Of a stretch of DNA of 64,000 nucleotides, positions 1 through 64,000 are shown one piece after another (within the stretch, counting starts at the first letter, position 1; each line of letters starts with the position of its first letter). Both the position numbers and the translations under genes were made by a program. The stretch covers positions 32,811 through 96,810 of the IMG/VR virus record IMGVR_UViG_3300036979_001044, one strand, 5' to 3'. The stretch comes from a virus. Under the pieces are notes generated by a model. That model was not told where the DNA came from and did not search any database. It saw only the letters and a list, made by a program, of their open reading frames with translations.

Positions 1-1194
1 GAAGTCCCAGTTGGCCGGAACCAACACGTCGGTGCTGTCTCCCTCGCCCAGTCGAAGGGTTTGGTTGAAGGTGGCCCGCACCCTATCTTTGGCCGTGGCT
101 ACGCAGGCGGTGAGTTGTGCTCGATCCAACTCCTGGGTGATGGAGTTGGTCTGCACCGCAACTGAATAGGTATGGTATGTGTCGTAGGAAAATATCGAAT
201 AGTAGTACAGCTCGGCTGGATCGAGATCGCTATCGAGGAATCCTTCATCCGTTCCCTGATACGCCAGATCACCTGATCCTGGAGAACCCGGGTAACCAAT
301 TTTGGAACGACGAACGATGACACTCACGAATTCTGGATTGACCGGATTGTCCCAGGAAAGAGTGATCTGCTTCTGGGCTGGCCCGGGAATCGCCACGAAA
401 TTGGTCACCGGCTCAAAGGTAGCGCTTAGCTCCATCTGCGCTAGGTTCTGGAAATCTTCTAACGCGCTCGCGCCGGTAAGCACAAGCGACTCCGCAAGTA
501 CCTCTTCGTACCGTAACGGATAACCGGTGTGGTAGAGATCGAGAACTTCAGCTGGCGTCCAGGCACGAGCGGAAATAGCGACCTCGTCCTGCCGACCATT
601 CAACTGATCTGCTCTACCAGTCCAAGGTGTAGCCCCGTCCGCCCTTGCTCCGATCACGCAAGGATAGGCCTTTGAGTGAATTGCCCCAGCACCGGCCACT
701 ACCTTGTTCAAGTACCCATTGAGGTAGATCCTCGCGTCGATGCCATCGTAGACGCACGCGACATGGTACCAAGTAGAAACAGCTAGCACTGAAGCCGAGA
801 GCAAAGTGACGCCAGTGCTGTCTGACAGTCCAACCTCAAACCGGATCTTCCGTGCGCTATCTATCGCCGCTGCCCACTGTAGATCTGCCCAGGTTGAGAA
901 CGCTGTTTGTTTGGTAATGATCGAGTACAGTCCAGAAGGGGTGCCTGCCAGGTACACCCAAGTCGAGATAGAAAGTACCGTTGGGTTGAAAAGCGCATCG
1001 GTTCCCAGGTTGATATACTGGGAAGACCCGTTGGTCTGAACTCCCTGTCTCAGTAGCGCCGTGGGCCAGGTGGGTGTTCCAATAGCGGTACCATGTAAAA
1101 GATTGGTGTGCGCGTCGTTGGCGTTGCCGTCCAACTTGTAATAAGCAATCAATCCATCGAGCAAGGTCAGATGTGTTTTGATCGAATTGCCCAT
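1..1194 (-). CDS. LamG-domain virion protein, copy A (C-terminus beyond window)
   Basis: I translated this reading frame by hand. It starts at an ATG at 1194 behind a GAGAGG ribosome site and stays open to position 1, so the C-terminus is missing. The first ~220 residues form a LamG/concanavalin A-like beta sandwich (motifs GLIAYYKLDGNAND, WYHVACVYDG, YLNGYLN, PCVIGARA). A fibronectin III-like stretch follows, around SWDNPVNPEF and LYYYSIFSYD. The LamG part is nearly the same as the next upstream gene (1196-2182); the tails differ. LamG domains in phage virions usually bind glycans, so a tail-tip or fibre adhesin is inferred. The role is not shown directly. Confidence 0.8.
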   Translation of the reverse strand, partial: MGNSIKTHLTLLDGLIAYYKLDGNANDAHTNLLHGTAIGTPTWPTALLRQGVQTNGSSQYINLGTDALFNPTVLSISTWVYLAGTPSGLYSIITKQTAFSTWADLQWAAAIDSARKIRFEVGLSDSTGVTLLSASVLAVSTWYHVACVYDGIDARIYLNGYLNKVVAGAGAIHSKAYPCVIGARADGATPWTGRADQLNGRQDEVAISARAWTPAEVLDLYHTGYPLRYEEVLAESLVLTGASALEDFQNLAQMELSATFEPVTNFVAIPGPAQKQITLSWDNPVNPEFVSVIVRRSKIGYPGSPGSGDLAYQGTDEGFLDSDLDPAELYYYSIFSYDTYHTYSVAVQTNSITQELDRAQLTACVATAKDRVRATFNQTLRLGEGDSTDVLVPANWDF

Positions 1195-1195
1195 A

Positions 1196-2182
1196 TCAAC
1201 CTCTCTTGCCCTTACGATGGAATCCACTACCGACCCCTGCTTCGCGGGGCCAGATAGGGTGTGGTTGATGGGTCAGTTCATTAACATCGGGGTTGGTCCT
1301 AAGCAACGACGGGAACGCCAGCACTCCAGCAGTATCATCGAGCGTTCTTGCGAGGGCAAAGGACCAACTTGTTTTGTCAATTGCATATTGACTTGGATGC
1401 GGATTGCGGATCAACGCCCGCACCTCTGAACTTGCTCCTTGAACGGGTTGAGGTAGGTTGATGATCGATGCGCCTTGCAGGGAGTCTACATATTGCTCCT
1501 CATAGCGGAGCGGATATCCGGTGTGGAACAGGTCGATCACTTCGGCCACTGTCCAAGCACGACCTGCAATGGCAACCTCGTCCATCCTCCCATTCAGATA
1601 GCTTGCCCTGCCAGTCCAAGGGGTAGATCCATTTGCTCGCGCACCGATAACGCAGGGATAGGTCTTCGAGTGAATGGTGCCAGCACCGGTCGCAGTGTTA
1701 TTCAAATAGCCGTTTAGATATACTCTCGCATCCGTGCCGTCGTAGACACACGCGACATGATACCAGGTAGAAAGAGTCAGCGCCGAAGCAGAAAGAACCG
1801 TTACACCCGTGCTGTCTGATAGCCCCACCTCGAACCGGATCTTCCGTGCGCTATCCACCTCAGCCGTCCACTGAAGGTCTGCCCAAGTGGAGAATGCCGT
1901 GCGCTTGGTCACAAGCGAAAAGACGCCACTAGGTGTTGCCGCCAGATATACCCAAGCCGAGATAGAAATCGCCGTTGGGCTGAAGAGAGCATCAGTTCCC
2001 AGATCGATGTACTGGGAAGATCCGTTGGCCTGAAATCCCGTCTTGAGCATGGCCGTGGGCCAGGTCGGAGTGCCTATCGCTGTTCCATTGAGGACGTTGG
2101 TGTGCGAATCGTTCGCGTTCCCATCCAGCTTGTAGTAGGCCAGCAAACCACTCAGCAAGGTCGGGTGCGTTTTGATGTCCAT
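1196..2182 (-). CDS. LamG-domain virion protein, copy B
   Basis: 328 residues. Residues ~10-215 are a LamG/concanavalin A-like domain (LLAYYKLDGNANDSHTN, STWYHVACVYDGTDARVY, GYPLRYEEQ). The ~100-residue tail is different from copy A and has no recognised domain. The ATG at 2182 has an AAGG site upstream. It ends 1 base before the start of copy A, so the two are co-transcribed tandem paralogues. Likely a receptor- or glycan-binding tail component, judged from the domain and from its place at the distal end of the baseplate module. Confidence 0.8.
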   Translation of the reverse strand: MDIKTHPTLLSGLLAYYKLDGNANDSHTNVLNGTAIGTPTWPTAMLKTGFQANGSSQYIDLGTDALFSPTAISISAWVYLAATPSGVFSLVTKRTAFSTWADLQWTAEVDSARKIRFEVGLSDSTGVTVLSASALTLSTWYHVACVYDGTDARVYLNGYLNNTATGAGTIHSKTYPCVIGARANGSTPWTGRASYLNGRMDEVAIAGRAWTVAEVIDLFHTGYPLRYEEQYVDSLQGASIINLPQPVQGASSEVRALIRNPHPSQYAIDKTSWSFALARTLDDTAGVLAFPSLLRTNPDVNELTHQPHPIWPREAGVGSGFHRKGKRG

Positions 2183-2214
2183 TGTTTCAGCGCCTTTCTA
2201 GCAACCATCCAACG

Positions 2215-4098
2215 TCAATCGGTCTCAGGCCCCATCGCCACCCATTGTCCGCTGTCGGTGCAGTAGAACAGGCGGAAGGTTTGGTAGACTCCTTGAAAGC
2301 GGACCTTGATGGTATCCTCGTTGACTGCGTTCCAGACGTTGGAAACTGAGCGGACGTGCGGGATGTAGCCAGGTCGCTTTTGATGGTCCTGCCCCATGCC
2401 TCTGTAGTCTGAGTCGCTATAGGTCTTCATGCGCCATGGAACAAGGAACAGTGCGCCCGTGGCTGCTTCTGGATGCAGGTCAACGCAGTTGAGGAAGTCA
2501 GTTTGTTTGTCGGAGACAACCCACTGGGCGTATTGAAAGTCGGCTTGCCATGGTTTGACGGACCCAAGTGGCTGGAAGCTGCTTACACCTGCGGAGCAGC
2601 GCCACTTGATGCGGTGGACCGGCATGAAGGGGGAGATGAAGACTCTGTCGTTGCGGGCTGAGTGCCACACGGTGGCGTTTCCGTACCCTACGCCCCCAAA
2701 TTGAACCGACTCCTCTCCACCAGAGGCGCCCTGTTGCGGTCCGACGTGGCATCGGATGGCCTCTCCGATTAAGGCGCCGGCCATGTAAGAGTAAGCTGTG
2801 CCGAAGTGAAGAGTCAGGACGTTGGTGACTTCGTTGACGTCTGTCACTAGCACGGGCTCGAAGATCGCCTCATCTGCGTCCAGTTGAGGCCAGGAGTTGG
2901 ACCCCCCTCCACCCGGGGCGCCCTGGTAGGTGTTGCTGACTTGGTTGCGGTTATTGTGCCAATCGGTACCCGGGTTGCAGGAGAGCAGCATGTACCGCCC
3001 ACCCTTGGTGAACAGGTTGGCGTCTGCTACTTTGATCTGTGTGGCTCCAGCGGCTATGTTGCCGTCTCCCGTTGAGGTGGCGGTAGTCATGTCTGTGCTG
3101 CCGAAGGGGGTGTAAAGGCCGACGTAGTTGACTAGGTAGTTGTTGTTGCCCATCATGCAGATGATGGCTACACCGTCTTTGGAGCCATAGAACCAGCAGT
3201 CTCTTGGCGAGGAGATCAGGTTGTAGCGCAGGCCTGGACATCTGCGGTTGGATACCCCGGCAAGGGTCTGGTGTCTGCTGGCCTGCGGGTGCATGGCGGG
3301 GGAGAGGATTTGGATGTGCTGCGCTCCAGGTGAGGTGAAGAAGGGTGTGTAGGAGGTAAGGCGTAGTTTGCCGGTTGTCTCGACTGTTTGCCCGGTAATC
3401 CAGCGCATCTTGCCGTCTGCTGTCTTCAGCAGGGAGCAGTAGTTGAGTTTGTTGTCGTCGTAGGTGGTGTTGAGGTCGCTGGAGTCCATCACGATGTCGT
3501 CGGTGCAGGCTGTGTCTCCAAGGGACCAGAGTACGGTGCCCGTGCTTGACATGAGCGGGTTGACCAGCTCTCTCAGGCCTGAGATGGTCGTTGTGGGGTA
3601 GCTGTTGGTGATGCGGACAGCTACGTCCTTTACGTCGTGTACGGCGGCGGTGGTGCCGTACATGCCTCTAACGCATGAGGTGAGCGTTGTGCCTATGACC
3701 CCTACCTGGATCAGCTCGTCGCCTATTTGGATGATTTCTCCGTTGGCCAGGTTGGGGATGGCGGCTTTGAGCGTGATTGAGGTGTCGGTTGCCAGGATGC
3801 CGGCGGCCAGGTAGGCAAGGTCTGGGCACCACCCTTGTGGTGACTGGATGCTCATGGTGCCAAGGTGGAGGGGGATGTTCTGGTTGCCGTCCTCCCCGTT
3901 GGACTTCAGGAACCAGCCCAGTATGTGGGCGTGTTTGTCGTCTTGGGCGATTCTGAGGGAGTCATCCCCACCGGGACCGTCGCGTGTCGGACTTGCTGGA
4001 TCGTGAATCCAGCCGCAGTCGGTGACGAGAAAATCTTTCAGCTTCTTTGCGAAATCAGCTGTCGAGTTGCACAGGACATGCTTGCCCTTGAAGGCCAT
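2215..4098 (-). CDS. Tail/baseplate structural protein, unknown family
   Basis: 627 residues from an ATG at 4098 behind GGAGGAGTGAGCC. No domain recognised. The composition is typical of a beta-rich virion protein: many Gly, Thr, Asn and aromatic residues, few Lys, no signal peptide and no membrane segment. An internal stretch around residues 105-140 (ANGEIIQIGDELIQVG, then SCVRGMYGTTAAVH) resembles the short 'gDE.i.v...t...v.RG..GT.a..H' motif seen in phage tail and baseplate proteins. It sits between the baseplate genes and the LamG proteins, so it may be a baseplate-fibre connector. That role comes from context only. Confidence 0.7.
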   Translation of the reverse strand: MAFKGKHVLCNSTADFAKKLKDFLVTDCGWIHDPASPTRDGPGGDDSLRIAQDDKHAHILGWFLKSNGEDGNQNIPLHLGTMSIQSPQGWCPDLAYLAAGILATDTSITLKAAIPNLANGEIIQIGDELIQVGVIGTTLTSCVRGMYGTTAAVHDVKDVAVRITNSYPTTTISGLRELVNPLMSSTGTVLWSLGDTACTDDIVMDSSDLNTTYDDNKLNYCSLLKTADGKMRWITGQTVETTGKLRLTSYTPFFTSPGAQHIQILSPAMHPQASRHQTLAGVSNRRCPGLRYNLISSPRDCWFYGSKDGVAIICMMGNNNYLVNYVGLYTPFGSTDMTTATSTGDGNIAAGATQIKVADANLFTKGGRYMLLSCNPGTDWHNNRNQVSNTYQGAPGGGGSNSWPQLDADEAIFEPVLVTDVNEVTNVLTLHFGTAYSYMAGALIGEAIRCHVGPQQGASGGEESVQFGGVGYGNATVWHSARNDRVFISPFMPVHRIKWRCSAGVSSFQPLGSVKPWQADFQYAQWVVSDKQTDFLNCVDLHPEAATGALFLVPWRMKTYSDSDYRGMGQDHQKRPGYIPHVRSVSNVWNAVNEDTIKVRFQGVYQTFRLFYCTDSGQWVAMGPETD

Positions 4099-4101
4099 GG
4101 C

Positions 4102-4338
4102 TCACTCCTCCACGGATGCAATATGGTCGTTGATTTGGGTAATGATGTCGAAGAGAAGTTCTCCATCGACGTTCTCGACTTGAAGTGGCTTGGCCAGCAT
4201 CTCCGCCGTGAGCGGAATCGAAAAAACGGTAGTTCCCTTGGAAGTCTCCAAGCTCGCATTGACGTGCGAAAGTCGCTCGGGAGGCGCAGTCGTAATTCTG
4301 GGAAGATTGAGAGTGATGGAGTGAATTTGGATTGGCAT
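4102..4338 (-). CDS. Small baseplate-module protein
   Basis: 78 residues, ATG at 4338 with AAGGA eight bases upstream. Its stop lies 3 bases before the start of the 627-residue protein. No domain recognised. The acidic C-terminus (DIITQINDHIASVEE) is probably helical and the N-terminal part looks beta-rich. A virion or assembly role is inferred only from its place between baseplate genes. Confidence 0.6.
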   Translation of the reverse strand: MPIQIHSITLNLPRITTAPPERLSHVNASLETSKGTTVFSIPLTAEMLAKPLQVENVDGELLFDIITQINDHIASVEE

Positions 4339-4401
4339 GCCCTGGTCCTTTCAAAAAATTTACTTTACCCAATTCAATATGGCCGACACGAATTCCCTTT
4401 C

Positions 4402-4821
4402 TCAACCAACAGATTTTTCTAGATCAACATCTCGGGCTCCGGTCAGATAATGCAACGGCAAAACTTTGCGCATCAAATAGGTCGCATCGGCGTACAGTCG
4501 TGGCCAGACATTAATCGACTCCATTAGCAGTTCCTGCTCCAGCGTCTCCAGATCGCTCACCACCAAAGAATAGGGAGTCCCAGAACCAGCCGAAGGGCGC
4601 AGATAAGGTGAATATGCTCGAATGATGCCCGCAGTAAAAGGGTAAAGGATATTTGTGCTACCCGGAATCCCGCTGTAGAGGGCTGGATCAAATGGCATCA
4701 TAGTATTCCCGATCCGAGCCCGGTAGCGGTGGTTGATCACAAACGTGCCGTAGACCTCCACCAGCACCCCTCCAGCTCCGGATAGGTTTGGATGAGAGAA
4801 TCCAGTCAACGTAAGTGCCAT
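4402..4821 (-). CDS. Baseplate-associated protein, unknown
   Basis: 139 residues, ATG at 4821 behind CTAGGAGACGG. No family recognised. Around the middle it has an aromatic, proline-containing segment (LYPFTAGIIRAYSPYLRP) and then an acidic helix. It is directly downstream of baseplate J, where phages often encode gpI-like tail proteins, but I see no gpI signature. Confidence 0.6.
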   Translation of the reverse strand: MALTLTGFSHPNLSGAGGVLVEVYGTFVINHRYRARIGNTMMPFDPALYSGIPGSTNILYPFTAGIIRAYSPYLRPSAGSGTPYSLVVSDLETLEQELLMESINVWPRLYADATYLMRKVLPLHYLTGARDVDLEKSVG

Positions 4822-4830
4822 ATCCGTCTC

Positions 4831-6243
4831 CTAGCTAATCACGATGTTTTCATCCGTAGTCCGTGCGATCTGATCGTCAAGCAGGATGATGTCAGTGCTG
4901 GGTGTTACCAGGTTCACGTTGTAGACCCCAGCAACGCTCATCACCTTCTTGATCAACATCGCCCGCAGCACGTCCCCGGAAATGCCCAGTGTATTGATGT
5001 AGTCGCGGATAGCGGTCTTGATTGTCGCACGTACCTCCGCATTATCGTAACCGTCAAGCACGGTAATGATTGCGTTTACCGTCTGGATAAGGACCTGGGG
5101 AGTTGTCACAATCACTAGCACTCCAGCTGCCCGGTACCCTGGATAATTCACGCGATCCGCGGCAACCCCGTCAATGATCTTCTGGGCCAACGCAATCAAC
5201 CCAGTGTACCGGGTATAATTCGCCGTGATGATCTCGCCAGTGACCAATGCTGGGTAAAAGACGATCTGACCCGAAGCAGGATTCAGCCAGAAATCTACCC
5301 CTCGATCCAGCATCCCACGATTGTTGCTCTCCAAAGTGAAAGTCACCGTCCCTTTGATTGCTATGTAGTTCAGGTTCAGCCGTGTTTCACCCCCAACCGC
5401 TGATCCGGCTGGAGGGCCAGAGAGCCCCTCGGTCACAATCTCGTCGACCACTTCCGCGGTAGACTCCGCCGCCCCAGTACCGTCGTCGATATAGACGGTA
5501 ACGAGCCCCGGATTCACGATGTCCTCTACCGCCTTTATGAACATGATGGTTGCGCCGGTATCCAGATCGACTGCCCCGCGCACCGCCTCTTCAATGGCTT
5601 CGATGGTCGAACGCCCCAGCGAAGAAACAAATCGCTTGATCCGATTTCGGAAACTGTCGTCGGTTTCCTTATCCGATCCCCAGGAGAAGGAGCTTGGGTT
5701 GGTGACACTGTCGACTCCCGCCGGGCGGGACACAAAGCGGATGATGGTCGAAGCTACCACGTTTCCAGAAATTCCAGGAAGCACCGCCTGGGTGGCGATC
5801 TGCCCGCTATCCTTCCCGACCCCATGCCCGCTGATCTGTTCTGGACTGGTGGGGGTGATGGTTCCAGAAACTGTGGTGATGAACTCAGTTCCTACCGATG
5901 TGCGAACCTTGGTCCCAAGCGGGATGGTCACCGTTCCGACCGTCGTATTTCTGGAAAATACCAAGAGCCCAGTCGACTTTGCCGCCGCATTTCTGGAAAT
6001 GAGTCCGGGTTGGATCTCTCGCGACCGCTCGTCCAGGTCCTCCCCAGTCGCGGTGTCGATGGAGAACACCTGGCGCAGCAGGTACATCTGGTAGGAGATC
6101 TCATCGAGCTGGCGCGCAGTAGCGGCAATGATGTGCTTGACGACCGAGGTGTCGGAGATATCCGAGAGTTTGGTGCGGGTGACTATCTTTGCAATCATCT
6201 GAGCCAGAAACTGCTCATAGCGCTTGGTGGTGAAAACCGGCAT
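4831..6243 (-). CDS. Baseplate J-like protein
   Basis: 470 residues, ATG at 6243 with AAAGGAGAGAGCG. It fits the baseplate J/gp47 family: an N-terminal helical part ending in DTATGEDLDERSREI, a beta-rich middle (GTVTIPLGTKVRTSVGTEF), the family-typical segment GSDKETDDSFRNRI, and a C-terminal part on polymerised loops. These proteins form the wedge ring around the hub in contractile tails. It follows the gp25/LysM gene, as in P2- and Mu-type baseplate clusters. A segment near residue 310 (VDFWLNPASGQIVFYP, then ITANYT) resembles the beta domain also found in the 282-residue protein at 23174-24022. Confidence 0.85.
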   Translation of the reverse strand: MPVFTTKRYEQFLAQMIAKIVTRTKLSDISDTSVVKHIIAATARQLDEISYQMYLLRQVFSIDTATGEDLDERSREIQPGLISRNAAAKSTGLLVFSRNTTVGTVTIPLGTKVRTSVGTEFITTVSGTITPTSPEQISGHGVGKDSGQIATQAVLPGISGNVVASTIIRFVSRPAGVDSVTNPSSFSWGSDKETDDSFRNRIKRFVSSLGRSTIEAIEEAVRGAVDLDTGATIMFIKAVEDIVNPGLVTVYIDDGTGAAESTAEVVDEIVTEGLSGPPAGSAVGGETRLNLNYIAIKGTVTFTLESNNRGMLDRGVDFWLNPASGQIVFYPALVTGEIITANYTRYTGLIALAQKIIDGVAADRVNYPGYRAAGVLVIVTTPQVLIQTVNAIITVLDGYDNAEVRATIKTAIRDYINTLGISGDVLRAMLIKKVMSVAGVYNVNLVTPSTDIILLDDQIARTTDENIVIS

Positions 6244-6254
6244 CGCTCTCTCCT

Positions 6255-8243
6255 TTAGACCGCAGCCTTCAGCATGAATATATCCGCAGATCCACGTACC
6301 GCCACCGTAAGGTCGGCGGACAAGGTATCGTCGGTTTGATCGAACGTTACATCCTCTATGGAACTGATCCGTGGATCAGCCCGTATCGCTTCGACGATCC
6401 GAAATCGAGCCAACTCGATATCGACTTCCGTGAATCCGAGTCCGACCACTCTCTGGAGTCCGACGTTCTTGTACAACGTATCAGTGCCTTTGTCGGTTAC
6501 CAAGCGTTGGAGTACAGCCTGCGTGATGTTGGCCTTGCCCTCAACGATCTTGGCGTCAACCGAACCCATCTCGGTGTTTACGGGGATATCGTAGCGCGCT
6601 CCATGTTCCCCGGTATAGCCTACCGCTACCTCCAGAGCCAGGTCTACCCCCAGGAGTTGATTCTCAGCTGGTTCGTCGAGTTGTACCCCAGCGACTGGAA
6701 GAATCGGAAGATCCAGGGTGGAGACCTGATTCGAGGGAATGAGAATCTTGGACCCGATCCCGAGCGCCTGGGGAAAGGGGCTGCTGTCCGCGCCACTAGC
6801 TGTTCCAGAAATACGGCTTCCCACCAGCGGGGCCGATGCCTGATCGTTGATGAAGGGCGGTTGCAGCCCATTCATCGTGGCAATGTGCTGCCAGAGCCGT
6901 GCATCCCCCAGGTGCTGGGCAGACAGCGACATGAGCGTGTCCCCCTGCCCGATGATCACCTGTTTGGCCGAGCGAAATTTGAATACCTGGCCGCCATTGA
7001 CAATCTCGCCGTCGATGGCGATTTCCTCCCCGGGAGTGAGCTTGCTGCCCCAGTTGCGCAGATCGGAGAAAGTCGAAGGCGCCGTCGACTGCCGCGCCTC
7101 CTCCCGGCGGTCCGCACTCACCCGACGGCGCATCTCCTGATAGCTGCGGATATCGTCCATGACCTTGTCGTGGCCGCGCTCCCACTTCGCGGGCGCAGTG
7201 CCCAGCCGCTCCAACCCATCTTGCACCTGGCGGAGCTTCTGCCGAGGGATCTCGGGAAAATCGAGAGTCGCATTGGTAGCATCCCGAAGATCTTTCGCGG
7301 AGCTTTCGATGGCCAGCGCGTTCTCCAGCATCTCGATAGTGGTTTCCAGAAAAGCGTAAGGGGCCTGGATGAGCGCGGTAGCTCCGTCCAGAAAATCCTT
7401 GGTCGCCTCCATGATGGTGTTGACGTTGTCCAGAATGGTGTTGATGTTGGCGATGAACAGCCGCACCTCATTGATCATCGAGGTCAGATCGTTTATCGCC
7501 CCCTGCACCCAGCTCACCGCTGATTGAATCCAAGCCATGATGTCCTTGAGCTTGTCGTAGAGGCTCTGGTCTTCGGAGAAGTCCGCCTTGGCGTCGGTGG
7601 CCGGGCCTACAGCGAGCAGCTCGATGTCGTAGCGGTAGAGCAGCGGCTGGCCGGAATCGCGGGTGAGCGTGAATCTCTGGGGCACTACTTCCCAATCCTC
7701 TTGGTCCCGCGGGTTGTGGAAAAAAAGTTTGGTGTCGGCGGAGGTCTCCGGGTTCTTCTTCAAATCTGCGTAGGTCCGGAAGACCGAATCCTGGAGGTAC
7801 TGGAAGTGGCGCTGTCCAGAAAGAGCGCCTATCCAGGTTTTTTGAAGCTCGCGAGAGTAGCTCCGGTCGGGAAGTTTCATCGAAGGGACCACGGTCTTCT
7901 TCAGCGGTAGGGTCCTCGGCCTCCAGCCGGTGTGCCCGGAGATCCGGATGGTGCGCTGGACGATGCCGTTCTCTTCGACATAAAGCCCGCCCCCTTGAGT
8001 CGGGGTCACCTCGACGGTAAAGGGTTCCTCCATGCTGTAGCTCTGCGGGGGCAGAACCAGGGGAAAAATGAAAACGGTATCCCCGGCGTTCATGGCCGTA
8101 GCGACCTTCGCAGGGATTCGAAGTTCGAAGTAGTAGAGGAGTTTCTTGATGAAGAAGTCGTCTTTGTTCTGGATCTGCCGGGTCATCTCCTTGAAGACCG
8201 CGATCGCTCCCCCCGCAGCCGCAGGAATATTAGGCAGTGCCAT
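6255..8243 (-). CDS. Baseplate protein with LysM and C-terminal gp25/W-like domains
   Basis: 662 residues, ATG at 8243 behind GAGGAGGCGCC. Residues ~60-220 look like the LysM-baseplate proteins that link tube and hub. A coiled-coil region at about 225-360 follows (INEVRLFIANINTILDNVN). A LysM motif lies at ~420-460 (IGQGDTLMSLSAQHLGD, IATMNGL). Residues ~550-655 look like a gp25/W wedge protein (LGFTEVDIELARFRIVEAI). Usually gp25 and the LysM protein are separate genes, so this is a fusion. It lies between the spike and baseplate J, which supports the call. Confidence 0.8.
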   Translation of the reverse strand: MALPNIPAAAGGAIAVFKEMTRQIQNKDDFFIKKLLYYFELRIPAKVATAMNAGDTVFIFPLVLPPQSYSMEEPFTVEVTPTQGGGLYVEENGIVQRTIRISGHTGWRPRTLPLKKTVVPSMKLPDRSYSRELQKTWIGALSGQRHFQYLQDSVFRTYADLKKNPETSADTKLFFHNPRDQEDWEVVPQRFTLTRDSGQPLLYRYDIELLAVGPATDAKADFSEDQSLYDKLKDIMAWIQSAVSWVQGAINDLTSMINEVRLFIANINTILDNVNTIMEATKDFLDGATALIQAPYAFLETTIEMLENALAIESSAKDLRDATNATLDFPEIPRQKLRQVQDGLERLGTAPAKWERGHDKVMDDIRSYQEMRRRVSADRREEARQSTAPSTFSDLRNWGSKLTPGEEIAIDGEIVNGGQVFKFRSAKQVIIGQGDTLMSLSAQHLGDARLWQHIATMNGLQPPFINDQASAPLVGSRISGTASGADSSPFPQALGIGSKILIPSNQVSTLDLPILPVAGVQLDEPAENQLLGVDLALEVAVGYTGEHGARYDIPVNTEMGSVDAKIVEGKANITQAVLQRLVTDKGTDTLYKNVGLQRVVGLGFTEVDIELARFRIVEAIRADPRISSIEDVTFDQTDDTLSADLTVAVRGSADIFMLKAAV

Positions 8244-8269
8244 GGCGCCTCCTCATGATGCCCGTCGAC

Positions 8270-8303
8270 CCCCTGGTGCTGCCGTGGACAACAGCACCAG
8301 GGG
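8270..8303 (-). other. Intergenic perfect 12-bp inverted repeat
   Basis: CCCCTGGTGCTG at 8270-8281 and CAGCACCAGGGG at 8292-8303 pair perfectly around a 10-base loop. The hairpin lies 27 bases upstream of the LysM/gp25 start codon in a 169-base gap. There is no T tract on either side, so this is more likely an mRNA processing or stability hairpin than an intrinsic terminator. Confidence 0.6.
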
Positions 8304-8312
8304 ATCGAACAC

Positions 8313-8420
8313 TCAAAATCGCGGGAGACTCGGCTGGCAATAGCCGATGACCAAAGGCCACTCCAGTATACCGCCCGCAATGAAGGTGTAAAGATCCCAT
8401 CCGCGCACTCTCCTAACCAT
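8313..8420 (-). CDS. Possible 35-residue protein
   Basis: An ATG at 8420 overlaps the stop of the spike gene (ATGGTTAG), which would allow coupled translation. The product (start MVRRVRGWDLYTF) is basic at the N-terminus and hydrophobic in the middle (FIAGGILEWPLVIG). There is no clear ribosome site of its own. It fills most of an otherwise long gap, but chance is possible. Confidence 0.3.
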   Translation of the reverse strand: MVRRVRGWDLYTFIAGGILEWPLVIGYCQPSLPRF

Positions 8421-9465
8421 CTGGAAAGAGTAACTTACTGGACTCGATGCCGCTATCCCAGGCCGGGGCACCCACTGGAACCGACGGCGGAGCAGTCGGC
8501 CCGCTGTGGGTGTGCAAGTCGGCCGCATCCAGTTTTGTTTTCAATGAGTTATAGAGGGTCTTGAGGTGCCCAGCGATGGCCGCCTTCACCGCTCCGTTGC
8601 CCAGGGTGAGCTTCGCCGTGGCAGCTTTTCCCTCTACCAGCAGCTCGGTCTCTTCCGCCAGGGTCACCTTGAATCCCGTTTTCTGGAACGATAACCTAGC
8701 GATTTCCGTAGGGGTATCCGGAGCCGCCATGTCGTAGATGACCACCTGGAGCTTGGCCTCCTTGGGTAGGTTCAGGGTCTGGTTCCCCTTGGCCGCATCC
8801 GTCGGGTAGAGCTTCTCCTGGCCGGTGCTCTCCAGCTTTCCATCGTTCCCCCGGCGGGTATCGATCAGGAAGTTCCCCAGCCCGTCCACTCCCCAGTGCA
8901 CCCCGTTGTGCCGGCGGAGGTCGGGGTTCCCGTCGGCGACCTTCAGCCCCATCCGCACCCCGAGGTCCCCTTGCGCTCGGCCCAAATCCAGAACTGGGTG
9001 GGGCAGAGAACCCAGAATGATGGGCATCTCCGGGGAATCATTCATGAATCCTATGAGTACATGGTCTCCATCGACGTAGGCAGGATCGGACTTCGAGGAC
9101 AGCTCTTGGTTGATGTCCATGGTCGTGGCCCGTGGAATCCAGATCCTTCCCGCATGAATCCCAGTCCCCCCTTCCTGGAGAACCATCACGTTCTTGAGCC
9201 CATGCCAGCGTTCTCCAGGGATCGAAGGGTAGACCAGCACGTCGCAGTAGACCCCCACCGGAGTGGCAGCCTTGGTACCGCTCTGTAGGGCCCCTTCTGG
9301 GCCATAGGGATGCTGGGGGGCATCCTGGGTATAGCTCGCGACCACCACGCCCCGCAGGAGCAGCCCGTTTGCTCGGAGCGAGGGTCCAGCGCTCTTGGGC
9401 GTAGCCGACTGGAGGAGGGTGCCCGCGCGGGTGCGATGGGGCCGGAAGTTTTCGTCTACGCTCAT
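8413..9465 (-). CDS. Baseplate spike / gpV-like OB-fold protein
   Basis: 350 residues, ATG at 9465 with GTGAGGGACCG. The middle carries the OB-fold signature of gpV/gp45/VgrG-type spike proteins (DGDHVLIGFMNDSPEMPIIL, then GSLPHP). Beta-helical and acidic stretches follow (KVTLAEETELLVEG, KLTLGNGAVKAAI), and a short HTHSGPT segment near the C-terminus resembles the His-containing tip or needle motifs of such spikes. It sits next to the hub gene, as expected for the membrane-piercing tip. Confidence 0.8.
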   Translation of the reverse strand: MSVDENFRPHRTRAGTLLQSATPKSAGPSLRANGLLLRGVVVASYTQDAPQHPYGPEGALQSGTKAATPVGVYCDVLVYPSIPGERWHGLKNVMVLQEGGTGIHAGRIWIPRATTMDINQELSSKSDPAYVDGDHVLIGFMNDSPEMPIILGSLPHPVLDLGRAQGDLGVRMGLKVADGNPDLRRHNGVHWGVDGLGNFLIDTRRGNDGKLESTGQEKLYPTDAAKGNQTLNLPKEAKLQVVIYDMAAPDTPTEIARLSFQKTGFKVTLAEETELLVEGKAATAKLTLGNGAVKAAIAGHLKTLYNSLKTKLDAADLHTHSGPTAPPSVPVGAPAWDSGIESSKLLFPDG

Positions 9466-9476
9466 CGGTCCCTCAC

Positions 9477-10970
9477 CTACGCCCAGTCATATTGTGGCAT
9501 TTCCGGCTCTTTGAACCGGCTAGAGATTTTCTGGAGGGCCTCCAGCATCGACCAGTCTGAGCCAATCCAGCCCCGGGTGATCCCGAGGTTGGTGCGTGTG
9601 CCCTGGCCGAAGCTCCAGCTGTGCCCGACCGACTCCAGGTAATAGGTCTCCTGGTCCTCCTCGCCGCGAGATCCAGGGATACGAACCTTGCATCCAATCT
9701 TGAGGTCCGGGCGGCCCACCCCGAGCCCCAGCGTTCCAGAAAGGAAGTAGGGATTGAGGGCGTGCCAGTCCTTGGCGATGAGCCTCTGCTGGTAGCAGAG
9801 CTTCGAGAAATCGAGATTGGATTCGTCGGGGGCGATTGAACTCTGAATATCGAATCGACGCAACCCATGCTGGTGGATCGACTCAGCGTCAATAAGGGGA
9901 ACGATGATGTTGAGCGAGTTTCCGCCAAACGCCTCCTGGTGCAGCATGCTCGCGGTGTAGAAGGCGTTGAAGCGCTCCAGTCCTGAGCGGCCCACGTTGG
10001 CCGTGATGATCTGCTGGCGGGGCACGATGAACATGGGCAAGTTATCCCAGTCCTGGTTATAGGCGTCGATGTTCTTGTCCACGATCGGGAAGGGCCTATC
10101 GCGGATAACCACAGTCATCTGGGTGTCCTTGGGCTCCAGAGCTGAACCAGCTTCCAACTTGGGACTGAATGGGTCGCCGTCGGGGAACAGATCGGTGTAC
10201 AGCTCCACAAACGCCGGATCGGAATGCTGTTGCGCCGTGGCCCAAAGCGTTCCGTTCATCTCCATGTAGTTGGCGTTGAAGCATTTACGTTTGGGCACGT
10301 TCTGGAAATGGTCCTCGCTATATTTCACCCAGCCGAGGAAATTCCCGCCCCCATTGGGCATTGATAGAGGCATGCTCCAATCTATCCCCGCATGGGTGGT
10401 GATGGCGTTCATGAAGCTCCACAGGTAAGCCTTCACCGCGACGTTGGGCGCCCCTTGGATTTTTGGCAGAGCGTTGAATACTGCCGAAGCCGTAGCATCC
10501 GAGATGAGGTCGTTGGTCATGTACGGCGAAAACCAGATCGGGGTGATTTCCCAGATCTTGCCGAAATCCTTACCCACGATGGTATAGGATTCGACCGTTG
10601 CTCCGGTACCGCCCACCGCCTGATTTCTGCGGATCTCGTCAACCAACCCGCGCATCACATGCCAAGGCTGATCCTTGCGGTAGAAGGTGATGTCGATCCA
10701 GTCATCATCGCAGACATGCTTGAACAACTCGAAGGCCGACCGCGACGGTTTGAGATCGATCTGGAAGGAACCACTCGCCGCCCCGAGCAGCTTTTGGGTG
10801 GACACCGCTACCAACGAAGGGCTCTTTGCATCGGCGCGTTTTCCAGAAAATGGGTAGGCGCTGGCATTCCCTGGGGTCATGATGATCGGATCATCTCCGC
10901 GCGAGTAAAGAGTCACCGCAACCCAACTGGTCTCGCTACCCTGAAAACCTGGTTTGTACCCAGTGTCCAT
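9477..10970 (-). CDS. Baseplate hub protein (gp27/gpD-like)
   Basis: 497 residues from an ATG at 10970 that overlaps the tape-measure stop as TAATG; a longer frame up to 11009 would overlap that gene and is not needed. The N-terminal half has the hub-like look of gp27/gpD proteins (GSFQIDLKPSRSAFELFK, MRGLVDEIRRN). The C-terminal part contains KIGCKVRIPGS and YYLESVGHSWSFGQGTRTNL, typical of phage late-control/hub proteins. It follows the tape measure and precedes the spike, the usual position. Confidence 0.75.
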   Translation of the reverse strand: MDTGYKPGFQGSETSWVAVTLYSRGDDPIIMTPGNASAYPFSGKRADAKSPSLVAVSTQKLLGAASGSFQIDLKPSRSAFELFKHVCDDDWIDITFYRKDQPWHVMRGLVDEIRRNQAVGGTGATVESYTIVGKDFGKIWEITPIWFSPYMTNDLISDATASAVFNALPKIQGAPNVAVKAYLWSFMNAITTHAGIDWSMPLSMPNGGGNFLGWVKYSEDHFQNVPKRKCFNANYMEMNGTLWATAQQHSDPAFVELYTDLFPDGDPFSPKLEAGSALEPKDTQMTVVIRDRPFPIVDKNIDAYNQDWDNLPMFIVPRQQIITANVGRSGLERFNAFYTASMLHQEAFGGNSLNIIVPLIDAESIHQHGLRRFDIQSSIAPDESNLDFSKLCYQQRLIAKDWHALNPYFLSGTLGLGVGRPDLKIGCKVRIPGSRGEEDQETYYLESVGHSWSFGQGTRTNLGITRGWIGSDWSMLEALQKISSRFKEPEMPQYDWA

Positions 10971-13348
10971 TAACCACCCAATCCAGTCTGTACTTTTATC
11001 AGACCCCAAAGATCTTTAAGAGACGCTCCCTCTTTCCCGCTCAGTACTTCGATAGCGCCAGCCAGCTCCTTAAATTTATTAGTCAGACTCACCACTGCGC
11101 CGGCGTCGCCGGTCAAGTTGGCGAAGGACTTGACCAGTGTAGCCGCGGCCATGTCCATGGTGTTGACCACCCCGATCATCTTCTCCCCGGCGGCAATCTG
11201 CTTGTTCTGGATGGCGGCTTGTGTCTTCAATTCTTCAGGTACCATCCCCTTGGCTTCTCCTATCAATCCCCCTGGAGTGCCAACCTTCCCCGCCTCTATT
11301 GCCCCCGACTTTCGTCGAGCAGCTTCCTGATCCACCATCGTCTGTTCTTCTGGCGTGAGCTTTTCTCCCGAAAGTTGCTTGTCCAGCATCACCATCTCTT
11401 GCTGGCTCATGCTCACGTTCATCTGGTTCTGCATCAAATTTCGCAGCATGAGGCGACCCGCGGCCTTATCTCCGCCAGTCATGCTCATGATGCGTTGCAT
11501 TACCCCACCCATCGGGCCGGACATAGCCCCGCCTACGCCCTGATCTCGCATCTGCTGACCAGCAGCCTCCATCTTGATGAGTGTCTGCTCGTACTCTGCG
11601 GCTCCTCCCTTGCCGGTGAAGCCAAAGGCCTGGAGGGTCATATAGTCCATCCCCGTCGCGGGCCCTCCTTTCGCGCCCATGCCTTGCACGTACTGCCCAA
11701 CCCCCTTAGCCATTTGCACCGCGCGGGTTCCAGCGATACCTGCTTTCGAGAAGCTCTCAGCCATGCCCTTGATCGCGTCGGGCGCGATCGGAATTCCAGT
11801 CGTCTCCCACTGCTTGATCCCTTCAGCCATCGACTGCATGTAATCGACTAGCTCGCTCCCTTCCAACCCCAGCTTGAGCCCATCGCCTATCGCCCGAGTC
11901 ATCATGGTATCGGCTTTTCCAGGGCCCCCGACTATCCCGCCCCGCCGGCCGGCTTGCAGGAAGGCACCCGAAGTTTCAGGACCAACACCGTAGAGCGTCT
12001 TGGCTGCAAAACCAGTTCCCAGCATTCCCTGCTTCATCATTTCTCGCGCGCCACCCCCGCCCGCCTGGATAATTCCGGTCATGGCCTGGAGCGCTTGGTC
12101 CTTGGCCATGCCGTACTGAACGCCCTCGCGGGTGGCTGCGTAAACCGGTTCGTTCATTTTTCTACGAGCAGCAGCAACGGCACGTTGCCGGGATTCTTTT
12201 GCTTGCTGTTCCGATGCGCGATTGTCGGCCGCCCCCATCGCCTGCCAGTTGCCTTGTTGCTGGACGGTAAATTGGGTGAATTCTTTCTCGTCGATCATCT
12301 TCCTAGCATTTTGGGCCCATTTATATTTTTCATAGCCGCGGGGGATACGAGTCGCGTAGCCCCCACCCTCGGGGTTAGCGCGGGCCGCGCGTTCAGCGGC
12401 TTCCGGGTTGTTGGCGTTGAAGCGATTGCGCATCCCTGGAATCATTTTCTGGAATTCTGCATCCGAGTAGATTGCTGCATTTTGCTTGCGGGACCGAGAT
12501 ACTTCCGCCTGGTACCGAGTACCTGCGGCGCCTTGCGCCTGCATCATCCCAACCCCACCGCCCAGGAAGGGCAATGCTTCCAGTTGCTGCCGGCGCCACT
12601 CCATCGCCCGGCCGGCGTAGCCGACCGCGGTCCCCATCATCCCGCCGATGATTCCACCCCCGGGAAGCGCGCTGGCCATCTGGGCCAAGCCCTGGGCGCC
12701 CTGGAAAGGTGCTTGCGCCATAGCTCCAGCAACCCGGCCAGCCATGCGGAACGGCGCCGCCGCTGCTCCGCCGATCATCTGGCCGATCATCTGCCGGCGC
12801 ATCCCCGGGCCACGTTCCAGAAATAGCGGGGGCATGCCTGGAACCGCTCCCTGCGCCATGCCCTGGAGGAGCGCGCCCTTGGCTCGTTGCTCGTAATTCT
12901 TCTTCCTGTCTTCTTCCCGCCGGGCAGCATCCTCTGTTGCCTGCTTGCGCTTTTCATCGGTCTTGAGGAGTTGTTCGTTGGCCCGGTTCAGCTCCTGAGC
13001 GGCCTTGGCCTCTGACTGGTAGGCTTTCTCCAGGTTCTTGACCGCCCCCTCCAGCCCGGAGGATTCTTCCTGGGCGAGTTTCAGCGAGACGGCCATTGCC
13101 TTGTAGATGTTGGTGGACTTGTCCTTCATCCCCGACATGACTTCGAACAGCTGGGCCTGGGTCTTGGCGAGCTTGCTGATCTGGTTTTCGAGCCCCTGGA
13201 CCTTGGTCTGCGAGTCCTGATAGCTCTTGGCCTGTTCCTTCATCCCCCGCAGGGAGTTTTCATTGACCTTGAGGATTTTCTGGAGCGCCTCGTCAAAGCC
13301 CTTGGTATCCGCAGTGATGACTACGCCAGTTCGGACTTCGCCTGCCAT
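10970..13348 (-). CDS. Tail tape measure protein
   Basis: 792 residues, ATG at 13348 with GGAGG six bases upstream; the start follows the preceding stop by one base. Residues ~15-160 are a long coiled coil rich in Lys, Gln, Glu and Ala. Residues ~160-330 are rich in Gly, Ala and Met and hydrophobic (MIGQMIGGAAAAPFRMAG). A Gln/Met-rich helical part follows. This layout, and its place after the chaperones and before the hub, identify a tape measure. At ~1.5 Å per residue it would set a tail of roughly 120 nm, an inference from the known scaling rule. Confidence 0.85.
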   Translation of the reverse strand: MAGEVRTGVVITADTKGFDEALQKILKVNENSLRGMKEQAKSYQDSQTKVQGLENQISKLAKTQAQLFEVMSGMKDKSTNIYKAMAVSLKLAQEESSGLEGAVKNLEKAYQSEAKAAQELNRANEQLLKTDEKRKQATEDAARREEDRKKNYEQRAKGALLQGMAQGAVPGMPPLFLERGPGMRRQMIGQMIGGAAAAPFRMAGRVAGAMAQAPFQGAQGLAQMASALPGGGIIGGMMGTAVGYAGRAMEWRRQQLEALPFLGGGVGMMQAQGAAGTRYQAEVSRSRKQNAAIYSDAEFQKMIPGMRNRFNANNPEAAERAARANPEGGGYATRIPRGYEKYKWAQNARKMIDEKEFTQFTVQQQGNWQAMGAADNRASEQQAKESRQRAVAAARRKMNEPVYAATREGVQYGMAKDQALQAMTGIIQAGGGGAREMMKQGMLGTGFAAKTLYGVGPETSGAFLQAGRRGGIVGGPGKADTMMTRAIGDGLKLGLEGSELVDYMQSMAEGIKQWETTGIPIAPDAIKGMAESFSKAGIAGTRAVQMAKGVGQYVQGMGAKGGPATGMDYMTLQAFGFTGKGGAAEYEQTLIKMEAAGQQMRDQGVGGAMSGPMGGVMQRIMSMTGGDKAAGRLMLRNLMQNQMNVSMSQQEMVMLDKQLSGEKLTPEEQTMVDQEAARRKSGAIEAGKVGTPGGLIGEAKGMVPEELKTQAAIQNKQIAAGEKMIGVVNTMDMAAATLVKSFANLTGDAGAVVSLTNKFKELAGAIEVLSGKEGASLKDLWGLIKVQTGLGG

Positions 13349-13349
13349 T

Positions 13350-13763
13350 TCAGTCCTCCAGGTTGGGCACCCGCCCCTCCTCCAGGTCCTGCTCCCATTG
13401 ATCGATCAGATCGTCTTCTCTCTCCTGCGGATCTCCGAGCGCCTCGTTGAGCGACTTCAACTGCCGCGCCAGCACCTGCCTCTCCTGCATCCGGGTATCT
13501 TCGCTCTCCAGCTCGGCCACAACTTCCCGCTTCCGGATGAGGAGGTCCTCGATCATCTCCTGATTCAACTCCGCCACGGTCTGTTCCAGAAAAAGCGGGT
13601 GATTCGTCGGCAACTTGTACTTCTGGCTCCACCAACGTCGTAACCCGGTGAGCCCACTTGCGACTTCGCGCTCAGCTCGTCGCCGTACCCTTCCCGTATC
13701 CGAGAAAGGTGCTTTCGTGATTTGCCACCTCCATGTACAGCTCCTGGAGCAAACGCACGTCAT
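13350..13763 (-). CDS. Tail assembly chaperone, C-terminal (T-like) part, probably made by frameshift
   Basis: The open frame runs from 13763, but its first ~40 codons overlap the end of the 170-residue chaperone in the +1 (or -2) frame and look non-native (MTCVCSRSCTWRW). The convincing protein starts near VASGLTGLRRWWSQKY; motif LPTNHPLFLEQTVAEL is typical of the T part of phage G/GT chaperones, followed by a charged helix. No ATG, GTG or TTG with a ribosome site lies near that point. The likely product is therefore a fusion to the preceding protein through a programmed shift within 13672-13763. Confidence 0.65.
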   Translation of the reverse strand: MTCVCSRSCTWRWQITKAPFSDTGRVRRRAEREVASGLTGLRRWWSQKYKLPTNHPLFLEQTVAELNQEMIEDLLIRKREVVAELESEDTRMQERQVLARQLKSLNEALGDPQEREDDLIDQWEQDLEEGRVPNLED

Positions 13764-14184
13764 CGAGCACCAATAGATCCTCGGCCCACTTCGGCCGCGC
13801 AGCGAGACTGAAAGAGAGATGCGCGATCATCAAGTTGATTTCGCAGGTGTAGGCGTCCAGATTCGACGGCGAGATCCCCGCAGCCAGGTTCGACCGCATG
13901 ATCCCAACCAGCTGCCGATCCCGGATGGAAAGCACCTTGTTGGTGAATTTCCCTTTCCAGATTTTGCCCCGCCCGTCTTTCCAGTTGAAATCGAAGGTGT
14001 ACTCGCGCTGAGATTTCAACGTATCGGATGGAGTTTCTGGAATTTCCTCCGCCACCAGGTCCTCGACCTTTTGGCTGATCGCTTCCTTCAGGCTCTCGAT
14101 TTCCTCGGGCACCAGCTTTCGCAGATGCGCTGGGTTGGTTAATTTTTCATAGGTCCCCGGGGGTATCCCGATTTTTTCGTTCAT
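13672..14184 (-). CDS. Tail assembly chaperone (G-like)
   Basis: 170 residues, ATG at 14184 with AGGAGAGCGAGCC. No strong domain match by eye, but an acidic, mostly helical protein between the tail tube and the tape measure, overlapping a second frame at its 3' end, is the hallmark of the G/GT chaperone pair that coats the tape measure during tail assembly. Central segment: LNWKD-like (FDFNWKDGRGKIWKGKFTNK). Its last residues are GYGKGTATS. Confidence 0.65.
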   Translation of the reverse strand: MNEKIGIPPGTYEKLTNPAHLRKLVPEEIESLKEAISQKVEDLVAEEIPETPSDTLKSQREYTFDFNWKDGRGKIWKGKFTNKVLSIRDRQLVGIMRSNLAAGISPSNLDAYTCEINLMIAHLSFSLAARPKWAEDLLVLDDVRLLQELYMEVANHESTFLGYGKGTATS

Positions 14185-14331
14185 GGCTCGCTCTCCTATC
14201 TTCTGGTTCTGGAGTCGAGAATACGGGATGGAGGAAGAGGAGGCAATATCTCAAAAAGAAAGGGCCGCCAGATGTGGGGGGGAACACCTGAGACCCTTTG
14301 CTAGCTCAGACTATCATGTCCAAGCATTCTA
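14185..14331 (-). other. 147-base gap between tube and chaperone genes
   Basis: No gene seen. On the minus strand AAAGGG and CCCTTT are separated by ~30 bases and followed by CTTTTT, which could form a weak terminator-like structure. This might lower chaperone expression relative to the tube protein. The ribosome site of the chaperone lies at the low-coordinate end. Confidence 0.35.
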
Positions 14332-14781
14332 TCAGATCATTTCGCTCTCGTCTTTGACTCGAATGGCGACGAACTCCATCTCCTCGCCAACGATCCCGCG
14401 AGCGTCGATCGTCCAGTTGTGGCTGGCTATCTTGACCTGGTCGAGATAGCAAATCACCTTGTTGGTCTTGGTGTCCTCAACCTGCGCGTACAGAACGCCG
14501 GTGGTGAGGATGTTGCTGAGGTGGTCGTCGGTCGTCTTTCCCGTCGCAGGGAACCAGCCCTTGCTCTTGAGCGTCTCGCCGACGATGCGAAACATCGAAG
14601 CGGTGAACCGCACCCGGTAGGCAACCGGGACGTGCTCCTCCACCTCGATGTTGTCGAGCACCTCGACCGGCTGGTACTCGATCTCCTCGGTGATCGCGAC
14701 GTTCCTGGCGTAACCGACCTTGACGCCCTCGATGGAGAATCGAGCGCGCGCACCCGTCAAAAGGTTTCCTTTGGAAGCCAT
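14332..14781 (-). CDS. Tail tube protein
   Basis: 149 residues, ATG at 14781 behind a strong AAGGAG site. Length, beta-rich sequence and motifs match phage tail tube proteins: ARFSIEGVKVGYARNVAIT near the N-terminus and ASHNWTIDARGIVGEEMEF near the C-terminus. It directly follows the sheath gene and precedes the chaperones, the standard order in contractile-tail phages. It should polymerise as hexamer rings around the tape measure and form the DNA channel. Confidence 0.85.
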   Translation of the reverse strand: MASKGNLLTGARARFSIEGVKVGYARNVAITEEIEYQPVEVLDNIEVEEHVPVAYRVRFTASMFRIVGETLKSKGWFPATGKTTDDHLSNILTTGVLYAQVEDTKTNKVICYLDQVKIASHNWTIDARGIVGEEMEFVAIRVKDESEMI

Positions 14782-14791
14782 GGATCACTCC

Positions 14792-17098
14792 TTATGCCGT
14801 CTGGCGGATCGTCACCAGGTGAACGGTGTTTTTCACGAAGTTGACGGGAATTACCGGGGCCATCTCGACCTCTACGTCGAGCACATCGACCGCCAGCTCT
14901 ACCCCCAAGCTCCTCCAGGCCACCAGCACCAGAGAGTCCACCAGCAATCCAAGGGTGCTCAGCGCGATTCCCCTGGCGGCGTTGATGGTCCCAGCGAATC
15001 CTCGCTTGCCCACCGCAAACTCCATGTTGGTTCGGAAATTGAAGCAACTGAAGTTGACCGCGGCATTCACCGAGCCCTCGGTATAGGCCAGGTTGTTGGA
15101 GGATAGGTGAGTGGTCACGTTGCGGACGAACCGCCGGCCCACGCCCTCGACGTTTTCCAGAAAACAGAGCCCGCCCTGGATCATCTCCTCGGAGTCGTCG
15201 GTGGGGTTCCACGAAACATCCTGGCGAATGGCCAGCACGTTCGCGTACTTGAAGGTCAGCGAGGTACCGACCGGAGCGCCCGCTTGCATGCCCGCAGCGA
15301 TGGCCGCGGCGAAGGGCGGCAGGAACTCTTGGCGCTCGCCGGCAGTGTTGTAGCGCTCAATGGCCTGGGGGAACGCTCGGATGTGGCGGGTGTTCAGGTC
15401 AACCGCCTGCTCCTTGGCCTCGTCCTTGGTGGGGACATCGGTGAGCCCAGCGTTGAGCAACCCGACGAACCCATCGCGCTCCGAACGGCCGATGCCGCAC
15501 ATGTACGCGCAATGGGCGTCCAGCGCAGAGGCTACCGCCGGATCTCCGCTCAGCACCACGATCGAGTTGACCCCGATCTTCTTCAGCAGGTTGAGCGCAT
15601 TCTGCCAGTGGGTGAAGAGGGTTGTCCCCTCGCTCCCGCCGGAAAGGAAGGTCGCGGCCACGGTGTTGACCGGAGCGCCGCCCTTGGCCCCTGAAGCCTT
15701 CGCCGCAGAGATATACTGCGAGCTGGTGTTGATCCACTCGATGCAGGACCAGAGATTGGCGTAGAAGGCCGGATTGGCGGGAGAGAGGCAGTTTTGCACT
15801 CCCTGGGCTCCGGTGGTCACATCCAGATCGGCCGGAGAGAAAGTCGTCTTCCCGGTGACCAGGGTGAAGACGAACCCGGCCGCGGAAGCGTACCGGGCGT
15901 TGAAGTAGTCGGCGCATTTCTGGAGCGTCGACTGCACCGCTACTGTCGTGCGCCCGGCGTTGGCCGAGAAGGTGATGGTCTGGGCCGCTTCCACCTCTCC
16001 GAGCGCGAGGTATTGCAGCTCGGAAAAACTGCCCACGCCGACCGCGGGGGTGGTGCCAGTCAGCGTGATCTTCTCCAGCTGGGTTGCCCCGGCAGGGCTC
16101 AGGCCGATGAGCATCAGCCGCTTGGTACTTGCCCCGCTGGAGACCGAGGTCACTGCCAGGTTGCCCACGTAGCCGCAGGCGAACTTGGCCAGACCCTTGA
16201 CCGGATTCGCTCCAGCCGCCAGAGTGAGTATCGTGGTCCCGCCAGTGTTCTTGGTCACGGTCACCGTTCCGACGATGGTGCCGATGACGCGCGCCCCAAG
16301 AATCTTGGAGAAGGTCAGCACGCCATTGACCAGTGTGGTGCCGGCGAGGGTGATGGTCTCGCTGATAGCCGCCGCGGAGGCATCCAGTCCGTAGACGAGG
16401 AGCAAGAGCCCCGTGTCGGATGCGCTGGAGGATACCGCGTTGACCAGTCCGTCCACGGTGAGCTGGCTGGCGATATCTCCATCCAGGCCCAGATTCGCCC
16501 GGGTGGCCTTGGCCACGATCGCCCCGCTCGACTCGACCTCCGCGGTCATCGTGTCCCAGCCGTTGGTGGGCTTCACGTACTTCAGGTGGAAGAACACGTC
16601 CCCGCCCACGTCATCCCCGGCCTCGACCTGGTCCTCGAAGGCGATGGTGATGAGTTTGCCCTGCACCGTTCCGTCGGCGATTGAGATGTTGATCTGGGAG
16701 GTGAAGGCGCCGTAGTCGATGCTGGAGAGCGAGAGGGAATTGCCGTAGCTGTTGCCCAGCGAGGCGGCGGACTGGGTGGCTGGGTTGATCTTCATCGCCA
16801 CCACTTCCTGCGCCCCAGCTGTGATGTCCGGATCTTTGGAGGGGGCGAACAGCATGTCCGCCACCTCGCGCAGATCGCCGGAGCGGAACAGCTGCTTGCC
16901 TTTCTCGGGCTTGGTCAGCCGCAAGAACTCCTTGGGCTCGGTCATTGCCGATGCCGGTTTCCCGCCAACTGCCGTTCCGAGGACTGCTACGATTCCAGAA
17001 GCCCCTAGCCCTACTTGCTCCAGGCCCGAAGCATCGACCTGCGAGTAGCTTCCCGGCACGCTGATCAGCCGTCCGTTGAAAAAGATGCTGGTTGCCAT
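14792..17098 (-). CDS. Tail sheath protein
   Basis: 768 residues, ATG at 17098 with AAGGAGCGATC. The N-terminus (FFNGRLISVPGSYSQVDASG) and the C-terminal region (NVEGVGRRFVRNVTTHLS, then ARGIALSTLGLLVDS) match contractile sheath proteins. A Gly/Thr/Val-rich insertion of several hundred residues in the middle (repeated TLAGTTLVNGVLTFSKI and TLTGTTPAVGVGSFSEL units) is probably the surface-exposed domain. The protein polymerises around the tube and contracts at infection. It defines the phage as a myovirus. Confidence 0.92.
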   Translation of the reverse strand: MATSIFFNGRLISVPGSYSQVDASGLEQVGLGASGIVAVLGTAVGGKPASAMTEPKEFLRLTKPEKGKQLFRSGDLREVADMLFAPSKDPDITAGAQEVVAMKINPATQSAASLGNSYGNSLSLSSIDYGAFTSQINISIADGTVQGKLITIAFEDQVEAGDDVGGDVFFHLKYVKPTNGWDTMTAEVESSGAIVAKATRANLGLDGDIASQLTVDGLVNAVSSSASDTGLLLLVYGLDASAAAISETITLAGTTLVNGVLTFSKILGARVIGTIVGTVTVTKNTGGTTILTLAAGANPVKGLAKFACGYVGNLAVTSVSSGASTKRLMLIGLSPAGATQLEKITLTGTTPAVGVGSFSELQYLALGEVEAAQTITFSANAGRTTVAVQSTLQKCADYFNARYASAAGFVFTLVTGKTTFSPADLDVTTGAQGVQNCLSPANPAFYANLWSCIEWINTSSQYISAAKASGAKGGAPVNTVAATFLSGGSEGTTLFTHWQNALNLLKKIGVNSIVVLSGDPAVASALDAHCAYMCGIGRSERDGFVGLLNAGLTDVPTKDEAKEQAVDLNTRHIRAFPQAIERYNTAGERQEFLPPFAAAIAAGMQAGAPVGTSLTFKYANVLAIRQDVSWNPTDDSEEMIQGGLCFLENVEGVGRRFVRNVTTHLSSNNLAYTEGSVNAAVNFSCFNFRTNMEFAVGKRGFAGTINAARGIALSTLGLLVDSLVLVAWRSLGVELAVDVLDVEVEMAPVIPVNFVKNTVHLVTIRQTA

Positions 17099-17107
17099 GA
17101 TCGCTCC

Positions 17108-17377
17108 TTAGTTGGTGGGGGTCGCCATGAATTTCTGGAACGCCTCGCGCCACCCCAGGACGGTCAGCGGGCCTAGCTTCATGCGCTTGACGTGATTGCG
17201 GAACCCAGCCAATTGGTCGAAGCGCTTTCCTGAGAGCCGAGCCCAGACATCAAAGCTCACCGACACCTTGGGGCCAGGCTTCTCGGCTTCTGGAGCGGGT
17301 TGAGTAGCGGCGGCAGGCTCCTCAACCGGATCGGCGGGAGCATCGGCCTCGAAAATTTCAGGTTTGGTCTCCGGCAT
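17108..17377 (-). CDS. Small Pro/Ala/Glu-rich protein upstream of sheath
   Basis: 89 residues. I chose the ATG at 17377 (GAGGAAACCG upstream), which overlaps the previous gene by 20 bases, rather than the longer frame to 17461. The N-terminal half is low complexity (PADPVEEPAAATQPAPEAEK). The C-terminal half is basic and probably helical (FRNHVKRMKLGPLTVLGWRE). No function recognised. Confidence 0.55.
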   Translation of the reverse strand: MPETKPEIFEADAPADPVEEPAAATQPAPEAEKPGPKVSVSFDVWARLSGKRFDQLAGFRNHVKRMKLGPLTVLGWREAFQKFMATPTN

Positions 17378-18047
17378 CGGTTTCCTCTCCGTCGTAGTAT
17401 ATGGATACGTTGGTATTGACCTCCCCAACATCACTCGGGCTTCCGCTTTTGTCAACGGCAATGCCCGAAACCCTGAAGGCCTTAGTCAAGCGAGAATCCC
17501 GAGAGATCTGCTGCAACTCGCGCTCGCAGTAGAAGATGATCCGCCGCAAAAAAAGATGCTCGGGCATGTAAGCCGGATCGAGCATCAGCTCCTCTCCAGA
17601 AACCTTGATGCTGGCCAAGCCTTTCTCGGTGAGCTGCTCCAGTCCGGCGAGCAAGATGGCCTTGGCCATCTCGTAGTAGTAGGCGGTGGTGTCGGGATGC
17701 TCGGAGATGACGGTCAGAAAATAGGTGTGCTCCCAGATGGCTGTGTTGATGTCGCAATGATAGTATTTATCGCTCTCGTCCATCACCATGCCGCCGTCAT
17801 CGCCGAGGACGGTCTGGCTTTCGCCCTCACTGCCCAAGGTAACAGCAATGGCCGGGTACCTGTTATCCTGGCGGGAGTAGCCGTTGACCAGAACGATCGG
17901 GTGGGCCGCGAAAAAGATTTTTATCGCTGCGACCTCGGCGTCGGATAAACCGTAGTTTTCCAGAAAAATATCTTCCAGAATGAGCGGGTCAGCGACGATA
18001 GCGTCAAAGCCCTCTTGGAGCAGATCGATTAGGTACCGTTGAATCAT
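17358..18047 (-). CDS. Neck / tail terminator-like protein
   Basis: 229 residues, ATG at 18047 overlapping the previous stop by 4 bases. No exact family match by eye. Position directly upstream of the sheath and after the gp10-like protein, together with its size and alpha/beta look (YPAIAVTLGSEGESQTVLGD, HTYFLTVISEHPDTTAYYY), fits a tail terminator or neck protein that caps the tail tube for head joining. The call rests mainly on gene order. Confidence 0.5.
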   Translation of the reverse strand: MIQRYLIDLLQEGFDAIVADPLILEDIFLENYGLSDAEVAAIKIFFAAHPIVLVNGYSRQDNRYPAIAVTLGSEGESQTVLGDDGGMVMDESDKYYHCDINTAIWEHTYFLTVISEHPDTTAYYYEMAKAILLAGLEQLTEKGLASIKVSGEELMLDPAYMPEHLFLRRIIFYCERELQQISRDSRLTKAFRVSGIAVDKSGSPSDVGEVNTNVSIYYDGEETDAGDQT

Positions 18048-18862
18048 TTTGAACCCTCAAAATAAGCCGCAAAAGCCTCTGGAGCAATTTTTTGCACGTA
18101 ATCGGCTACCTGCTTCGCCAGGTGCTGGGCGGGGATAGCCTTGCGTATCCAGCCAGTAGTGACCCGGGTCGAGATGGTCCGAAAAGTCATGTAGGAATTC
18201 TGGGTTGCTTTCTCGTAGGTCTTCTCCATCTTCACCATGCCCGAGTAGATATCGGTCTTGTGGTGCGGCTTGAGCAACGGGATACCCATGTCCGCGGTAT
18301 CGAGTCGCGATCCCCAGTTGGTATTTCCGGAGGCCCCGCCGAAAGATCCGGTCAGCTGTTTCGCTGCTCCGTAGACCTCCTTGCCTAGCTTCTTGGCGTT
18401 GGCTACTGCCTGATTCCCGCCATAAGCCGATCCCATTGGTTGCCCGATTTGATTGGTCGAGCCAGGAGTGGTGTGGCGGAAGGGGATAGCCCGATAGTAG
18501 CCAGGCTTGCTCCCGCCCTGTGCCTTGGTCGCGCGCTTTCCCTTCTGCCCGAAGGGAGCAACCGGAACACTCGAACCCAACAGGATCTTGCGCAGATCAA
18601 CTTGTGGAGATCCGTCTTCCAGCATATGGGGGATCTCACCCACCAGCGCGATTACCGCCATTCCGGGCGAAGATTCTATCGGCTGGATGCCTCGGATGTA
18701 GTCATTGCGAAAACTAGATTTGAGCCCAGAAGCGAGTTTGATCCAATGGGCACGGGCAGCCCCGGCAATTCCCCCGATCACGCTATCGACGGCCTCCTTG
18801 GAGAGCCCAGCGGCCAAGTGAGGCGGGATCAATGCCCCCACCATTTCTACTTTGATGCTCAT
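18044..18862 (-). CDS. HK97 gp10-like head-tail joining protein
   Basis: 272 residues, ATG at 18862 overlapping the preceding gene by 4 bases (ATGA). Features of gp10-like neck proteins: an N-terminal helical part with SFRNDYIRGIQPIE, VALIGEIPHMLEDGS-like segment (ALVGEIPHMLEDGSPQVDL), and a C-terminal beta part with YMTFRTISTRVTTGWIRK. This family completes the neck between connector and tail. The middle (GYYRAIPFRHTTPG) is longer than in short members. Confidence 0.6.
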   Translation of the reverse strand: MSIKVEMVGALIPPHLAAGLSKEAVDSVIGGIAGAARAHWIKLASGLKSSFRNDYIRGIQPIESSPGMAVIALVGEIPHMLEDGSPQVDLRKILLGSSVPVAPFGQKGKRATKAQGGSKPGYYRAIPFRHTTPGSTNQIGQPMGSAYGGNQAVANAKKLGKEVYGAAKQLTGSFGGASGNTNWGSRLDTADMGIPLLKPHHKTDIYSGMVKMEKTYEKATQNSYMTFRTISTRVTTGWIRKAIPAQHLAKQVADYVQKIAPEAFAAYFEGSK

Positions 18863-19683
18863 CCGTGCGCCTCCGGGATGAAGTCGTAACGCACCAGGGC
18901 CTGGATGGGCAATCCTTTGGGATCTCCACGCGGTGTTTTGGGATTCGACACTTTGAACTTCTTCGAGGTCTGCCGGATGATGTGCGGGTGCTCCACCACC
19001 AGGACCACGGGGTGGCAGAGGTAGTGGAGAGAAAGTTTGGTGCCGCTTTCTGGAATAGCAGCGGGACGGAACTTCACCTTGCCCAGCTCGATGAAAAAAT
19101 CCTGATCGGGTTTGTAGGTGCGCGAGAACGATCGAAAATAATTCACCCCAGCCACTGGATACCGACCAGTTACCGTGTCGGTACCATCGGAGTTGACCGT
19201 CTCCACGTAGACGACCTCGCTCTCCAGAATGGTCAGCTTGTCGTAGTAGCCTATCTTGTTTTCGTGGCGGGTGGTCAGCATCATCGACCCAGCCATCCAG
19301 TTGCCAATTTTGTCCCAGGGGCTGTACTCGTTCTGGATAGAAGTGATCACCCCGCGGATGGTCATCGCGTTGTTGGTCTCGATGATCTTCTTTTGCACCT
19401 CATCCATGTTGCCAATCTCATCGTAGTTCGGCGGGAGATCTCCCCCGAAGTAGTGCCAGCCCGATCCCTTGCACAGCGGGCAATTCGGGTCGGGTTGCTC
19501 GGTCTGGGTGACCACCGGGCGGCAAGGACAGATAGACGCCCGCTCCCAGGCCAGCAAGTACCCTTTGGTCTCGACCAAGAGGGCGAAGGCGTCGGGCAGG
19601 AAGTCCGCCCGGGACATCGACTCCTTCATCCCCACCGGGGTTCCAGAAACTGGAAAAGTCGGACGGGTCGGGGTGATGGTCAT
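18859..19683 (-). CDS. Neck/virion protein with Cys cluster
   Basis: 274 residues, ATG at 19683. Residues ~50-75 hold a zinc-knuckle-like cluster (CPCRP, then CPLCKGSGWHYF), which resembles the treble-clef part of some phage head-tail connector proteins. The rest is beta-rich (KLTILESEVVYVETVNSDG; KLSLHYLCHPVVLVVEHP). It overlaps both neighbours by 4 bases, inside the connector cluster. Function inferred from place. Confidence 0.55.
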   Translation of the reverse strand: MTITPTRPTFPVSGTPVGMKESMSRADFLPDAFALLVETKGYLLAWERASICPCRPVVTQTEQPDPNCPLCKGSGWHYFGGDLPPNYDEIGNMDEVQKKIIETNNAMTIRGVITSIQNEYSPWDKIGNWMAGSMMLTTRHENKIGYYDKLTILESEVVYVETVNSDGTDTVTGRYPVAGVNYFRSFSRTYKPDQDFFIELGKVKFRPAAIPESGTKLSLHYLCHPVVLVVEHPHIIRQTSKKFKVSNPKTPRGDPKGLPIQALVRYDFIPEAHG

Positions 19684-20708
19684 GCCACCACCATCCGCAA
19701 ACCTTTGTAGTATTTCTCAAGGGTTGGGATTACTTGCTTGATTTCCTTCTCGTATTGGGCGAGCCGGGCGCCATAACCCGCGTACATCGCCGAAGAAGTT
19801 GTGGTATATCCTTGACTTAGCCCGTCGATGCTCAAATTCTGGGACGCAATACCCGCACCCCCTAGTAAATCGCCTAGGGGGTTTAATGGCCCGAAAGACG
19901 CCAGCTTAGCGATGGCGTCGCGCAACACCGGCGGGAGGGTCCCGCTCTCGAACCCGGCGGTGTAGTCGATCTGGAAAACCCCAGGGATGAAGCGCCGGGC
20001 GCCGTAGAGATAAGGCAACCACGGCCCCGTCGTCCCCATCACCACCACACCCGACCCCGCGACGCCCGGCACTACCTGAACGTGACCGGCCTCTCGTTCG
20101 ACCTGGAGGAACTCCCGCCCGAAGGTCTGGACGGTGTTGCCCCCCGCTCCGGGGATGACGATGCGAAGCTCATCCACGTCGATGATCGGATAGTCCTTGG
20201 TCTTGATGAACACGTACTCGCGGAAGTCCTCTGCGTAGTAGTCGTGCAGCTCGGAGGTGATTGGCTTGGGGCGCAGCGAGAGTTGCAGGCGGTGTTCAAA
20301 CCAGGAGACCGCTGACTTGATGAACCACTCGTAGAGCGAGTCGGGCATCGGTTCCCCGGCATCGTTGGTCAGATCGAGCCCAAAGAGGTAGTTATTCTTC
20401 AGTTCGGCCACCGAAACGATGTCGAGAGCGAAGTCCCCTTCACCTTGTTGCGCATCGGAAAGAGAGGATTCCAGGAGAGAGACCGAATGGAAGTAGCTAG
20501 ATTTGTAGTAGTATCCAGCAGCTCCAGCGCTGTCGGTGCATTCGTAGACCATCTTCCCCGATTCCAGCGCGATTCTCGTGCTGGGGTCGGTGACCTCAAC
20601 GTAAACGCCGTCGAGCCCAGTGATGGAGCGGTAGATCTTGATCCGGTTGAAGGTCCGTTGGACTACTTCCAGATTCGCGACCACGACTTTCAGGGTGATG
20701 ACTGCCAT
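19680..20708 (-). CDS. Head-tail connector-like protein
   Basis: 342 residues; the ATG at 20708 directly abuts the previous TAG stop, with GAGGAGG upstream. Residues ~120-290 resemble connector proteins of the gp6/YqbG class: a helix pair (DSLYEWFIKSAVSWFEHRL) followed by PKPITSELHDYYAEDF, an arm, and a second pair (IDYTAGFESGTLPPVLRDAI, then KLASFGPLNPLGDL). The C-terminus is a charged helix. The N-terminal ~90 residues resemble fibronectin-type modules (RIKIYRSITGLDGVYVEVTD). Confidence 0.55.
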   Translation of the reverse strand: MAVITLKVVVANLEVVQRTFNRIKIYRSITGLDGVYVEVTDPSTRIALESGKMVYECTDSAGAAGYYYKSSYFHSVSLLESSLSDAQQGEGDFALDIVSVAELKNNYLFGLDLTNDAGEPMPDSLYEWFIKSAVSWFEHRLQLSLRPKPITSELHDYYAEDFREYVFIKTKDYPIIDVDELRIVIPGAGGNTVQTFGREFLQVEREAGHVQVVPGVAGSGVVVMGTTGPWLPYLYGARRFIPGVFQIDYTAGFESGTLPPVLRDAIAKLASFGPLNPLGDLLGGAGIASQNLSIDGLSQGYTTTSSAMYAGYGARLAQYEKEIKQVIPTLEKYYKGLRMVVA

Positions 20709-21152
20709 CTAGTCCTCCTCGGACATCGAGGTGAAAAGGGTTGGTCGCTCCGACTGCGATACGATCACCGGGGACAGCTCGGCTTGCGCCGACAAGAAGG
20801 ATTCCAATTCCTCGCTGCCCAGCCCCGGGATGTCCTCTCCCGTTAGGGTGTCTGGTTGGATGATACGGGTCTCCGGGGCACTGGGGCAACCCCCATCCGC
20901 GCCGCCTCCAGTATGCACATTGGAGTGATACTCGATTTCCAGAGAATCTCCCGCGAGTGGAACCTCCTTCATCACCACCTTGCGGTTGCCCTGCACAAAA
21001 AATCCGTCATCCCAGGAACGGACCTTCAGCCGCCCATTGACGAACACCTGCACCGTCTCCGGCGTGAAGTCGAAGGAGACGTAGAACTCGGTATTGACCC
21101 CATCGACTGCGCCGATCAGCGTGTCTCCAGCGGTCTCCTTGAGCGTGATCAT
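20709..21152 (-). CDS. Virion protein with fibre-type beta domain (paralogue of next gene)
   Basis: 147 residues, ATG at 21152 in a 4-base overlap. The first ~75 residues carry the phage-fibre-type beta motif 'vfvNG...DdgF...kvvmkevPlaGDsleieY' (VQVFVNGRLKVRSWDD; VPLAGDSLEIEYHS). An acidic tail follows (GEDIPGLGSEELESFLSAQ). The next gene upstream (21149-21391) is a clear homologue of the first half, so the pair arose by duplication. A connector- or fibre-associated role is inferred. Confidence 0.6.
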   Translation of the reverse strand: MITLKETAGDTLIGAVDGVNTEFYVSFDFTPETVQVFVNGRLKVRSWDDGFFVQGNRKVVMKEVPLAGDSLEIEYHSNVHTGGGADGGCPSAPETRIIQPDTLTGEDIPGLGSEELESFLSAQAELSPVIVSQSERPTLFTSMSEED

Positions 21153-21391
21153 GGGACCTCGTACTGGACGGATAGGCTATCCCCGGTGAGAGGTGCTTCC
21201 TTCATCTGGATCTGCCGGCTGCCCAGCTCTTCGTACCCGGTGTCCCAGCCAGGTACCAGCCGCACACCATTTTTCCAGACCGACACCGTTCCAGAAAAGT
21301 ATTCGGCACTCGTCCAGAAAATCCGATTCACCCCATCCGGCTCAGGGGTGACCAGTTCGCGCATCAAGTCCCTCGCGATCATAATGGCCAT
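21149..21391 (-). CDS. Short virion protein with fibre-type beta domain
   Basis: 80 residues, ATG at 21391. The body (FSGTVSVWKNGVRLVPGWDT; MKEAPLTGDSLSVQYEVP) aligns over ~60 residues with the N-terminal domain of the following gene (20709-21152). It overlaps that gene by 4 bases and the preceding one by 13. Function not known. Confidence 0.6.
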   Translation of the reverse strand: MAIMIARDLMRELVTPEPDGVNRIFWTSAEYFSGTVSVWKNGVRLVPGWDTGYEELGSRQIQMKEAPLTGDSLSVQYEVP

Positions 21392-21639
21392 CGGCTAGCA
21401 TCCACCCTGGTGCTCGCGTACCAGTCCAAATCCAACCCGTCGCAGCTCAAACGAAGTCGCTGGATATCCCCGAGCAGGTCTTCCAGTACTCCGCACAGAT
21501 CATCCATGTGGCGGAAGGTCTCCGCGTGAAAGCGCAATGGACTGTACCGCTTTCCGGTCGTTTCCTCTAAAGAGATCTCGCGGGCGGTGTCATCCAGGTC
21601 GCCGCACATCCCCGGTATTTTCAGACAATTCCCGCACAT
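21379..21639 (-). CDS. Small Cys-containing protein
   Basis: 86 residues from an ATG at 21639 with AGGAG ten bases upstream; an alternative ATG is at 21609. The longer open frame to 21747 reads as a shadow of the previous gene. The product begins MCGNCLKIPGMCGDLDD and has an acidic helical C-terminus (CGVLEDLLGDIQRLRL). No family recognised. It overlaps the coiled-coil gene by ~50 bases, so confidence is moderate. Confidence 0.45.
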   Translation of the reverse strand: MCGNCLKIPGMCGDLDDTAREISLEETTGKRYSPLRFHAETFRHMDDLCGVLEDLLGDIQRLRLSCDGLDLDWYASTRVDASRWPL

Positions 21640-22066
21640 AATCGCGTAGCTCCTGGTGCAAGTCCGTCTTGCTCCGGTTGTGCAGATCTTCCAGGCGCTG
21701 GAGGAGCGCGGGGCGTAACTGGCGCATTTCGTCGCGGATGTGATCAACTACGTTGAACAACGCATCCACTTTACGTCCGCGCGTAGACTCCATCGCCGTG
21801 TCCTCACGCACAAACTGCTCCCAGCGATCGCGCAACTTCTCCATGGTCTCGTCAAGTCGCATCACCACCCGCAACTCGCGTTCTTCGCATTCCTTCCGCT
21901 GCACGATGAGCCCCGAGATAATATTGGCCAACTCCTGATATTTCTGTTCAGTTTTTTCGCGGTAGGTCTGAAGGAGTGAACGCATCAAGAACCCGACGAT
22001 CGAGAAGATCAATCCCACCGCGCCGCCTACGATCGCCAGGACGGTCTCAATGCTGATCGACGGCAT
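21590..22066 (-). CDS. Membrane-anchored coiled-coil protein
   Basis: 158 residues from an ATG at 22066; the longer frame to 22159 lies inside the receiver gene and is not used. One strong N-terminal membrane segment (TVLAIVGGAVGLIFSIVGFL) is followed by ~130 charged, helical residues (YREKTEQKYQELANIISGLI). This layout suits a holin- or spanin-like or superinfection-related protein near the NlpC/P60 hydrolase, but no family is recognised. Confidence 0.55.
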   Translation of the reverse strand: MPSISIETVLAIVGGAVGLIFSIVGFLMRSLLQTYREKTEQKYQELANIISGLIVQRKECEERELRVVMRLDETMEKLRDRWEQFVREDTAMESTRGRKVDALFNVVDHIRDEMRQLRPALLQRLEDLHNRSKTDLHQELRDYVRELSENTGDVRRPG

Positions 22067-22448
22067 CCGCTTGCCCTTTCTCCCCGAGGAGGGTCCAGAT
22101 TCGCGCCAACAATCGAGCCAATGGTTTGACCGGCTTGCCCAGCCAATCGTTGACATCATGGCGCAAATAATCCAACTGTATATCCACTCCTTCTACCGCG
22201 CTCAGCACAATGATGGGGAGATCTAGCGTACTGCGCTTCAACTCTTTTCTGGCGTATTCGATCACTTGCCAATTGCATGCCTTTGCCAGGCCGATGTCAA
22301 TCACCAGAACATCTACCTCGAAGCTCACCAGGTGCTCCAGCGCTCCTTCCACTGTTGCCGCTTCCAGAATCTGGAACCCATAACGACTCAGGTACTCTCG
22401 GTGCACGACCTGGGCTTGTGCATCCTCGTCCACAAGCAACACCCGCAT
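22047..22448 (-). CDS. Stand-alone response-regulator receiver (CheY-like) protein
   Basis: 133 residues from an ATG at 22448 (MRVLLVDEDAQ); the longer frame to 22574 is not credible. It shows a whole receiver domain: the acidic pocket DED after the first strand, phosphoacceptor Asp in VDVLVIDIGLA, a Ser in PIIVLSA and the Lys in WLGKPVKP. No output domain follows. With all key residues present it could accept phosphate or act as a decoy or partner of a host kinase. It overlaps the membrane protein gene by 20 bases within the virion gene cluster, which is unusual. Confidence 0.8.
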   Translation of the reverse strand: MRVLLVDEDAQAQVVHREYLSRYGFQILEAATVEGALEHLVSFEVDVLVIDIGLAKACNWQVIEYARKELKRSTLDLPIIVLSAVEGVDIQLDYLRHDVNDWLGKPVKPLARLLARIWTLLGEKGQADAVDQH

Positions 22449-22461
22449 ATCGGCCTCCTGG

Positions 22462-22965
22462 CTAGACCGGCGCGTCCAACTCTTCGAAGAAGGTTTCCGA
22501 ATTCTTAAGGCAGATAGCCCATATAGCGCGGACATCGACATACTGCGGGTCCTCAAAATATTTTCCGATACCATTGAGCACCATCGCCAGGTACTCCGAG
22601 CAGAAAAGGCCCTTGTAAGTACGCAGCGGGTGGCGGACCTTGAGCTTCAGATAGCGCCAGCAGATCAGCAGCAGCCCGATGACCACCAGGCCCTGGTAGT
22701 CGTACTGCTCGCCAAAATGCGAAGACGTGGCACGCATCGCTTCCCAGATCTTCGGGTGCTCGATCCGGAAGCGCTTCCGCCAGATACGCTTCTTTTGCGG
22801 AATGGCGCGTACCCCTTTGGTCATTGCTTCAGCCACCCACAGCGCATCCCAGTCATTCGATTCGTAGACCAGAACCACATGGTTGAATTCGAATCCACTC
22901 ACCTTGCGCACCAGCCACGCAGGAAAACCTTTATCCCGCTCAAATGCGATCCATACCTTGTTCAC
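22462..22965 (-). CDS. NlpC/P60-like (permuted papain fold, YiiX-type) hydrolase
   Basis: 167 residues, GTG start at 22965 behind AAAGGAGATCC. Family features: FEFNHVVLVYES (candidate catalytic His) near residue 30 and GLFCSEYLAMVLNGIG (candidate catalytic Cys) near residue 120. The His-before-Cys order is that of permuted members such as YiiX. The aromatic stretch VVIGLLLICWRYLKLK may be a membrane-contact helix. Such enzymes cut peptide or acyl bonds, so roles in peptidoglycan or lipid processing are possible. It neighbours a membrane coiled-coil protein, so lysis is one possibility. Confidence 0.6.
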   Translation of the reverse strand: MNKVWIAFERDKGFPAWLVRKVSGFEFNHVVLVYESNDWDALWVAEAMTKGVRAIPQKKRIWRKRFRIEHPKIWEAMRATSSHFGEQYDYQGLVVIGLLLICWRYLKLKVRHPLRTYKGLFCSEYLAMVLNGIGKYFEDPQYVDVRAIWAICLKNSETFFEELDAPV

Positions 22966-22974
22966 GGATCTCCT

Positions 22975-23172
22975 TTAACGCCCGAACAGCGCTCGCCCCA
23001 CGTTGGTCGGAACAAAATTCCCGTTCTCATCCTTTCCTACCCATTTCAACTTCAGGCACTCCCGCATAGCCTCTTGGCAGATCACCGATTCAGGAGCAAC
23101 GGGCCCCGTGTTGACCACATTCTTCAGCTCCTCCATGACCTTCCGCATCCGTTCTTTTTTCTCTTCGGACAT
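22975..23172 (-). CDS. Small charged protein
   Basis: 65 residues. I chose the ATG at 23172 (MSEEKKERMRKVMEELK); the longer frame overlaps the neighbouring gene. The N-terminal half is a highly charged helix. The C-terminal half (KLKWVGKDENGNFVPTNVG) looks like a small beta unit. No function known. Confidence 0.6.
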   Translation of the reverse strand: MSEEKKERMRKVMEELKNVVNTGPVAPESVICQEAMRECLKLKWVGKDENGNFVPTNVGRALFGR

Positions 23173-23173
23173 T

Positions 23174-24022
23174 TTACTCCTCGTCTTTCCGGCCAAAGAA
23201 CGAAGCCGCTCCCATCTCGCCCGCAAACGGAATGTCATTTTCCAGCCAGCAGCGAATCTCCATTGAATAGACACCCTGGAGGGCGTTCGCCGCCCGGGCA
23301 GTGTAGTCGTAGTAGAGGAACACCCGGGGCTGAGTTGGCATTCTCCAAGCATCGTAATCCCCGCCCCCACCACTCTCGATGGCATCTTCCCACTCGATAC
23401 GGGAAGCGTCCTTCTTCAGGTCATCAAGCGTCTGGTAAATCTCGGGACTGGATAACGGCATCATCCCGTAGCCAACATCTCCCCAGAGCTGAAAGAACAC
23501 GCTGTCCCGCATTCCGATATTCTTCGAGTACATGACCTTGACCGTGTTGCTGGTCCAGACGTATCCCGTGGGGGCCTGGGCCTTGAACAGGCTGGTCCGG
23601 ACGTAGGAGTAGTCGGCGGTCACCACCTCAGTTCCAGAAAGTGCGCTGTTGAAGGTCACCGCGCCGGTCACGTAGTTGATGGAAAAATCTCCACTGGTCC
23701 TGCCTGCCGGGTTCTCGGTCTTGATAGTGCCGTCTACCTTGACCACCGGGGCGTAGTTTTCCCGCAGTTCACACTCTCGGAAGATTTTCCCGTGCATCAC
23801 GTCAACCCAGTAGCGGGAGGTTGCTGGGGTGTAGATTGTGTGATTTCCAGAATCGGTCAAGGTCTCGCCAGTCACCCGAGCGGAGTCCTGCCACCACGTT
23901 TCTTTTTTACAGAAGTCCGAAGTGTAGCACTCGTGTCTCCGACCCTCCAACGGCATCTGGCGCACGTCGCCGAAAATCGGAATCTCTTCCCCTTCTGCGA
24001 TCCGGATCGGCATGATCGCCAT
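23174..24022 (-). CDS. Virion structural protein with fibre-type beta domain
   Basis: 282 residues; the start overlaps the preceding stop as TAATG. The middle carries the beta motif seen in many phage fibres and baseplates (DFSINYVTGAVTFNSALSGT, then VVTADYSYVRT). The C-terminal half contains VFLYYDYTARAANALQGVY and ends in an acidic tail. A virion accessory role is inferred from sequence type and place. Confidence 0.6.
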   Translation of the reverse strand: MAIMPIRIAEGEEIPIFGDVRQMPLEGRRHECYTSDFCKKETWWQDSARVTGETLTDSGNHTIYTPATSRYWVDVMHGKIFRECELRENYAPVVKVDGTIKTENPAGRTSGDFSINYVTGAVTFNSALSGTEVVTADYSYVRTSLFKAQAPTGYVWTSNTVKVMYSKNIGMRDSVFFQLWGDVGYGMMPLSSPEIYQTLDDLKKDASRIEWEDAIESGGGGDYDAWRMPTQPRVFLYYDYTARAANALQGVYSMEIRCWLENDIPFAGEMGAASFFGRKDEE

Positions 24023-24708
24023 TAGATGATCTCCTTGCCGCAGAACACCGCGCTCACATGATCCAGCCCAGAAATATTATCCCACACCGTGATCCGCACA
24101 TAGTCAGGAGTGGCGTAGGTCCCGGCCTTCATAAATTTGATCCCACCCAATCCAATCAACACTTTTGCCAAGTCGGGGGTTGCGCTGTACAACTCAAAAC
24201 CACCAGACGACGTGAACTGAACAACCTCACGGGTGCGCTTGAAATTGGCGATGTTGTATACTCGATCCTGGGCTTTCGCCTCGATCAATAACCCGTTGGT
24301 CAATAGAGTGACTCCAAAAAATGAATCCCCAAACGAGATCGTCGGCTCCTCGATTACCAAGTTCAGGCTGCTACCTTCAACGTCGTAGGACGCACCTGGA
24401 GACCAAGAAAAAACAACCGGAGTGACCGACCCATTGACATTCATGTTTCTGGAAGATCCGTTCAACAAATCAGCATAAAGGACTCCGACCCCGCTTGCGG
24501 AAATGGTCGCTTGCACCGAGAGCTTCCCGTCCGAGAGGATGTCTATCTCGTGACCAGAAGCATCAACAATCCGGACCTTGCCCAGCGTATTGGTGCCAGC
24601 CTCCAGCCGAGATTCGACCCGAAGCCTCCGAACTCCTGAGTCGTCGATAACGCTGATGGGTGTCACCCCATCTGGGCCGTACAAAATTGTTGCCGGAGAC
24701 AAACTCAT
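24022..24708 (-). CDS. Virion/fibre-like protein, unknown
   Basis: 228 residues, ATG at 24708 directly after the previous stop (TTAAATG). It is beta-rich and Ser/Gly/Val-rich throughout (GKLSVQATISASGVGVLYAD; STRNMNVNGS-like region), with no membrane segment. No family recognised. It is co-transcribed with two other fibre-type proteins. Confidence 0.55.
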   Translation of the reverse strand: MSLSPATILYGPDGVTPISVIDDSGVRRLRVESRLEAGTNTLGKVRIVDASGHEIDILSDGKLSVQATISASGVGVLYADLLNGSSRNMNVNGSVTPVVFSWSPGASYDVEGSSLNLVIEEPTISFGDSFFGVTLLTNGLLIEAKAQDRVYNIANFKRTREVVQFTSSGGFELYSATPDLAKVLIGLGGIKFMKAGTYATPDYVRITVWDNISGLDHVSAVFCGKEII

Positions 24709-25269
24709 TTAACTCACCACAATCGCCCGAGACCGAGAGGTCTCGAAGATGCCCGAGTAGGTGATGGTGTCGGTGACCGTGGCTAGCACCGTCGATCCAT
24801 CAGTGTCATAGATTTTCCAGACAATGGTAGTCGGCGAGATGCCAGTCCAGGTAATCAGCCTCTCAACGATCTTCTTGAGCTTCTCGCTGCTCTCCCACCA
24901 GATGATGGCCGTCGGAAATACCCATGTGCCAGTAACCTCGCGATAGGCTCCGGTCGCAAATCCCTCGGCAGGCCCCTCGTCGATGAAATGGATAAGCTGA
25001 CGAAGCGCTTTATGGGTACTGGTGGTGATTCCCCCACCCAACTCGCTCAACTTCCAGCTCCCCGCGACTGGGTCGGTGAGTACCAGGTTGTCTTCGGCGT
25101 CGCGCTCGGAGGTCACTGCCTCATCATCGGAAGTTGCATTCTGGAAAGTCATTCCCCGAGCGTCAACGTAATCCTCATTCTGATCCATCGCAGTGGGGAA
25201 TTCGTCCGTCTCGACCCCACCACTGGCAGGGTCCTCGAATTTTAGGGGGTGGACGCGATCCTTGACCAT
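24709..25269 (-). CDS. Virion protein, unknown
   Basis: 186 residues from the ATG at 25269 (a TTG three codons upstream is less likely). Acidic N-terminal half with FQNATSDDEAVTSERDAEDN; the C-terminal half holds FPTAIIWWESSEKLKKIVER and TTIVWKIYDTDGSTVLATVT, a strand-rich region typical of tail or fibre proteins. No family recognised. It is the first gene after a terminator-like hairpin. Confidence 0.55.
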   Translation of the reverse strand: MVKDRVHPLKFEDPASGGVETDEFPTAMDQNEDYVDARGMTFQNATSDDEAVTSERDAEDNLVLTDPVAGSWKLSELGGGITTSTHKALRQLIHFIDEGPAEGFATGAYREVTGTWVFPTAIIWWESSEKLKKIVERLITWTGISPTTIVWKIYDTDGSTVLATVTDTITYSGIFETSRSRAIVVS

Positions 25270-25310
25270 TGCCCCCAACCTAACTCAAATCGGCATTAGG
25301 GACAAGCCGC

Positions 25311-25360
25311 TGGAGAAGAAAGCAGTGGCCCCAATGCTCAGAAAAATCGGGGGCCACTGC
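25311..25360 (-). terminator. Intrinsic terminator-like hairpin after the fibre gene
   Basis: GCAGTGGCCCC (25322-25332) pairs perfectly with GGGGCCACTGC (25350-25360), loop 17 bases. On the minus strand TTTCTTCT follows. It lies between the end of the 534-residue gene (25420) and the next start (25269). Three copies of the CCAGAAA word lie just upstream at 25361-25405. Confidence 0.65.
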
Positions 25361-25419
25361 TTCCAGAAAAAGCGGAGTCCCTCCAGAAAGGGGAAATCCA
25401 GAAAAACCCCGCTACTATC

Positions 25420-27024
25420 TTAGGCGGACTTCTTGCCCAGATCCGTGATTTGAACGAACAGATCGCTCGCGCTGGCCGCGTAGCCAATGCGGATGACTCG
25501 CTTCGCTCCCGTGGGAATTGCGGTGACCAGGCCACCGCCGTCTCCCAGGTAGTAGGGGGTGTTGACCAGCGCGGTGGTGAGCACGCCGGAGCACAGCCCG
25601 GAGAAGCACACCGGACCGCTGCCGCTGGGGATAGCGATACGGGCGATACCGACCGTCCGCGCTTCCACATCCACCCCAGCGTCGGCCTTGGAGACCGTGT
25701 CGTTGGCCGAGAAGTAGACCGGATCGCCCTTGGCGATGGCCTCGCCCACGGCGTAGTCTTTCTCCAGTCTCTCGGACTCCGCCACCGCGGCAACCAACTG
25801 GTTGGAGCCGTTGATGGTGATGGTCGACCCATCGACTTTCGCCCCGAGCCCACTGGCGGTCAGCTCCAGTCCTCCGAGCGTGATCAGATTGACCTGGAAC
25901 GCGCCCGACCCGTTGAACGCCAAACCGCCCGTTCCCACGCCCGCCGCGGCGAGCTTGGCCGAGACCACGCCCGCGGCGATTGCGAGACCCTTGTCGGTGT
26001 CGTAGGTAGCCTTGCCCTTGATGGTCCCACCGCCAGAGCCGCCATTCGCATCGGGGATGCTGTTCGGGCCCGTAAAAGCGGTCCAGGCCGAGGTGTCATA
26101 GACGAACCCGTAGTTTTCGTAGATGCCATTTTCACCCGCCACCAGAACAGCGTCTCCGTCGATCGGGGCGACAAACGACCAAGCGTTGGTGGTCGAGTTG
26201 TACGTCCCGAATTTGTTCTCCTGGCTGGCGAACGGGGCAGCCGCTCCGGTCCCGATGACCACCACCCGAGTCCCGTTGGGCGGCTCGGAGCCGGAGTTGG
26301 CGAGAACCACAACCCACGCCGTCCCGCTCCATTCCACGATGTCGCCGTTGGCGTAACCGGTGCCCCAGCCATTCACCAGCCAGGCTTCGCCAGCTGCGCC
26401 GGCGGTGGGCACGTCGTTGGTGCCAGCGTCGGTAGCATCGTCGATACCCAGCTCCAGCCAGTTCGCATGCGCCGACGTGATGGCAACGGTCGAACCCGTT
26501 CCTGTGGTGTTGCTCTGGATGTCGATCTGGTTGGCGGCGCCTTCTACCGCGATGGTTCCGCCGAGACCGCCACCGGTGCCGTACAGCGTGTTGATGGCCG
26601 TGATCGCTGCCGCGCGATCTACCGGGGCCGAAGCCAGGGTGATGACCACCGGGGTCTCGCCGTCGATCGCCACGGTGAAGGAGTTTCCGGTTGTCAAATT
26701 GACGATCCCAGTTCCACCCGACCCCACGACGAGCGCGCCGGTGGGCGTGCGCGCCGTACCGCTCTTCATCTTCAGGACCGAGACCGGGGACTTCCAGCTG
26801 TAGCCAGCGATGGCTGCATCGAGCTGGGCCTTGTTGACGGCGTCGCCAGCGTCGGCGCCATTGGCCAAGCCGATGACCTTGCCGGTCCCGGAAAGCTGGA
26901 TGTTGCCAGCCGACTCTGATCCGGCGCCGATCACCATGGAGGCGACCTTTACTCCATCGCTCGCTCCCTGCTCTTCGTTGTACCCGTCGGTACCGTTCAG
27001 AAATAGAAATTTCTTGATTGCCAT
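25420..27024 (-). CDS. Fibre or head-decoration protein
   Basis: 534 residues, ATG at 27024 with AAGGAG. The N-terminal ~80 residues are conserved in type with phage fibre repeats (GKVIGLANGADAGDAVNKAQ). The long middle is rich in Gly, Thr, Ala and Ser. The last ~110 residues (YAVGEAIAKGDPVYFSAND; YYLGDGGGLVTAIP; ASDLFVQITDLGKK) form a compact beta domain of a kind found at the C-terminus of phage fibres. The 199-residue protein at 27584-28183 ends in a related domain. An exposed virion adhesin is the best guess. Confidence 0.65.
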   Translation of the reverse strand: MAIKKFLFLNGTDGYNEEQGASDGVKVASMVIGAGSESAGNIQLSGTGKVIGLANGADAGDAVNKAQLDAAIAGYSWKSPVSVLKMKSGTARTPTGALVVGSGGTGIVNLTTGNSFTVAIDGETPVVITLASAPVDRAAAITAINTLYGTGGGLGGTIAVEGAANQIDIQSNTTGTGSTVAITSAHANWLELGIDDATDAGTNDVPTAGAAGEAWLVNGWGTGYANGDIVEWSGTAWVVVLANSGSEPPNGTRVVVIGTGAAAPFASQENKFGTYNSTTNAWSFVAPIDGDAVLVAGENGIYENYGFVYDTSAWTAFTGPNSIPDANGGSGGGTIKGKATYDTDKGLAIAAGVVSAKLAAAGVGTGGLAFNGSGAFQVNLITLGGLELTASGLGAKVDGSTITINGSNQLVAAVAESERLEKDYAVGEAIAKGDPVYFSANDTVSKADAGVDVEARTVGIARIAIPSGSGPVCFSGLCSGVLTTALVNTPYYLGDGGGLVTAIPTGAKRVIRIGYAASASDLFVQITDLGKKSA

Positions 27025-27138
27025 GCGGGTCTCCTTATTTCGGGTTGGATGTGCGGATGCTTAATGCAGTCTCCTGCATGTGAGCTAATGGTGGAACACT
27101 CAGCCGTCGAGACCAAGTGACAGCTAGATTGATGTGCC

Positions 27139-27555
27139 CTAACTGGGCAGCAGGCTCAAGGTCCCGGTGGCTTCATCGTATGAGTACAAGGATAGGTCTA
27201 TCCCGTGTTTCTGCGCCAGAAATTCCTTGACCATTTTTATTTCCGCAATGTTTTCTGATTCTTCCTGGCTCAGACGTTGCATGGCTTTGTTGCGATCAGC
27301 CTGCACTTGCTGGATGGCCTGGGCCACTCGCGCCTCGAACCAAGCTGGGCGGGTTTGCTTCTCGACCAGGATTCGTTTCATCCGTTCTTCCAGAAAAACC
27401 AAGCGCAACACCGTGGCCGGATCGTCGATGCGCGTCTTGGCTTCCACCCGCTTTTCCAGTTCCTCCAGATTTTCTGGAATGGCTTCCTCGTCATTTTCAT
27501 TTTCTGGAACATCCGCTGGGTCTAAACGACGTAGGGGGGTTCGCAGATCGTCCAT
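27139..27555 (-). CDS. Coiled-coil protein
   Basis: 138 residues, ATG at 27555 with GGAGGAGACCT. Strongly charged helical protein (IPENLEELEKRVEAKTRID; VAQAIQQVQADRNKAMQRLS) with a short beta end. No membrane segment, no family recognised. It may be an assembly chaperone or trimeriser for the neighbouring fibre-type proteins. The 114-base gap downstream holds only a 6-bp hairpin at 27064-27079. Confidence 0.55.
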   Translation of the reverse strand: MDDLRTPLRRLDPADVPENENDEEAIPENLEELEKRVEAKTRIDDPATVLRLVFLEERMKRILVEKQTRPAWFEARVAQAIQQVQADRNKAMQRLSQEESENIAEIKMVKEFLAQKHGIDLSLYSYDEATGTLSLLPS

Positions 27556-27583
27556 AGGTCTCCTCCGCGAAAAGGGTTACCAG

Positions 27584-28183
27584 CTAATCGGTACGGACCA
27601 ACTTGGTCAAATGCGGGGAAGGGGTCAGAGCGATAATGCTCTCACCAATGGCCGCGCCCATATGCTGAAGCCAAGCTGGGCGCCCGGTGTCCGCAGTCGG
27701 AACCGCATGAGTGAGGCCTCCGTCTGATCCCAGAAAGACGGGCAAGGGTCGCTCCAGCCCACCGTAAACCCCGCTCAAAACCCCGCCGTATTGCACCACG
27801 CAACTGGTCGCTGAAGCCTTGGATACGATGATCCCGATAGCAGGGAGAGTGGAATAGTCGTAGAGATCGCACTTGGTCACCTGGATGATTCCGCCCACCG
27901 GTGCCTCGCGCGAATAGATGCAGTCCCCTACCCGATCGGTCCCCAGGCATTGGGCCGGGAAGGCGTGCTGGGAAGCGAGTAGCTGCGAAATGCTGATCGG
28001 TACCGGATCGTACCACTTGTTGGTTCCGATGATCTGCCGGATCTGGGAGAGCATGTACTCCAGAAAATCCTGATGGGTCTGGGAGGCGCTCTCGGACAGC
28101 TCTATCTGCTCGGGGGTTTTCTGATCGTCGAAGGATTGCGATTTGCGCGTCTCATAGAGGCGTAGGAGCTGGCGCGGAGCCAA
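27584..28183 (-). CDS. Virion protein with fibre-type C-terminal domain
   Basis: 199 residues from a TTG start at 28183 with GGGAGG upstream. The N-terminal third is helical (SQTHQDFLEYMLSQIRQIIG). The C-terminal part (VFLGSDGGLTHAVPTADTGR; QHMGAAIGESIIALTPSPH) matches the short beta domain 'v.lG.dGGlt...P..G...q.iG.ai....i.l.p' found at the ends of phage fibre and structural proteins, and resembles the end of the neighbouring 534-residue protein. Confidence 0.6.
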   Translation of the reverse strand: MAPRQLLRLYETRKSQSFDDQKTPEQIELSESASQTHQDFLEYMLSQIRQIIGTNKWYDPVPISISQLLASQHAFPAQCLGTDRVGDCIYSREAPVGGIIQVTKCDLYDYSTLPAIGIIVSKASATSCVVQYGGVLSGVYGGLERPLPVFLGSDGGLTHAVPTADTGRPAWLQHMGAAIGESIIALTPSPHLTKLVRTD

Positions 28184-28218
28184 AAGGCACCTCCCGGAGA
28201 ATCGGGTGTAGGCCTAGT

Positions 28219-28530
28219 CTATCCGCGACGCTGAAAAGCTACCAGCTCTATCGCACTGCTGCCGCCACTTCCGCGCAACCAGATTTTGCTCCCTTCCACT
28301 GGCCCGTCCCATTCCCCGTTGGGAGTGGAAGTGCTGGCCACCGGAACAAGCACGTAATTGGCGTCGGCAGTGAAATCCTCGACGGTGAAGTACAGCTTGC
28401 AGGGGTTGCTTGTGGCGCGCACCTTCAGGTACTTCGACACGAACGGAAACTGGTGCACCCGTCCCGCCGAGTTGTCGATGGTATCGCGGAACACATGCGG
28501 TGCCCCGCCTCTGGATTCCATAAGGCTCAT
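28219..28530 (-). CDS. Small structural protein
   Basis: 103 residues, ATG at 28530 with AAAGGAGCGGGGC. It is beta-rich, with KYLKVRATSNPCKLYFTVED and SSAIELVAFQRRG. No family recognised. It sits among small capsid-module proteins and may be a decoration or head-completion protein. Confidence 0.55.
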   Translation of the reverse strand: MSLMESRGGAPHVFRDTIDNSAGRVHQFPFVSKYLKVRATSNPCKLYFTVEDFTADANYVLVPVASTSTPNGEWDGPVEGSKIWLRGSGGSSAIELVAFQRRG

Positions 28531-28552
28531 GCCCCGCTCCTTTCAGGCGCGC

Positions 28553-28894
28553 TTAGGCCGTCTGCCCCTTCAGCTTGCCGAAGAGCACCACGTCCAGCAC
28601 CTCGGACGTGGCCGGACCGACGATGGTGATCTGGGTGGTCTTGCGGTCGGACAGCGCCACCTTGCCCTGCTTCGACTCGGTGGTGTGATTGTGAATCTGC
28701 ACCGCGTAGCTGGTGTCGGCCATGTCGCTCATCCCATGGGTCGCGAACACCACGATGCCGTCGGCGGGCATCTCCACCTGGTGGACCTGGATGGACACTC
28801 CGTTCTTGAAGGAGCCGACCAGGTTGGGAATCCCCTGATCCTTCAGATAGGGGATGTACTCCTGTGCTTTTTTCGGCATGGTACTCGTTGCCAT
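28553..28894 (-). CDS. Small structural protein
   Basis: 113 residues, ATG at 28894 with AGGAGAGAG. It starts MATSTMPKKAQEYIPYLKDQ; the body is beta-rich (ISIQVHQVEMP-like; GIVVFATHGMSDMADTSYAV). No family recognised. It is possibly a decoration protein, from its place near the capsid gene. Confidence 0.5.
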   Translation of the reverse strand: MATSTMPKKAQEYIPYLKDQGIPNLVGSFKNGVSIQVHQVEMPADGIVVFATHGMSDMADTSYAVQIHNHTTESKQGKVALSDRKTTQITIVGPATSEVLDVVLFGKLKGQTA

Positions 28895-28947
28895 TTCTCT
28901 CTCCTATCAGCCCCGGGGGCCGTCTGGATTTTATGTAGCTCTGGACA

Positions 28948-29283
28948 CTACCGCCGGCGAGGCTTCCCAACAGGCGGCCTGAACTCCGGCACCGGCAACG
29001 GATCAGGCGTGACCACCGGCTCGGGCCGTGGCTTGTCCGGAATCGTGATCGGCCGCTCCACCGGAAGTTCCACTGGTTTCTCCTCGGCTTTCTCGACCGG
29101 TTTTACCTCCGGCACCGCCTGGCGATCGATGTGCACCCTCCAGGCCGCCCGGTTGAGCAACATCTTCTGGGCGTCGGCGTCGGCGACATTTCGGACGATG
29201 CCCTGTGCATCGGTTTTGTACTCATGCCCGTTGACCAGCACCGAAGCGTTGGCCATGTGCGGGAGTACGTTTTGGATGTCCAT
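28948..29283 (-). CDS. Small protein with Pro-rich tail
   Basis: 111 residues, ATG at 29283 with AGGAGAGCGAGC. Residues 1-60 form a small domain (HEYKTDAQGIVRNVADADA); residues 60-111 are Pro/Glu/Val-rich (KPVEKAEEKPVELPVERPI) and end basic. Such two-part proteins occur as tethered head or tail accessory proteins. No family recognised. Confidence 0.55.
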   Translation of the reverse strand: MDIQNVLPHMANASVLVNGHEYKTDAQGIVRNVADADAQKMLLNRAAWRVHIDRQAVPEVKPVEKAEEKPVELPVERPITIPDKPRPEPVVTPDPLPVPEFRPPVGKPRRR

Positions 29284-29303
29284 GCTCGCTCTCCTTCCCC
29301 GGG

Positions 29304-29918
29304 CTAGACCCGCGCCGTGGGCTGGATGATGGCGTGCAGCACCTTGGCCCCGTTGTACGTCCCAGCGCTCGCGTCGATGCCGCTGATGGAGGTACCGATG
29401 GCCACCGTCGGGGTGGCGATGCGCGTGCCTCCCAGATAGACGTGGCGCACAGCGTCCACGTCGGGCACGTCGTAGGGCACGCCGATGACGTTGCCCACGC
29501 CGACCACCAGCATGTCCACGTCGACCTCAGCGCCGCTTGCCCCACTGACCACCACCGAGTCGATCAGGGCGAAGATCTTGGTGCCGGTCAGCGTCTTGCC
29601 CGCGCCCTCGCCGTCGGGGGCCATGGTCTCGACGATCGTCCGGCCCATCATGTCCTTGCCCGTGATGGTCAGCAGACCCACCACGCTATCGTCGGCGTCG
29701 GTCAGGGTGGCGGTGATGTTGCGCGGGCAGTCGGGCTGCGCCGCAATGGTCTTGGTGCCGTTGTTGAACAGGATCGTGGTAACGATCCGATCGGCGTCGG
29801 CAAGGACCGGCTGGCCCATGAACAACGAGACCGAGCCGGCCAGGCTCTTGTGGATGAACTCTTCTTCCTCCTCGGAGGGGATGCGGGCTTTGACCGCATC
29901 GCTGATCGTGTTCTCCAT
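29304..29918 (-). CDS. Head decoration/structural protein
   Basis: 204 residues from the ATG at 29918; the longer frame (to 29978) begins inside the terminator region. It is a beta-rich, acidic protein (NNGTKTIAAQPDCPRNITAT; TLTGTKIFALIDSVVVSGAS). This kind of protein, just downstream of the capsid gene, is usually a decoration or capsid-stabilising protein. It follows the hairpin at 29942-29988. Confidence 0.6.
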   Translation of the reverse strand: MENTISDAVKARIPSEEEEEFIHKSLAGSVSLFMGQPVLADADRIVTTILFNNGTKTIAAQPDCPRNITATLTDADDSVVGLLTITGKDMMGRTIVETMAPDGEGAGKTLTGTKIFALIDSVVVSGASGAEVDVDMLVVGVGNVIGVPYDVPDVDAVRHVYLGGTRIATPTVAIGTSISGIDASAGTYNGAKVLHAIIQPTARV

Positions 29919-29941
29919 GGCTTGCTCTCTTTCTGGAATCT

Positions 29942-29988
29942 GGAAAAGGCGCCGGAGAACGCGGAGGGTAGCCGGCACTACTCCGGCG
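29942..29988 (-). terminator. Terminator-like hairpin after the capsid gene
   Basis: CGCCGGAG (29950-29957) pairs with CTCCGGCG (29981-29988); on the minus strand the stem is followed by CCTTTTCC. Copies of TTCTGGAA/TTCCAGAA lie on both sides (near 29930 and 29993), in opposite orientation, extending the symmetry. It may adjust the level of capsid mRNA relative to downstream genes. Confidence 0.5.
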
Positions 29989-30028
29989 TCTCTTCCAGAA
30001 ATGCTGTTTGTTCAGTCAACTCAACCGC

Positions 30029-31456
30029 TTAGGCGGCTCCCACGTACCCCGTCGCCCGGCCGATGTTCCTGTAGAGAACATTCTTGCCAGGTGTGTAAAG
30101 TACGGGAGTTCCGTACAGTAGCTGCATCCAGCGGATGCTGGAGTCGACGGTCGCGAGCGGGATCTTGATCATCGGGGCTAACTGCTTGAAACTCATCGAC
30201 TCCAGGTTGAGCTGCCAGAGGAAGGCGCTCGTGCACCCGGGCAGGTTCTCGTTGAAGTCGTTGATGATGGTCTCGCCCGCGCCGGCGGCGTTGGGCACCC
30301 GGAGGATGAGTCGCTCGGTGCCGGCCGCGCCGTTCTTCGCCGTCCGATAGATCTCGTACCACCCGGTCGAAGCCGAGGAAGGGGTCAGACCGAAAGTGAC
30401 CTTGTCACCCGCCTGCACGGTCACCGCGGCGGAGAGGGTCAGCGGAGCCGAGCGGCCGAAGCGATTCACCGCGACGACCTTGTAGCGGTAGTCGCCGGCA
30501 TCGTCGGAGGAGAACTTGCCCAGCGCCTCGGTCGGGGCAGTGGCGCCAATGGTGTTGCTCGGGATGCCCGGGCGCTTGGTCTGGTCGCCCAAGGCTGCGG
30601 CGTTGGGGCCACCACCGTCGGTGATGAACACGTCGGGTTCGAACAGCACATCACCGGCTGGGCTGGTGAAACCCTTGACATCGAGGCCGATGAAGCCGCC
30701 CTGTTTCTGGAAAGTGTCGTGGCGTTCCTTGGGGAAGAACGTCTTGACCAAGTCGGCCTTGGTCTTGGGATTGAGGTAGAGGTGAGTTGGTGTTCCGTAG
30801 TTCGGCGCGTCCTGGACCGTGAGCGCGCCGTCGGTGAGCAGATCCTCGCTCAGCGGCAGACCGCGGAGGTCGATGATGTTGGTCGCCGGGCACAGATCCT
30901 TCATCAGCTTCTCCATGCCGTCGAACTGGAGGGCGGACAGGGAGCTGTCCCCGTAGAACAGCGCCCGCTCCATGATCCGGAGCAGGTGCATGGTGCCGTT
31001 GACCGTTTCCTGGGCCACAACATTCCCATGGGCCGGTTTCACTAAGCTCATGACATGACTGACTTTTCTCGTCGTCCCGAGGTACTTCACGATGTGGTAC
31101 TTCCGGGTGTAGATCGCGTCGTCCTCTTCGGGGAGATCTCCTTCGGAAATGAAGCCAGCGTCGGGGTTCGCCCCGTACTGGCTCATTTCATTGTGTTCTT
31201 CAACCGTGTTGTAGGCCGGGAGCTTGGGAATGGCCTTCCAGAACCGGATGTGTTCCATCCGGTAGGTGGTGTTTTTCAGTGTTCTTTCAAGGCTTTCCAC
31301 GCGGAGCGCAAAGCCGTCTCCGGCCGTTCCGCCCGGGCCCGTGATGGCCTGGCCAGCCACCAGCGCCTTGTTCAGCGCGTCGACATCTTGCTGCGTTGCG
31401 GAACCGAATCCCTCGATGCCCTCGTAGTCTTTCCAGCTCACCATATTGGCTTCCAT
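30029..31456 (-). CDS. Major capsid protein with an Ig/fibronectin-like insertion
   Basis: 475 residues from the ATG at 31456, AGGAGG eight bases upstream. It follows the scaffold and prohead protease genes, the standard head order. The core reads like an HK97-fold capsid protein (FWKAIPKLPAYNTVEEHNEM; EGDLPEEDDAIYTRKYHIVK; LFYGDSSLSALQFDGMEKLM). At about residues 305-390 a fibronectin III/Ig-like segment (DYRYKVVAVNRFGRSAPLTL; WYEIYRTAKNGAAGTERL) is inserted, probably exposed on the shell. The C-terminal ~70 residues return to the capsid core. No capsid maturation site was assigned. Confidence 0.85.
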   Translation of the reverse strand: MEANMVSWKDYEGIEGFGSATQQDVDALNKALVAGQAITGPGGTAGDGFALRVESLERTLKNTTYRMEHIRFWKAIPKLPAYNTVEEHNEMSQYGANPDAGFISEGDLPEEDDAIYTRKYHIVKYLGTTRKVSHVMSLVKPAHGNVVAQETVNGTMHLLRIMERALFYGDSSLSALQFDGMEKLMKDLCPATNIIDLRGLPLSEDLLTDGALTVQDAPNYGTPTHLYLNPKTKADLVKTFFPKERHDTFQKQGGFIGLDVKGFTSPAGDVLFEPDVFITDGGGPNAAALGDQTKRPGIPSNTIGATAPTEALGKFSSDDAGDYRYKVVAVNRFGRSAPLTLSAAVTVQAGDKVTFGLTPSSASTGWYEIYRTAKNGAAGTERLILRVPNAAGAGETIINDFNENLPGCTSAFLWQLNLESMSFKQLAPMIKIPLATVDSSIRWMQLLYGTPVLYTPGKNVLYRNIGRATGYVGAA

Positions 31457-31515
31457 TACCAAATCCTCCTGCCCCCTCGGGGGCCAAAGTGTCTATCGTT
31501 CGCCGGCCCGACTAC

Positions 31516-32361
31516 TCAGCGGGCAGCCAATTTCCGATTCTGGACTCTCTGCTGAACCTGATCGAGCAGTCCCTGACTGATCAGGTTGAACTGCTCGTAC
31601 TTCGACGACGCCGTGACCAGGTCGACTCCATCTTCGGTGGCCCCGTTGAGGGACTTGGCCATGCTCTCCTGGACCATCAGCTCCAGCTCGTCGAGCACCG
31701 CGCTCTTGGAGAGCCCGGTCGAAGGTGTTGCGCCGGAAAAGGACTTCTCCAGCGGCTGAGCCCCGGTGACACCCTTGCTCTTGGGCCCGCGGGCCGGCTG
31801 GGTCTCGATGATCCCCACTCGCTCGCCCAGGCCCTTGGTCAGCTGGCCGATGCCCGAGACCGCCCGGGCCAGCACCAGGTTGAACTCGTGCTGCCGGCCA
31901 TCGGACTTCTCCAGCGCCTCGGCGAGGGTGGTCAGCGATTTGACCAGCTCGTTGTGCTGCTCCTGGAGGAAGTCGGACACGTCGAGAGCCTTCTGGAGGG
32001 TGTCGTTCTCGCGTAGCCCCTTGGTGATCTCGGAGCTGAGCGATGCCTTGGGCGTCTCGCTCTTGCCGAGCAGTTCGAACAGCTCCTCTCGCTCGCTCTT
32101 GCTCAGCTCGGCACTCTGGGCCTGCTCCAGGAGTACTTGCTTTCTGGAAGGGCCGTCGTTCTCGGTCAGCGCCTGGAGCTGCTCGATCGACTTCGCCAGA
32201 TCGTCTTCCGAAAGGTCTTCGGCCTTCTTGGTGCCGCAACCCTTCTTCGCGCCGCCGCACTTGTCCATTTCGGTGTCTCCCGCTCCGTCCTCGCCCGCGC
32301 CATCTTCGCCCGAGCCCGCCTCGTCCTGCCCTTCCTCGTCCAATTTCGTGTTCGTTGCCAT
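31516..32361 (-). CDS. Scaffold-like protein
   Basis: 281 residues from the ATG at 32361 (GGAGAGAGGC upstream); the longer frame overlaps the protease gene. It is acidic at the N-terminus (EDGAGEDGAGDTEMDKCG) and then almost entirely helical and charged, as capsid scaffolds are. It contains LAKSIEQL, GLSKSAVLDE and MAKSLNG, short K-S motifs like those at domain joints of the large proteins, which may be cut by the phage protease. It sits between protease and capsid. Confidence 0.75.
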   Translation of the reverse strand: MATNTKLDEEGQDEAGSGEDGAGEDGAGDTEMDKCGGAKKGCGTKKAEDLSEDDLAKSIEQLQALTENDGPSRKQVLLEQAQSAELSKSEREELFELLGKSETPKASLSSEITKGLRENDTLQKALDVSDFLQEQHNELVKSLTTLAEALEKSDGRQHEFNLVLARAVSGIGQLTKGLGERVGIIETQPARGPKSKGVTGAQPLEKSFSGATPSTGLSKSAVLDELELMVQESMAKSLNGATEDGVDLVTASSKYEQFNLISQGLLDQVQQRVQNRKLAAR

Positions 32362-32372
32362 GCCTCTCTCCT

Positions 32373-33200
32373 TCACTCGACCCGTCCCTTTCCGGTCCGG
32401 GTCAGAGTGATGATGCGCCCGAGTTGTTCCGGGGTGGCGTGCGGCAGCCGGGCGCGCAACCACACAAACGCCTCACCTTCTGTCATGGATTTCTTCATGC
32501 GCTTCTTGCGCTTCTTCTTCTCGTCTTCGTCCTCGATGGTATTGGCCTCATCGTGCTCCAAGCTCTGCGGGGCAATCACCCGGCCGGCGCCCATGCCGCT
32601 CTGCGGTCCGGTGATAGGCGCCCCGGGAGTCGCCGTACCCATGCCCAGCATCTTTTCCAGATCCTCGTCGAGCCCAGCCGCTTGCAGGCTCTTGGCCAGG
32701 ATCTCCATCCGCGCCCCGGAATTGACTGGGCAGTTGGTGATAGCCACGTTGCGGACGAGTGCTCGGGCAATGGTTTTCTGGAGCGGGCCGGTGCGCTTCT
32801 CGATCCGTCCCTCAACCGAGAACCCCAACCGCCGTTTGGTCTGGGCGAGCGCGCGTCCCAACTCCCAGACCTTGTCGGCCCCGGGGGTGTTGAGCAGGTA
32901 TCCCTCCACCCAATGCCCAGCCGCCGTGGATACTTCTCCGTTGGGCAGCTGTTCGTTCTTTCGGAAAAACTTGGCCTTCTCGGGGTAACCGAGAATGTCG
33001 GTGGTGTTCTTGGAATGGTTATCGTTGAACCAACCGTTTTGCACGAAATCCGAGAAATCTACCCCGCGGGCGAGAATGACTTCTCCCTGGCGGTCCTTGG
33101 TCTCCAGGGTCGCGATACCGCCGATGCGCCGCTCCTTGCCGGGCTCCGCGTCGGCTTTTTCAAAAAATGACACCGGGACATCGAAATCGAATGCCTGCAT
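32373..33200 (-). CDS. Prohead protease
   Basis: 275 residues from the ATG at 33200 (GAGGAAACC). The N-terminal ~180 residues match the HK97-type prohead protease fold: GGIATLETKDRQGEVILARG, then WFNDNHSKNTTDILGYP with the candidate catalytic His, FSVEGRIEKR, and NVAITNCPVN. The C-terminal ~95 residues form a charged extension with a lysine run and KKSMTEGEAF, reminiscent of protease-scaffold fusions. It should mature scaffold, capsid and possibly the large injected proteins. The gene begins 13 bases after a terminator-like structure. Confidence 0.85.
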   Translation of the reverse strand: MQAFDFDVPVSFFEKADAEPGKERRIGGIATLETKDRQGEVILARGVDFSDFVQNGWFNDNHSKNTTDILGYPEKAKFFRKNEQLPNGEVSTAAGHWVEGYLLNTPGADKVWELGRALAQTKRRLGFSVEGRIEKRTGPLQKTIARALVRNVAITNCPVNSGARMEILAKSLQAAGLDEDLEKMLGMGTATPGAPITGPQSGMGAGRVIAPQSLEHDEANTIEDEDEKKKRKKRMKKSMTEGEAFVWLRARLPHATPEQLGRIITLTRTGKGRVE

Positions 33201-33212
33201 GGTTTCCTCAAC

Positions 33213-33253
33213 AAAAAAATAGGGCGGATCGCTTACAGCCAAAGCGTCCGCCC
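33213..33253 (-). terminator. Strong terminator-like hairpin just before the prohead protease
   Basis: GGGCGGA-T-CGCT (33222-33233) pairs with AGCG-TCCGCCC (33243-33253) with a single bulged base; on the minus strand the stem is followed by TATTTTTTT. The U tract ends 12-13 bases before the protease ATG, with the ribosome site (GAGGAAACC) in between. It could end the transcript of the large-protein genes or act as an attenuator for the head genes. Confidence 0.75.
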
Positions 33254-33329
33254 CTACCGGCAACAACCGTATTGGGCCTATCGCCGCACATCTCCAATTG
33301 ATTTCAACGTATCCGATTCCAGAATTCTG

Positions 33330-33536
33330 TCAATCTCTTTTCCGGGGAAGGATGAATTGCTCACGGCTGATCGGGGTGCCTTCCAGAATCTGGATGGGCA
33401 ATTCGACGATGGAGGAACACCAGTAGCACTTCGCCCGGCAGCACTCGCCGTCGAAGTCGATCGGGCCCTGGGTGCGCAGCCGCACTCGGCTTCCAGATTT
33501 CTGGAGTAAATGGTTATCGCAATGCGGGCATCTCAT
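33330..33536 (-). CDS. Com-like zinc-ribbon protein
   Basis: 68 residues, ATG at 33536 in a 4-base ATGA overlap. It has CPHCDNHLL near the N-terminus and CCRAKCYWCSS near the middle, giving a zinc ribbon. Length and layout resemble Com of phage Mu, a translational regulator with a zinc finger, though that is only similarity of type. It may bind nucleic acid. Confidence 0.6.
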   Translation of the reverse strand: MRCPHCDNHLLQKSGSRVRLRTQGPIDFDGECCRAKCYWCSSIVELPIQILEGTPISREQFILPRKRD

Positions 33537-33871
33537 ATTGGGCCTAGCGCTTGCTTGTAGTATGCCTGCGCCGCGGCGTCGGTGTCGAATTCTATCGGAG
33601 CCCCTGGGCAGAAAGGAGACAACTCGGCCGCCGCTTCACGATCGAGGCGATTCAGGATAAAGCGACCCTTGGGGGTGTTGATCTCCAGGTGCCCATTCTG
33701 CCAGTCGTCGACAATCTGATCGTCGGGCTCCTCGATGGGCAATGTGAGATCCACCCCGCCGTCGGTCCGGAGTAACAACCCCCCGGGCATTCGTTGAACG
33801 CGGCCGAAACGACCGATGGGAGAATTGTGATCAGATACGCAGTGGGTTTCGTAAACCAGATCGGTGAACAT
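33533..33871 (-). CDS. Small protein, unknown
   Basis: 112 residues from an ATG at 33871 with GGAG; a GTG two codons upstream is the alternative. It contains GGLLLRTDGGVDLTLPIEEP and ends in QAYYKQALGPI. It overlaps the end of the 2685-residue gene and the start of the zinc-ribbon gene. No family recognised. Confidence 0.55.
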   Translation of the reverse strand: MFTDLVYETHCVSDHNSPIGRFGRVQRMPGGLLLRTDGGVDLTLPIEEPDDQIVDDWQNGHLEINTPKGRFILNRLDREAAAELSPFCPGAPIEFDTDAAAQAYYKQALGPI

Positions 33872-33873
33872 GA

Positions 33874-36800
33874 TCACTCCACCGGCGCAATTTCCAGCGC
33901 CTTGGCAAAATCAGCCGCTGTACCAAAAGCAGAGACCCCCTTATGGACTTTGCCAACGATGAAATCCTCCAAGGACTTTCCATTGATCTCGGTCTTTCCG
34001 GCCTTCTTCAGAGCGGCAATCATCTGCTTGCGCTCATCGGAATCATCGACCACCACCGCGACAATGTCTTTCAGGCCCACGCCGCCTTCAAATAGGATCT
34101 CGTTGAGACCGTTCAGATCAGTTTCGTATCGCTTCTTTCCGTAGGTCACCGAAGATCCATGCGCCTGATGCGAGTTGGTGTTTCCGTAACCGTCGGCGTT
34201 GTACCGCCACCAGTCGACGCGTTTGAACAACCGCGGGCTAAAGATGATCTGGCAAGCGTAGGACTCGCTCACCACGGAATTTACGCCAGCCACTCGGCAG
34301 AAGACCCCCTTCGACCCGCCGCTCTGTATGTCCGGTCCGGGAGACTGCCCTGAGTGCCAGACTCCGTGCACCAAACAGTTCTTCCGACTCGCCCAACCCG
34401 AGCCTTGGATCAGCTGAAGGAAAGTTCCGCTGAGGCTCGCGCCGACATAGGGGAAAGACCATTTCTGGAACTTTTCGGCGTCGTCGGCAATCACCGAAAT
34501 ATGGTTGTCGAAGGTCTTTACCACCCGCAACCCTTCCACCTTCCCCTTGGCCCCCAGTTTGGATAGTTGCCCATCCAGCCATGCCTCATCGTGCATCGTC
34601 ATCGGAGAAAAACTGTCCTCGTTCCATCCTTTGGCCCCCATCAATCCACGCACCAGCATCGACTTCTTGAAGATGCGATCGCTATCCTCGTTTATCGGGG
34701 CGAGCATCTTGTCTGGGTCCTTGCCCATTTTCTGGAATGCTTCCCGCAACTCGCTCAACGGGTTCTCGGTTGCCGGGATGCGAACCCGGAAGGTGTTCTT
34801 GAAGGTGTCCTGGCTCGAACTGGGCGGAACAACCAGAATGGAGCTACCCGATTCAGTCTTTCCGCAAAATCCTCCAGGCGTCGGCGCACTGGAGATCTTG
34901 GGGGTGTACTCGGTGTGCGTACCGGTCTCCGGATCAAAAGTAGCAACATCCGTGGAACCACCGTCGGGTTCCGTGCCCTTGCTTCCCAAGATCGATCCGA
35001 ATTGCGCCGTGCCGGTGCTCAACTCGGATTTCCCCGAATTGAAGTTCACCAGGTCTCCGGTGAACTCGTAGTAGAGTTTCCCCTGCTTGTCTTTGACTCG
35101 ACGGAAGCGGATGCAGAAGTCGCGCAGTTCCCCGGGAGCACCCACTCGCATGACATGCCCGTAGAGCGAAGGTTTGATGGAAGCCACGTCCGCCAGATCC
35201 GCCGACCCGTCCCCGACTTCGGACCAATACTCCCCGGTATCGACAGAAGGCAGTCCGCTCTGGACGAACTCTTCCGGCTGCTCGGGAACGTCCACCGCGT
35301 AGGTCTCTTCGACGCTGAAGACCTTTTCCAGAGACTTCTTGAAGATCGAATGCACCACCGATCCGCTTCCCAGTTTGGGCTCCGGGTGCGGGCTCTCCAG
35401 ACCGTACTTCGCGATGATCGCTTTCATCTGCGCCATGGATTCTGGACTGGTGCCGACTACCTTGAGGAAAGCGAGATTCACCGGGTCGGTCGCGTGCTCC
35501 TTGATCTTGTAAAACCCTGGTTCAGAAGAAATCAGATCGGAAACCGTGTGCTTGAAGGTCTTTTTCTGGAACGTGGTCCCGTCCGGATACTCCTTCCCGT
35601 CGGGGCCAGTGATCATCTTGCCGATGCCCACTTTGAACTTCTGCTCCAGCGCCTTCTGGAGCCCAGCGACATCGAGTTTGACCGCCTCCCCCCAGGGCGT
35701 CTCAATCGTCTCCATCTGGAAGGGCGTAGCCTCGTGGAGAATCTTCAGATAGTAGGCGAACTGTTTCTGGTGGGTCTTGTGCGAGAGCACCAACTCCTCG
35801 CCCGCGGTCCGGGCGATAACTCCCACCGGGATCTGGTAGCTGGCGAAGTCCTTCTGCAAGTAGGCGAGCGTCTGGAGCTGGCCCTTGTCGACTACTGGCG
35901 GGTGCGTCGTCCCCCAGGCCTTGATCGCCACAGCCTTCTGCTTGGCCGCTTCGAACTTCGCGGCGGCCTCCTTCTCGGCGGCCAATTGAGCCTTGGTCTT
36001 CTTCTTGGGCTTGGCCTTGGCCTCGGGCATGGTCTGCCAGTTGGGATCGCTGGGGGCGTGCTTGACGCTGGAAGCCTCCAGCGCGGTGGTCTCCACCTCG
36101 ACCTGGGTGAACTGAAGCACCTGGCCGTCGATGGCTACGAAAGCGCCCTGGGCGTTGACCTTGGGTATCCCGCCTTTGTTCTTGATGTGATGCTCGACGT
36201 TCAGCTCCTTGAGCGCGTTGTAGAGCTTGGTGCTGGCGCCTTCCACCCCGTCCAGGCACACGTACATGGCCGTGCCCTTGGCCTTCTTGAATTTGAGCGT
36301 GCCCTCCTGGAGTAGCGGATGATTCTTGAGCGCGTCCACGAGATACATGGAGGTCTTGACCTTGGTGACCTTCTCCGCCGGAGTCATCTGGGCGACCGGC
36401 TTACCCGCCAGGGGACTCTGCGTTCCAGAAAGATTGTAGAAGTTCGATCCCACCGGGAAAGAGAGTTTGTTCAGTCCGAGCTGCTCCTTTACCTCCGTAA
36501 CCGATGTGCCGACATCCGTCGCACTCAGAGCGTAGGCCAGTGCATCGTCTGCATTCTCGTCTGATCCCCCTACATGAAAAACGCCGTCTTCCCCTACCAC
36601 AGCGAATTGAATCAGGACGTTTGGGTCATCCGTATTCTTGACGTAACCGTACTGGCCATTGAGCAGATAGAATTTCTTCCCCTGCCATTCTCCGGAGATC
36701 ACCACTCCAGGAGGCGGCACCCAAGCCGGCCACCCAGAAGGCTTCTCGATGGTCGAGTGATTCGCTCCGCCCGTAGGCTTCGATCCGGCAACGACGCCCT

Positions 36801-39800
36801 CTTTGATTTTTTCCAGAGTCTTTTGCACCGCCTCCGGGAACTTGCTGTAGTCGGTGTGCACGTTTTCTGGAAAACCCGGAACCCCTATCGGCTGCTGCCA
36901 GCTCAAGATGGTTTCTATCACGAGGTCGCCGAGCGCGTTTGCATCGGGCAGCTCATATATCTGCCCTCCCCCGCTAACGGCTTTCCAAGCATTTGCCGCA
37001 TGTTTGGTATAGGTATAGGTGTTGTTAGTCTTGGACTTGGTCTCGATTACCGTCCCCACCGGGAGCGCGCTAAATTTAGCATCGTCTTCCAGATATGGGG
37101 TGTAATCAGAAATGGTCACGGTCTGCTTTGCAAGGAAAGCGCCCTCCGCAAGTTTTTCAAACTCCTCCCAAGCAGCTGGGTTTTTTGACGCCGGCGGTGC
37201 CACTTCCAGCACCTTCTCGTAGAACAGCTCAGTCGCAAGTAGACTGGCAGGGTAGGAATTCGTCCCTTGCGATCCTTCTACTAGCCATTCCCCATCGGGC
37301 TTCTTGGTGTACTTGTAGAAACTCGTTCCAGCCTGGGCCTGGATAACCGTACCCACCGGGTAATCGTTCAGCGTGATCGTAGTGATACCCTTTGGGACCT
37401 CCGGTTTTTCTGGAACTTTACCGGAACCTGCTTTCCAGGCATCCAGGGTCTCTTCCTGGATATCCGAAAAAACCTTGCCATTGCTGCCCGAGGATAGGGT
37501 CACCCCGTCCGCTGTCAGCACCCAATTGTCCGATGAATCCTTGAGGTAAGTGTAGAAATGCCCGTACTTTCCCTTGGTCTGGATGAAGGTACCCACCGGC
37601 AACTTCGCAAATTCTTCTTCCGTAGTGGGCAAACCCTTCGGAGATTTTTTTGCAAAAATCGGAGCCCCGCCAGGCTTCGTCCAGCTTATGATGACTTCAT
37701 CTTTCAGCTCGGTTGCTACCACATCGCTAGTGAGTGATCCCACATTGGTGCCGTCTGAATATTTCTTCCAGTAATTGTCACTCTCCTTGACGTATTTATA
37801 CTCGATCGATCCGTTCTTGGACTGAGACTGAATGATCGTGTTCTTCGGTAGAAATGTAAAGTCTCCAGTTTTCTCCAACGCGGCAAGCTCGGCTTGAAAG
37901 TCTCCCGTGACTGGCAGTTCTGTGATCGGTGCCAGATTCAGCTTGCTCGGAGCCTTCAGCATCTTGATTATCGTATCTGGATAGGAGAGTACGGATTGCA
38001 TATAAGCAAGCTCATGCAACTCTTTCTTCTCATCCTCCCAAGTCACGTCCCAATCTCCCTTGGCAGTTTTAACCGCAGTGACTATCGGAGAATCCATCTT
38101 CTTTTCTATAGAATACTGGATCAATGTTCCTGCCGGTAGCTTGCCGAGTGCCTCGGGATCGTTCTTGATCGCCGCCTTTATCTTAGACGCGGCCTCAATC
38201 GGGTGGAACTTGAACCACTCCCAGTTCTCCGCGCTCGGCTCCCCCTCTTTTTCTGGAACTTTATCGACACCTTCTTTCCAAGCAAAACCCGGTAGCGCGT
38301 CGAATATCGACTCTTTTTCTGGAACTTCGATCTTGGTGATCTCATTGAACGGCTGTTTCCAAGAATTGGCTACCGTCAGATCCTTGTAGGTATTTCCCGA
38401 TTCCAAATTGCTCCAACCCGCCTCTGTCTTGACATACACATAAGTAGGATGGGAAGTCACATTCACATGAACCTTGGTGCCAAGCGGGTAAGCCTTTATC
38501 TGCTCCAGACTCGGCGGGGGAATTGGCCCCCCGGAAGTAGTCGCGGGTTTCTTGGGCGCCTGATAGTCGAACACGGGTAGAAGTACCTTGGGTTCCGACC
38601 CTATGATCACATGGTCAAGCAACTCGATTGAAGGGTGCGTACCGTAGGGGCCGGCTTCAGTGTTGGGCGCAACTGTGAAGGTCCACTGCCCGCCCTTGGT
38701 CTTCTCGGCCTGGTGCGATCCTTTCTCCCACGGACTTTTCCAGGAGATCGTCGTTCCTTCCGGAAGAGCATCAATCACAGCACCAGTCACGTCCTTGAGC
38801 GGATGCCAGTCGTACTCGTCCTTGGGCCCCAAAGCCCCGGCTAGTGCATCCACTGCGGAAGTAATCTGCACCATTTCTTCTGGAACCGGCGCGCCCGGTC
38901 CTTCCCACGACTCGATCTTCTCGTCCTGCATCATGTTGTAGGCTTCGGCAGTAGTTATTTCCGCCGTGTCTGCCGATGCGAATTTATTGATCAGCGTCAC
39001 CTTCCATTTGCCCCCAAAGAGCTTCTCGTAGACGGTCTTGTTGTCGTTACCGTCGTCGGTCTGAATCTTGGTTCCGTATGCAGCAGCTTCCAGAAATTCC
39101 AGAGTAGCCCCGCCTATCGTCGGAGCTAGGGATTCAGCTCCAGCGGGAGTAGCGGCTCCTGGTTCAGGAACTGAAGGAACAGGAAGAACAGGAGCAGGAA
39201 CAGCGCCAGCTCCAGTACCCAGTTCAGCTGCTGAAGCCGCCGGAGCTTCTTTTGGGCTGATTCCCCAAAACTTCCATCCACCACCAGAAGGGACTTTGTT
39301 GGTTTTGTTTTTGGCTTTGTAGTCCGCAGCATCGGAATATCCTTTCTGGACAATCCAGACATGATCCGACGCGGCGCTCAGTGTCTGGAAGGTCTGCGCG
39401 GTCTGCCCGGGGATTTCAACCAGCAACTGCCCATTCTGGAGAACGCTGAGAGTGACCTCCTGCTTCTTCTCGTAGCCAGGAACCTTCTTCTTCACCTTGA
39501 TGACCGTGCCCTTGGCGAGCGGGCCCTCGGTGAACTTGGGCGCATTTTCTGGAACCACCGCGGTCGGCGGCAGGATGGCCTCTGGCGGCGGACCTGCCGG
39601 GAACTTGGCCAGCGTCTCCTTGTCCTTCTCGGCGAGGGCCGCAGTAGCTTTGTAGCTACCCAGCTTATCCGCCAGGCTCTCGCCCGCCCATAGCTCGAAC
39701 TTGTGCGCGAGCACGTCGATCTGAAGTTTGCCCAGCACCCCGTTCTTCACCGTCCCGTCGAGCCCTTCCCACCAGCCCCACATTTCTGGTTTTCCCACCT

Positions 39801-41931
39801 TCGATACCCGGGCGGTCAAGATCAACGTGCCTACCTCGCTATCGCTCACCTTCACCGCGACCCCCGGAGGCAGCGGCAAATCCCACGCGGTCGTGTAGTG
39901 CTCCTTGCCGCTATTGGCCACCAGCCACTCCTGAATCTCCAATGGCAAAAACTGACCAGTCACCACCTGGCCGTTGGTCCAATCGTGCAGCAACTGCATT
40001 GCCGCGACTACCGGCTGCTCGGGCGCGACGACCTTCTGCTCCTCCAGCTCGGCGACGGTCTGGGTCACTGGCGCCGGCGGCTCCTCGGCCTTGCCCGCGG
40101 CCTCAGCCAGCTCCTGCTCAAAGAGCTTGAGCTGGAAGACTTTCGAGCCCAGCGAGATGCCCTTGGCCTTCTTCTCGGTCGCCGACAAGGTCAGCGGCAA
40201 ACCCTGGTTGAACAGGTACAAGCTATCGCCGGCCGCGTTGAGCGAGGTAAACCCGACCATCTTTCCGTCCGGGTAAGTCACCACGAACGACGGCTTTTTC
40301 CCTTCCCAGTTCTCGCCGACTTCCAGCCCGTACTGCTTGCCCTTGTACGCAGTGGTCAGCTTCATCCCGGGTGCAGGCACTCCCGACGGCCACCAGCTAG
40401 CCGGAACCACGCCCGGGGTGTGGATAGTCACCTCCACCGACTTGCCGCCCTTCTTCGTGAGCGGCCAGCCGGCCTTGGGCTTCCCGGCAACCACCGGGGC
40501 GACTTCCACCGCCTTGAGCTTCGGGGGCGATCCTGGAACCACCGGGGTCACTGCCGCCACTGCCGTGAGAGGAATCTCCAGCTTGGTCGGGCCGTGCTTG
40601 GGCTTGGCCTTGGGCTTGGCGGCCGGCTCTCCCTCGGGGGGAGTCTCCCAGGCTACCTGGACCGTCTCAGGCTTGGGCAGGACCACCTTCTTCCCCAACT
40701 CCGTACTCAAGAACCCTTCAAAATCTGAACGCAAATTTTGAAGACGGGCGAGCATTTTCTGGAGCTGCGCTTGCGGGTCTGCGTGCGTCCAACCGGAGAC
40801 CGTCGACACGTAGGGAGCGACAATCAATTGAAATTGCTCAGGAGATATCTGGTCCGCACGGTTCACTACATCGGCCACCGCCTCGATGAGCCCAGCCGAA
40901 TCGATCTCCCCCGACTTGATCTTCTCCCAAAATTTGTTGTAAATCGGGTGGCTAGGGTTCGGAGAGTAGTCCGCCTCCAGCTTGTCCTTGCCCAGAAACT
41001 TCCAGCTCTGCCCCTTGTCGATGGCAGCCAACTGCCCGCCTTGACTCAGGAAGTTTCCAGCGTGACTGTCGTGGTTGGAGATGAGCCAATCCACCACCTG
41101 GTGTTTCATGATCAGTGCTTTGTACTTCTTGAGGTTTTCCATCTGAGGGTCGGAGTGCTGGCTCGAACTCTCCTGCCAGGTCTGCCCGTCCAGAATCTGG
41201 ATGAGCGCTCCACCCTTCCCCTGTACTTCCACGTACTTGACCGCAGGGATGAGGTTACCCAGAAGCAGTCTCCCCAGCCGGCAGGCGGCCTCTTCCGCTC
41301 GGGCGATGATCGGGTCAGCGGCCTTGAAGACCCACTTGTGCCCGCCCTTGCTCTCGAAGAGCTTGTTGCCATGCGAGCCAGAGAACTTCCCAGCCGGTAA
41401 CTCCTTCAGCTCCGAGAGTGCCGGGAATGACCCGTCCCCGTACTGCCCGCTGGCCATCTCCGCCGCCCACCCGGTTTCCTGCTCCTCTGAGGGCCGTAGA
41501 GGCTCTCCAAGGTGCGGGAGGAGAGAAGCCTTAGCCACCTTCCACTTCCCCCCGCCGAGAGGCTGGGGGGTCACAGAGAACGCTTCCTGGAGGAGGCTAG
41601 CTCCCTCCTTGCTGAGATGCACCTGCTCTGCGTCTACCGCCCCCTGGAGCCCCAGCTCCATGAGCCACTTGACCAGGGCCACGTCTTGCTGTGCGGGAGT
41701 GTAGGTGTGCTTGGCCTGAAGAATGGCGACCAACTGCTGCGCTGCGGCGCTACCGGCGTAGATCGGCTTGCCGTTTGACTTATACCCGACGATCTTCCCG
41801 TTCCGCGGACCGATGGCTATAATCGACAGTCCCTGCCAACTCCCCAGATTTATCTTTACTTTCGCGGTCTTGACCAGCGCCTTGATCAACGGTCGCGGTT
41901 CCAGAAAATGGAAAGCTGGTAGTGAATTCAT
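33874..41931 (-). CDS. Giant 2685-residue virion-type protein: kinase-like, repeat array, possible ART end
   Basis: ATG at 41931 behind GGGAG. Residues ~36-60 hold the segment IGPRNGKIVGYKSNGKPIY, also seen in other large proteins here. Residues ~170-400 look like a HipA/PI3K-like kinase: KWVFKAADP (nucleotide-binding Lys), LISNHDSHAGNFL (catalytic loop), IDKGQSW (metal site). Two related WPxxVPxPG modules follow (near residues 500 and 1750). Between ~800 and ~1690 lie about nine divergent beta-type repeats. Residues ~2350-2680 may be an ADP-ribosyltransferase-like domain (CLVHGVWHSGQSPGPDI; NEILFEGGVGLKDI). K-S motifs (FKKSLEKVF, FKKSMLVRG) may be protease sites. Probably carried in the virion and injected; the roles of the kinase and ART parts are inferred. 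Confidence 0.75.
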   Translation of the reverse strand: MNSLPAFHFLEPRPLIKALVKTAKVKINLGSWQGLSIIAIGPRNGKIVGYKSNGKPIYAGSAAAQQLVAILQAKHTYTPAQQDVALVKWLMELGLQGAVDAEQVHLSKEGASLLQEAFSVTPQPLGGGKWKVAKASLLPHLGEPLRPSEEQETGWAAEMASGQYGDGSFPALSELKELPAGKFSGSHGNKLFESKGGHKWVFKAADPIIARAEEAACRLGRLLLGNLIPAVKYVEVQGKGGALIQILDGQTWQESSSQHSDPQMENLKKYKALIMKHQVVDWLISNHDSHAGNFLSQGGQLAAIDKGQSWKFLGKDKLEADYSPNPSHPIYNKFWEKIKSGEIDSAGLIEAVADVVNRADQISPEQFQLIVAPYVSTVSGWTHADPQAQLQKMLARLQNLRSDFEGFLSTELGKKVVLPKPETVQVAWETPPEGEPAAKPKAKPKHGPTKLEIPLTAVAAVTPVVPGSPPKLKAVEVAPVVAGKPKAGWPLTKKGGKSVEVTIHTPGVVPASWWPSGVPAPGMKLTTAYKGKQYGLEVGENWEGKKPSFVVTYPDGKMVGFTSLNAAGDSLYLFNQGLPLTLSATEKKAKGISLGSKVFQLKLFEQELAEAAGKAEEPPAPVTQTVAELEEQKVVAPEQPVVAAMQLLHDWTNGQVVTGQFLPLEIQEWLVANSGKEHYTTAWDLPLPPGVAVKVSDSEVGTLILTARVSKVGKPEMWGWWEGLDGTVKNGVLGKLQIDVLAHKFELWAGESLADKLGSYKATAALAEKDKETLAKFPAGPPPEAILPPTAVVPENAPKFTEGPLAKGTVIKVKKKVPGYEKKQEVTLSVLQNGQLLVEIPGQTAQTFQTLSAASDHVWIVQKGYSDAADYKAKNKTNKVPSGGGWKFWGISPKEAPAASAAELGTGAGAVPAPVLPVPSVPEPGAATPAGAESLAPTIGGATLEFLEAAAYGTKIQTDDGNDNKTVYEKLFGGKWKVTLINKFASADTAEITTAEAYNMMQDEKIESWEGPGAPVPEEMVQITSAVDALAGALGPKDEYDWHPLKDVTGAVIDALPEGTTISWKSPWEKGSHQAEKTKGGQWTFTVAPNTEAGPYGTHPSIELLDHVIIGSEPKVLLPVFDYQAPKKPATTSGGPIPPPSLEQIKAYPLGTKVHVNVTSHPTYVYVKTEAGWSNLESGNTYKDLTVANSWKQPFNEITKIEVPEKESIFDALPGFAWKEGVDKVPEKEGEPSAENWEWFKFHPIEAASKIKAAIKNDPEALGKLPAGTLIQYSIEKKMDSPIVTAVKTAKGDWDVTWEDEKKELHELAYMQSVLSYPDTIIKMLKAPSKLNLAPITELPVTGDFQAELAALEKTGDFTFLPKNTIIQSQSKNGSIEYKYVKESDNYWKKYSDGTNVGSLTSDVVATELKDEVIISWTKPGGAPIFAKKSPKGLPTTEEEFAKLPVGTFIQTKGKYGHFYTYLKDSSDNWVLTADGVTLSSGSNGKVFSDIQEETLDAWKAGSGKVPEKPEVPKGITTITLNDYPVGTVIQAQAGTSFYKYTKKPDGEWLVEGSQGTNSYPASLLATELFYEKVLEVAPPASKNPAAWEEFEKLAEGAFLAKQTVTISDYTPYLEDDAKFSALPVGTVIETKSKTNNTYTYTKHAANAWKAVSGGGQIYELPDANALGDLVIETILSWQQPIGVPGFPENVHTDYSKFPEAVQKTLEKIKEGVVAGSKPTGGANHSTIEKPSGWPAWVPPPGVVISGEWQGKKFYLLNGQYGYVKNTDDPNVLIQFAVVGEDGVFHVGGSDENADDALAYALSATDVGTSVTEVKEQLGLNKLSFPVGSNFYNLSGTQSPLAGKPVAQMTPAEKVTKVKTSMYLVDALKNHPLLQEGTLKFKKAKGTAMYVCLDGVEGASTKLYNALKELNVEHHIKNKGGIPKVNAQGAFVAIDGQVLQFTQVEVETTALEASSVKHAPSDPNWQTMPEAKAKPKKKTKAQLAAEKEAAAKFEAAKQKAVAIKAWGTTHPPVVDKGQLQTLAYLQKDFASYQIPVGVIARTAGEELVLSHKTHQKQFAYYLKILHEATPFQMETIETPWGEAVKLDVAGLQKALEQKFKVGIGKMITGPDGKEYPDGTTFQKKTFKHTVSDLISSEPGFYKIKEHATDPVNLAFLKVVGTSPESMAQMKAIIAKYGLESPHPEPKLGSGSVVHSIFKKSLEKVFSVEETYAVDVPEQPEEFVQSGLPSVDTGEYWSEVGDGSADLADVASIKPSLYGHVMRVGAPGELRDFCIRFRRVKDKQGKLYYEFTGDLVNFNSGKSELSTGTAQFGSILGSKGTEPDGGSTDVATFDPETGTHTEYTPKISSAPTPGGFCGKTESGSSILVVPPSSSQDTFKNTFRVRIPATENPLSELREAFQKMGKDPDKMLAPINEDSDRIFKKSMLVRGLMGAKGWNEDSFSPMTMHDEAWLDGQLSKLGAKGKVEGLRVVKTFDNHISVIADDAEKFQKWSFPYVGASLSGTFLQLIQGSGWASRKNCLVHGVWHSGQSPGPDIQSGGSKGVFCRVAGVNSVVSESYACQIIFSPRLFKRVDWWRYNADGYGNTNSHQAHGSSVTYGKKRYETDLNGLNEILFEGGVGLKDIVAVVVDDSDERKQMIAALKKAGKTEINGKSLEDFIVGKVHKGVSAFGTAADFAKALEIAPVE
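36890..39520 (-). repeat. About nine degenerate ~55-60-residue protein repeats in the giant gene
   Basis: The unit reads roughly L/Y-P-x-G-T-x-I-x5-8-Y-x-Y-x-K-x5-W, then ~25 residues and a V/I...W end. Examples: LPVGTFIQTKGKYGHFYTYL, YPVGTVIQAQAGTSFYKYT, LPVGTVIETKSKTNNTYTYT, YPLGTKVHVNVTSHPTYVYV, LPKNTIIQSQSKNGSIEYKY. DNA similarity between copies is low, so the array is old or selected to vary. No known repeat family recognised. Confidence 0.7.
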
Positions 41932-42142
41932 TTACTTAGCTCCCAAGCAGTTTGCCCCGCTGGCTAAAATACCGTTGGCTGCAACCGATCACGTAAGGCG
42001 TTGGACACGCCGTACCTAGAAACTTTACCATCCCGGGAAAAACTCGTTCCAGAACAACATACCGAGCCGTGCACATCGGTTTCTGGAAAACCTTCCGTAC
42101 TTCCACAGCTCGCCGAATCTCACTCGACGGTGTTGTACACGT
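41932..42142. other. 211-base gap with an inverted pair of the common 8-mer
   Basis: No gene seen on either strand. TTCCAGAA (42047-42054) and TTCTGGAA (42081-42088) face each other across 26 bases and could pair in RNA. The GGGAG ribosome site of the giant gene lies at the low-coordinate end. No convincing promoter seen. Confidence 0.4.
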
Positions 42143-42361
42143 TCAGGCTGCATGCGTCCGAGCCAGTTCCAGGTCCATCCGCACATCCCAGAACAACCCA
42201 GCCAGCTCGGGGTACTGGCGCTCGATGTCGAGATTGCGTTGCCCTTCGACCCAAGCCACGGCGTAGCGGTGCGCGACCTCCAGCCCGAAAGCAGTCAACA
42301 GCCCATCAGAATCCTCGGTGGGTTTACCGAGGGCCTTGCTTAGCGGCATCACGTACTTCAT
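42143..42361 (-). CDS. Small helical protein
   Basis: 72 residues, ATG at 42361 with GGAGG eight bases upstream, overlapping the previous gene by 38 bases. Sequence is helical throughout (AHRYAVAWVEGQRNLDIERQ). No family recognised. Confidence 0.55.
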   Translation of the reverse strand: MKYVMPLSKALGKPTEDSDGLLTAFGLEVAHRYAVAWVEGQRNLDIERQYPELAGLFWDVRMDLELARTHAA

Positions 42362-42617
42362 GGATGAACCTCCAGGCGTCGCTCGCGCGGATGTAGACGA
42401 TCCCGTCCAGCACCTTGCTCTGCTCCAGAATGGCTGGGAGCTTTTTCACTTTCCCCTCCCAGTAGACCGAGACTTCCAGCTCCTTGGGGTTCATGATCTC
42501 CTCGGTCCACATGATGTCGTCCTTGAGCGTCGCTCCAGAAAGACGCGGCTCGTAGGTCCCGTCGGCCCGCTTCAAAAGAAAAAGCACCTGCTCGTTAGTC
42601 TCTGTCAGATTCGCCAT
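42324..42617 (-). CDS. Small protein, unknown
   Basis: 97 residues from the ATG at 42617 (GAGGGTAGCC upstream). Beta-rich front (TNEQVLFLLKRADGTYEPRL), helical end (ASDAWRFIHEVRDAAKQ). It follows the minor head gene by nine bases. No family recognised. Confidence 0.55.
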   Translation of the reverse strand: MANLTETNEQVLFLLKRADGTYEPRLSGATLKDDIMWTEEIMNPKELEVSVYWEGKVKKLPAILEQSKVLDGIVYIRASDAWRFIHEVRDAAKQGPR

Positions 42618-42625
42618 GGCTACCC

Positions 42626-45600
42626 TCACTTGTTCTTGTCCGATTTCAGCTTCTCGCTGATCCAGGCAACGATCTTATGCTGATCCACCGCGATGTACTC
42701 ATTGTAGAGGTGCCCGACTCCATCGCTCTCCATGATCTTGCGCAACTTGGCCAAGTTCTCCTCGGGCGTCCCGCCCTTCTTGCACACGGTACGATAGAGG
42801 ATAGCGGCACGATGGGACGTATCGAGCTTTTTGAACGTCGCCTCGAAATGCGCGATGCACTGGTCGTGGGTGTCTTTGTCTGGAATCCAATCACGCATCC
42901 GGAACTTGTAGTAGCGGCAGGAAAGAGAATCGTTTTGCGGCATGTCCTTGATCGGGATGGGCAGCCGCAGCACCTTGGCCTGGGCGTCGGCGATACCGCG
43001 ACCGGTCGGATCGACAATGACCTTGTTCTTCGGGTCGTAGTAGATGCTGTTGCAGGTGAAGTCGCGGCGCTCGAAATCCTTGCGCATCTCGTGGTCCACC
43101 CGAATGTCCGGCCACCACTTGCCGTTGACCGGGTTGGCGCACTGCTCGCCGTCCGCGGTCGTATAGGACACCATGCCTGTCAGGTCAATGCCCGGGCCAC
43201 TCTTGGTGGCACAAACAGTCATCCAGGCCTCGTCTCCAGGGGCCTTGCTAGTGATCCGCCTGTCCCCGGGCAAATCCGCACCAACTTTGTTGAAGCAAGT
43301 TTTCATCACCGTCGCGTCGGCCGTGGTCACCATATCGAAGTCCTTGAGCTTGGAGATCACCTTCTCATCGGTGATCTCACTTCCCTCTTGGACCAGATTG
43401 AGCAGATCGCGCACCGCGCCGCCAACCAGATAGGTCTCGCGGCCTCGTTCCCAGAGCCAATCGACGTACTCGGTTGGGGTGTGCGTACCCACCGCAGCGG
43501 TGGCCATCAACTCGTCCAGAATCTTCTGGTGCCGTTCATTGGGGCGGACGAAAGACTTTTCTGGAAGATCATGCACCGCTGACTTGTAGTGCTCGGGGCC
43601 CGCCTCATTGGACTTGAATCCCTTCCAGTCCTCGAAGTGCAGTTGCGTCGAGTGGTTCTTGTCGTGCGGGCCCTGGTAGTCCGGCCCAAAATCAACGATC
43701 GGATGCCCCGCTTGATCCGTGCCGATATACGTCCCCGGAATCTCCTGGCCCTTTACGATCGCAGTGAGCTTGGCGCCGTTTCTCATGTACCCCTTCAGCA
43801 CCTTCGGAACTTTCAGCTCGCTCTTGGGTACGAGCTGGATCTCGCCCACCCGCTCGACTTTCGATGGAGCAAAAACGGTATCCGCCTTCACCTTCAGCGC
43901 GGGCGCCTGGGCGGGTTTGGGCTTTCCCGGCTTCTCCGCCTTTTCTGGAAAGACCGCCAGCGGATCGGCGTTCTCAATTTTCTGGAATAGATCGCGACTC
44001 ACCGTGATCCGGTTGTAGGTCGGGCCGGGCTCAATGGATGCCTCAATCTGGAAATGCTTCCGCAGCTGCTCGATGACCCCCTTGTGCCCGGGAGCGAACT
44101 TCAGCACCACCAGATCAGGATCGGTGTGGTGCGGGCGCAAATGCCCATCCAGGTACGTCATGAGTCGCGCGGTCCAGCCCGGTTCCTTGGTCTGTCCACC
44201 GTTGCGGAAGTAGATGGGCGTGTTGCCATCCCAGGCGACGATCTTACCTCCGCGGGGCCCAGTCGCGATGATGGCGGCCATCGACTTCTCCAGGTCAGCT
44301 TTGTCCTGGGGGCGGAGCGCTACCTTGGCGGTGTTGCCGATGACGTAGCGCCTACGCTCTTCGGTGCCCTCCCTCGCTGAGTCCTGCCCGGTCACCGCCG
44401 CGTCGGGCAAAACGATCGGGTAGACGTTACGCAGAGGCTCGGTGACCGTGTAGATCTCCTTGTCCCGCTTCAGTCCCTCGGCGACCTCTTCCTCCTCATC
44501 CTTCCAGTCGCGGAGCAAGTCAGCCGGATCGATGTGAGGATTGGGACCTTTTTCTGGAACGCGCCGCTTGGGGGTCTCGACCAGGTAATTGGCCGCGGTG
44601 CCATGGCCGCCCGCGCGATTGCCCGCCTGGCTGGTGGCCGCGCCGATGTCCGCCGATACCTGCCCGCCCTTGCCCAGCCCGGATAGCGGGATGACCAATC
44701 GGAGCTTGGGCGACTCCTCGGCGCTCTGCACCCGGGTGAGCCCCACCCAGCGCTTGAAGGCCTCGATGTCCATGGGGTTGGTCTGGAGGAAGAACTTCTC
44801 CGGCCGGTCGTAGCTCAATCCGTAGGCGCGCTCGGCATCCTCCTGATTGGAGAAGCCCAGCATGCACTTCTGCTCGTCCCAGATGCCGGTCTCGGGATTC
44901 TGCTGCTCGATGACGTAGGCCATCTCGGAGTCGGGGTCAGGGCCGATGAACACGTCGAGAGGATCATCGTCGGCGCCGGTGGTGCCCAAGATCTCCCCGT
45001 AGGCGTGCAGCATCCAAGTCTTGTCGGTGCCCCCGTCCGGGGTGTGAAAGGTCCGCGAGGTGCCCTTTGGGTTCTCGATGTGGATGGGCAATCCCCAGAG
45101 ATGCACCAGCTGCTCGCCACTGGAGAGAGCCTTGCGCAGATCGTCTTCGCGCAGGAGCGCGCGCATGAGCGCCTCCTCGCTCTTGTAGACCTTGCCGCCC
45201 TTGCCCCCGGGCACCAACTCCCCCTCCTTGTTGAAGCCGTAACCGTCTGGAATCCTTAGTAATTGACAAGAACAATGCGGATGGATCGTGCCGATGACCG
45301 CTTGCCACTCGGCGGTCTTCTTGCCCACGTTGGTGCCGTTGGCTACCAGGGTCGAGAGCGGGAAGATGCGCGGGTTGCCGTCCGGGCCGTTGTAGAGCCG
45401 GTCGCAGTGCTTGCAGTTATGCACTGCTAACCCATTGGCAAAATAGCTCTCGTCTTCCTCCACTTCCAGATTGAACACTTCACCTGTGAAAGGAACCACA
45501 GCAATGCTGTTGACTCCTCTGGCATAGAACGATATAGGCTGCGCATGAACCGTAGACGCAATATTCCCAAATCCGAATTGATTCGACTCTGGAAAACCGG

Positions 45601-46954
45601 AAAACATACGATTGGGTCTTTGGGGCGGCACTTTCAAGCCGGCAGTACCACAATCAAACGCCGCTTCCGTGAATGGGATATCCCCATACCCAGCCGAACC
45701 GAAAGCCAGATCGCCAACTTGCGCAGAATGACCCCCGAACAAAGAAAAGCCCTCACCGAGAATGCGCGTAAAGCGCGTAAACTGGCATGCAGCCCAGCTG
45801 CGCAGCATGCCAAAGCTCTGACCAATCAGCGCACCCAGCGCTCGGTTACTCCCACCACCCAAGCCTTGGCCAAAAGACTCGCAGCGTTCCATCCCGTACT
45901 TGAATTCGCTTTCGATAAATTCAACATCGACATTGCTATCCCGCATCTGAAGATAGCGATAGAGGTAGACGGCGGGGGGTGGCATTACACGGGAGCCGTC
46001 CGTAGACGAGATCAAATCAAAGAGCTTCTCCTCTGGGAGCAAGGCTGGATCGTGTTGCGCGTTCCCGACAGTTGCGCAGACCAAGTAATCGCCGCAGTGA
46101 ATCGAATCAGCGCGCCGCCAGTTCATATTAACTAGGAATGGATGATTTTCTGTAGCATAGGGTTTCTGCCCATCAATCCCGATCAGTTTTCCAGAAAAAT
46201 GACGCTGAAAAGCGTGGGTCACCTTCCGCCAGCGCAGCTTATGGGTGAGCACCTCTTCCCCGATACGCACCTGCTCGATGGGAATTTCCCCGCTACGGGT
46301 GTGCACCAACGTGCCCGCGGTAAAACAAGCATCCGGCATTACCCGCTTTGCAACCAGGGCCTCCTCACCGTAGCGCTTGGCGATGTGGTCGGCGAGCCCG
46401 GTCTGCATGGCGGTCTGCTTCTCGGTGACCGCGATGCGATCCCAGTCGCGGGTCCAGTCCTCGCTCGCCCAGCCGAGGTCGCTCTTGAGCTGCTTCGCCG
46501 TCTCGCGCTTGGCGATATTCTGGGCGGTCTTGTCCCGCACAACGCGCTCCAGCTTGGCGCGGAGCTTGGCGTCGGCCTCGATGAGGATGTTGCCGGTCTG
46601 CTGGTTGACCTTGTTGCCCAGGCCCTTCAGGTAGCCAGCGGCGCTGAGCTGGGCGAACTTCACCGCCCGCTGCTCGGGGACCGAGAGCGGGATAGGGTTC
46701 TTGCGAACGTATTTCTGGAAAGCGTCGAAGCTCATGTTGGCCGTGGCCTTGTTCTGGAGAATTCCCAAGAGCTGGCCGTAGAGGTAGGCCTGCTCCACCG
46801 AATTCAAGTGCCCCTCGATGAGCCCAGCCTGCTCCAGCTCCGTCAAAACCCCGGGGTCAACCGCCTCCGGGCCGATGGCCGAGACGATGAAGGCGTTGTG
46901 GTGCTTCTCCACGATCTTCTGGACTTTCTGGAGTTGCTCGGGGGTCAATAGCAT
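42626..46954 (-). CDS. Minor head (MuF-type) protein fused to InPase-like and CCA/polyA-type nucleotidyltransferase domains, with intein
   Basis: 1442 residues including a 304-residue intein (210-513). Residues 1-209 plus ~514-575 form a MuF/SPP1 gp7-like minor head domain (VTEKQTAMQTGLADHIAKRY; CKHCDRLYNGPDGNPRIF; HPHCSCQLLRIPDGYG). Residues ~620-740 match the pyrophosphatase-like domain of phage polyvalent proteins (GADDDPLDVFIGPDPDSEMA). Near 900 lies IATGPRGGKIVAWDG. Residues ~1165-1400 carry class II nucleotidyltransferase motifs: YLVGGAVRDLL, LKDFDMVTTAD, FERRDFTCNSIYYDP. ATG at 46954 with AGAGGTGAGG. Minor head proteins are packaged in few copies, so the attached enzymes may be delivered into the host. 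Activity is inferred. Confidence 0.8.
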   Translation of the reverse strand: MLLTPEQLQKVQKIVEKHHNAFIVSAIGPEAVDPGVLTELEQAGLIEGHLNSVEQAYLYGQLLGILQNKATANMSFDAFQKYVRKNPIPLSVPEQRAVKFAQLSAAGYLKGLGNKVNQQTGNILIEADAKLRAKLERVVRDKTAQNIAKRETAKQLKSDLGWASEDWTRDWDRIAVTEKQTAMQTGLADHIAKRYGEEALVAKRVMPDACFTAGTLVHTRSGEIPIEQVRIGEEVLTHKLRWRKVTHAFQRHFSGKLIGIDGQKPYATENHPFLVNMNWRRADSIHCGDYLVCATVGNAQHDPALLPEEKLFDLISSTDGSRVMPPPAVYLYRYLQMRDSNVDVEFIESEFKYGMERCESFGQGLGGGSNRALGALIGQSFGMLRSWAACQFTRFTRILGEGFSLFGGHSAQVGDLAFGSAGYGDIPFTEAAFDCGTAGLKVPPQRPNRMFSGFPESNQFGFGNIASTVHAQPISFYARGVNSIAVVPFTGEVFNLEVEEDESYFANGLAVHNCKHCDRLYNGPDGNPRIFPLSTLVANGTNVGKKTAEWQAVIGTIHPHCSCQLLRIPDGYGFNKEGELVPGGKGGKVYKSEEALMRALLREDDLRKALSSGEQLVHLWGLPIHIENPKGTSRTFHTPDGGTDKTWMLHAYGEILGTTGADDDPLDVFIGPDPDSEMAYVIEQQNPETGIWDEQKCMLGFSNQEDAERAYGLSYDRPEKFFLQTNPMDIEAFKRWVGLTRVQSAEESPKLRLVIPLSGLGKGGQVSADIGAATSQAGNRAGGHGTAANYLVETPKRRVPEKGPNPHIDPADLLRDWKDEEEEVAEGLKRDKEIYTVTEPLRNVYPIVLPDAAVTGQDSAREGTEERRRYVIGNTAKVALRPQDKADLEKSMAAIIATGPRGGKIVAWDGNTPIYFRNGGQTKEPGWTARLMTYLDGHLRPHHTDPDLVVLKFAPGHKGVIEQLRKHFQIEASIEPGPTYNRITVSRDLFQKIENADPLAVFPEKAEKPGKPKPAQAPALKVKADTVFAPSKVERVGEIQLVPKSELKVPKVLKGYMRNGAKLTAIVKGQEIPGTYIGTDQAGHPIVDFGPDYQGPHDKNHSTQLHFEDWKGFKSNEAGPEHYKSAVHDLPEKSFVRPNERHQKILDELMATAAVGTHTPTEYVDWLWERGRETYLVGGAVRDLLNLVQEGSEITDEKVISKLKDFDMVTTADATVMKTCFNKVGADLPGDRRITSKAPGDEAWMTVCATKSGPGIDLTGMVSYTTADGEQCANPVNGKWWPDIRVDHEMRKDFERRDFTCNSIYYDPKNKVIVDPTGRGIADAQAKVLRLPIPIKDMPQNDSLSCRYYKFRMRDWIPDKDTHDQCIAHFEATFKKLDTSHRAAILYRTVCKKGGTPEENLAKLRKIMESDGVGHLYNEYIAVDQHKIVAWISEKLKSDKNK
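45510..45538 (+). promoter_or_regulatory. Candidate sigma70-type promoter of the nested endonuclease
   Basis: TTGACT (45510-45515), 17-base spacer, TATAGG (45533-45538). Start of transcription would be expected at about 45544-45546, that is at the ATG at 45545, which would give a leaderless mRNA. No good ribosome site precedes that ATG. The promoter lies inside the codons of the intein's Hint C-terminal part. Confidence 0.5.
45545..46135 (+). CDS. Vsr/EDxHD-type homing endonuclease, antisense inside intein
   Basis: 196 residues, ATG at 45545, TAG at 46133-46135; the only plus-strand gene accepted here. Residues ~8-48 look like a helix-turn-helix (SELIRLWKTGKHTIGSLGRH). Residues ~120-180 carry the Vsr-like nuclease core: FNIDIAIPHLKIAIEVDGGG, then WH, RRRDQIKELLLWEQGW, IVLRVPD. 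The whole gene lies within the intein and each codon is the exact complement of an intein codon. None of its 15 Leu codons is TTA/CTA and none of its 9 Ser codons is TCA, which keeps the intein frame open. It lacks the genome's common 8-mer. Presumed to cut intein-free alleles and drive homing. Confidence 0.85.
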   Translation: MNRRRNIPKSELIRLWKTGKHTIGSLGRHFQAGSTTIKRRFREWDIPIPSRTESQIANLRRMTPEQRKALTENARKARKLACSPAAQHAKALTNQRTQRSVTPTTQALAKRLAAFHPVLEFAFDKFNIDIAIPHLKIAIEVDGGGWHYTGAVRRRDQIKELLLWEQGWIVLRVPDSCADQVIAAVNRISAPPVHIN

Positions 46955-46958
46955 CGCC

Positions 46959-47282
46959 TCACCTCTTGTCTCGCGCCTCGTTGGCTAGCTCCAGGAGCTG
47001 ATTGGTCGAGAGCCCTTCCAGTTGTCCGCCTTCCAGAAAATCGCTCTCCTGGTAGCCCCGCCGGCAGAGCATCTTCTTCACCCGCTCGTAGAGCGCCCCA
47101 TCCTGCTCGGCAATGGGCTGGGTATAATCCTCGAATCCCTTGGCGAGCTTGGCTACCGGAAGGAATCCCTCATTGTCCGCCTCAGCCCCGGTCAGGATGG
47201 CTTCGGGGATGCCCCCGGGGTATCGGTCACAGGTGAGCTTCCCTCGGTATCGGGCGCAGTTGCCGCACTGGTTGGTTTGCAT
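46959..47282 (-). CDS. Small protein with N-terminal Cys cluster
   Basis: 107 residues, ATG at 47282 with GAGGAGAGCGAGAC. The N-terminus (CGNCARYRGKLTCDRYPGGI) holds a CxxC...C cluster that may bind zinc. The rest is helical and acidic. This short Cys-rich type often lies next to minor head genes in large phages; function unknown. Confidence 0.6.
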   Translation of the reverse strand: MQTNQCGNCARYRGKLTCDRYPGGIPEAILTGAEADNEGFLPVAKLAKGFEDYTQPIAEQDGALYERVKKMLCRRGYQESDFLEGGQLEGLSTNQLLELANEARDKR

Positions 47283-47476
47283 GTCTCGCTCTCCTCGATT
47301 TCTGCGCGCAGATAAGTCAACACCGCTACGCCTTTTCCGATTAGCCCTAAAATCTTCTCCGCATCACAAACCGCGGCAGACCGGGATAGCAACGTATTCC
47401 AGAATGAGCACCCCGCCACGTAGCCGCCGGACAAAAACATCGGACAACCGTCGGCGCAGTGCACGGGCTTAGCCAT
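47192..47476 (-). CDS. Small Cys-rich protein
   Basis: 94 residues from an ATG at 47476 overlapping the previous stop (ATGGCTAA). It has several Cys in the first half (HCADGCPMFLSGGYVAGCSF; VCDAEKIL) and a Thr/Ser/Pro/Gly-rich tail. It overlaps the next gene by 91 bases, so this start or frame is less sure. Confidence 0.45.
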   Translation of the reverse strand: MAKPVHCADGCPMFLSGGYVAGCSFWNTLLSRSAAVCDAEKILGLIGKGVAVLTYLRAEIEESETCKPTSAATAPDTEGSSPVTDTPGASPKPS

Positions 47477-48791
47477 GATACTGCTCACCCCACTGTGCGG
47501 TATCGATCTGCATCTCGGCAAGGGCTTTGCGCACCCAGAGGGGCAGCTGCTTCCCCTCTCGGCGCGCGGCCGAGACCTCCGCGTAGCACTCGTGGGGGTT
47601 GGTCGCCGCGTAGTCGGAGATCTGGGACATGATCTCGTTCTTGTGCTGCTTCAGCTGGGGTACGCAGTGCTTCTTCCAGATCTCCCAACAGGAGAGCTTC
47701 GATCCCTTCGCAAACAGGTGCCGGAGCACAAACCCCTCGACGTGCCCGCACTCGTGGCGGATGGTCGAGATAAGCCCATGGCCAGTCGTGAAGTGGCTGT
47801 CCCCTTGAGTCGCCTTGGCGTAGCCCTCGTTGAAGTAGTCCGGGCCGACTACCATCACCGATCGCTGGTAAGGCTTCTGGTCGTAGGGATGCGCGACCGC
47901 AATGGCCGATCCCCCAAGCGGGCACTGCTGGGTGAGATCGATCGGATGCTTTCCAGAAAGTGCGATGTGGTTCTCCTCCGGATGCGCCTTGGCCCACTTC
48001 TTCAGCTGCTCGGGCGTGCCCAAGAAGTGCAGATGAGCAACCACCAACGGATGCTGCTCGCTCAGGGCCTTGTTGGCGGCGTTCGCTGTCGCCAGGTCCG
48101 GATAGCGGACTGCCAGGTGCGGCAGATGCTTCGCAGCCCAGCCGTGAGCTTCTTCCAAAGACTCAGCAGCTCCGGTGAAGTGGTCGACAAGCTGATGCTT
48201 GGGCCTAGCGGTACCGGGGACAGATCCCGATACCGGGTCTGGTTCAGCTGGTGCCGGGGGCGCCACTTTGGGCGATGCCACTTCTGGCGTCTGATTTTTC
48301 GCCGCTGCTTTGAATTCATGTCCCGCTCCTGGAGTGAAACTCTTCGGCAGCATGAGCAACAGGTACTTCCCGCCGGGGATGATCGGCGCCTCGATGTGCT
48401 CGCTCTGCTTGAAGGCGGCGAGTGCCGCGGCCTGGGCGTGAGGGATCTTCACCACCACGAGTCCGGGGTTCGACTTGTGCGGCACCACCTTCCCGCCCAA
48501 CTGCGCCGCCCAGCTGTCGAGCGCCCCGCTCAGCCGCTCAGGGCTCCAGTGCTGGGTGTGCTCGGGGTCCGCCCAGAGCCCGCCCTTGGGGCCAACGAAG
48601 GGACCGGACTTCTCCAGCTTCAGCGACTCGTAGGGCGGGGTTTTGTCTTCACGTAGCCGCTGCTCCTCCCAGTACTTCTCGGGGTTCTTCTGGGACTCGT
48701 CGAACCCCTGCCCGAACAGCTCGCGGATTCGCTTTTCGTCTTTGGGGTCGACCTTCAGATCCACCCCGGTCCTGACCGGCTTCTCGCTCAT
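47469..48791 (-). CDS. Virion-type protein with HECGH metallopeptidase-like domain
   Basis: 440 residues; ATG at 48791 in a 4-base overlap (ATGA). Residues ~45-68 hold the shared module SGPFVGPKGGLWADPEH. Residues ~80-140 and ~230-270 are two related small alpha/beta units (PHKSNPGLVVVKIPHAQAAA; PHLAVRYPDLATANAANKAL). Residues ~340-355 contain TIRHECGHVEGF, an HExxH zinc-peptidase motif. The C-terminal part (SDYAATNPHECYAEVSAARR) has further His/Glu that could serve as the third ligand. It may act on virion proteins, host wall or host proteins. Confidence 0.65.
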   Translation of the reverse strand: MSEKPVRTGVDLKVDPKDEKRIRELFGQGFDESQKNPEKYWEEQRLREDKTPPYESLKLEKSGPFVGPKGGLWADPEHTQHWSPERLSGALDSWAAQLGGKVVPHKSNPGLVVVKIPHAQAAALAAFKQSEHIEAPIIPGGKYLLLMLPKSFTPGAGHEFKAAAKNQTPEVASPKVAPPAPAEPDPVSGSVPGTARPKHQLVDHFTGAAESLEEAHGWAAKHLPHLAVRYPDLATANAANKALSEQHPLVVAHLHFLGTPEQLKKWAKAHPEENHIALSGKHPIDLTQQCPLGGSAIAVAHPYDQKPYQRSVMVVGPDYFNEGYAKATQGDSHFTTGHGLISTIRHECGHVEGFVLRHLFAKGSKLSCWEIWKKHCVPQLKQHKNEIMSQISDYAATNPHECYAEVSAARREGKQLPLWVRKALAEMQIDTAQWGEQYHG

Positions 48792-51700
48792 GCTCCACCC
48801 CAAATTCTGGAACCGGCCGTGGCTCCAGACACGATGTGCGGCGGCAGCTCAGCCGCCTTGCTCTGGATGTACTGCATGGCCTGGCCGTAGAGCGCGTCGG
48901 CGTCTACCGAAAGCGCCTCTGGGGGCATCTGGTCCAGGAATTGCACCGGGTCGCCCTTCTTGGCCTTGGCGAAGACGAACGTCGCCTTGTCCTTGTTCTT
49001 GCTATGAAAAGCGGAGAAGTTCTTGGCCCCGTGGGCGTAGCTGTCGGCGAACAGCCGGGCGTCGACCATGCGCCCGATGCTCTTTGCTCGATCCACCGCC
49101 CCGGGCCAAGTGGTCATCGGATCAGCGGACACAAACAGAAAAACTGGTTTGATTCCGCGCTTCTCGCACTCCTCCATCAACCAAGGATTCTCCGTCCCGT
49201 TTTGCTCGCCGGCCGCATCCCAAGTTGCCGCTACGCTCTGGGCCAGCTCGGGGCGCGCACCCAGCGCCGAGCCCTTCCCCCCAGCCACCCCACCGCTGGT
49301 GACCAGGATCTTCCGCTCGCCCTCGGGCATCTTGGCGATCTCGTCCAGCCGTTTCATGAAGGCGCGCTTGACCACCGCGTTAGCCGTCTGGTGGAGCGCG
49401 GTGTTGTACAACGCCCGGGCCTGGGCGCGATCGGGATGGATGGGCTTGCCCTTCTCGTCCGGGGGCAGATCGGGCCGGGTCCACTCAGGCATCATGCTCT
49501 TGGCCGCGTCGGTCTCGAAAATGAAGTTGTTCTTCTTGACCACGTCGTAAAAGGCGGAGGCCATCCCATCGGAGTCCGCCTCGAAGGCATCGGCGAACTT
49601 GCCCTCCACCGCCCGCTCCTCCGCGGTCAGGTTGGGCAACCGGGGAATGGTGGGCGGCGGAGCGACGGTCTTGCCCGGCAGTCCCACCCTAGCCGCGTCG
49701 GCGACCCCATCCCCATCAGCGTCGACCATGGGATCAACCTGGTAGGCCAGCGGGTCTCCGCCCGCCGGCGGGGTGAGCCCGGCCTGCGGGGCCCGGGGAG
49801 CGCTCTGCATCTGGGGCGCGATCTGCGCCGCCGGAGTCGGGGCGCCCATCTGGGGCGGGGGTTGCGGGGTCTGCGCCTGGGGAGTTGGGGCCGGTTGCGC
49901 GCCAGCTCCGCCCCCAGTCCCTTCCTCGGTCCAAGGAATGGTGTGCTCCGGGTCCGCCCACTTGCCGCCCCGGGGCCCGATAAACATCCCGGCCTTGAAC
50001 AGCGAGAGCTGCGCGCTCTCGGATTCGTCCAGTTCCAGAAAATCGTCCAGAGACTTCTGGAACAGCAGATCCTTCACCTTCTGCTTGTCGACCGCGACCA
50101 GGTGGTATTGCCCACCCTCAAAGGTCGGCTCGGCGATTCCATATTTCTGGAGCTGGGCCAGCGCCTCGGTCGCATGCTTGGGGACCTTGACCATCACCTT
50201 GGTCGGGTCTCCGTAATGCTCCTTGATCTTGATACCATGCTCTTGGATGAATCCAGAAAATGCCTGGGCCGGCACAGACCCCTGCTCAGGCGTTAGCTTT
50301 GGTGCCGGCGCCGGCTCAGGCGTAGCAACCGCAGGTTTAGCCTCCGGGGCCTTCTCGGGCGCAGCTGTTGGCTCAGGAACATACGCAGGAGCCGGCGCGG
50401 GCTTCTTCCCCGCAGATACCGCAGTATCCACAGCTTTGGCCCCCATTTGCACATATGCTTCTTCCGATGCCAGGTAGCCCTTCTTCTTTCCGCCCTTCCC
50501 CTCCCAAGCCCAGAAGACATCGCCACCGATTTCAACTTTGGTGAACGACTGCCCGTACCCCAGATGGATTGTTGTTCCCGCTGCAAGCGAATTCAGCTTT
50601 CCAGAATATTCCGCCGTGATCGTGTCAGTATCTTTCTGCGCTTGCTCCAGCGAAGCTGCAATGCCGGCGGGGTCTACAACATAGGGAGTCGCAGACTCCT
50701 TCTTGACCTCCGCAGCTAGCTTGTCAAACATCTCCACGGTCAGCGGCTTGTCCACCCCGGAACTGGGCGAAGGAACTCCCTGCCAGGGCACCTCGACCAC
50801 CGTCGCCGAACCAGGCAAGATCTCGGTGCCAGCCGTTTGCGGCTCGGGCAGGTTGGGGGCTAGCTCGGGGTGATCCATGTCCGACAAAGCTGGGACCTGC
50901 GAAGTCGCAGCGCTCTCCGCGCCACCGCCCGCCGTGGGCCCGGCGACCTTGCCGTGGATCTGGGTGAGCAGTTCATCCACGGATATCGGCTTGCTCATCC
51001 ATTCCATCTCCGCCGCGGTGAGCTGCTTGCCTTGCGTGAGCTTCTGCCCCAGCTCGTACTTGCGCCGCAAAATGTCGTTCACGTTCTCGTCGAAGAGATT
51101 GCCCTCGGCGGTCATCCAGTAGACGTTGACCGCGTTCTTCTGCCCAATGCGATGGGCGCGATCCTCCGCCTGCCTGACATCGGCCGCCGTCCAGGGCATG
51201 TCATTGAAGACAACCTTATCGGCCGCTGTCAGCGTCGCACCAACGGCCATGGATTGACGGGTTGTCACAAAGACACGCTTCTCACCGATGAAGTTGCCAG
51301 CCTCATCCTTTTTCTGGAACTCCTTCTTGGCCGCTTCACGGGCGTCATCCTGCATCTGCCCGTGATGCAGGATAGCCAGGTCGCCGAACTTCTCGGCGAT
51401 AGCCTTGGCCGCCTCGACCGAATCGCTGAATACGATGACCTTGGAATCGGAGGTATCGAGGATTTCCTGCACCATCGACTCGGTGACCGGAACCTTGCCC
51501 TTGGCAATCTCAGCCTTGAGCTTAGAAAACGCCCCAATCGTATTCTGCTCTCCCATGTCGGGTAGACCAGGGACTGGGTGCTTGACGATCGACGTGGTCT
51601 TTTCTGGAAGGTCTTTGAGCACCGCGGTCTTCTGCCGGGCGATGTAGACCTCGTGCATGTCCATCCAGAGCCCGCCGATGGGTGCGGTCTTGATCGCGTT

Positions 51701-54580
51701 CTTGGTGAACTTCCCTGGCGCCACCATTTCCAGCTGGGTGAATAGCTCCTCCTTCTTGTTCTTCACCGCCGTTCCAGAAAGCAGGATGTGGTGCTTCATC
51801 CCCGCGCCTATTTTCTGAACTGTTTGAGTTTGTTGTGCTTTTTGAGATTTAATTCTGTGGCTCTCGTCGATCACGATGGTGTCGAACCCGGCCGCGGCGA
51901 TAGTCGCCTCGAACTTGGCCAGCGACTCGTAGTTGACCGCCGCGATGTTGATTCCAGAAAGGTCGGGAACCTTGCCCTTCTTTAGATCAGCGGCGACCAG
52001 CTCCACCCCATGAAAGTAGTTGGGAAAGAACTTCTCGGCCTCCTCCAGCCAGTTGCGCCGAACGACCTTAGGACAGACAACGAGCACGCGCTTGTCGTTC
52101 TTCGCCGCCCAGGCAAGGGTCTGAATGGTGTTGTGGGTGACCACATGCCCTTGCACAATGAACGTGCTCTGGAGCGACTCGACCGCGATGCAACGCATCT
52201 CCTCCTCGCGCTCGCTCGGGCAGATATCCACGATGGCCCGGGCCAAGCTCGACGCCTCCCAGTGCTCGGCCTTGCGCTCTAACGAGTAGGGGTTGAACGC
52301 CGCGCGGATGTTAACCCGGTAGCTCGGTAGCCCGATGCGAGTCTCGCCGTTATGCTGATAGCGCGGAGCGCGCTTGATCGAGAGCGAAGCGATCGCCCCC
52401 AGCGATCGGGCAAGAAAGATGACATCGTTTGCCAAACGCCTGGACGAGGTGCTGTAAATGCAGCAAGATCCAATCGGAGTATCCCCATCAGTGTCCATGA
52501 GCCCGGCAAGCAACTGCTCACGTTCCTCAATCGAAGCGTAGAGGTATCTTTCTGGAATGAACTTTTCTGGAGAGAGACAACCTTGCAAGCCCAACTCACG
52601 CAAGCTGTCGAGCACCGGATTCTTTCCGTTGATTCCAGAAATTCCCCACGTCGGACAATCGCCCTCCCCAACCTTGCGGGGAACCACAACGCAACCGGCG
52701 GGCAGTAACGCCGCCACCCGCTCAGTGATCTCCATGTCCGGTTTCGTCCAACTCACCGAAGTACCCCCGATTGCCCCATCACCGATGAGCACACCCAACA
52801 CGTAGGGGTCGATCGGCAACTCGCCGCGATACTCAAACTCCTGGGGCAACGCCACCGGTAGATACCAACGGTATTGGCCCTTGCCGTGCCCAGTACGCAT
52901 CCCTTCTTCCAGAAGCTGGGCGGTGGTGCGGACCTTGCCTTCGTTCTCCCGAAAGCGATCCATCGCAGTGTAGACATGCCAGAGGTGCTCGGCGTCGCAC
53001 TCGACTACTTCCCCGTCGCGGGTCTTGACCGCCCAAACCTTGCGCTGGCCCTGGGGATAGACCCCGGATACCCGCACCGCAGCACCGGTCACCGGATCGA
53101 TGACCTCATCGCCCACCTGCAAGTCCCCGAACCGCCTCCAACCCTTTGGGGTCAACGTAAGTGTTTGATTTACTAGCGCTTTACCAAGACCCATTTCGTC
53201 GCCGATGAGCGCGTTGCCGTTGGCCTTGTCCAGAAAACGCACGCACTCGTTCTGGAAGGACATGAGCTTCAGGTCAGGGCCGAGCTTGGCCTGCACCTCG
53301 GGGATGGGCTTTTGCAATTCAGCGATATCCTGATCGCGCTTGATCCGCGCTTCCTTCACCCCGTGGGTCATGATCTGCCACTTGGGGAAGAGCACGGTGA
53401 GCTTGCCTATCGCCTCCTCGGTCAGCTCCAGATCGAAGGTCTCGCGGGCGTGCGTGACCGGGTTGTACTTGGTGATTCCAGAAATCTGCCCACCCTTGTT
53501 CGTGAAGAGGGTGTTGAAGGCTGGCGCGTAAGGCGCGTAGAACTCGAAGATCCCGTCGGGTCGCTGGCGCACCACGATCACGTCGGTGACCTGGTGAGCG
53601 TTGATGCCCTTGATGTACTCCTCGATCTTGTCCCCGGTGAGTGCCTCGCCCGCAGTGGGCCCAGTGGCCTTTGCCGGGGTGCCGAGGGGTTCCAAAACCT
53701 CGATGCCGAACTTGGCCATGTCCTTCTTGTAGGCGGCGAAGTCGAAGCTGGCCAACTTGAGCTTGCTGATCGCGAAAGCCTTCTTGTTGCCGTCGTAGAT
53801 GCCGCCATACTTTTTCTGGACCTCGCAGTACTCCTTGAAGTCGTTCTTGAGGAAACCGTTGAGCGGCAAGTAGAGCGAGCCGAAGGTGTCGTGGTACTGG
53901 GGCTGGATGCTGAAGCCAGAAGTCTTGGGCTTCTCGACCAGGTGCAGCCCGCACTTGAGGTAAGCCTCTGCCCCGAAGTGGGAAGCGATCTGCCCCTTGT
54001 ACTTCTTCAGCATGTTCTTCATTCCAGAAATGTTGCCGCGCACCGAATGCCAGTAGCCGAAGTCGTAGTGGTTAAAGCCGGTGTCGTCGATGACATTGTG
54101 CATCCCGTGCTGCATAGCGTAGAGCGCGTCGCCGATCTCGATGAGCTTGTCCTTCAGCTCGGCCTCGGGGTAGGGGACGATCTGGGGCGCCTCCGGCTCG
54201 GGTGCCTGGCGACTGACCGGTTGATCTCCAGTCCAGTGGATGGTGTGAGCCGAATCAGCCCACTTGCCCCCGTGCGGCCCGATGAAGAGCGCCTTGCCGA
54301 ACGGTTCCCCCTCCTCCTCCGCTGCTCCGATTCCTCCGATGACCACGTCTGCTATCTCCTGGAGCATGAGGTCCAGTTGGTGGGCGTACAGCTCGCGGGT
54401 TCGCGCGGCCAGCTCCTGGAGCACCGGATACTTCAGCTCCTGCTCCTTCTTGGGCAGAGCCTTCTCCAGCATCTCCGCTATTTCTGGAACTTCGCTGGAC
54501 AGCATCTCGCCCAGCCGTTCCAGGAGCTGCCCCGACTTCTCCCGGATTTCCTCCGGGCTTGCCTGAAGCTCCAACCGCAT
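48788..54580 (-). CDS. SNF2-type helicase fused to a zeta-like kinase, with class 3 intein
   Basis: 1930 residues (1580 after splicing). ATG at 54580 with AGAGGAGAGCG. N-terminal helical part, then FIGPHGGKWADSAH (~residue 93). SNF2 core from ~450: P-loop GDEMGLGK interrupted by the intein (468-817), then TIQTLAWAA, DESHRIKS (DEAH box), LLSGTAVKN, and in the second lobe QAEDRAHRIGQ. Several small repeated units and a second FIGPRGGKWADPEH (~1530) follow. Residues ~1650-1925 resemble zeta-toxin kinases (SGGVAGGKGSALGARPEL; MVDARLFADSYAHGAKNF). Helicase of SMARCAL1 look. Probably packaged; remodelling of host or phage DNA and a kinase acting on a small substrate are inferred. Confidence 0.8.
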   Translation of the reverse strand: MRLELQASPEEIREKSGQLLERLGEMLSSEVPEIAEMLEKALPKKEQELKYPVLQELAARTRELYAHQLDLMLQEIADVVIGGIGAAEEEGEPFGKALFIGPHGGKWADSAHTIHWTGDQPVSRQAPEPEAPQIVPYPEAELKDKLIEIGDALYAMQHGMHNVIDDTGFNHYDFGYWHSVRGNISGMKNMLKKYKGQIASHFGAEAYLKCGLHLVEKPKTSGFSIQPQYHDTFGSLYLPLNGFLKNDFKEYCEVQKKYGGIYDGNKKAFAISKLKLASFDFAAYKKDMAKFGIEVLEPLGTPAKATGPTAGEALTGDKIEEYIKGINAHQVTDVIVVRQRPDGIFEFYAPYAPAFNTLFTNKGGQISGITKYNPVTHARETFDLELTEEAIGKLTVLFPKWQIMTHGVKEARIKRDQDIAELQKPIPEVQAKLGPDLKLMSFQNECVRFLDKANGNALIGDEMGLGKALVNQTLTLTPKGWRRFGDLQVGDEVIDPVTGAAVRVSGVYPQGQRKVWAVKTRDGEVVECDAEHLWHVYTAMDRFRENEGKVRTTAQLLEEGMRTGHGKGQYRWYLPVALPQEFEYRGELPIDPYVLGVLIGDGAIGGTSVSWTKPDMEITERVAALLPAGCVVVPRKVGEGDCPTWGISGINGKNPVLDSLRELGLQGCLSPEKFIPERYLYASIEEREQLLAGLMDTDGDTPIGSCCIYSTSSRRLANDVIFLARSLGAIASLSIKRAPRYQHNGETRIGLPSYRVNIRAAFNPYSLERKAEHWEASSLARAIVDICPSEREEEMRCIAVESLQSTFIVQGHVVTHNTIQTLAWAAKNDKRVLVVCPKVVRRNWLEEAEKFFPNYFHGVELVAADLKKGKVPDLSGINIAAVNYESLAKFEATIAAAGFDTIVIDESHRIKSQKAQQTQTVQKIGAGMKHHILLSGTAVKNKKEELFTQLEMVAPGKFTKNAIKTAPIGGLWMDMHEVYIARQKTAVLKDLPEKTTSIVKHPVPGLPDMGEQNTIGAFSKLKAEIAKGKVPVTESMVQEILDTSDSKVIVFSDSVEAAKAIAEKFGDLAILHHGQMQDDAREAAKKEFQKKDEAGNFIGEKRVFVTTRQSMAVGATLTAADKVVFNDMPWTAADVRQAEDRAHRIGQKNAVNVYWMTAEGNLFDENVNDILRRKYELGQKLTQGKQLTAAEMEWMSKPISVDELLTQIHGKVAGPTAGGGAESAATSQVPALSDMDHPELAPNLPEPQTAGTEILPGSATVVEVPWQGVPSPSSGVDKPLTVEMFDKLAAEVKKESATPYVVDPAGIAASLEQAQKDTDTITAEYSGKLNSLAAGTTIHLGYGQSFTKVEIGGDVFWAWEGKGGKKKGYLASEEAYVQMGAKAVDTAVSAGKKPAPAPAYVPEPTAAPEKAPEAKPAVATPEPAPAPKLTPEQGSVPAQAFSGFIQEHGIKIKEHYGDPTKVMVKVPKHATEALAQLQKYGIAEPTFEGGQYHLVAVDKQKVKDLLFQKSLDDFLELDESESAQLSLFKAGMFIGPRGGKWADPEHTIPWTEEGTGGGAGAQPAPTPQAQTPQPPPQMGAPTPAAQIAPQMQSAPRAPQAGLTPPAGGDPLAYQVDPMVDADGDGVADAARVGLPGKTVAPPPTIPRLPNLTAEERAVEGKFADAFEADSDGMASAFYDVVKKNNFIFETDAAKSMMPEWTRPDLPPDEKGKPIHPDRAQARALYNTALHQTANAVVKRAFMKRLDEIAKMPEGERKILVTSGGVAGGKGSALGARPELAQSVAATWDAAGEQNGTENPWLMEECEKRGIKPVFLFVSADPMTTWPGAVDRAKSIGRMVDARLFADSYAHGAKNFSAFHSKNKDKATFVFAKAKKGDPVQFLDQMPPEALSVDADALYGQAMQYIQSKAAELPPHIVSGATAGSRIWGGA
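52130..53179 (-). mobile_element. Class 3-type intein with LAGLIDADG endonuclease in the SNF2 P-loop
   Basis: 350 residues from Ala1 (ALVNQTLTLTPKGW) to Asn350 (GHVVTHN), with Thr+1 of the host protein (TIQTLAWA). There is no Cys or Ser at position 1. It has the WCT set of class 3 inteins: Trp67 in block B (EHLWHV), Cys330 in block F (MRCIAVESL), Thr348 in block G (VVTHN). Two LAGLIDADG-type motifs are present (LGVLIGDGAIGG; LLAGLMDTDGD). The insertion splits GLGK|T of the P-loop. Unlike the other intein it contains three copies of the genome-wide 8-mer. Confidence 0.88.
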
Positions 54581-54602
54581 CGCTCGCTCTCCTCTCGATG
54601 AC

Positions 54603-54992
54603 CTATACGTCCACGCCCCAAACGCAGTAGAGCACCTCGGTGTCCTCGGTGGCTGGCGCGGCGACGTTGATCGCTGTGATGTCTGCTTCCAGAAATAGCT
54701 TGGCGAAGCAGCTGGTGAGCGTTCCCGATCTTTTCAGGGTGATGCCCGGAGTAACGGTGTTGAGTTTGACCACGCAGTCCTTGTTGGCCTTGAGGTAGAT
54801 CCCCTTCACCGCCCCGATGTCACCCAGCGAAAGATTCTCGTTGGTGTTCAACGCGACCGTGACCTTTCCAGAAAACACCTTGGTATAGGCGTCGATCACC
54901 ACCTCGGAGAGTTGTTCGTCCAGCGAGAACAACAGATCCTTCATGTCCGCGTCGTCGGCGATTTTCACGATTACCTTGTGCTTGATCCGCAT
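54603..54992 (-). CDS. Small protein near the portal
   Basis: 129 residues, ATG at 54992 with AAGGAGAGTGAGC. Beta-rich (VFSGKVTVALNTNENLSLGD) with an N-terminal helical part (ADMKDLLFSLDEQLSEVVID). No family recognised. It lies between portal and helicase genes and may be a head accessory protein. Confidence 0.55.
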   Translation of the reverse strand: MRIKHKVIVKIADDADMKDLLFSLDEQLSEVVIDAYTKVFSGKVTVALNTNENLSLGDIGAVKGIYLKANKDCVVKLNTVTPGITLKRSGTLTSCFAKLFLEADITAINVAAPATEDTEVLYCVWGVDV

Positions 54993-55004
54993 AGCTCACT
55001 CTCC

Positions 55005-56669
55005 TTAGAGATTCACGATCCACTTTTTCCGGGCCGACTTGGTCATGCTCGCATTTATATCCCCGCCGGTTTCGTCCTCCCCATCATACTGGCGGAGCAA
55101 GCTCTCAAAGTCGATAGGGTTGCCACCACCCGGCACGGTACCATCGGGCTGAGGCGGGTTGCCCATCTGCGATCCCGCCCCAGGCATCCCGCCCATGGCC
55201 GCGGCTTGCTTCTGCGCGTTGAACTGGAGCCAGGTGGGGTCCAGAATCACCTCGCCCTGTCCGTTAGGCAACGGTGAAAGATCATCCTCCGCGCGCAGCT
55301 CATCGACCGTGCAGAAAGACTTCACCCGCTTCATGTTGAGGTCGGCGATCTCGTCCTTGGTCTTGGCATCCAGCCCAACGAAGTCGAACTCGAATTCCTC
55401 GTTGATCGGCCAGATGATGTACTGGTTGATGGCCTGGGCGATGTGGCGGAGCAGGGGGCGCAGCCCGCGTTCCTTCGACTCGACCACCTTCTCCTTGTTG
55501 CTCGACTCCTGGAGCCCGCCCTTCTGCCCGACGTTGCCATATTTGAAATTGATCTCCGCCGGGTCAATCGTGTACATGGCGCAGGCGATCTTGATCAGGA
55601 AGTCCATGTAGCTGTTGAATTCCATGTCACGGGATGACTGCTGGAGGTTGATGTATTGCAGCTCGTCGGAGTTGGTGATCGGGGTCCGCCAGGCGTTCTC
55701 GACCCCGGAGAGCATCTGGTACCAGTGGCGGCGGAAGGCTTGCAGTTGTTTTTCTGGAACGGTGCCCTTGAAGTTGATGATGCCCTTGGCCGCGCTGCCC
55801 TGCGAGAAGAACTTCTGATTGTACTCCATCGCGTAGAGGATGCTGGTCACCGTGGGAATGAGCATCTCCAGCTCGCTCACCCCGTAGCCGTGCAGCCGGA
55901 TATCGGTCCTGGGGTTCCGGGTCATGAAACACAGCTCATCGCAGGTGTACTCGGCGATGATCATCCCATCATAGATCTGCACGTAGCGGATGGCCGTATC
56001 CAGATCCTCGTTCATGTACGTGCTCGCGCTGTCAGCGAGCCGGATGGTCGCCGCGTCGACCGCGTACCACTCCGCCGGCTGCCCGCGGCGGTTGGGCACC
56101 ACCTCGAAGCACATCTGATCGTAGATCAACGAATCCCAGGCGAGCTTGCGCAAAAACTTCTCGAACGAATCACGCCCACGCGGATTGTCCGTGATGCCCG
56201 TTCGAGTGAGCACGTTCTCCATCTGGGTCATCCATTGCCGCTCAGCCGGACTCGGCTCCTTCTCCTGCTGGCGCAGCTTCAGCCGGTACCCCAGCTGATA
56301 GCGATCGTGCTGCGGACGGCAGAAGGCGGCGATCTGCTGGATGCGAGTCTGGACGATCGCTTGGATGATCGGAACCCGCCAGGTAATCGCCTTCAGCGTT
56401 CCATACGTGACCTGACTGGGCCGATCTTTGAACCCCAACTGCTCGATGATGGAAAACGGATCGAAGAAAAGCGCCTTGGGGTCCTGGTCCGCCTTCTCGG
56501 TTGGGACCGGATTGGAGATCGCCGTATCCGCGTTCAAGTTGCCCGGCATGGTGTCAGCCCCATCGTCGAGCGGAACTGGGGCGAGCACCGTGGCGGCTTT
56601 CTGGAATCCGTCCGCGGCCAGTTGCGCCGCGGTCCAGCCTAGCCTTTGCAGGTTCTCGAAGATGCCCAT
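55005..56669 (-). CDS. Portal protein
   Basis: 554 residues, ATG at 56669. Portal features: AIVQTRIQQIAAFCRPQHDR near residue 110, WDSLIYDQMCFEVVPNRRGQ, ADEWYAVDA-like (AEWYAVDAATIRLADSAS), YGVSELEMLIPTVTSILYAM, and NQKFFSQGSAAKGIINFKG, the typical portal wing/stem segments. A flexible Gly/Pro tail follows (GGMPGAGSQMGNPPQPDG), ending in MTKSARKKWIVNL. It forms the dodecameric ring through which the terminase packages DNA. Confidence 0.9.
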   Translation of the reverse strand: MGIFENLQRLGWTAAQLAADGFQKAATVLAPVPLDDGADTMPGNLNADTAISNPVPTEKADQDPKALFFDPFSIIEQLGFKDRPSQVTYGTLKAITWRVPIIQAIVQTRIQQIAAFCRPQHDRYQLGYRLKLRQQEKEPSPAERQWMTQMENVLTRTGITDNPRGRDSFEKFLRKLAWDSLIYDQMCFEVVPNRRGQPAEWYAVDAATIRLADSASTYMNEDLDTAIRYVQIYDGMIIAEYTCDELCFMTRNPRTDIRLHGYGVSELEMLIPTVTSILYAMEYNQKFFSQGSAAKGIINFKGTVPEKQLQAFRRHWYQMLSGVENAWRTPITNSDELQYINLQQSSRDMEFNSYMDFLIKIACAMYTIDPAEINFKYGNVGQKGGLQESSNKEKVVESKERGLRPLLRHIAQAINQYIIWPINEEFEFDFVGLDAKTKDEIADLNMKRVKSFCTVDELRAEDDLSPLPNGQGEVILDPTWLQFNAQKQAAAMGGMPGAGSQMGNPPQPDGTVPGGGNPIDFESLLRQYDGEDETGGDINASMTKSARKKWIVNL

Positions 56670-56687
56670 CGGGCCCTCGCTTTCGGG

Positions 56688-59600
56688 TTACTTGTCGCCC
56701 GGGAAGTACACGTCGCCCTGGGTCCGCGCCGGGCGAAGCATCCCCGCCCTGGAACCCTGCACCAGTTGCTCGTGCTCAGAGGTGTTGACCACATCCTGGA
56801 GCGTGCGCTGGGCGCCGTCGCCGCAGCTCGGGCACACCGCCAGGCTCTTGGCCATGAGGTTGTGGCAGGAGGTGCAGCGCACCCGCTGGCTCAGGAACAG
56901 ACTGGTGGGCGCTACCTGCGGGCTCTCCCCGTGGTAGAAGCCCTCCGACTTGGCCAGCTCGCTCGCCGCGAGGTCGGCCTGGTTGCTGTAGCTCACCAAC
57001 GCGTCGGCGCCCTGGTTCCAGATGATCCCCTCGGGGCGCGGAGCGGGCGCACTGCGCTCGGGGGCGACTCCGCGGCCGAACTCCACATCCTGGCTCTTGC
57101 GCAACTCGCTCACCGCCTGGGCAACTTCCTTGCGGACCATGTCTCTTTGATTCTGATGGATGGCCATGGACTTGGCTGTCTCGATCGGCTTCTTGCCCGG
57201 CTTGAGCTGGTCGGACACCTTGTCGTCATCGTCCGAGAGCACGTCCTCGGGCACGCTCGGGGCGCCGGGCTGCTTGCTGTCCGAGTCGTCCTCCCCGCTG
57301 GTCTCCCCCACGCCGTCGACCTTGCCGCCCTGCTCCTCGCCGGTTCCGAGCTTCTCCTTCGGCCCGCCCTCGGGCATGCTCTGCGCCTTGGCCAGGTACT
57401 CGTCCAGTGCATCGATCCGGCTCATGGATTTTTTCCTTTCTTCTGGCTGGTACGGTACGCCCCCGTAAGTCTCACCTTCCTCTGGGGCGAACATATTTCC
57501 CGATGCCGCTGCATGATTTCTGGAAGCGTCATAAGCGGTCTTCGCGTACTCCTCGATCGCCTCCAACTTCTGGCGCAACTTCTCGGGGGCCTCGTCCCGA
57601 TACAAGCCTGTGTAATCGTCTTTGGTGAAAACATTTCCCCCGTACTGTTTAGCGATTTCGTCATGGAGCCGATCACTTAACTCCCTAGCCTGTTCCGCTT
57701 CCTTCTTGTGCGCAGCCGCCGCATCCCGATGATCGTACTTGTGGTAATCCGGACGCTGTTTCCGCATCTCGCCATCCGCCCGCCAACCGACGCTCGCAGC
57801 GGAATAATGCTCCCGGGACATGGCCGAATGGATTGGCTTCCCGTCCTTGGTTTTCCCAATCACCTTATCCTTTTTCAAGAACTCAGCGACCTGCTTTGTC
57901 GCCGGCGAGCCCTTGCCTTTCGCTGCCGCCATGGATGTCTGCTTCTGCATCCCCTGCCAGACCTTCCGATGCTGATCGGAAATTGCCATGTGGGCCCCGC
58001 TCATATCGGGATGATGGCTAAACTGCTCCGCAGCGGCCCAATGGGCCCGTTCCGCCCTTTGGTGCGCCAAGACAGACGCATTCCCAAGCTTAGCCGCCTC
58101 TGCCGCCTGGGAAGTATCGATCGCGCTTCGGTGTGCAACCGCCCACTTGTCCTTGACGCTGTCAGGATATTCATACCGCCATTTCCCGTTGGCGCCTCTC
58201 CATCTCCGAGCATAGTTCCCCCCGTAGACACCACCCGCTTTTTCCAGATACTCGTCCAGCTGCTCGATCGCCTCCATGGATTTCTTCACCTTCTCTTTTT
58301 TCTGGAATGGATTCTCCTTCTTTTCTGGAACCGGCTGGCCCGGCTTCGGGGGGCCGGACGGAGCCTGCCCGCCGCCCGGGTTGGTCGGCACGGTCTTCAT
58401 ACCCGGATCGGGCTGCGGGGCCTGGGGCGCTCCCGCGGCCGGCTGCATCTGGGCCGGGGGCATGCCCGGGGCCGGCTTGGGGGCCGGCGGGGCCATCTGT
58501 CCGGGCTGTGCCCCGAACTGTCCGGGGGGTGGCACCGGGAGTTTGGCTACTGGCGGCTGGCCGGGTTGCTGACCGGGCACCGGGGGCTGACCGGGGGGCA
58601 CCGGGCCCTTGGCCAGCGGGGGCTGGCCCGGCGGCACCGGGGGCTGCCCTGGCGCCGGGGGTTGGCCCGCGACCGGAGGCTGCCCTGGCGGAGGCATGGG
58701 CTGCCCAGGAGCCGGAGGCTGGCCGGGCTGCGCGCCAAAGGCTCCTTGCGCCTTATTGGCCATGTAGCTGGTGGTCACGATGGCCGCCGCCTTGGCATGG
58801 TCTGCCCCGACCTGATAGTGCTCGGCGGAGAGGGTGGGGTCGTCCTTGAGCGACTGGGCCGCCTTCATGTGCGCCTGGGTCGCGTTCTGGTGCGCCCCGA
58901 TGAGGTCGCCGGCCGTGCCCGGGTGGGTCTCGGCGGTGTTGCTCGCGTCGATGGCTTGCTTGTGGTCGGGGTGGTCGCTCTCGTAGAGCCACTTGCCCGC
59001 CGGCCCCTTCCAGCGCCGGGTGTACGCGCCACCGATCCCGCCCGGGGGAACTGGAGCCTGGCCCGGACCGATACCCGGAGTAGCCGGAGCGGCCGGAGGA
59101 GGGAAGGCCTTTTCCAGATAGTCGTCGAGCTGATCGATCGCATCCATGGATTTCTCTCCTTCTGCCTTTGCGGATTGATAACCTGTCGGCATGAGCATTC
59201 CAGAGTTACCCTGCATCCCCAGCGCGGTTTCTACATGATGCAATTGCTTCCGGATGCCCTCAAATTCCGTAGTTTCCTGGGGAGACCAGGGCCGCGCCTT
59301 GCGCTGGTCCATAAACTTCTCCGCCACCACCTTGAGTTGCTGGTGCATGTCGCGCAGCTTCCCCACCGCCGTATCGAAATCGTCGTAGTCCTTCGGGGAC
59401 AGAGCTTCAGGCTTCGCGCTCTGGTACCCCTTGATCTCCTCGATCAGCTTGTCCCCCTGGTCCACCAGCGCGTTCGCGCCCCCCTTTGCGCGCGGTGCCT
59501 CCTGCACCTCTTTGCCGGTCGCCACATCGATCACCCGGCCGGTAGGCACCATGCGAATTTTCCCGGTGGGATTGCCTTGCGCGTCCAGAATCGGGTCATG

Positions 59601-61055
59601 CCCTCGCTCCCCTTCTTTGTAGTAAGCGGGGACCTTCGGTTTTTGGGTGATGTCGATCCCACGCGACTCGTACATCAAGCGCTTCTGCCCCTCTCCTGTG
59701 CTGGTGTCGTAGTCCTTTTGCTCCTTCCAAGGGATCTTGTGCCCAGCATCCGCCCACTTTCCACCTCGGGGTCCGATGAAAGGGCCGCCAGCCTTTTCCA
59801 GATATTCTCCGAGGTCGTCGATTCCAGAAAGTGCTTTTTCCATATCAGTCTCCTCGTTCAGGGATTTTTTGACCTTGGGTTTGCGCCCAGAGACTGCGTA
59901 CAGCTTCTCGATGAACCCAGGACTCGTGGCCATCTTGTTGTGCCAGTCAGCGAGCTGATCATGGAGCAGCATGCGCTCCTTCCGCACGCCCTTGTGCGGT
60001 AGACTGGGGAGCTTGGTACCAGCCATCACCTCCGCGCCATAGTCGGAATGGAACTTCGCGGCCTCCATGTGATCATCGGCGGTCATCCCCTGCTCGTGTT
60101 GCTTGAGCAAGTAGTTGGCCGCCGTTTTCTGGAACGTAGCCGACGCCGGCTCGGGAGTGGTGTAGCCACTCGCCCAGCGCTGGTGCCAGGAGCTGGCCAT
60201 GCCGGTCGGCACCGCGGGGATGTCGACCTTGCCGGCTTTGCCGATGGGCGGGGTCGGAGTGGATTCGACCTTGGGCGCCTTCACGTCCGCCGCGACAACC
60301 TTGTGCCCATCTCCGCCGCCAGAGTAATCCCCGACGATAGGCTTGCCCTTGTCGGTAATCCGCCAGCGCGGCTGGCCGTTCCATACGCTCACCGTGGCCT
60401 CGAAGATCTTGTGCCCCGCGGGTCGCTTGAGCTTGACGTTGAAGTAGGGGATCTTGCTGCCCATCGCCCCGGTCATGTGCTCATCGATCTGCGGAGCGGT
60501 AACAGCCACGAACTTGTGGGTGCCGACGATGAGGTGGTCGCCAGTCTTGATCGGATCTCCGACCCAACCCTTCGGTGCCCCTGGTTGCGCTTCAGCGACC
60601 TGAGCGATTTGAGGTTTAGGCGGTTCAGGGGCCGGCGCACTTTCTGGAATGCTTGCCCCTTGGGCTGCCTCATGAAGTTTCTTGGCCCGCTCGCCAATGT
60701 ACTCCACCGCCTGGTGAGCGCGGTTGGCCATCTCGGGGTTGCCGCTTTCAGAAACTTTCGCAGCGTAGATCGCTGAAGCCCCACCATCCCCGCCGCCCTG
60801 GGCGTAGTGATGCGCTATCGCCGCGAGCCCATTCATGTGGCTGGCCATGTGCCCGGTGTTCTTGTCGGCCAAATTCTGGAAATGCTCCCCAGCCGTTGCC
60901 CACTGGCTGGCCGACAAGCCGTGCATGCCGGCTTTCTCGCCCTCGGGCTTCCAGGGCACCTTGTGCTCGGCGTCGGCCCACTTACCCCCGCGGGGGCCGA
61001 TGAAGGGGCCACCGGATTTCCAGAAATTCTCCCGAAGCAAAAACCGCGCTGGCAT
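56688..61055 (-). CDS. 1455-residue modular virion-type protein
   Basis: ATG at 61055 with GAGGAGATAACG. Built from short modules: FIGPRGGKWADAEHK at ~18 and FIGPRGGKWADAGHK at ~423; four copies of an 18-residue unit like KKSMEAIEQLDEYLEKA (near 395-420, 635, 925, 1205); two RRWKG/RRWRG..GKW.YE units; repeated Ala/His-rich helices (AHQNATQAHMKAAQ; AHQRAERAHWAAAE); a Pro-Gly-Gln-rich linker (~770-910); and a C-terminal zinc ribbon (CTSCHNL, CPSCGDG). No catalytic domain recognised. K-S/K-A motifs at the module joints may be cut by the prohead protease. It lies between portal and terminase and is probably a head-internal protein. Confidence 0.7.
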   Translation of the reverse strand: MPARFLLRENFWKSGGPFIGPRGGKWADAEHKVPWKPEGEKAGMHGLSASQWATAGEHFQNLADKNTGHMASHMNGLAAIAHHYAQGGGDGGASAIYAAKVSESGNPEMANRAHQAVEYIGERAKKLHEAAQGASIPESAPAPEPPKPQIAQVAEAQPGAPKGWVGDPIKTGDHLIVGTHKFVAVTAPQIDEHMTGAMGSKIPYFNVKLKRPAGHKIFEATVSVWNGQPRWRITDKGKPIVGDYSGGGDGHKVVAADVKAPKVESTPTPPIGKAGKVDIPAVPTGMASSWHQRWASGYTTPEPASATFQKTAANYLLKQHEQGMTADDHMEAAKFHSDYGAEVMAGTKLPSLPHKGVRKERMLLHDQLADWHNKMATSPGFIEKLYAVSGRKPKVKKSLNEETDMEKALSGIDDLGEYLEKAGGPFIGPRGGKWADAGHKIPWKEQKDYDTSTGEGQKRLMYESRGIDITQKPKVPAYYKEGERGHDPILDAQGNPTGKIRMVPTGRVIDVATGKEVQEAPRAKGGANALVDQGDKLIEEIKGYQSAKPEALSPKDYDDFDTAVGKLRDMHQQLKVVAEKFMDQRKARPWSPQETTEFEGIRKQLHHVETALGMQGNSGMLMPTGYQSAKAEGEKSMDAIDQLDDYLEKAFPPPAAPATPGIGPGQAPVPPGGIGGAYTRRWKGPAGKWLYESDHPDHKQAIDASNTAETHPGTAGDLIGAHQNATQAHMKAAQSLKDDPTLSAEHYQVGADHAKAAAIVTTSYMANKAQGAFGAQPGQPPAPGQPMPPPGQPPVAGQPPAPGQPPVPPGQPPLAKGPVPPGQPPVPGQQPGQPPVAKLPVPPPGQFGAQPGQMAPPAPKPAPGMPPAQMQPAAGAPQAPQPDPGMKTVPTNPGGGQAPSGPPKPGQPVPEKKENPFQKKEKVKKSMEAIEQLDEYLEKAGGVYGGNYARRWRGANGKWRYEYPDSVKDKWAVAHRSAIDTSQAAEAAKLGNASVLAHQRAERAHWAAAEQFSHHPDMSGAHMAISDQHRKVWQGMQKQTSMAAAKGKGSPATKQVAEFLKKDKVIGKTKDGKPIHSAMSREHYSAASVGWRADGEMRKQRPDYHKYDHRDAAAAHKKEAEQARELSDRLHDEIAKQYGGNVFTKDDYTGLYRDEAPEKLRQKLEAIEEYAKTAYDASRNHAAASGNMFAPEEGETYGGVPYQPEERKKSMSRIDALDEYLAKAQSMPEGGPKEKLGTGEEQGGKVDGVGETSGEDDSDSKQPGAPSVPEDVLSDDDDKVSDQLKPGKKPIETAKSMAIHQNQRDMVRKEVAQAVSELRKSQDVEFGRGVAPERSAPAPRPEGIIWNQGADALVSYSNQADLAASELAKSEGFYHGESPQVAPTSLFLSQRVRCTSCHNLMAKSLAVCPSCGDGAQRTLQDVVNTSEHEQLVQGSRAGMLRPARTQGDVYFPGDK

Positions 61056-61057
61056 CG

Positions 61058-61993
61058 TTATCTCCTCACGATGAACTTCGGTTGAAGGGACTTCTCAGCG
61101 CCTTCCGTGGCACCTGTCCTAAGATAGAACCGACCCTTGCGGAATTCCAGCTTTCCCCCCGCGCATCCCTTCAGCGCCTCCTCAACCTCGTCCGGGTGGA
61201 AGCGCTCAGCCATCTCGTCTCGAAGCTCGCGTAGGTGTGCTCCTTGATCCCCGCGCTCGCCGACCGCCTTGCAGATCTTCCCGTGCAGGTACTGGCGGCG
61301 CGCCTCCCGCCCATCCACATGAGCGTCGGGGCGCGATTGGTACTTCTCGGGATCGTAGATGTAGCGGTAGCCGTCTCCCTGGGGCACCCTTTTATGGTAA
61401 GCACCTCCCCGCGGCTCGGCCTTTTGCAAGTCCGCATTTGCGGAGGGTACGCCCTTTTGCAGCTCGTCGACCGTGACCACCTGGACCATCGACTTGCGCG
61501 CCGTCCTCCAGAAAGAAAGCGCCCGTTCCAGAATCGCCTGGCGCAGCTCGGGCTGGAGTCGGGCTTCCCGGGTCTGGGAGATGACTGCCTGCCGCAGCAC
61601 CAGCTCGTTGGTCGCCGAGGCTACCGCCTTTTCCAGAAAAGTCTCCCAGCTCTGCGAGGCCCTCGCATCGAAGCCCATCCCCCGAACCACGCTCGCCGCA
61701 CTTCCCATGGGGTCGGTGTTCTGGAGGAGTTGGGCAATCTCGGGCTGCCGCGGCATGCGCTCCAGATCACGCTGATCACGCATATCCGCCATTCGCTCCC
61801 GACTGGGGACCTGCCCGGGAATGCGCTGCAAACGGTACTGCACGGGTACCAGGCTTTTCCCAAGCCCGCCCATGCGCTTGAAGATACCCATGACATACCG
61901 CCAATCCTTAGCCCGACCTTGCGCTTCCGCCCTGGCCTTGGCCTTGCTCCAGAGACGTTCCTGCTCAGGGGAATGGACCACGTTCGCCGGCAT
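61058..61993 (-). CDS. Virion-type protein, 311 residues
   Basis: I chose the ATG at 61993 (AGGAG seven bases upstream) over the longer frame. The N-terminus (VHSPEQERLWSKAKARAEAQ, then GRAKDWRYVMGIFKRM) is a short helical domain common in large phages. The middle is helical. Near residue 215 it has GGAYHKRVPQGDGYRYIYDP, a module related to units of the next gene. The C-terminus has a winged-helix look (GDQGAHLRELRDEMAERFHP) and ends EKSLQPKFIVRR. Function unknown. Confidence 0.65.
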   Translation of the reverse strand: MPANVVHSPEQERLWSKAKARAEAQGRAKDWRYVMGIFKRMGGLGKSLVPVQYRLQRIPGQVPSRERMADMRDQRDLERMPRQPEIAQLLQNTDPMGSAASVVRGMGFDARASQSWETFLEKAVASATNELVLRQAVISQTREARLQPELRQAILERALSFWRTARKSMVQVVTVDELQKGVPSANADLQKAEPRGGAYHKRVPQGDGYRYIYDPEKYQSRPDAHVDGREARRQYLHGKICKAVGERGDQGAHLRELRDEMAERFHPDEVEEALKGCAGGKLEFRKGRFYLRTGATEGAEKSLQPKFIVRR

Positions 61994-62066
61994 GCTGACT
62001 CTCCTTCCCATGGCTGGTTCTGGGGTCAGTATCAGCGCGGAACGCTGAAAAGACAACCCCCACCAA

Positions 62067-62480
62067 TCACGCGCTTACCCCATGACGCATGATCCCAATT
62101 CGGACCCGATTCTGTTCATGTTCAAAACCACAATTACAAGGTACCCCAAAACAAGGCAATCGGTGTGTAGCGTAGGTCATGAACGATCCGCGCAAATGAC
62201 CTAACTCGTAACGCAGCTTTCCCTCCTCACTCGAAGTTTTCTGGAGTGCCTCGCGTAGCGCCTCCAACTCTCGCTCCGCCATGGCCAACTCAAGTTCCGA
62301 TTCCCTCGCCAGACTATTCCGACCCTGTAGCTGGAAGATCAACTCATGCAACCGCTGCAACTCGTAGGTGAGCAACGCCGCAAGCGTTGCACTCGGATCT
62401 TGCCAAAGCGCCGAGTTGCCGGACTGCTCAACCGCAGCGGCGATAAGATTCTGCACCATGCTGTCAGGGGATGCGGCCAT
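62067..62480 (-). CDS. Coiled-coil protein with C-terminal Cys
   Basis: 137 residues from an ATG at 62480 (GGTGGAG upstream), overlapping the previous stop by 17 bases; an ATG at 62459 is possible. The longer frame to 62720 is a shadow. The middle is a coiled coil (LELAMAERELEALREALQKT) and the end has CFGVPCNCGFEHEQNR. No family recognised. Confidence 0.55.
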   Translation of the reverse strand: MAASPDSMVQNLIAAAVEQSGNSALWQDPSATLAALLTYELQRLHELIFQLQGRNSLARESELELAMAERELEALREALQKTSSEEGKLRYELGHLRGSFMTYATHRLPCFGVPCNCGFEHEQNRVRIGIMRHGVSA

Positions 62481-62970
62481 GAGGCTCCACCGGATTTTCC
62501 AGATATTGGAGAGCCTCCAGAATTGCCTCCAGCAAGCTCGGCTTGGGCTGGGTGTGGTAGTGCCAACGGCGATGGGGCCAGAGCGTAACGGTAAAAGCCT
62601 CGTAGCTCTTCCGCCGCTCGTCCCAGTTCCAGACTCGATGGATGCCCTGGAAGTCCGCGTGCGCGATGAGAGTGCCCAAGAGCACCGCAACGGTCGGCGG
62701 AGTGGACATCGCCGCATCAATCATGCGCTCGGCGTTGGTCTTCTTCTTGACCCAGCCGCGCCCTTCACAGCGCGGGCAGTCGAGCACCGCCGGAGCATGC
62801 GCTCCACCCCAGCCTCCCGCGCCCTCGCAGTTGGGGCAAAGCACCCGTTCAGTAAAACGCTCAGCCGCCTCGATCAAATTGGCGGGAATGCGATTGCGCT
62901 CCTCGATCTGCTGGTGCGGATATTCCGGAGGCAATGCCGGCGGCCATTCGTCTTCCCAGATCGATGTCAT
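62464..62970 (-). CDS. Protein with DnaJ-type zinc knuckles
   Basis: 168 residues, ATG at 62970 in an ATGA overlap. It carries CPNCEGAGG and CPRCEGRG, the paired CxxCxGxG knuckles of DnaJ-type zinc domains, and then a C-terminal domain (VWNWDERRKSYEAFTVTLWP). It could bind nucleic acid or partner proteins. Function unknown. Confidence 0.65.
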   Translation of the reverse strand: MTSIWEDEWPPALPPEYPHQQIEERNRIPANLIEAAERFTERVLCPNCEGAGGWGGAHAPAVLDCPRCEGRGWVKKKTNAERMIDAAMSTPPTVAVLLGTLIAHADFQGIHRVWNWDERRKSYEAFTVTLWPHRRWHYHTQPKPSLLEAILEALQYLENPVEPHGRIP

Positions 62971-63071
62971 TTCCCACCTCGCTTCCACCAGTCGACTACC
63001 CACAACAGCGTCCAGACCAACAGCGTGAATGCCGCCACGACTGCCAGAGCTTCCCACAAATTGGATCGCAT
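62967..63071 (-). CDS. 34-residue membrane protein
   Basis: ATG at 63071 with GAGGGCGGA. Almost all of it is a membrane segment (ALAVVAAFTLLVWTLLWVV) with a basic end (WWKRGGK). It overlaps the next gene by 4 bases. Its size and type would suit a small holin or membrane regulator. Confidence 0.6.
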   Translation of the reverse strand: MRSNLWEALAVVAAFTLLVWTLLWVVDWWKRGGK

Positions 63072-63078
63072 TCCGCCC

Positions 63079-63231
63079 TCAACCAAATAAACCCGATAGA
63101 TATCCATCGTACTGGAAAAACCAACGAGTCGCCGCAAGCGCTGCGCCCAGCAAAATGGCAATGATGGTCCAGAAAATTATGTCGGTATCCAGCACCCGAT
63201 CCAGCACCCGACCTATCCACTCAAATCGCAT
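63079..63231 (-). CDS. 50-residue membrane protein
   Basis: Hand-translated. ATG at 63231 overlaps the previous gene's stop by 11 bases; stop TGA at 63079-63081. One membrane segment (IIFWTIIAILLGAALAATRW) preceded by a basic/acidic helix (MRFEWIGRVLDRVLDTD). Together with the 34-residue protein downstream it forms a pair of tiny membrane proteins after the terminase gene. Confidence 0.6.
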   Translation of the reverse strand: MRFEWIGRVLDRVLDTDIIFWTIIAILLGAALAATRWFFQYDGYLSGLFG

Positions 63232-63430
63232 CGTGCCTGTCCTCCCTCCCGCATACCGGGCACTGCTCCAGGGCGTGCAAATAACGAGTGTGCACCACGC
63301 AGTCGATTCCCTTTACCCGCAGGTAGTCAGCAAGCAAGCGCGCGTTGATCACATCATGAATAGCCAACTCGATCTCCTGGCGGAAACCGTGCTGAAAAAT
63401 CGTAATGTGGACTGTCTGAATATCAGGCAT
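63221..63430 (-). CDS. Small protein with CxxC
   Basis: 69 residues, ATG at 63430. Alpha/beta look (VHITIFQHGFRQEIELAIHD; YLRVKGIDCVVHTRYLHALE) and a CPVCGRED end. No family recognised. Confidence 0.6.
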   Translation of the reverse strand: MPDIQTVHITIFQHGFRQEIELAIHDVINARLLADYLRVKGIDCVVHTRYLHALEQCPVCGREDRHDAI

Positions 63431-63447
63431 CGCGTGCTCTCAATTCA

Positions 63448-63506
63448 AGGAGTCGGGCAGCTTCCAACGGGGAGAGCGAGCGCCACCGCCTTCCGCCGCC
63501 CGACTC
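63448..63506 (-). other. Long inverted repeat after the terminase gene
   Basis: GGAGTCGGGC (63448-63457) pairs perfectly with GCCCGACTCC (63497-63506) across 39 bases. It lies in the 90-base gap between the terminase stop (63521) and the next gene (63430). It has no U tract; it may be a processing or weak termination structure. Confidence 0.5.
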
Positions 63507-63520
63507 CAACTTATACTACT

Positions 63521-64000
63521 CTACAACCAACCTCGCGGAGCCGGTAGCCAAGAGCTGTCAGACGGTGAATCGTTGCCAACTAGATCGGCCTGCACCTTGA
63601 CCTTGTCCTTTCCATTGCCTCCATCCTTTGCGCCAGTCAGCTCGCGCATCAAGTCGGCGATCTCTTCCCGACTGGGCGACTTGTTATACTCATCGCCAAA
63701 CGTGAATGCGAATCCGCCATGTCTGATAGCCTGATCGCATATCCAACAGCCCATCACCGTATCATCATGCCCACCAACACTTTGTAATTTACCTTCAGCC
63801 CATGTAAAGCTCCGCATCTCGTCAATCCACACCTCGGTCTCTTCAATCGATCGCCTGTCTCCACGCGGGATACGGAATTTCTTGTTCTCCAGAAGCACCC
63901 GCAAACTAGGCACTCCCTTGTCCAAACTGTTTTTCTGGACTCCAGTTGTAAACTCCTTGATCGGCAGATCAGTCAATCGAATCAGCTCATCGCCGAAGAT
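63521..64000 (-). CDS. Terminase large subunit, C-terminal nuclease part (partial)
   Basis: The frame is open to the window edge (residues IFGDELIRLTDLPIK precede the first TTG), so only the last ~159 residues are seen. The segment VGGHDDTVMGCWICDQAI matches the end of the RNase H-like nuclease of terminase large subunits, where the HDD aspartate helps bind metal; ENKKFRIPRGD precedes it. This enzyme cuts and pumps DNA into the head. The ATPase half must lie beyond 64000. Confidence 0.85.
   Translation of the reverse strand: MFGDELIRLTDLPIKEFTTGVQKNSLDKGVPSLRVLLENKKFRIPRGDRRSIEETEVWIDEMRSFTWAEGKLQSVGGHDDTVMGCWICDQAIRHGGFAFTFGDEYNKSPSREEIADLMRELTGAKDGGNGKDKVKVQADLVGNDSPSDSSWLPAPRGWL

Follow-up and report, generated by a model that had tools for sequence, protein, structure and literature searches.

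Inside the gene for a phage minor head protein lies what is, with a probability of about 85%, a homing element whose two proteins are read from opposite strands of the same DNA: an intein encoded by the minus strand and an endonuclease encoded, codon against codon, by the plus strand. The window analysed here is a stretch of 64,000 nt from a virus, taken from IMG/VR record IMGVR_UViG_3300036979_001044 (positions 32,811 to 96,810). That both strands are coding is close to certain; that the pair is engaged in homing is probable. Translation of the minus strand would yield a precursor of the head protein in which the Hint ends, folded about a loose loop, carry out splicing, with the central ~170 residues of the intein carried along as a stop-free, unstructured passenger. 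A plus-strand message would in turn give a freely folding nuclease with a helix-turn-helix and an EDxHD domain, whose most likely target is the insertion site in head-gene alleles that lack the intein; repair of the cut would then copy intein and nuclease gene together, as the nuclease's family, the empty sites and the co-inheritance of the two parts suggest. Division between strands would relieve the nuclease of having to fold inside the intein and could, more speculatively, time its production apart from that of the late head protein; separate expression of the predicted splicing and cutting parts is plausible.

The head gene and its intein

The host gene is a minus-strand open reading frame of 1442 aa (42626..46954). 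Its assignment to the minor head protein (MuF-like) family comes from a PHROGs match to part of the frame, and the copies in relatives are annotated as MuF-like or head morphogenesis proteins. The portion at 42626-45415 (minus strand) also carries inorganic-pyrophosphatase-like and poly(A)-polymerase/tRNA-nucleotidyltransferase head domains, an unusual fusion. The gene is split by an intein of 304 codons (45416..46327, minus strand), which begins with Cys1 after ...RVMPDA and ends in ...AVHN (His303-Asn304) before Cys+1 of the extein (CKHC), its motifs falling in the order C1 FTAGT ... ATENH ... VFNLEV ... AVHN, C+1 KHC. An earlier reading of the sequence alone, here called the original prediction, had proposed complete class 1 Hint ends at this place, and motif residues (C1, T59/H62, H303-N304 and the nucleophilic Cys+1), domain matches and predicted fold all bear it out. 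The minus frame matches Hint_2, Intein_splicing and intein_Cterm in Pfam and NCBIfam, with Hint_2 and TIGR01443 above their cut-offs and Intein_splicing slightly under its own, and the predicted Hint part matches the gp41-1, DnaB and RecA inteins in Foldseek. The Hint N part spans codons 1-89 (46061..46327, minus strand), including block B T59-x-x-H62, and the Hint C part codons 263-304 (45416..45541, minus strand), including block F VFNLEV and the terminal AVHN; both are predicted with pLDDT mostly about 90. The centre between them (codons 90-262; 45542..46060, minus strand) is a stop-free passenger predicted to be unstructured, with pLDDT about 25, and has no domain match in Pfam or NCBIfam in the minus frame. 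An in-frame homing endonuclease hidden in the centre was thus rejected, neither domain nor fold being present there, as had been foreseen. Elsewhere in the window, a SNF2-type helicase of 1930 aa (48788-54580, minus strand) appears to be interrupted at its Walker A motif (GLGK|A ... VTHN|T) by a conventional intein with an in-frame LAGLIDADG endonuclease; position 1 of this intein is Ala, and its antisense register contains stops.

The antisense nuclease gene

On the plus strand, a gene of 196 aa (45545..46135) starts with ATG behind a weak upstream AGG. Counting the stop it has 197 codons, which are complementary one by one to intein codons 65-261; coordinates, register and length had been predicted exactly to the base. 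That the gene fills the intein centre also stands, with one amendment: Hint N extends to about codon 89, so the C-terminal codons of the nuclease overlap true Hint codons, beyond a linker. A promoter scan around the gene found none. The product comprises a helix-turn-helix (residues about 9-43; 45569..45673, plus strand) and a Vsr/EDxHD-like catalytic domain (residues about 103-189; 45851..46111, plus strand), an identity that had been proposed from the sequence and is upheld by homology and fold. The frame matches REase_MTES_1575 and DUF559; a profile of 31 members of the nuclease family finds PDB 3r3p, the catalytic domain of I-Bth0305I, with an E value of 2e-9, and also 3hrl. The AlphaFold model of the window's nuclease has a mean pLDDT of 94, and Foldseek places I-Bth0305I at the top (probability 1.00, E 4.5e-3), with Vsr (1cw0, 1vsr) lower. 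Residues D129, E140, H147 and D156 are retained, and a Thr stands at a near-invariant Glu position (about 105).

Distribution of the nested layout

Searching relatives for the nested pair, as the original prediction had proposed, proved productive. With the nuclease alone as query, 68 IMG/VR loci were found, and in 63 of them a single open minus-strand frame encodes Hint N and Hint C with the gene antisense between the two; of the remaining five, two are truncated at contig ends, two stand free and one (L071) has no detected Hint. Codon register is identical in every nested locus, across a GC range of 34 to 71%. Altogether the same-register pair recurs in 80 loci, 60 of them non-redundant and some at 34-44% GC, and three loci from bacterial genomes are likewise nested. 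A search from the Hint side added more nested MuF inteins, among them L096 and L097-L100, which share the insertion site of the window. At the DNA level, the window's nuclease gene had no match among named phages; at the protein level (tblastn), the nuclease of Gordonia phage Malisha matches 130 named phage records, a few of them free-standing, and a Hint N query 135, with RefSeq duplicates counted in both figures. The phages matched by the nuclease include those of Salmonella, Gordonia, Pseudomonas, Klebsiella, Vibrio and Haemophilus. In the roughly 20 records inspected individually, the head gene is annotated and the intein is named in two (Snoke and KMB36), and an intact antisense nuclease is annotated in none; the vB_StyS-sam record labels a truncated frame as hypothetical.

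Some members of the family depart from this pattern. Nested nucleases in five loci (L030, L036, L063, L065 and L069) lack the WH motif of the catalytic domain, and possibly have a different active site or a DNA-binding role; in the L036-L063 pair, both without the motif, the nuclease-strand pattern of substitutions persists. In L170 (from 2501, plus strand), another gene has an intein whose sense strand encodes an EDxHD-like nuclease in frame; the family thus occurs in the conventional layout too.

Two open frames and selection on each

In this register a stop can arise on the opposite strand only through TTA, CTA or TCA, each of which has synonyms, so any nuclease sequence is compatible with an open intein frame. 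Across the 60 non-redundant nuclease cores none of the 1482 Leu and Ser codons is TTA, CTA or TCA, with 230 expected from their own exteins, a count that overstates the case and is partly circular because recognition of the loci partly required openness; free-standing relatives and ordinary inteins were therefore taken as controls. Such codons number 7, 3 and 7 in three free-standing relatives. In the set of inteins recovered by the Hint-side search, the 13 that carry an antisense nuclease contain none, against a median of 7 for 43 other long inteins. No nuclease-bearing locus was found with its Hint halves in broken frames.

Open frames alone do not reveal which strand is selected where, and this can be read from the register itself, in which the third position of a nuclease codon is the first of an intein codon and vice versa. 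The share of codons that vary at intein positions 1/2/3 was determined for 11 Guernseyvirinae phages. The N-extein gives.43/.31/.92, Hint N.27/.10/.43 and Hint C.16/.08/.43; the two parts of the intein centre give.51/.07/.24 and.79/.23/.36, and this switch between centre and ends has a Fisher P of 5e-6. About 150 other pairs, summed although mutually non-independent, give.46/.28/.37 for the centre and.19/.15/.43 for Hint C; they include three pairs (L003-L038, L022-L040 and L028-L039) from the larger clade that contains the window. Substitutions thus gather at nuclease third positions in the centre and at intein third positions at the ends, so that the centre is maintained as nuclease and the ends as intein; synonymous constraint is present, and follows the strands expected of it. 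For the window and L096 the corresponding figures are 108/62/97 in the centre and 8/5/24 in Hint C, in weak agreement with this pattern, and two distant relatives at the window's own site weakly suggest that the same selection acts there.

Block F as a start signal for the nuclease

In many members outside the window's clade, block F reads G-H-V-Y-N-L-Q/E and its antisense GGAGGTTRTARACATG or nearly so, which supplies a Shine-Dalgarno sequence and the start codon of the nuclease. Among 35 loci that have the block F His, 32 encode the Leu by CTC (antisense GAG), with 10.2 expected (P=2.5e-15); of 16 loci lacking the His, 3 use CTC, with 4.3 expected. The window is of the latter kind, and its nuclease start, with the weak AGG, lies further in. 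Thus a motif of one protein can double as the start signal of another on the opposite strand.

Insertion sites, empty alleles and probable mobility

In the MuF protein, nearly all nested inteins occupy the conserved HP(N/H)|C site, whereas those of the window, L096 and L097-L100 use a PDA|C site upstream of it; in the window the Cys codon of the HPH|C site (45272..45274, minus strand), where most relatives hold the intein, is empty. The intein of the E. coli phage KMB36 sits at TSTT|C, apparently the counterpart of PDA|C. Intein-free alleles, which the original prediction had suggested seeking, are plentiful: most Jersey-like phages have them, and Salmonella phage TUMS_E4 has an uninterrupted HPNCRSN in which the insertion point falls exactly at AAT|TGC. 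The head-gene region of vB_StyS-sam matches 351 phage records, only 58 of which cover at least 80%, and many of the partial matches consist of two pieces without the intein. For an intein-bearing and an empty allele (L073 and L086), 303 bp of the downstream flank are 99.7% identical and 809 bp of the upstream flank 91.5%, possibly reflecting a one-sided recombination tract.

Distances between Hint parts and between nucleases are correlated (Mantel r 0.78, reached in 0 of 2000 permutations), so the two travel mostly as a unit. The association is not absolute. In the relatives L005, L007 and L013 the nuclease gene is free-standing: it sits, in antisense orientation, at the 3' end of a MuF or portal-MuF gene that has no intein. 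The tree groups these three within nested clades, so that nuclease genes seem to move into or out of inteins. Mini-inteins without a nuclease (L108 and L137) are found at the same sites.

A second nuclease family in the same layout

The EDxHD nuclease is not the only occupant of such an intein. In the Gordonia phages Nordenberg and Barsten, and in locus L156, the EDxHD nuclease of the MuF intein is replaced by a LAGLIDADG-like protein, encoded antisense in the same register. This assignment is based on matches to I-MsoI (4e-4) and to phage endonucleases (a cyanophage endonuclease at 5e-7) and on the codon test, the Pfam match of the Gordonia protein being sub-threshold. Differences between Nordenberg and Barsten number 45/5/10 in the centre and 7/12/18 in Hint C (intein positions 1/2/3), and near-identical LAGLIDADG-like copies lie on the strand opposite the same head gene in Lennon, Sitar, Thing3 and SchottB. 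Because two unrelated nucleases share one layout, it arose at least twice, which argues that the arrangement itself is favoured. We lean towards a wider picture in which antisense nesting in register is general and has evolved repeatedly (EDxHD, LAGLIDADG), block F has been tuned as ribosome-binding site and start of the nuclease, and nuclease genes shuttle between nested and free-standing states.

Alternative explanations

The plus-strand frame could be a chance antisense ORF of a GC-rich, low-stop region, leaving a plain intein with a degenerate centre. Antisense ORFs are indeed common in the GC-rich window, and in L125, a GC-rich intein whose endonuclease is encoded on the sense strand, the centre is likewise open in antisense; yet homology to I-Bth0305I, a model at pLDDT 94, conservation at 34-44% GC and substitutions at nuclease third positions make this scarcely credible, and for the nuclease family it was rejected by codon-position test, homology and fold. 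Decay of the window's own copy carries more weight: the nuclease may be real but decaying there, its frame a recent relic within an intein that is now immobile. Pointing this way are the Thr in place of the near-invariant Glu, a residue that L097 likewise lacks, the weak Shine-Dalgarno sequence and the nuclease-less mini-inteins at the same sites. The frame is nevertheless of full length, although plus-strand nonsense codons are not prevented by the intein frame, and its four retained residues and confident fold also speak against a relic. Decay is thus a possibility to be taken seriously, if the less favoured one; lacking one near-invariant Glu, the window's nuclease may be weak, and whether it is still fully active is an even question.

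Two further readings concern the part played by the element. The nuclease might have a role other than homing: it could, for instance, exclude co-infecting phages whose head genes lack the intein, as in intron- or intein-encoded interference, and spread would then be a by-product. Free-standing relatives adjoin intein-free MuF genes and persist beside them, so cutting rivals may pay alone; but homing accords with the tight co-inheritance of Hint and nuclease (r 0.78), the precise insertion at a single codon and the patchy occurrence among close relatives, and the two roles are not mutually exclusive. Interference as the primary function is rather unlikely. The original prediction had also seen in the nested pair a possible intermediate on the way to split inteins, and EDxHD nucleases were reportedly found in split-intein loci (fractured genes) by Dassa et al. 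in 2009. This suggestion found no support in the wider search: no nuclease-bearing locus has Hint N and Hint C in separate frames, the minus-strand frame is continuous in the window and its nested relatives, and the nested form is a widespread state in its own right, so that such an intermediate is very improbable. The preferred reading, that predicted splicing and cutting parts come from opposite strands, has strong support from homology, from predicted structures and from tests of selection in relatives.

Comparison with known systems

The original claim that no intein of this layout had been described agrees with the searchable literature, where a search for antisense or opposite-strand nucleases in inteins found no description; a 2025 preprint on actinobacteriophage inteins of 'non-canonical architecture' may describe some. 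With this arrangement the 'empty' centre of the inteins in capsid genes of common phages, Jerseyvirus among them, is accounted for; if the reading is correct, the split between strands may let the nuclease and the spliced capsid protein be made at different times. It is, furthermore, a clean natural case of a long, conserved antisense overlap in codon register, in which a simple rule, the avoidance of TTA, CTA and TCA, keeps the frame open.

Like large inteins of the PI-SceI/TliVMA type, the nested element has Hint ends around a central endonuclease region, sits at a conserved codon of an essential gene and has empty alleles; in those inteins, however, one strand encodes both, the nuclease forming a domain of the intein, whereas here it is a separate protein of the opposite strand and the intein centre is unstructured. 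Group I introns may also carry homing endonuclease genes antisense to the host transcript; being ribozymes, they have no second protein frame to keep open, unlike the nested intein. The window's nuclease shares a homologous catalytic domain with the I-Bth0305I/EDxHD family, whose known members are intron-borne or free-standing. Closest among the systems found in the literature is an insertion in mycobacteriophage methylases, the ShiLan element (PMC11855218), which carries an out-of-frame HNH and has no splicing domains: there, too, a nuclease lies in another frame of an insertion kept stop-free in the host frame, but that nuclease is an HNH on the same strand, whereas here the register is antisense and the insertion a Hint intein. 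Opposite-strand nesting thus adds a third packaging of the mobile intein, besides in-frame fusion and split loci.

Follow-up and report, generated by a model that had tools for sequence, protein, structure and literature searches.

The window analysed here, a 64,000-nucleotide stretch of a phage contig, carries a mobile intein whose homing endonuclease is very probably a separate and complete gene on the opposite strand, set in exact codon register with the intein, and not a domain of the intein itself. Inteins and homing endonucleases are well known, but in the literature examined we found no nuclease that is encoded fully antisense to its own intein and overlaps the conserved blocks. With this layout, a selfish element would fit two proteins into the length of DNA that one requires. 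An earlier sequence-only reading of this DNA had described the dual coding of one Hint segment with the end of the nuclease. That observation is correct but understates the case, as the architecture recurs as a mobile element.

Table 1. Features of the intein locus, in window coordinates.
Feature	Position	Strand	Details
Host gene, 1442 aa	42626-46954	-	MuF-like by insertion-site context (DA^CKHC ... HPHCSC); InPase and PolyA_pol domain matches
Intein, 304 aa, Cys1 ... His-Asn/Cys+1	45416-46327	-	Host protein aa 210-513; blocks read from sequence
Antisense homing endonuclease (predicted), 196 aa + TAG	45545-46135	+	N-terminal HTH, helical linker, PD-(D/E)XK Vsr/DUF559-like core (NID129..AIE140VDGGGWH), last helix 178-189
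Intein filler, residues 90-259	45551-46060	-	Antisense shadow of nuclease; predicted disordered
Dual-coded segment: intein 73-83 ADSIHCGDYLV (-) / nuclease 179-189 DQVIAAVNRIS (+)	46079-46111		Codon-by-codon pairing
Nuclease stop TAG (46133-46135) opposite intein Leu65; block B ATENH (residues 58-62) just beyond	46133-46156		Codon pairing

The minus frame is shown to hold a complete predicted Hint splicing domain, with blocks A, B, F and G, within a phage head-gene polyprotein. It matches the Pfam families Intein_splicing (1.1e-8) and Hint_2 (6.1e-8) as well as TIGR01443, the model of the intein C-terminal region (3.7e-7), and its splicing residues are C1, T59 to H62 (the TxxH of block B) and N304/C. 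In the AlphaFold2 (AF2) model of the intein, for which the alignment leaves out two phage inteins (L004 and L007), the Hint domain has a pLDDT above 90 at residues 1-89 and 260-304. This Hint part superposes on the Mtu RecA mini-intein 2in0 over 127 residues (VIA-align; Z 18.3, rmsd 1.7). The host gene is a single ORF in which a putative MuF-like part is fused with an inorganic pyrophosphatase domain (Pfam InPase, 1.3e-33) and a poly(A)-polymerase-head domain (PolyA_pol, 1.9e-14). Compared with PHROG, the host protein of the window gives a weak head-morphogenesis match (E 0.67), and its assignment otherwise comes from the Cys-motif context; the host genes of relatives are annotated as head morphogenesis or MuF-like.

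The plus frame is shown to encode a predicted HTH followed by a Vsr/DUF559-like nuclease in which the conserved acidic core residues are intact, Asp129 and Glu140 being predicted to be catalytic. DUF559/MTES_1575 is the closest Pfam assignment (MTES_1575, 6e-7, below the curated cut-off; DUF559, 4e-4), and profile matches in the PDB comprise 3hrl (1e-7) and 3r3p, the catalytic domain of I-Bth0305I (3e-6). The AF2 model has a mean pLDDT of 92 and a final helix at residues 178-189. When it was used as a Foldseek query, the best match was again 3r3p (probability 1.00, E 8e-3), followed by Vsr, with no match at E<=0.001. Part of the model for the anti-phage protein ProA (NF058533) is matched by the nuclease domain as well (4e-6, far below cut-off), which probably reflects a shared DUF559-like domain. 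The start of the window nuclease has only a weak ribosome-binding site (TATAGG), and a search of the nuclease strand for sigma-70-like promoters gave none, either in the window or in LSPA1.

Relatives were collected from IMG/VR and one genome collection with the nuclease alone as query, and their layout was read with profiles for blocks A-B, blocks F-G and the nuclease. The antisense-in-intein layout, in the same codon register, was present in 87 of 87 loci and in 23 of 23 further ones, for a total of 110 loci with 91 distinct inteins, most of which are inserted at MuF-like sites of head genes. In all intein-bearing loci the nuclease lies on the strand opposite the intein and never forms an in-frame intein domain. 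Two loci were retrieved without a nuclease match (L124 and L125) and two with a free-standing nuclease (L015 and L108). The insertion site is usually HPx^C; it is DA^C in the window and in L009. In L057, one host ORF (3186-6428, minus strand) appears to carry two inteins, as judged from two IN and two IC matches.

Nuclease matches also occur in about 100 cultured phage records, including phages of Salmonella, Gordonia, Pseudomonas, Klebsiella, Vibrio and Acinetobacter, where they fall within head morphogenesis or hypothetical genes. The layout itself was checked in six cultured records (Salmonella, Shigella, Gordonia and Pseudomonas phages and relatives) and in further Salmonella-group loci. 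The annotations examined miss the nuclease, except that in one record a 402-base antisense hypothetical protein is listed within it. The antisense-nuclease intein is a widespread phage element overlooked by annotators, and many phage head genes annotated plainly or as hypothetical are predicted to carry an unannotated mobile nuclease. The 91 distinct inteins represent a large natural set for measuring evolution under complete codon-register dual coding. A cellular reservoir was considered and rejected: a scan of 84,980 genomes yielded only three relatives, all of the antisense-in-intein type.

The two frames are in codon register, with plus position 1 paired to minus position 3, so that plus and minus codons are exact complements one to one. 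In the long-IN form, which is that of the window, the nuclease usually stops opposite block B (residues ~55-75), and in the short-IN form it continues toward Cys1; the stop lies opposite residues 61-75 in 15 of the 91 distinct inteins. Long-IN members group together in the nuclease tree, with free-standing nucleases among them. One of the latter (L015, 3441-4106, plus strand) neighbours a MuF-like gene that lacks an intein and is encoded on the other strand; the second (L108, 2764-3459, plus strand) lies near a portal-like gene. Both are possible ancestors or escapees.

The closest relative found for the window, L009, is only 44% identical in the nuclease protein and thus too distant for silent-site tests, so that two close pairs of the window's subclass and 13 gapless Salmonella-group phage sequences were used. 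In these 13 sequences, omega of the exteins is 0.17 in the host frame and about 0.93-0.98 in the opposite frame. This order is reversed in the nuclease body, where omega is 0.23 (interval 0.16-0.32) for the nuclease reading and 0.66 (0.43-1.04) for the intein reading. The codon position that changes fastest also switches between the two regions, the counts for nuclease position 3 vs 1 being 131 vs 55 in the body and 156 vs 626 in the exteins. Together, these rates show purifying selection on the nuclease frame throughout its body in Salmonella phages.

In most relatives, block F faces the start signals of the nuclease (ribosome-binding site and ATG) and block B faces its tail. Dual coding goes further in the short-IN form. 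There, the nuclease starts with an ATG complementary to the His codon of the block F sequence 'GHVYDLQ', and the Shine-Dalgarno sequence GGAGGT is the complement of the block F Asp-Leu codons. The Leu codon is CTC, the complement of GAG in the Shine-Dalgarno sequence, in 47/57 vs 12.8 expected. Short-IN relatives such as L020, L034 and L078 also have an intein motif, [DN]FHGDG..GxVDVV, opposite the active-site strands of the nuclease with its invariant Glu, and this motif is conserved at intein codon positions too. Both the start signals encoded in block F and the motif are absent in the window. It is tempting to speculate that we are dealing with two complete and mutually constrained genes, in which the nuclease would run on its own schedule from a ribosome-binding site and start built into block F, and the filler of most members would have an intein function of its own via [DN]FHGDG..GxVDVV; we give this fuller reading somewhat less than an even chance. 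The antisense layout as such could uncouple expression of the nuclease from that of the late structural gene. Just upstream of the nuclease ATG, L050, L107 and L118 have a palindrome, AATAGCGCTATT (one base different in L050), which is the complement of intein SAIV codons.

The segment singled out in the sequence-only reading was said to pair intein residues 73-83 codon by codon with nuclease residues 179-189 near the C-terminal helix, and this pairing is confirmed at the positions given in Table 1. Based on the AF2 models, it comprises the Hint turn 73-75 and the strand 81-87 on the minus strand and the last helix of the nuclease on the plus strand, which bears out that the overlap extends beyond filler. 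Relatives in which the nuclease ends before the Hint segment had been named as evidence that would count against this reading; there are none among the 91 distinct inteins, in all of which the nuclease covers it. In the free-standing relatives, the protein also terminates at this helix or close to it and lacks the extra tail seen in the short-IN form. Thus, the helix is probably native to the nuclease and the tail of the short-IN form probably overprinted, so that two natively conserved elements would be superposed; the proposed tie between the two genes is conserved.

The further claim that the overlap limits drift of both proteins is supported in part. In the strand-wise rate comparison of the homologous segment of Salmonella phages, constraint was detectable in the intein frame only (omega 0.36, interval 0.13-0.91), the value for the nuclease frame being 1.27 (0.41-8.9). 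When 62 diverse nucleases are compared, the D, G, L and A of the intein reading are conserved in the segment and the nuclease first positions are variable. In a comparison of nine pairs the segment is balanced (39 vs 31) and the body stands at 608 vs 408. Silent rates of the exteins were rejected as a control for the segment because they would be unfair, given that a mobile intein may have a younger history than its exteins.

A segment frozen by strong mutual constraint, where neither protein tolerates change, would agree with the native look of the nuclease helix, at which the free-standing relatives also end. It would likewise agree with the intein-silent changes in two close long-IN pairs, which amount to 10/30 in the segment vs 70/116 in the non-overlapped intein (P = 0.013) and are weak evidence of mutual constraint there. 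Nevertheless, we consider it unlikely, because the nuclease first positions vary widely across the family and because purifying selection on the nuclease reading of the segment is not detectable in Salmonella phages, albeit with a wide interval. Taking these data together, we infer that the Hint reading is the dominant constraint on the segment and that the nuclease helix tolerates what Hint gives.

Alternatively, the nuclease might be a free-standing homing endonuclease lodged in a mini-intein to which it is not tied, the overlap in the segment being incidental. Capture is a plausible origin in view of the free-standing relatives L015 and L108, but an untied nuclease is improbable, since each of the 91 distinct inteins has the overlap through this Hint segment in an identical register, start signals are built into block F and the long-IN subclass is grouped on the nuclease tree as well.

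Still less probable is that the intein is a relic, with selection acting on the nuclease alone and the minus frame kept open by accident or drift. The state of the filler would be compatible with this, since it has no recognisable fold in the window and a pLDDT below 50 in the AF2 model (residues 90-255 and 257-259). Against it stand the invariance of Cys1, the block B TxxH and the terminal Asn across the aligned inteins of relatives, the low intein-frame omega over the parts that overlap Hint, and a host frame that is open in every complete locus.

Within the window alone, 1.5 antisense stops are expected and the probability of finding none is about 0.2, so that the open antisense frame is not improbable in itself. 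The reality of the nuclease ORF follows from homology, structure and recurrence and not from the openness of its frame in the window; a chance open frame, which the window alone permits, is ruled out by homology and the family data. In 74 distinct nucleases, the codons TTA, CTA and TCA, which correspond to antisense stops, were observed 0 times vs 374 expected. Per-locus tests of this kind disregard the shared ancestry of the related loci, and the P values printed for them are therefore too small and overstate significance. The fixed register is explained by the fact that only in this phase can antisense stops be avoided by synonymous choice (TTA and CTA for Leu, TCA for Ser), together with common descent. 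Even though long open frames often arise antisense to coding frames in GC-rich DNA, it is scarcely credible that the plus ORF is such a by-product and the intein alone real. The ORF matches a nuclease family and has the predicted fold and the conserved core residues of a nuclease, and omega of the nuclease frame is near 0.2 in relatives; moreover, some relatives come from genomes with as little as 38% GC, where none of the 15 expected antisense stops is seen.

Mobility of the intein with its antisense nuclease is best followed in a gene of the Guernseyvirinae (Salmonella/Escherichia). A 272-aa intein is located at HPN^C in LSPA1, and ER18 and K1ind1 are intein-free, with nearly identical exteins. 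Of 505 phage records that match the query, which includes the intein, 70 cover 80% or more of its length; among the others listed, most align as two extein pieces. These empty alleles at the exact splice site (LSPA1 vs ER18 and K1ind1) show apparent mobility of the intein family, that is, at the family level and not for the window's own gene. We propose that translation of the host protein continues through the antisense filler, which would form a disordered loop, and that the Hint domain would splice itself out of the precursor. The nuclease would be made from an opposite-strand transcript and cut intein-free alleles near the insertion site, whereupon repair would copy intein and nuclease together.

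Several known systems share individual features with this element. In canonical inteins containing a homing endonuclease (LAGLIDADG, e.g. PI-PfuI), an endonuclease-coding region likewise interrupts Hint between blocks B and F, and the element is mobile at the exact splice site. There, however, the nuclease is an in-frame domain of the spliced intein, whereas in the present case a separate gene overlaps Hint blocks from the opposite strand. Antisense homing endonuclease genes have been described in nuclear group I introns (Didymium Dir.S956-2, I-DsqI; PMC9548176), where the gene also lies opposite a splicing element. By contrast, the Dir.S956-2 intron acts as RNA and is non-coding, so that no protein dual coding arises; it lies in eukaryotic rDNA, and the nuclease is of the His-Cys family (PMC9548176). 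Hidden HNH insertions of the ShiLan type in phage methylases resemble the present case in that a homing nuclease is encoded out of frame and the host frame is kept open; they differ by being on the same strand in a shifted frame, by their HNH family and in that no splicing domain was found (PMC11855218), whereas here the nuclease is antisense in an intein. I-Bth0305I and other EDxHD (Vsr-like) homing endonucleases (3r3p) have a related catalytic fold. Such enzymes are associated with mobile introns and with split inteins (Dassa 2009, cited in PMC12350094); we found no report of one in antisense position inside an intact intein, which is the position seen here.

An intein in the capsid morphogenesis protein of phages Snoke and LSPA1 was noted previously, along with an intein-free relative (PMC6776784; UPWr phages, PMC8425127). 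It is of the same family and at the same site as the one studied here (LSPA1 being L005), and these papers mention no antisense endonuclease (PMC6776784, PMC8425127). Likewise, we found no description of an antisense endonuclease in an intein in the literature; actinobacteriophage inteins of 'non-canonical architecture' are the subject of a preprint by Gosselin, Arsenault and Gogarten (2025; 10.1101/2025.01.02.630785, cited in PMC11855218), which could cover the Gordonia cases.

The window itself offers a contrast to the antisense nuclease. A second intein resides in an SNF2-like helicase gene (48788-54580, minus strand), where it occupies the Walker A site, starts at GK/ALVNQ, ends at VVTHN/T and is class-3-like. 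Its endonuclease is an ordinary LAGLIDADG enzyme in sense orientation (Hom_end, 1.2e-6).
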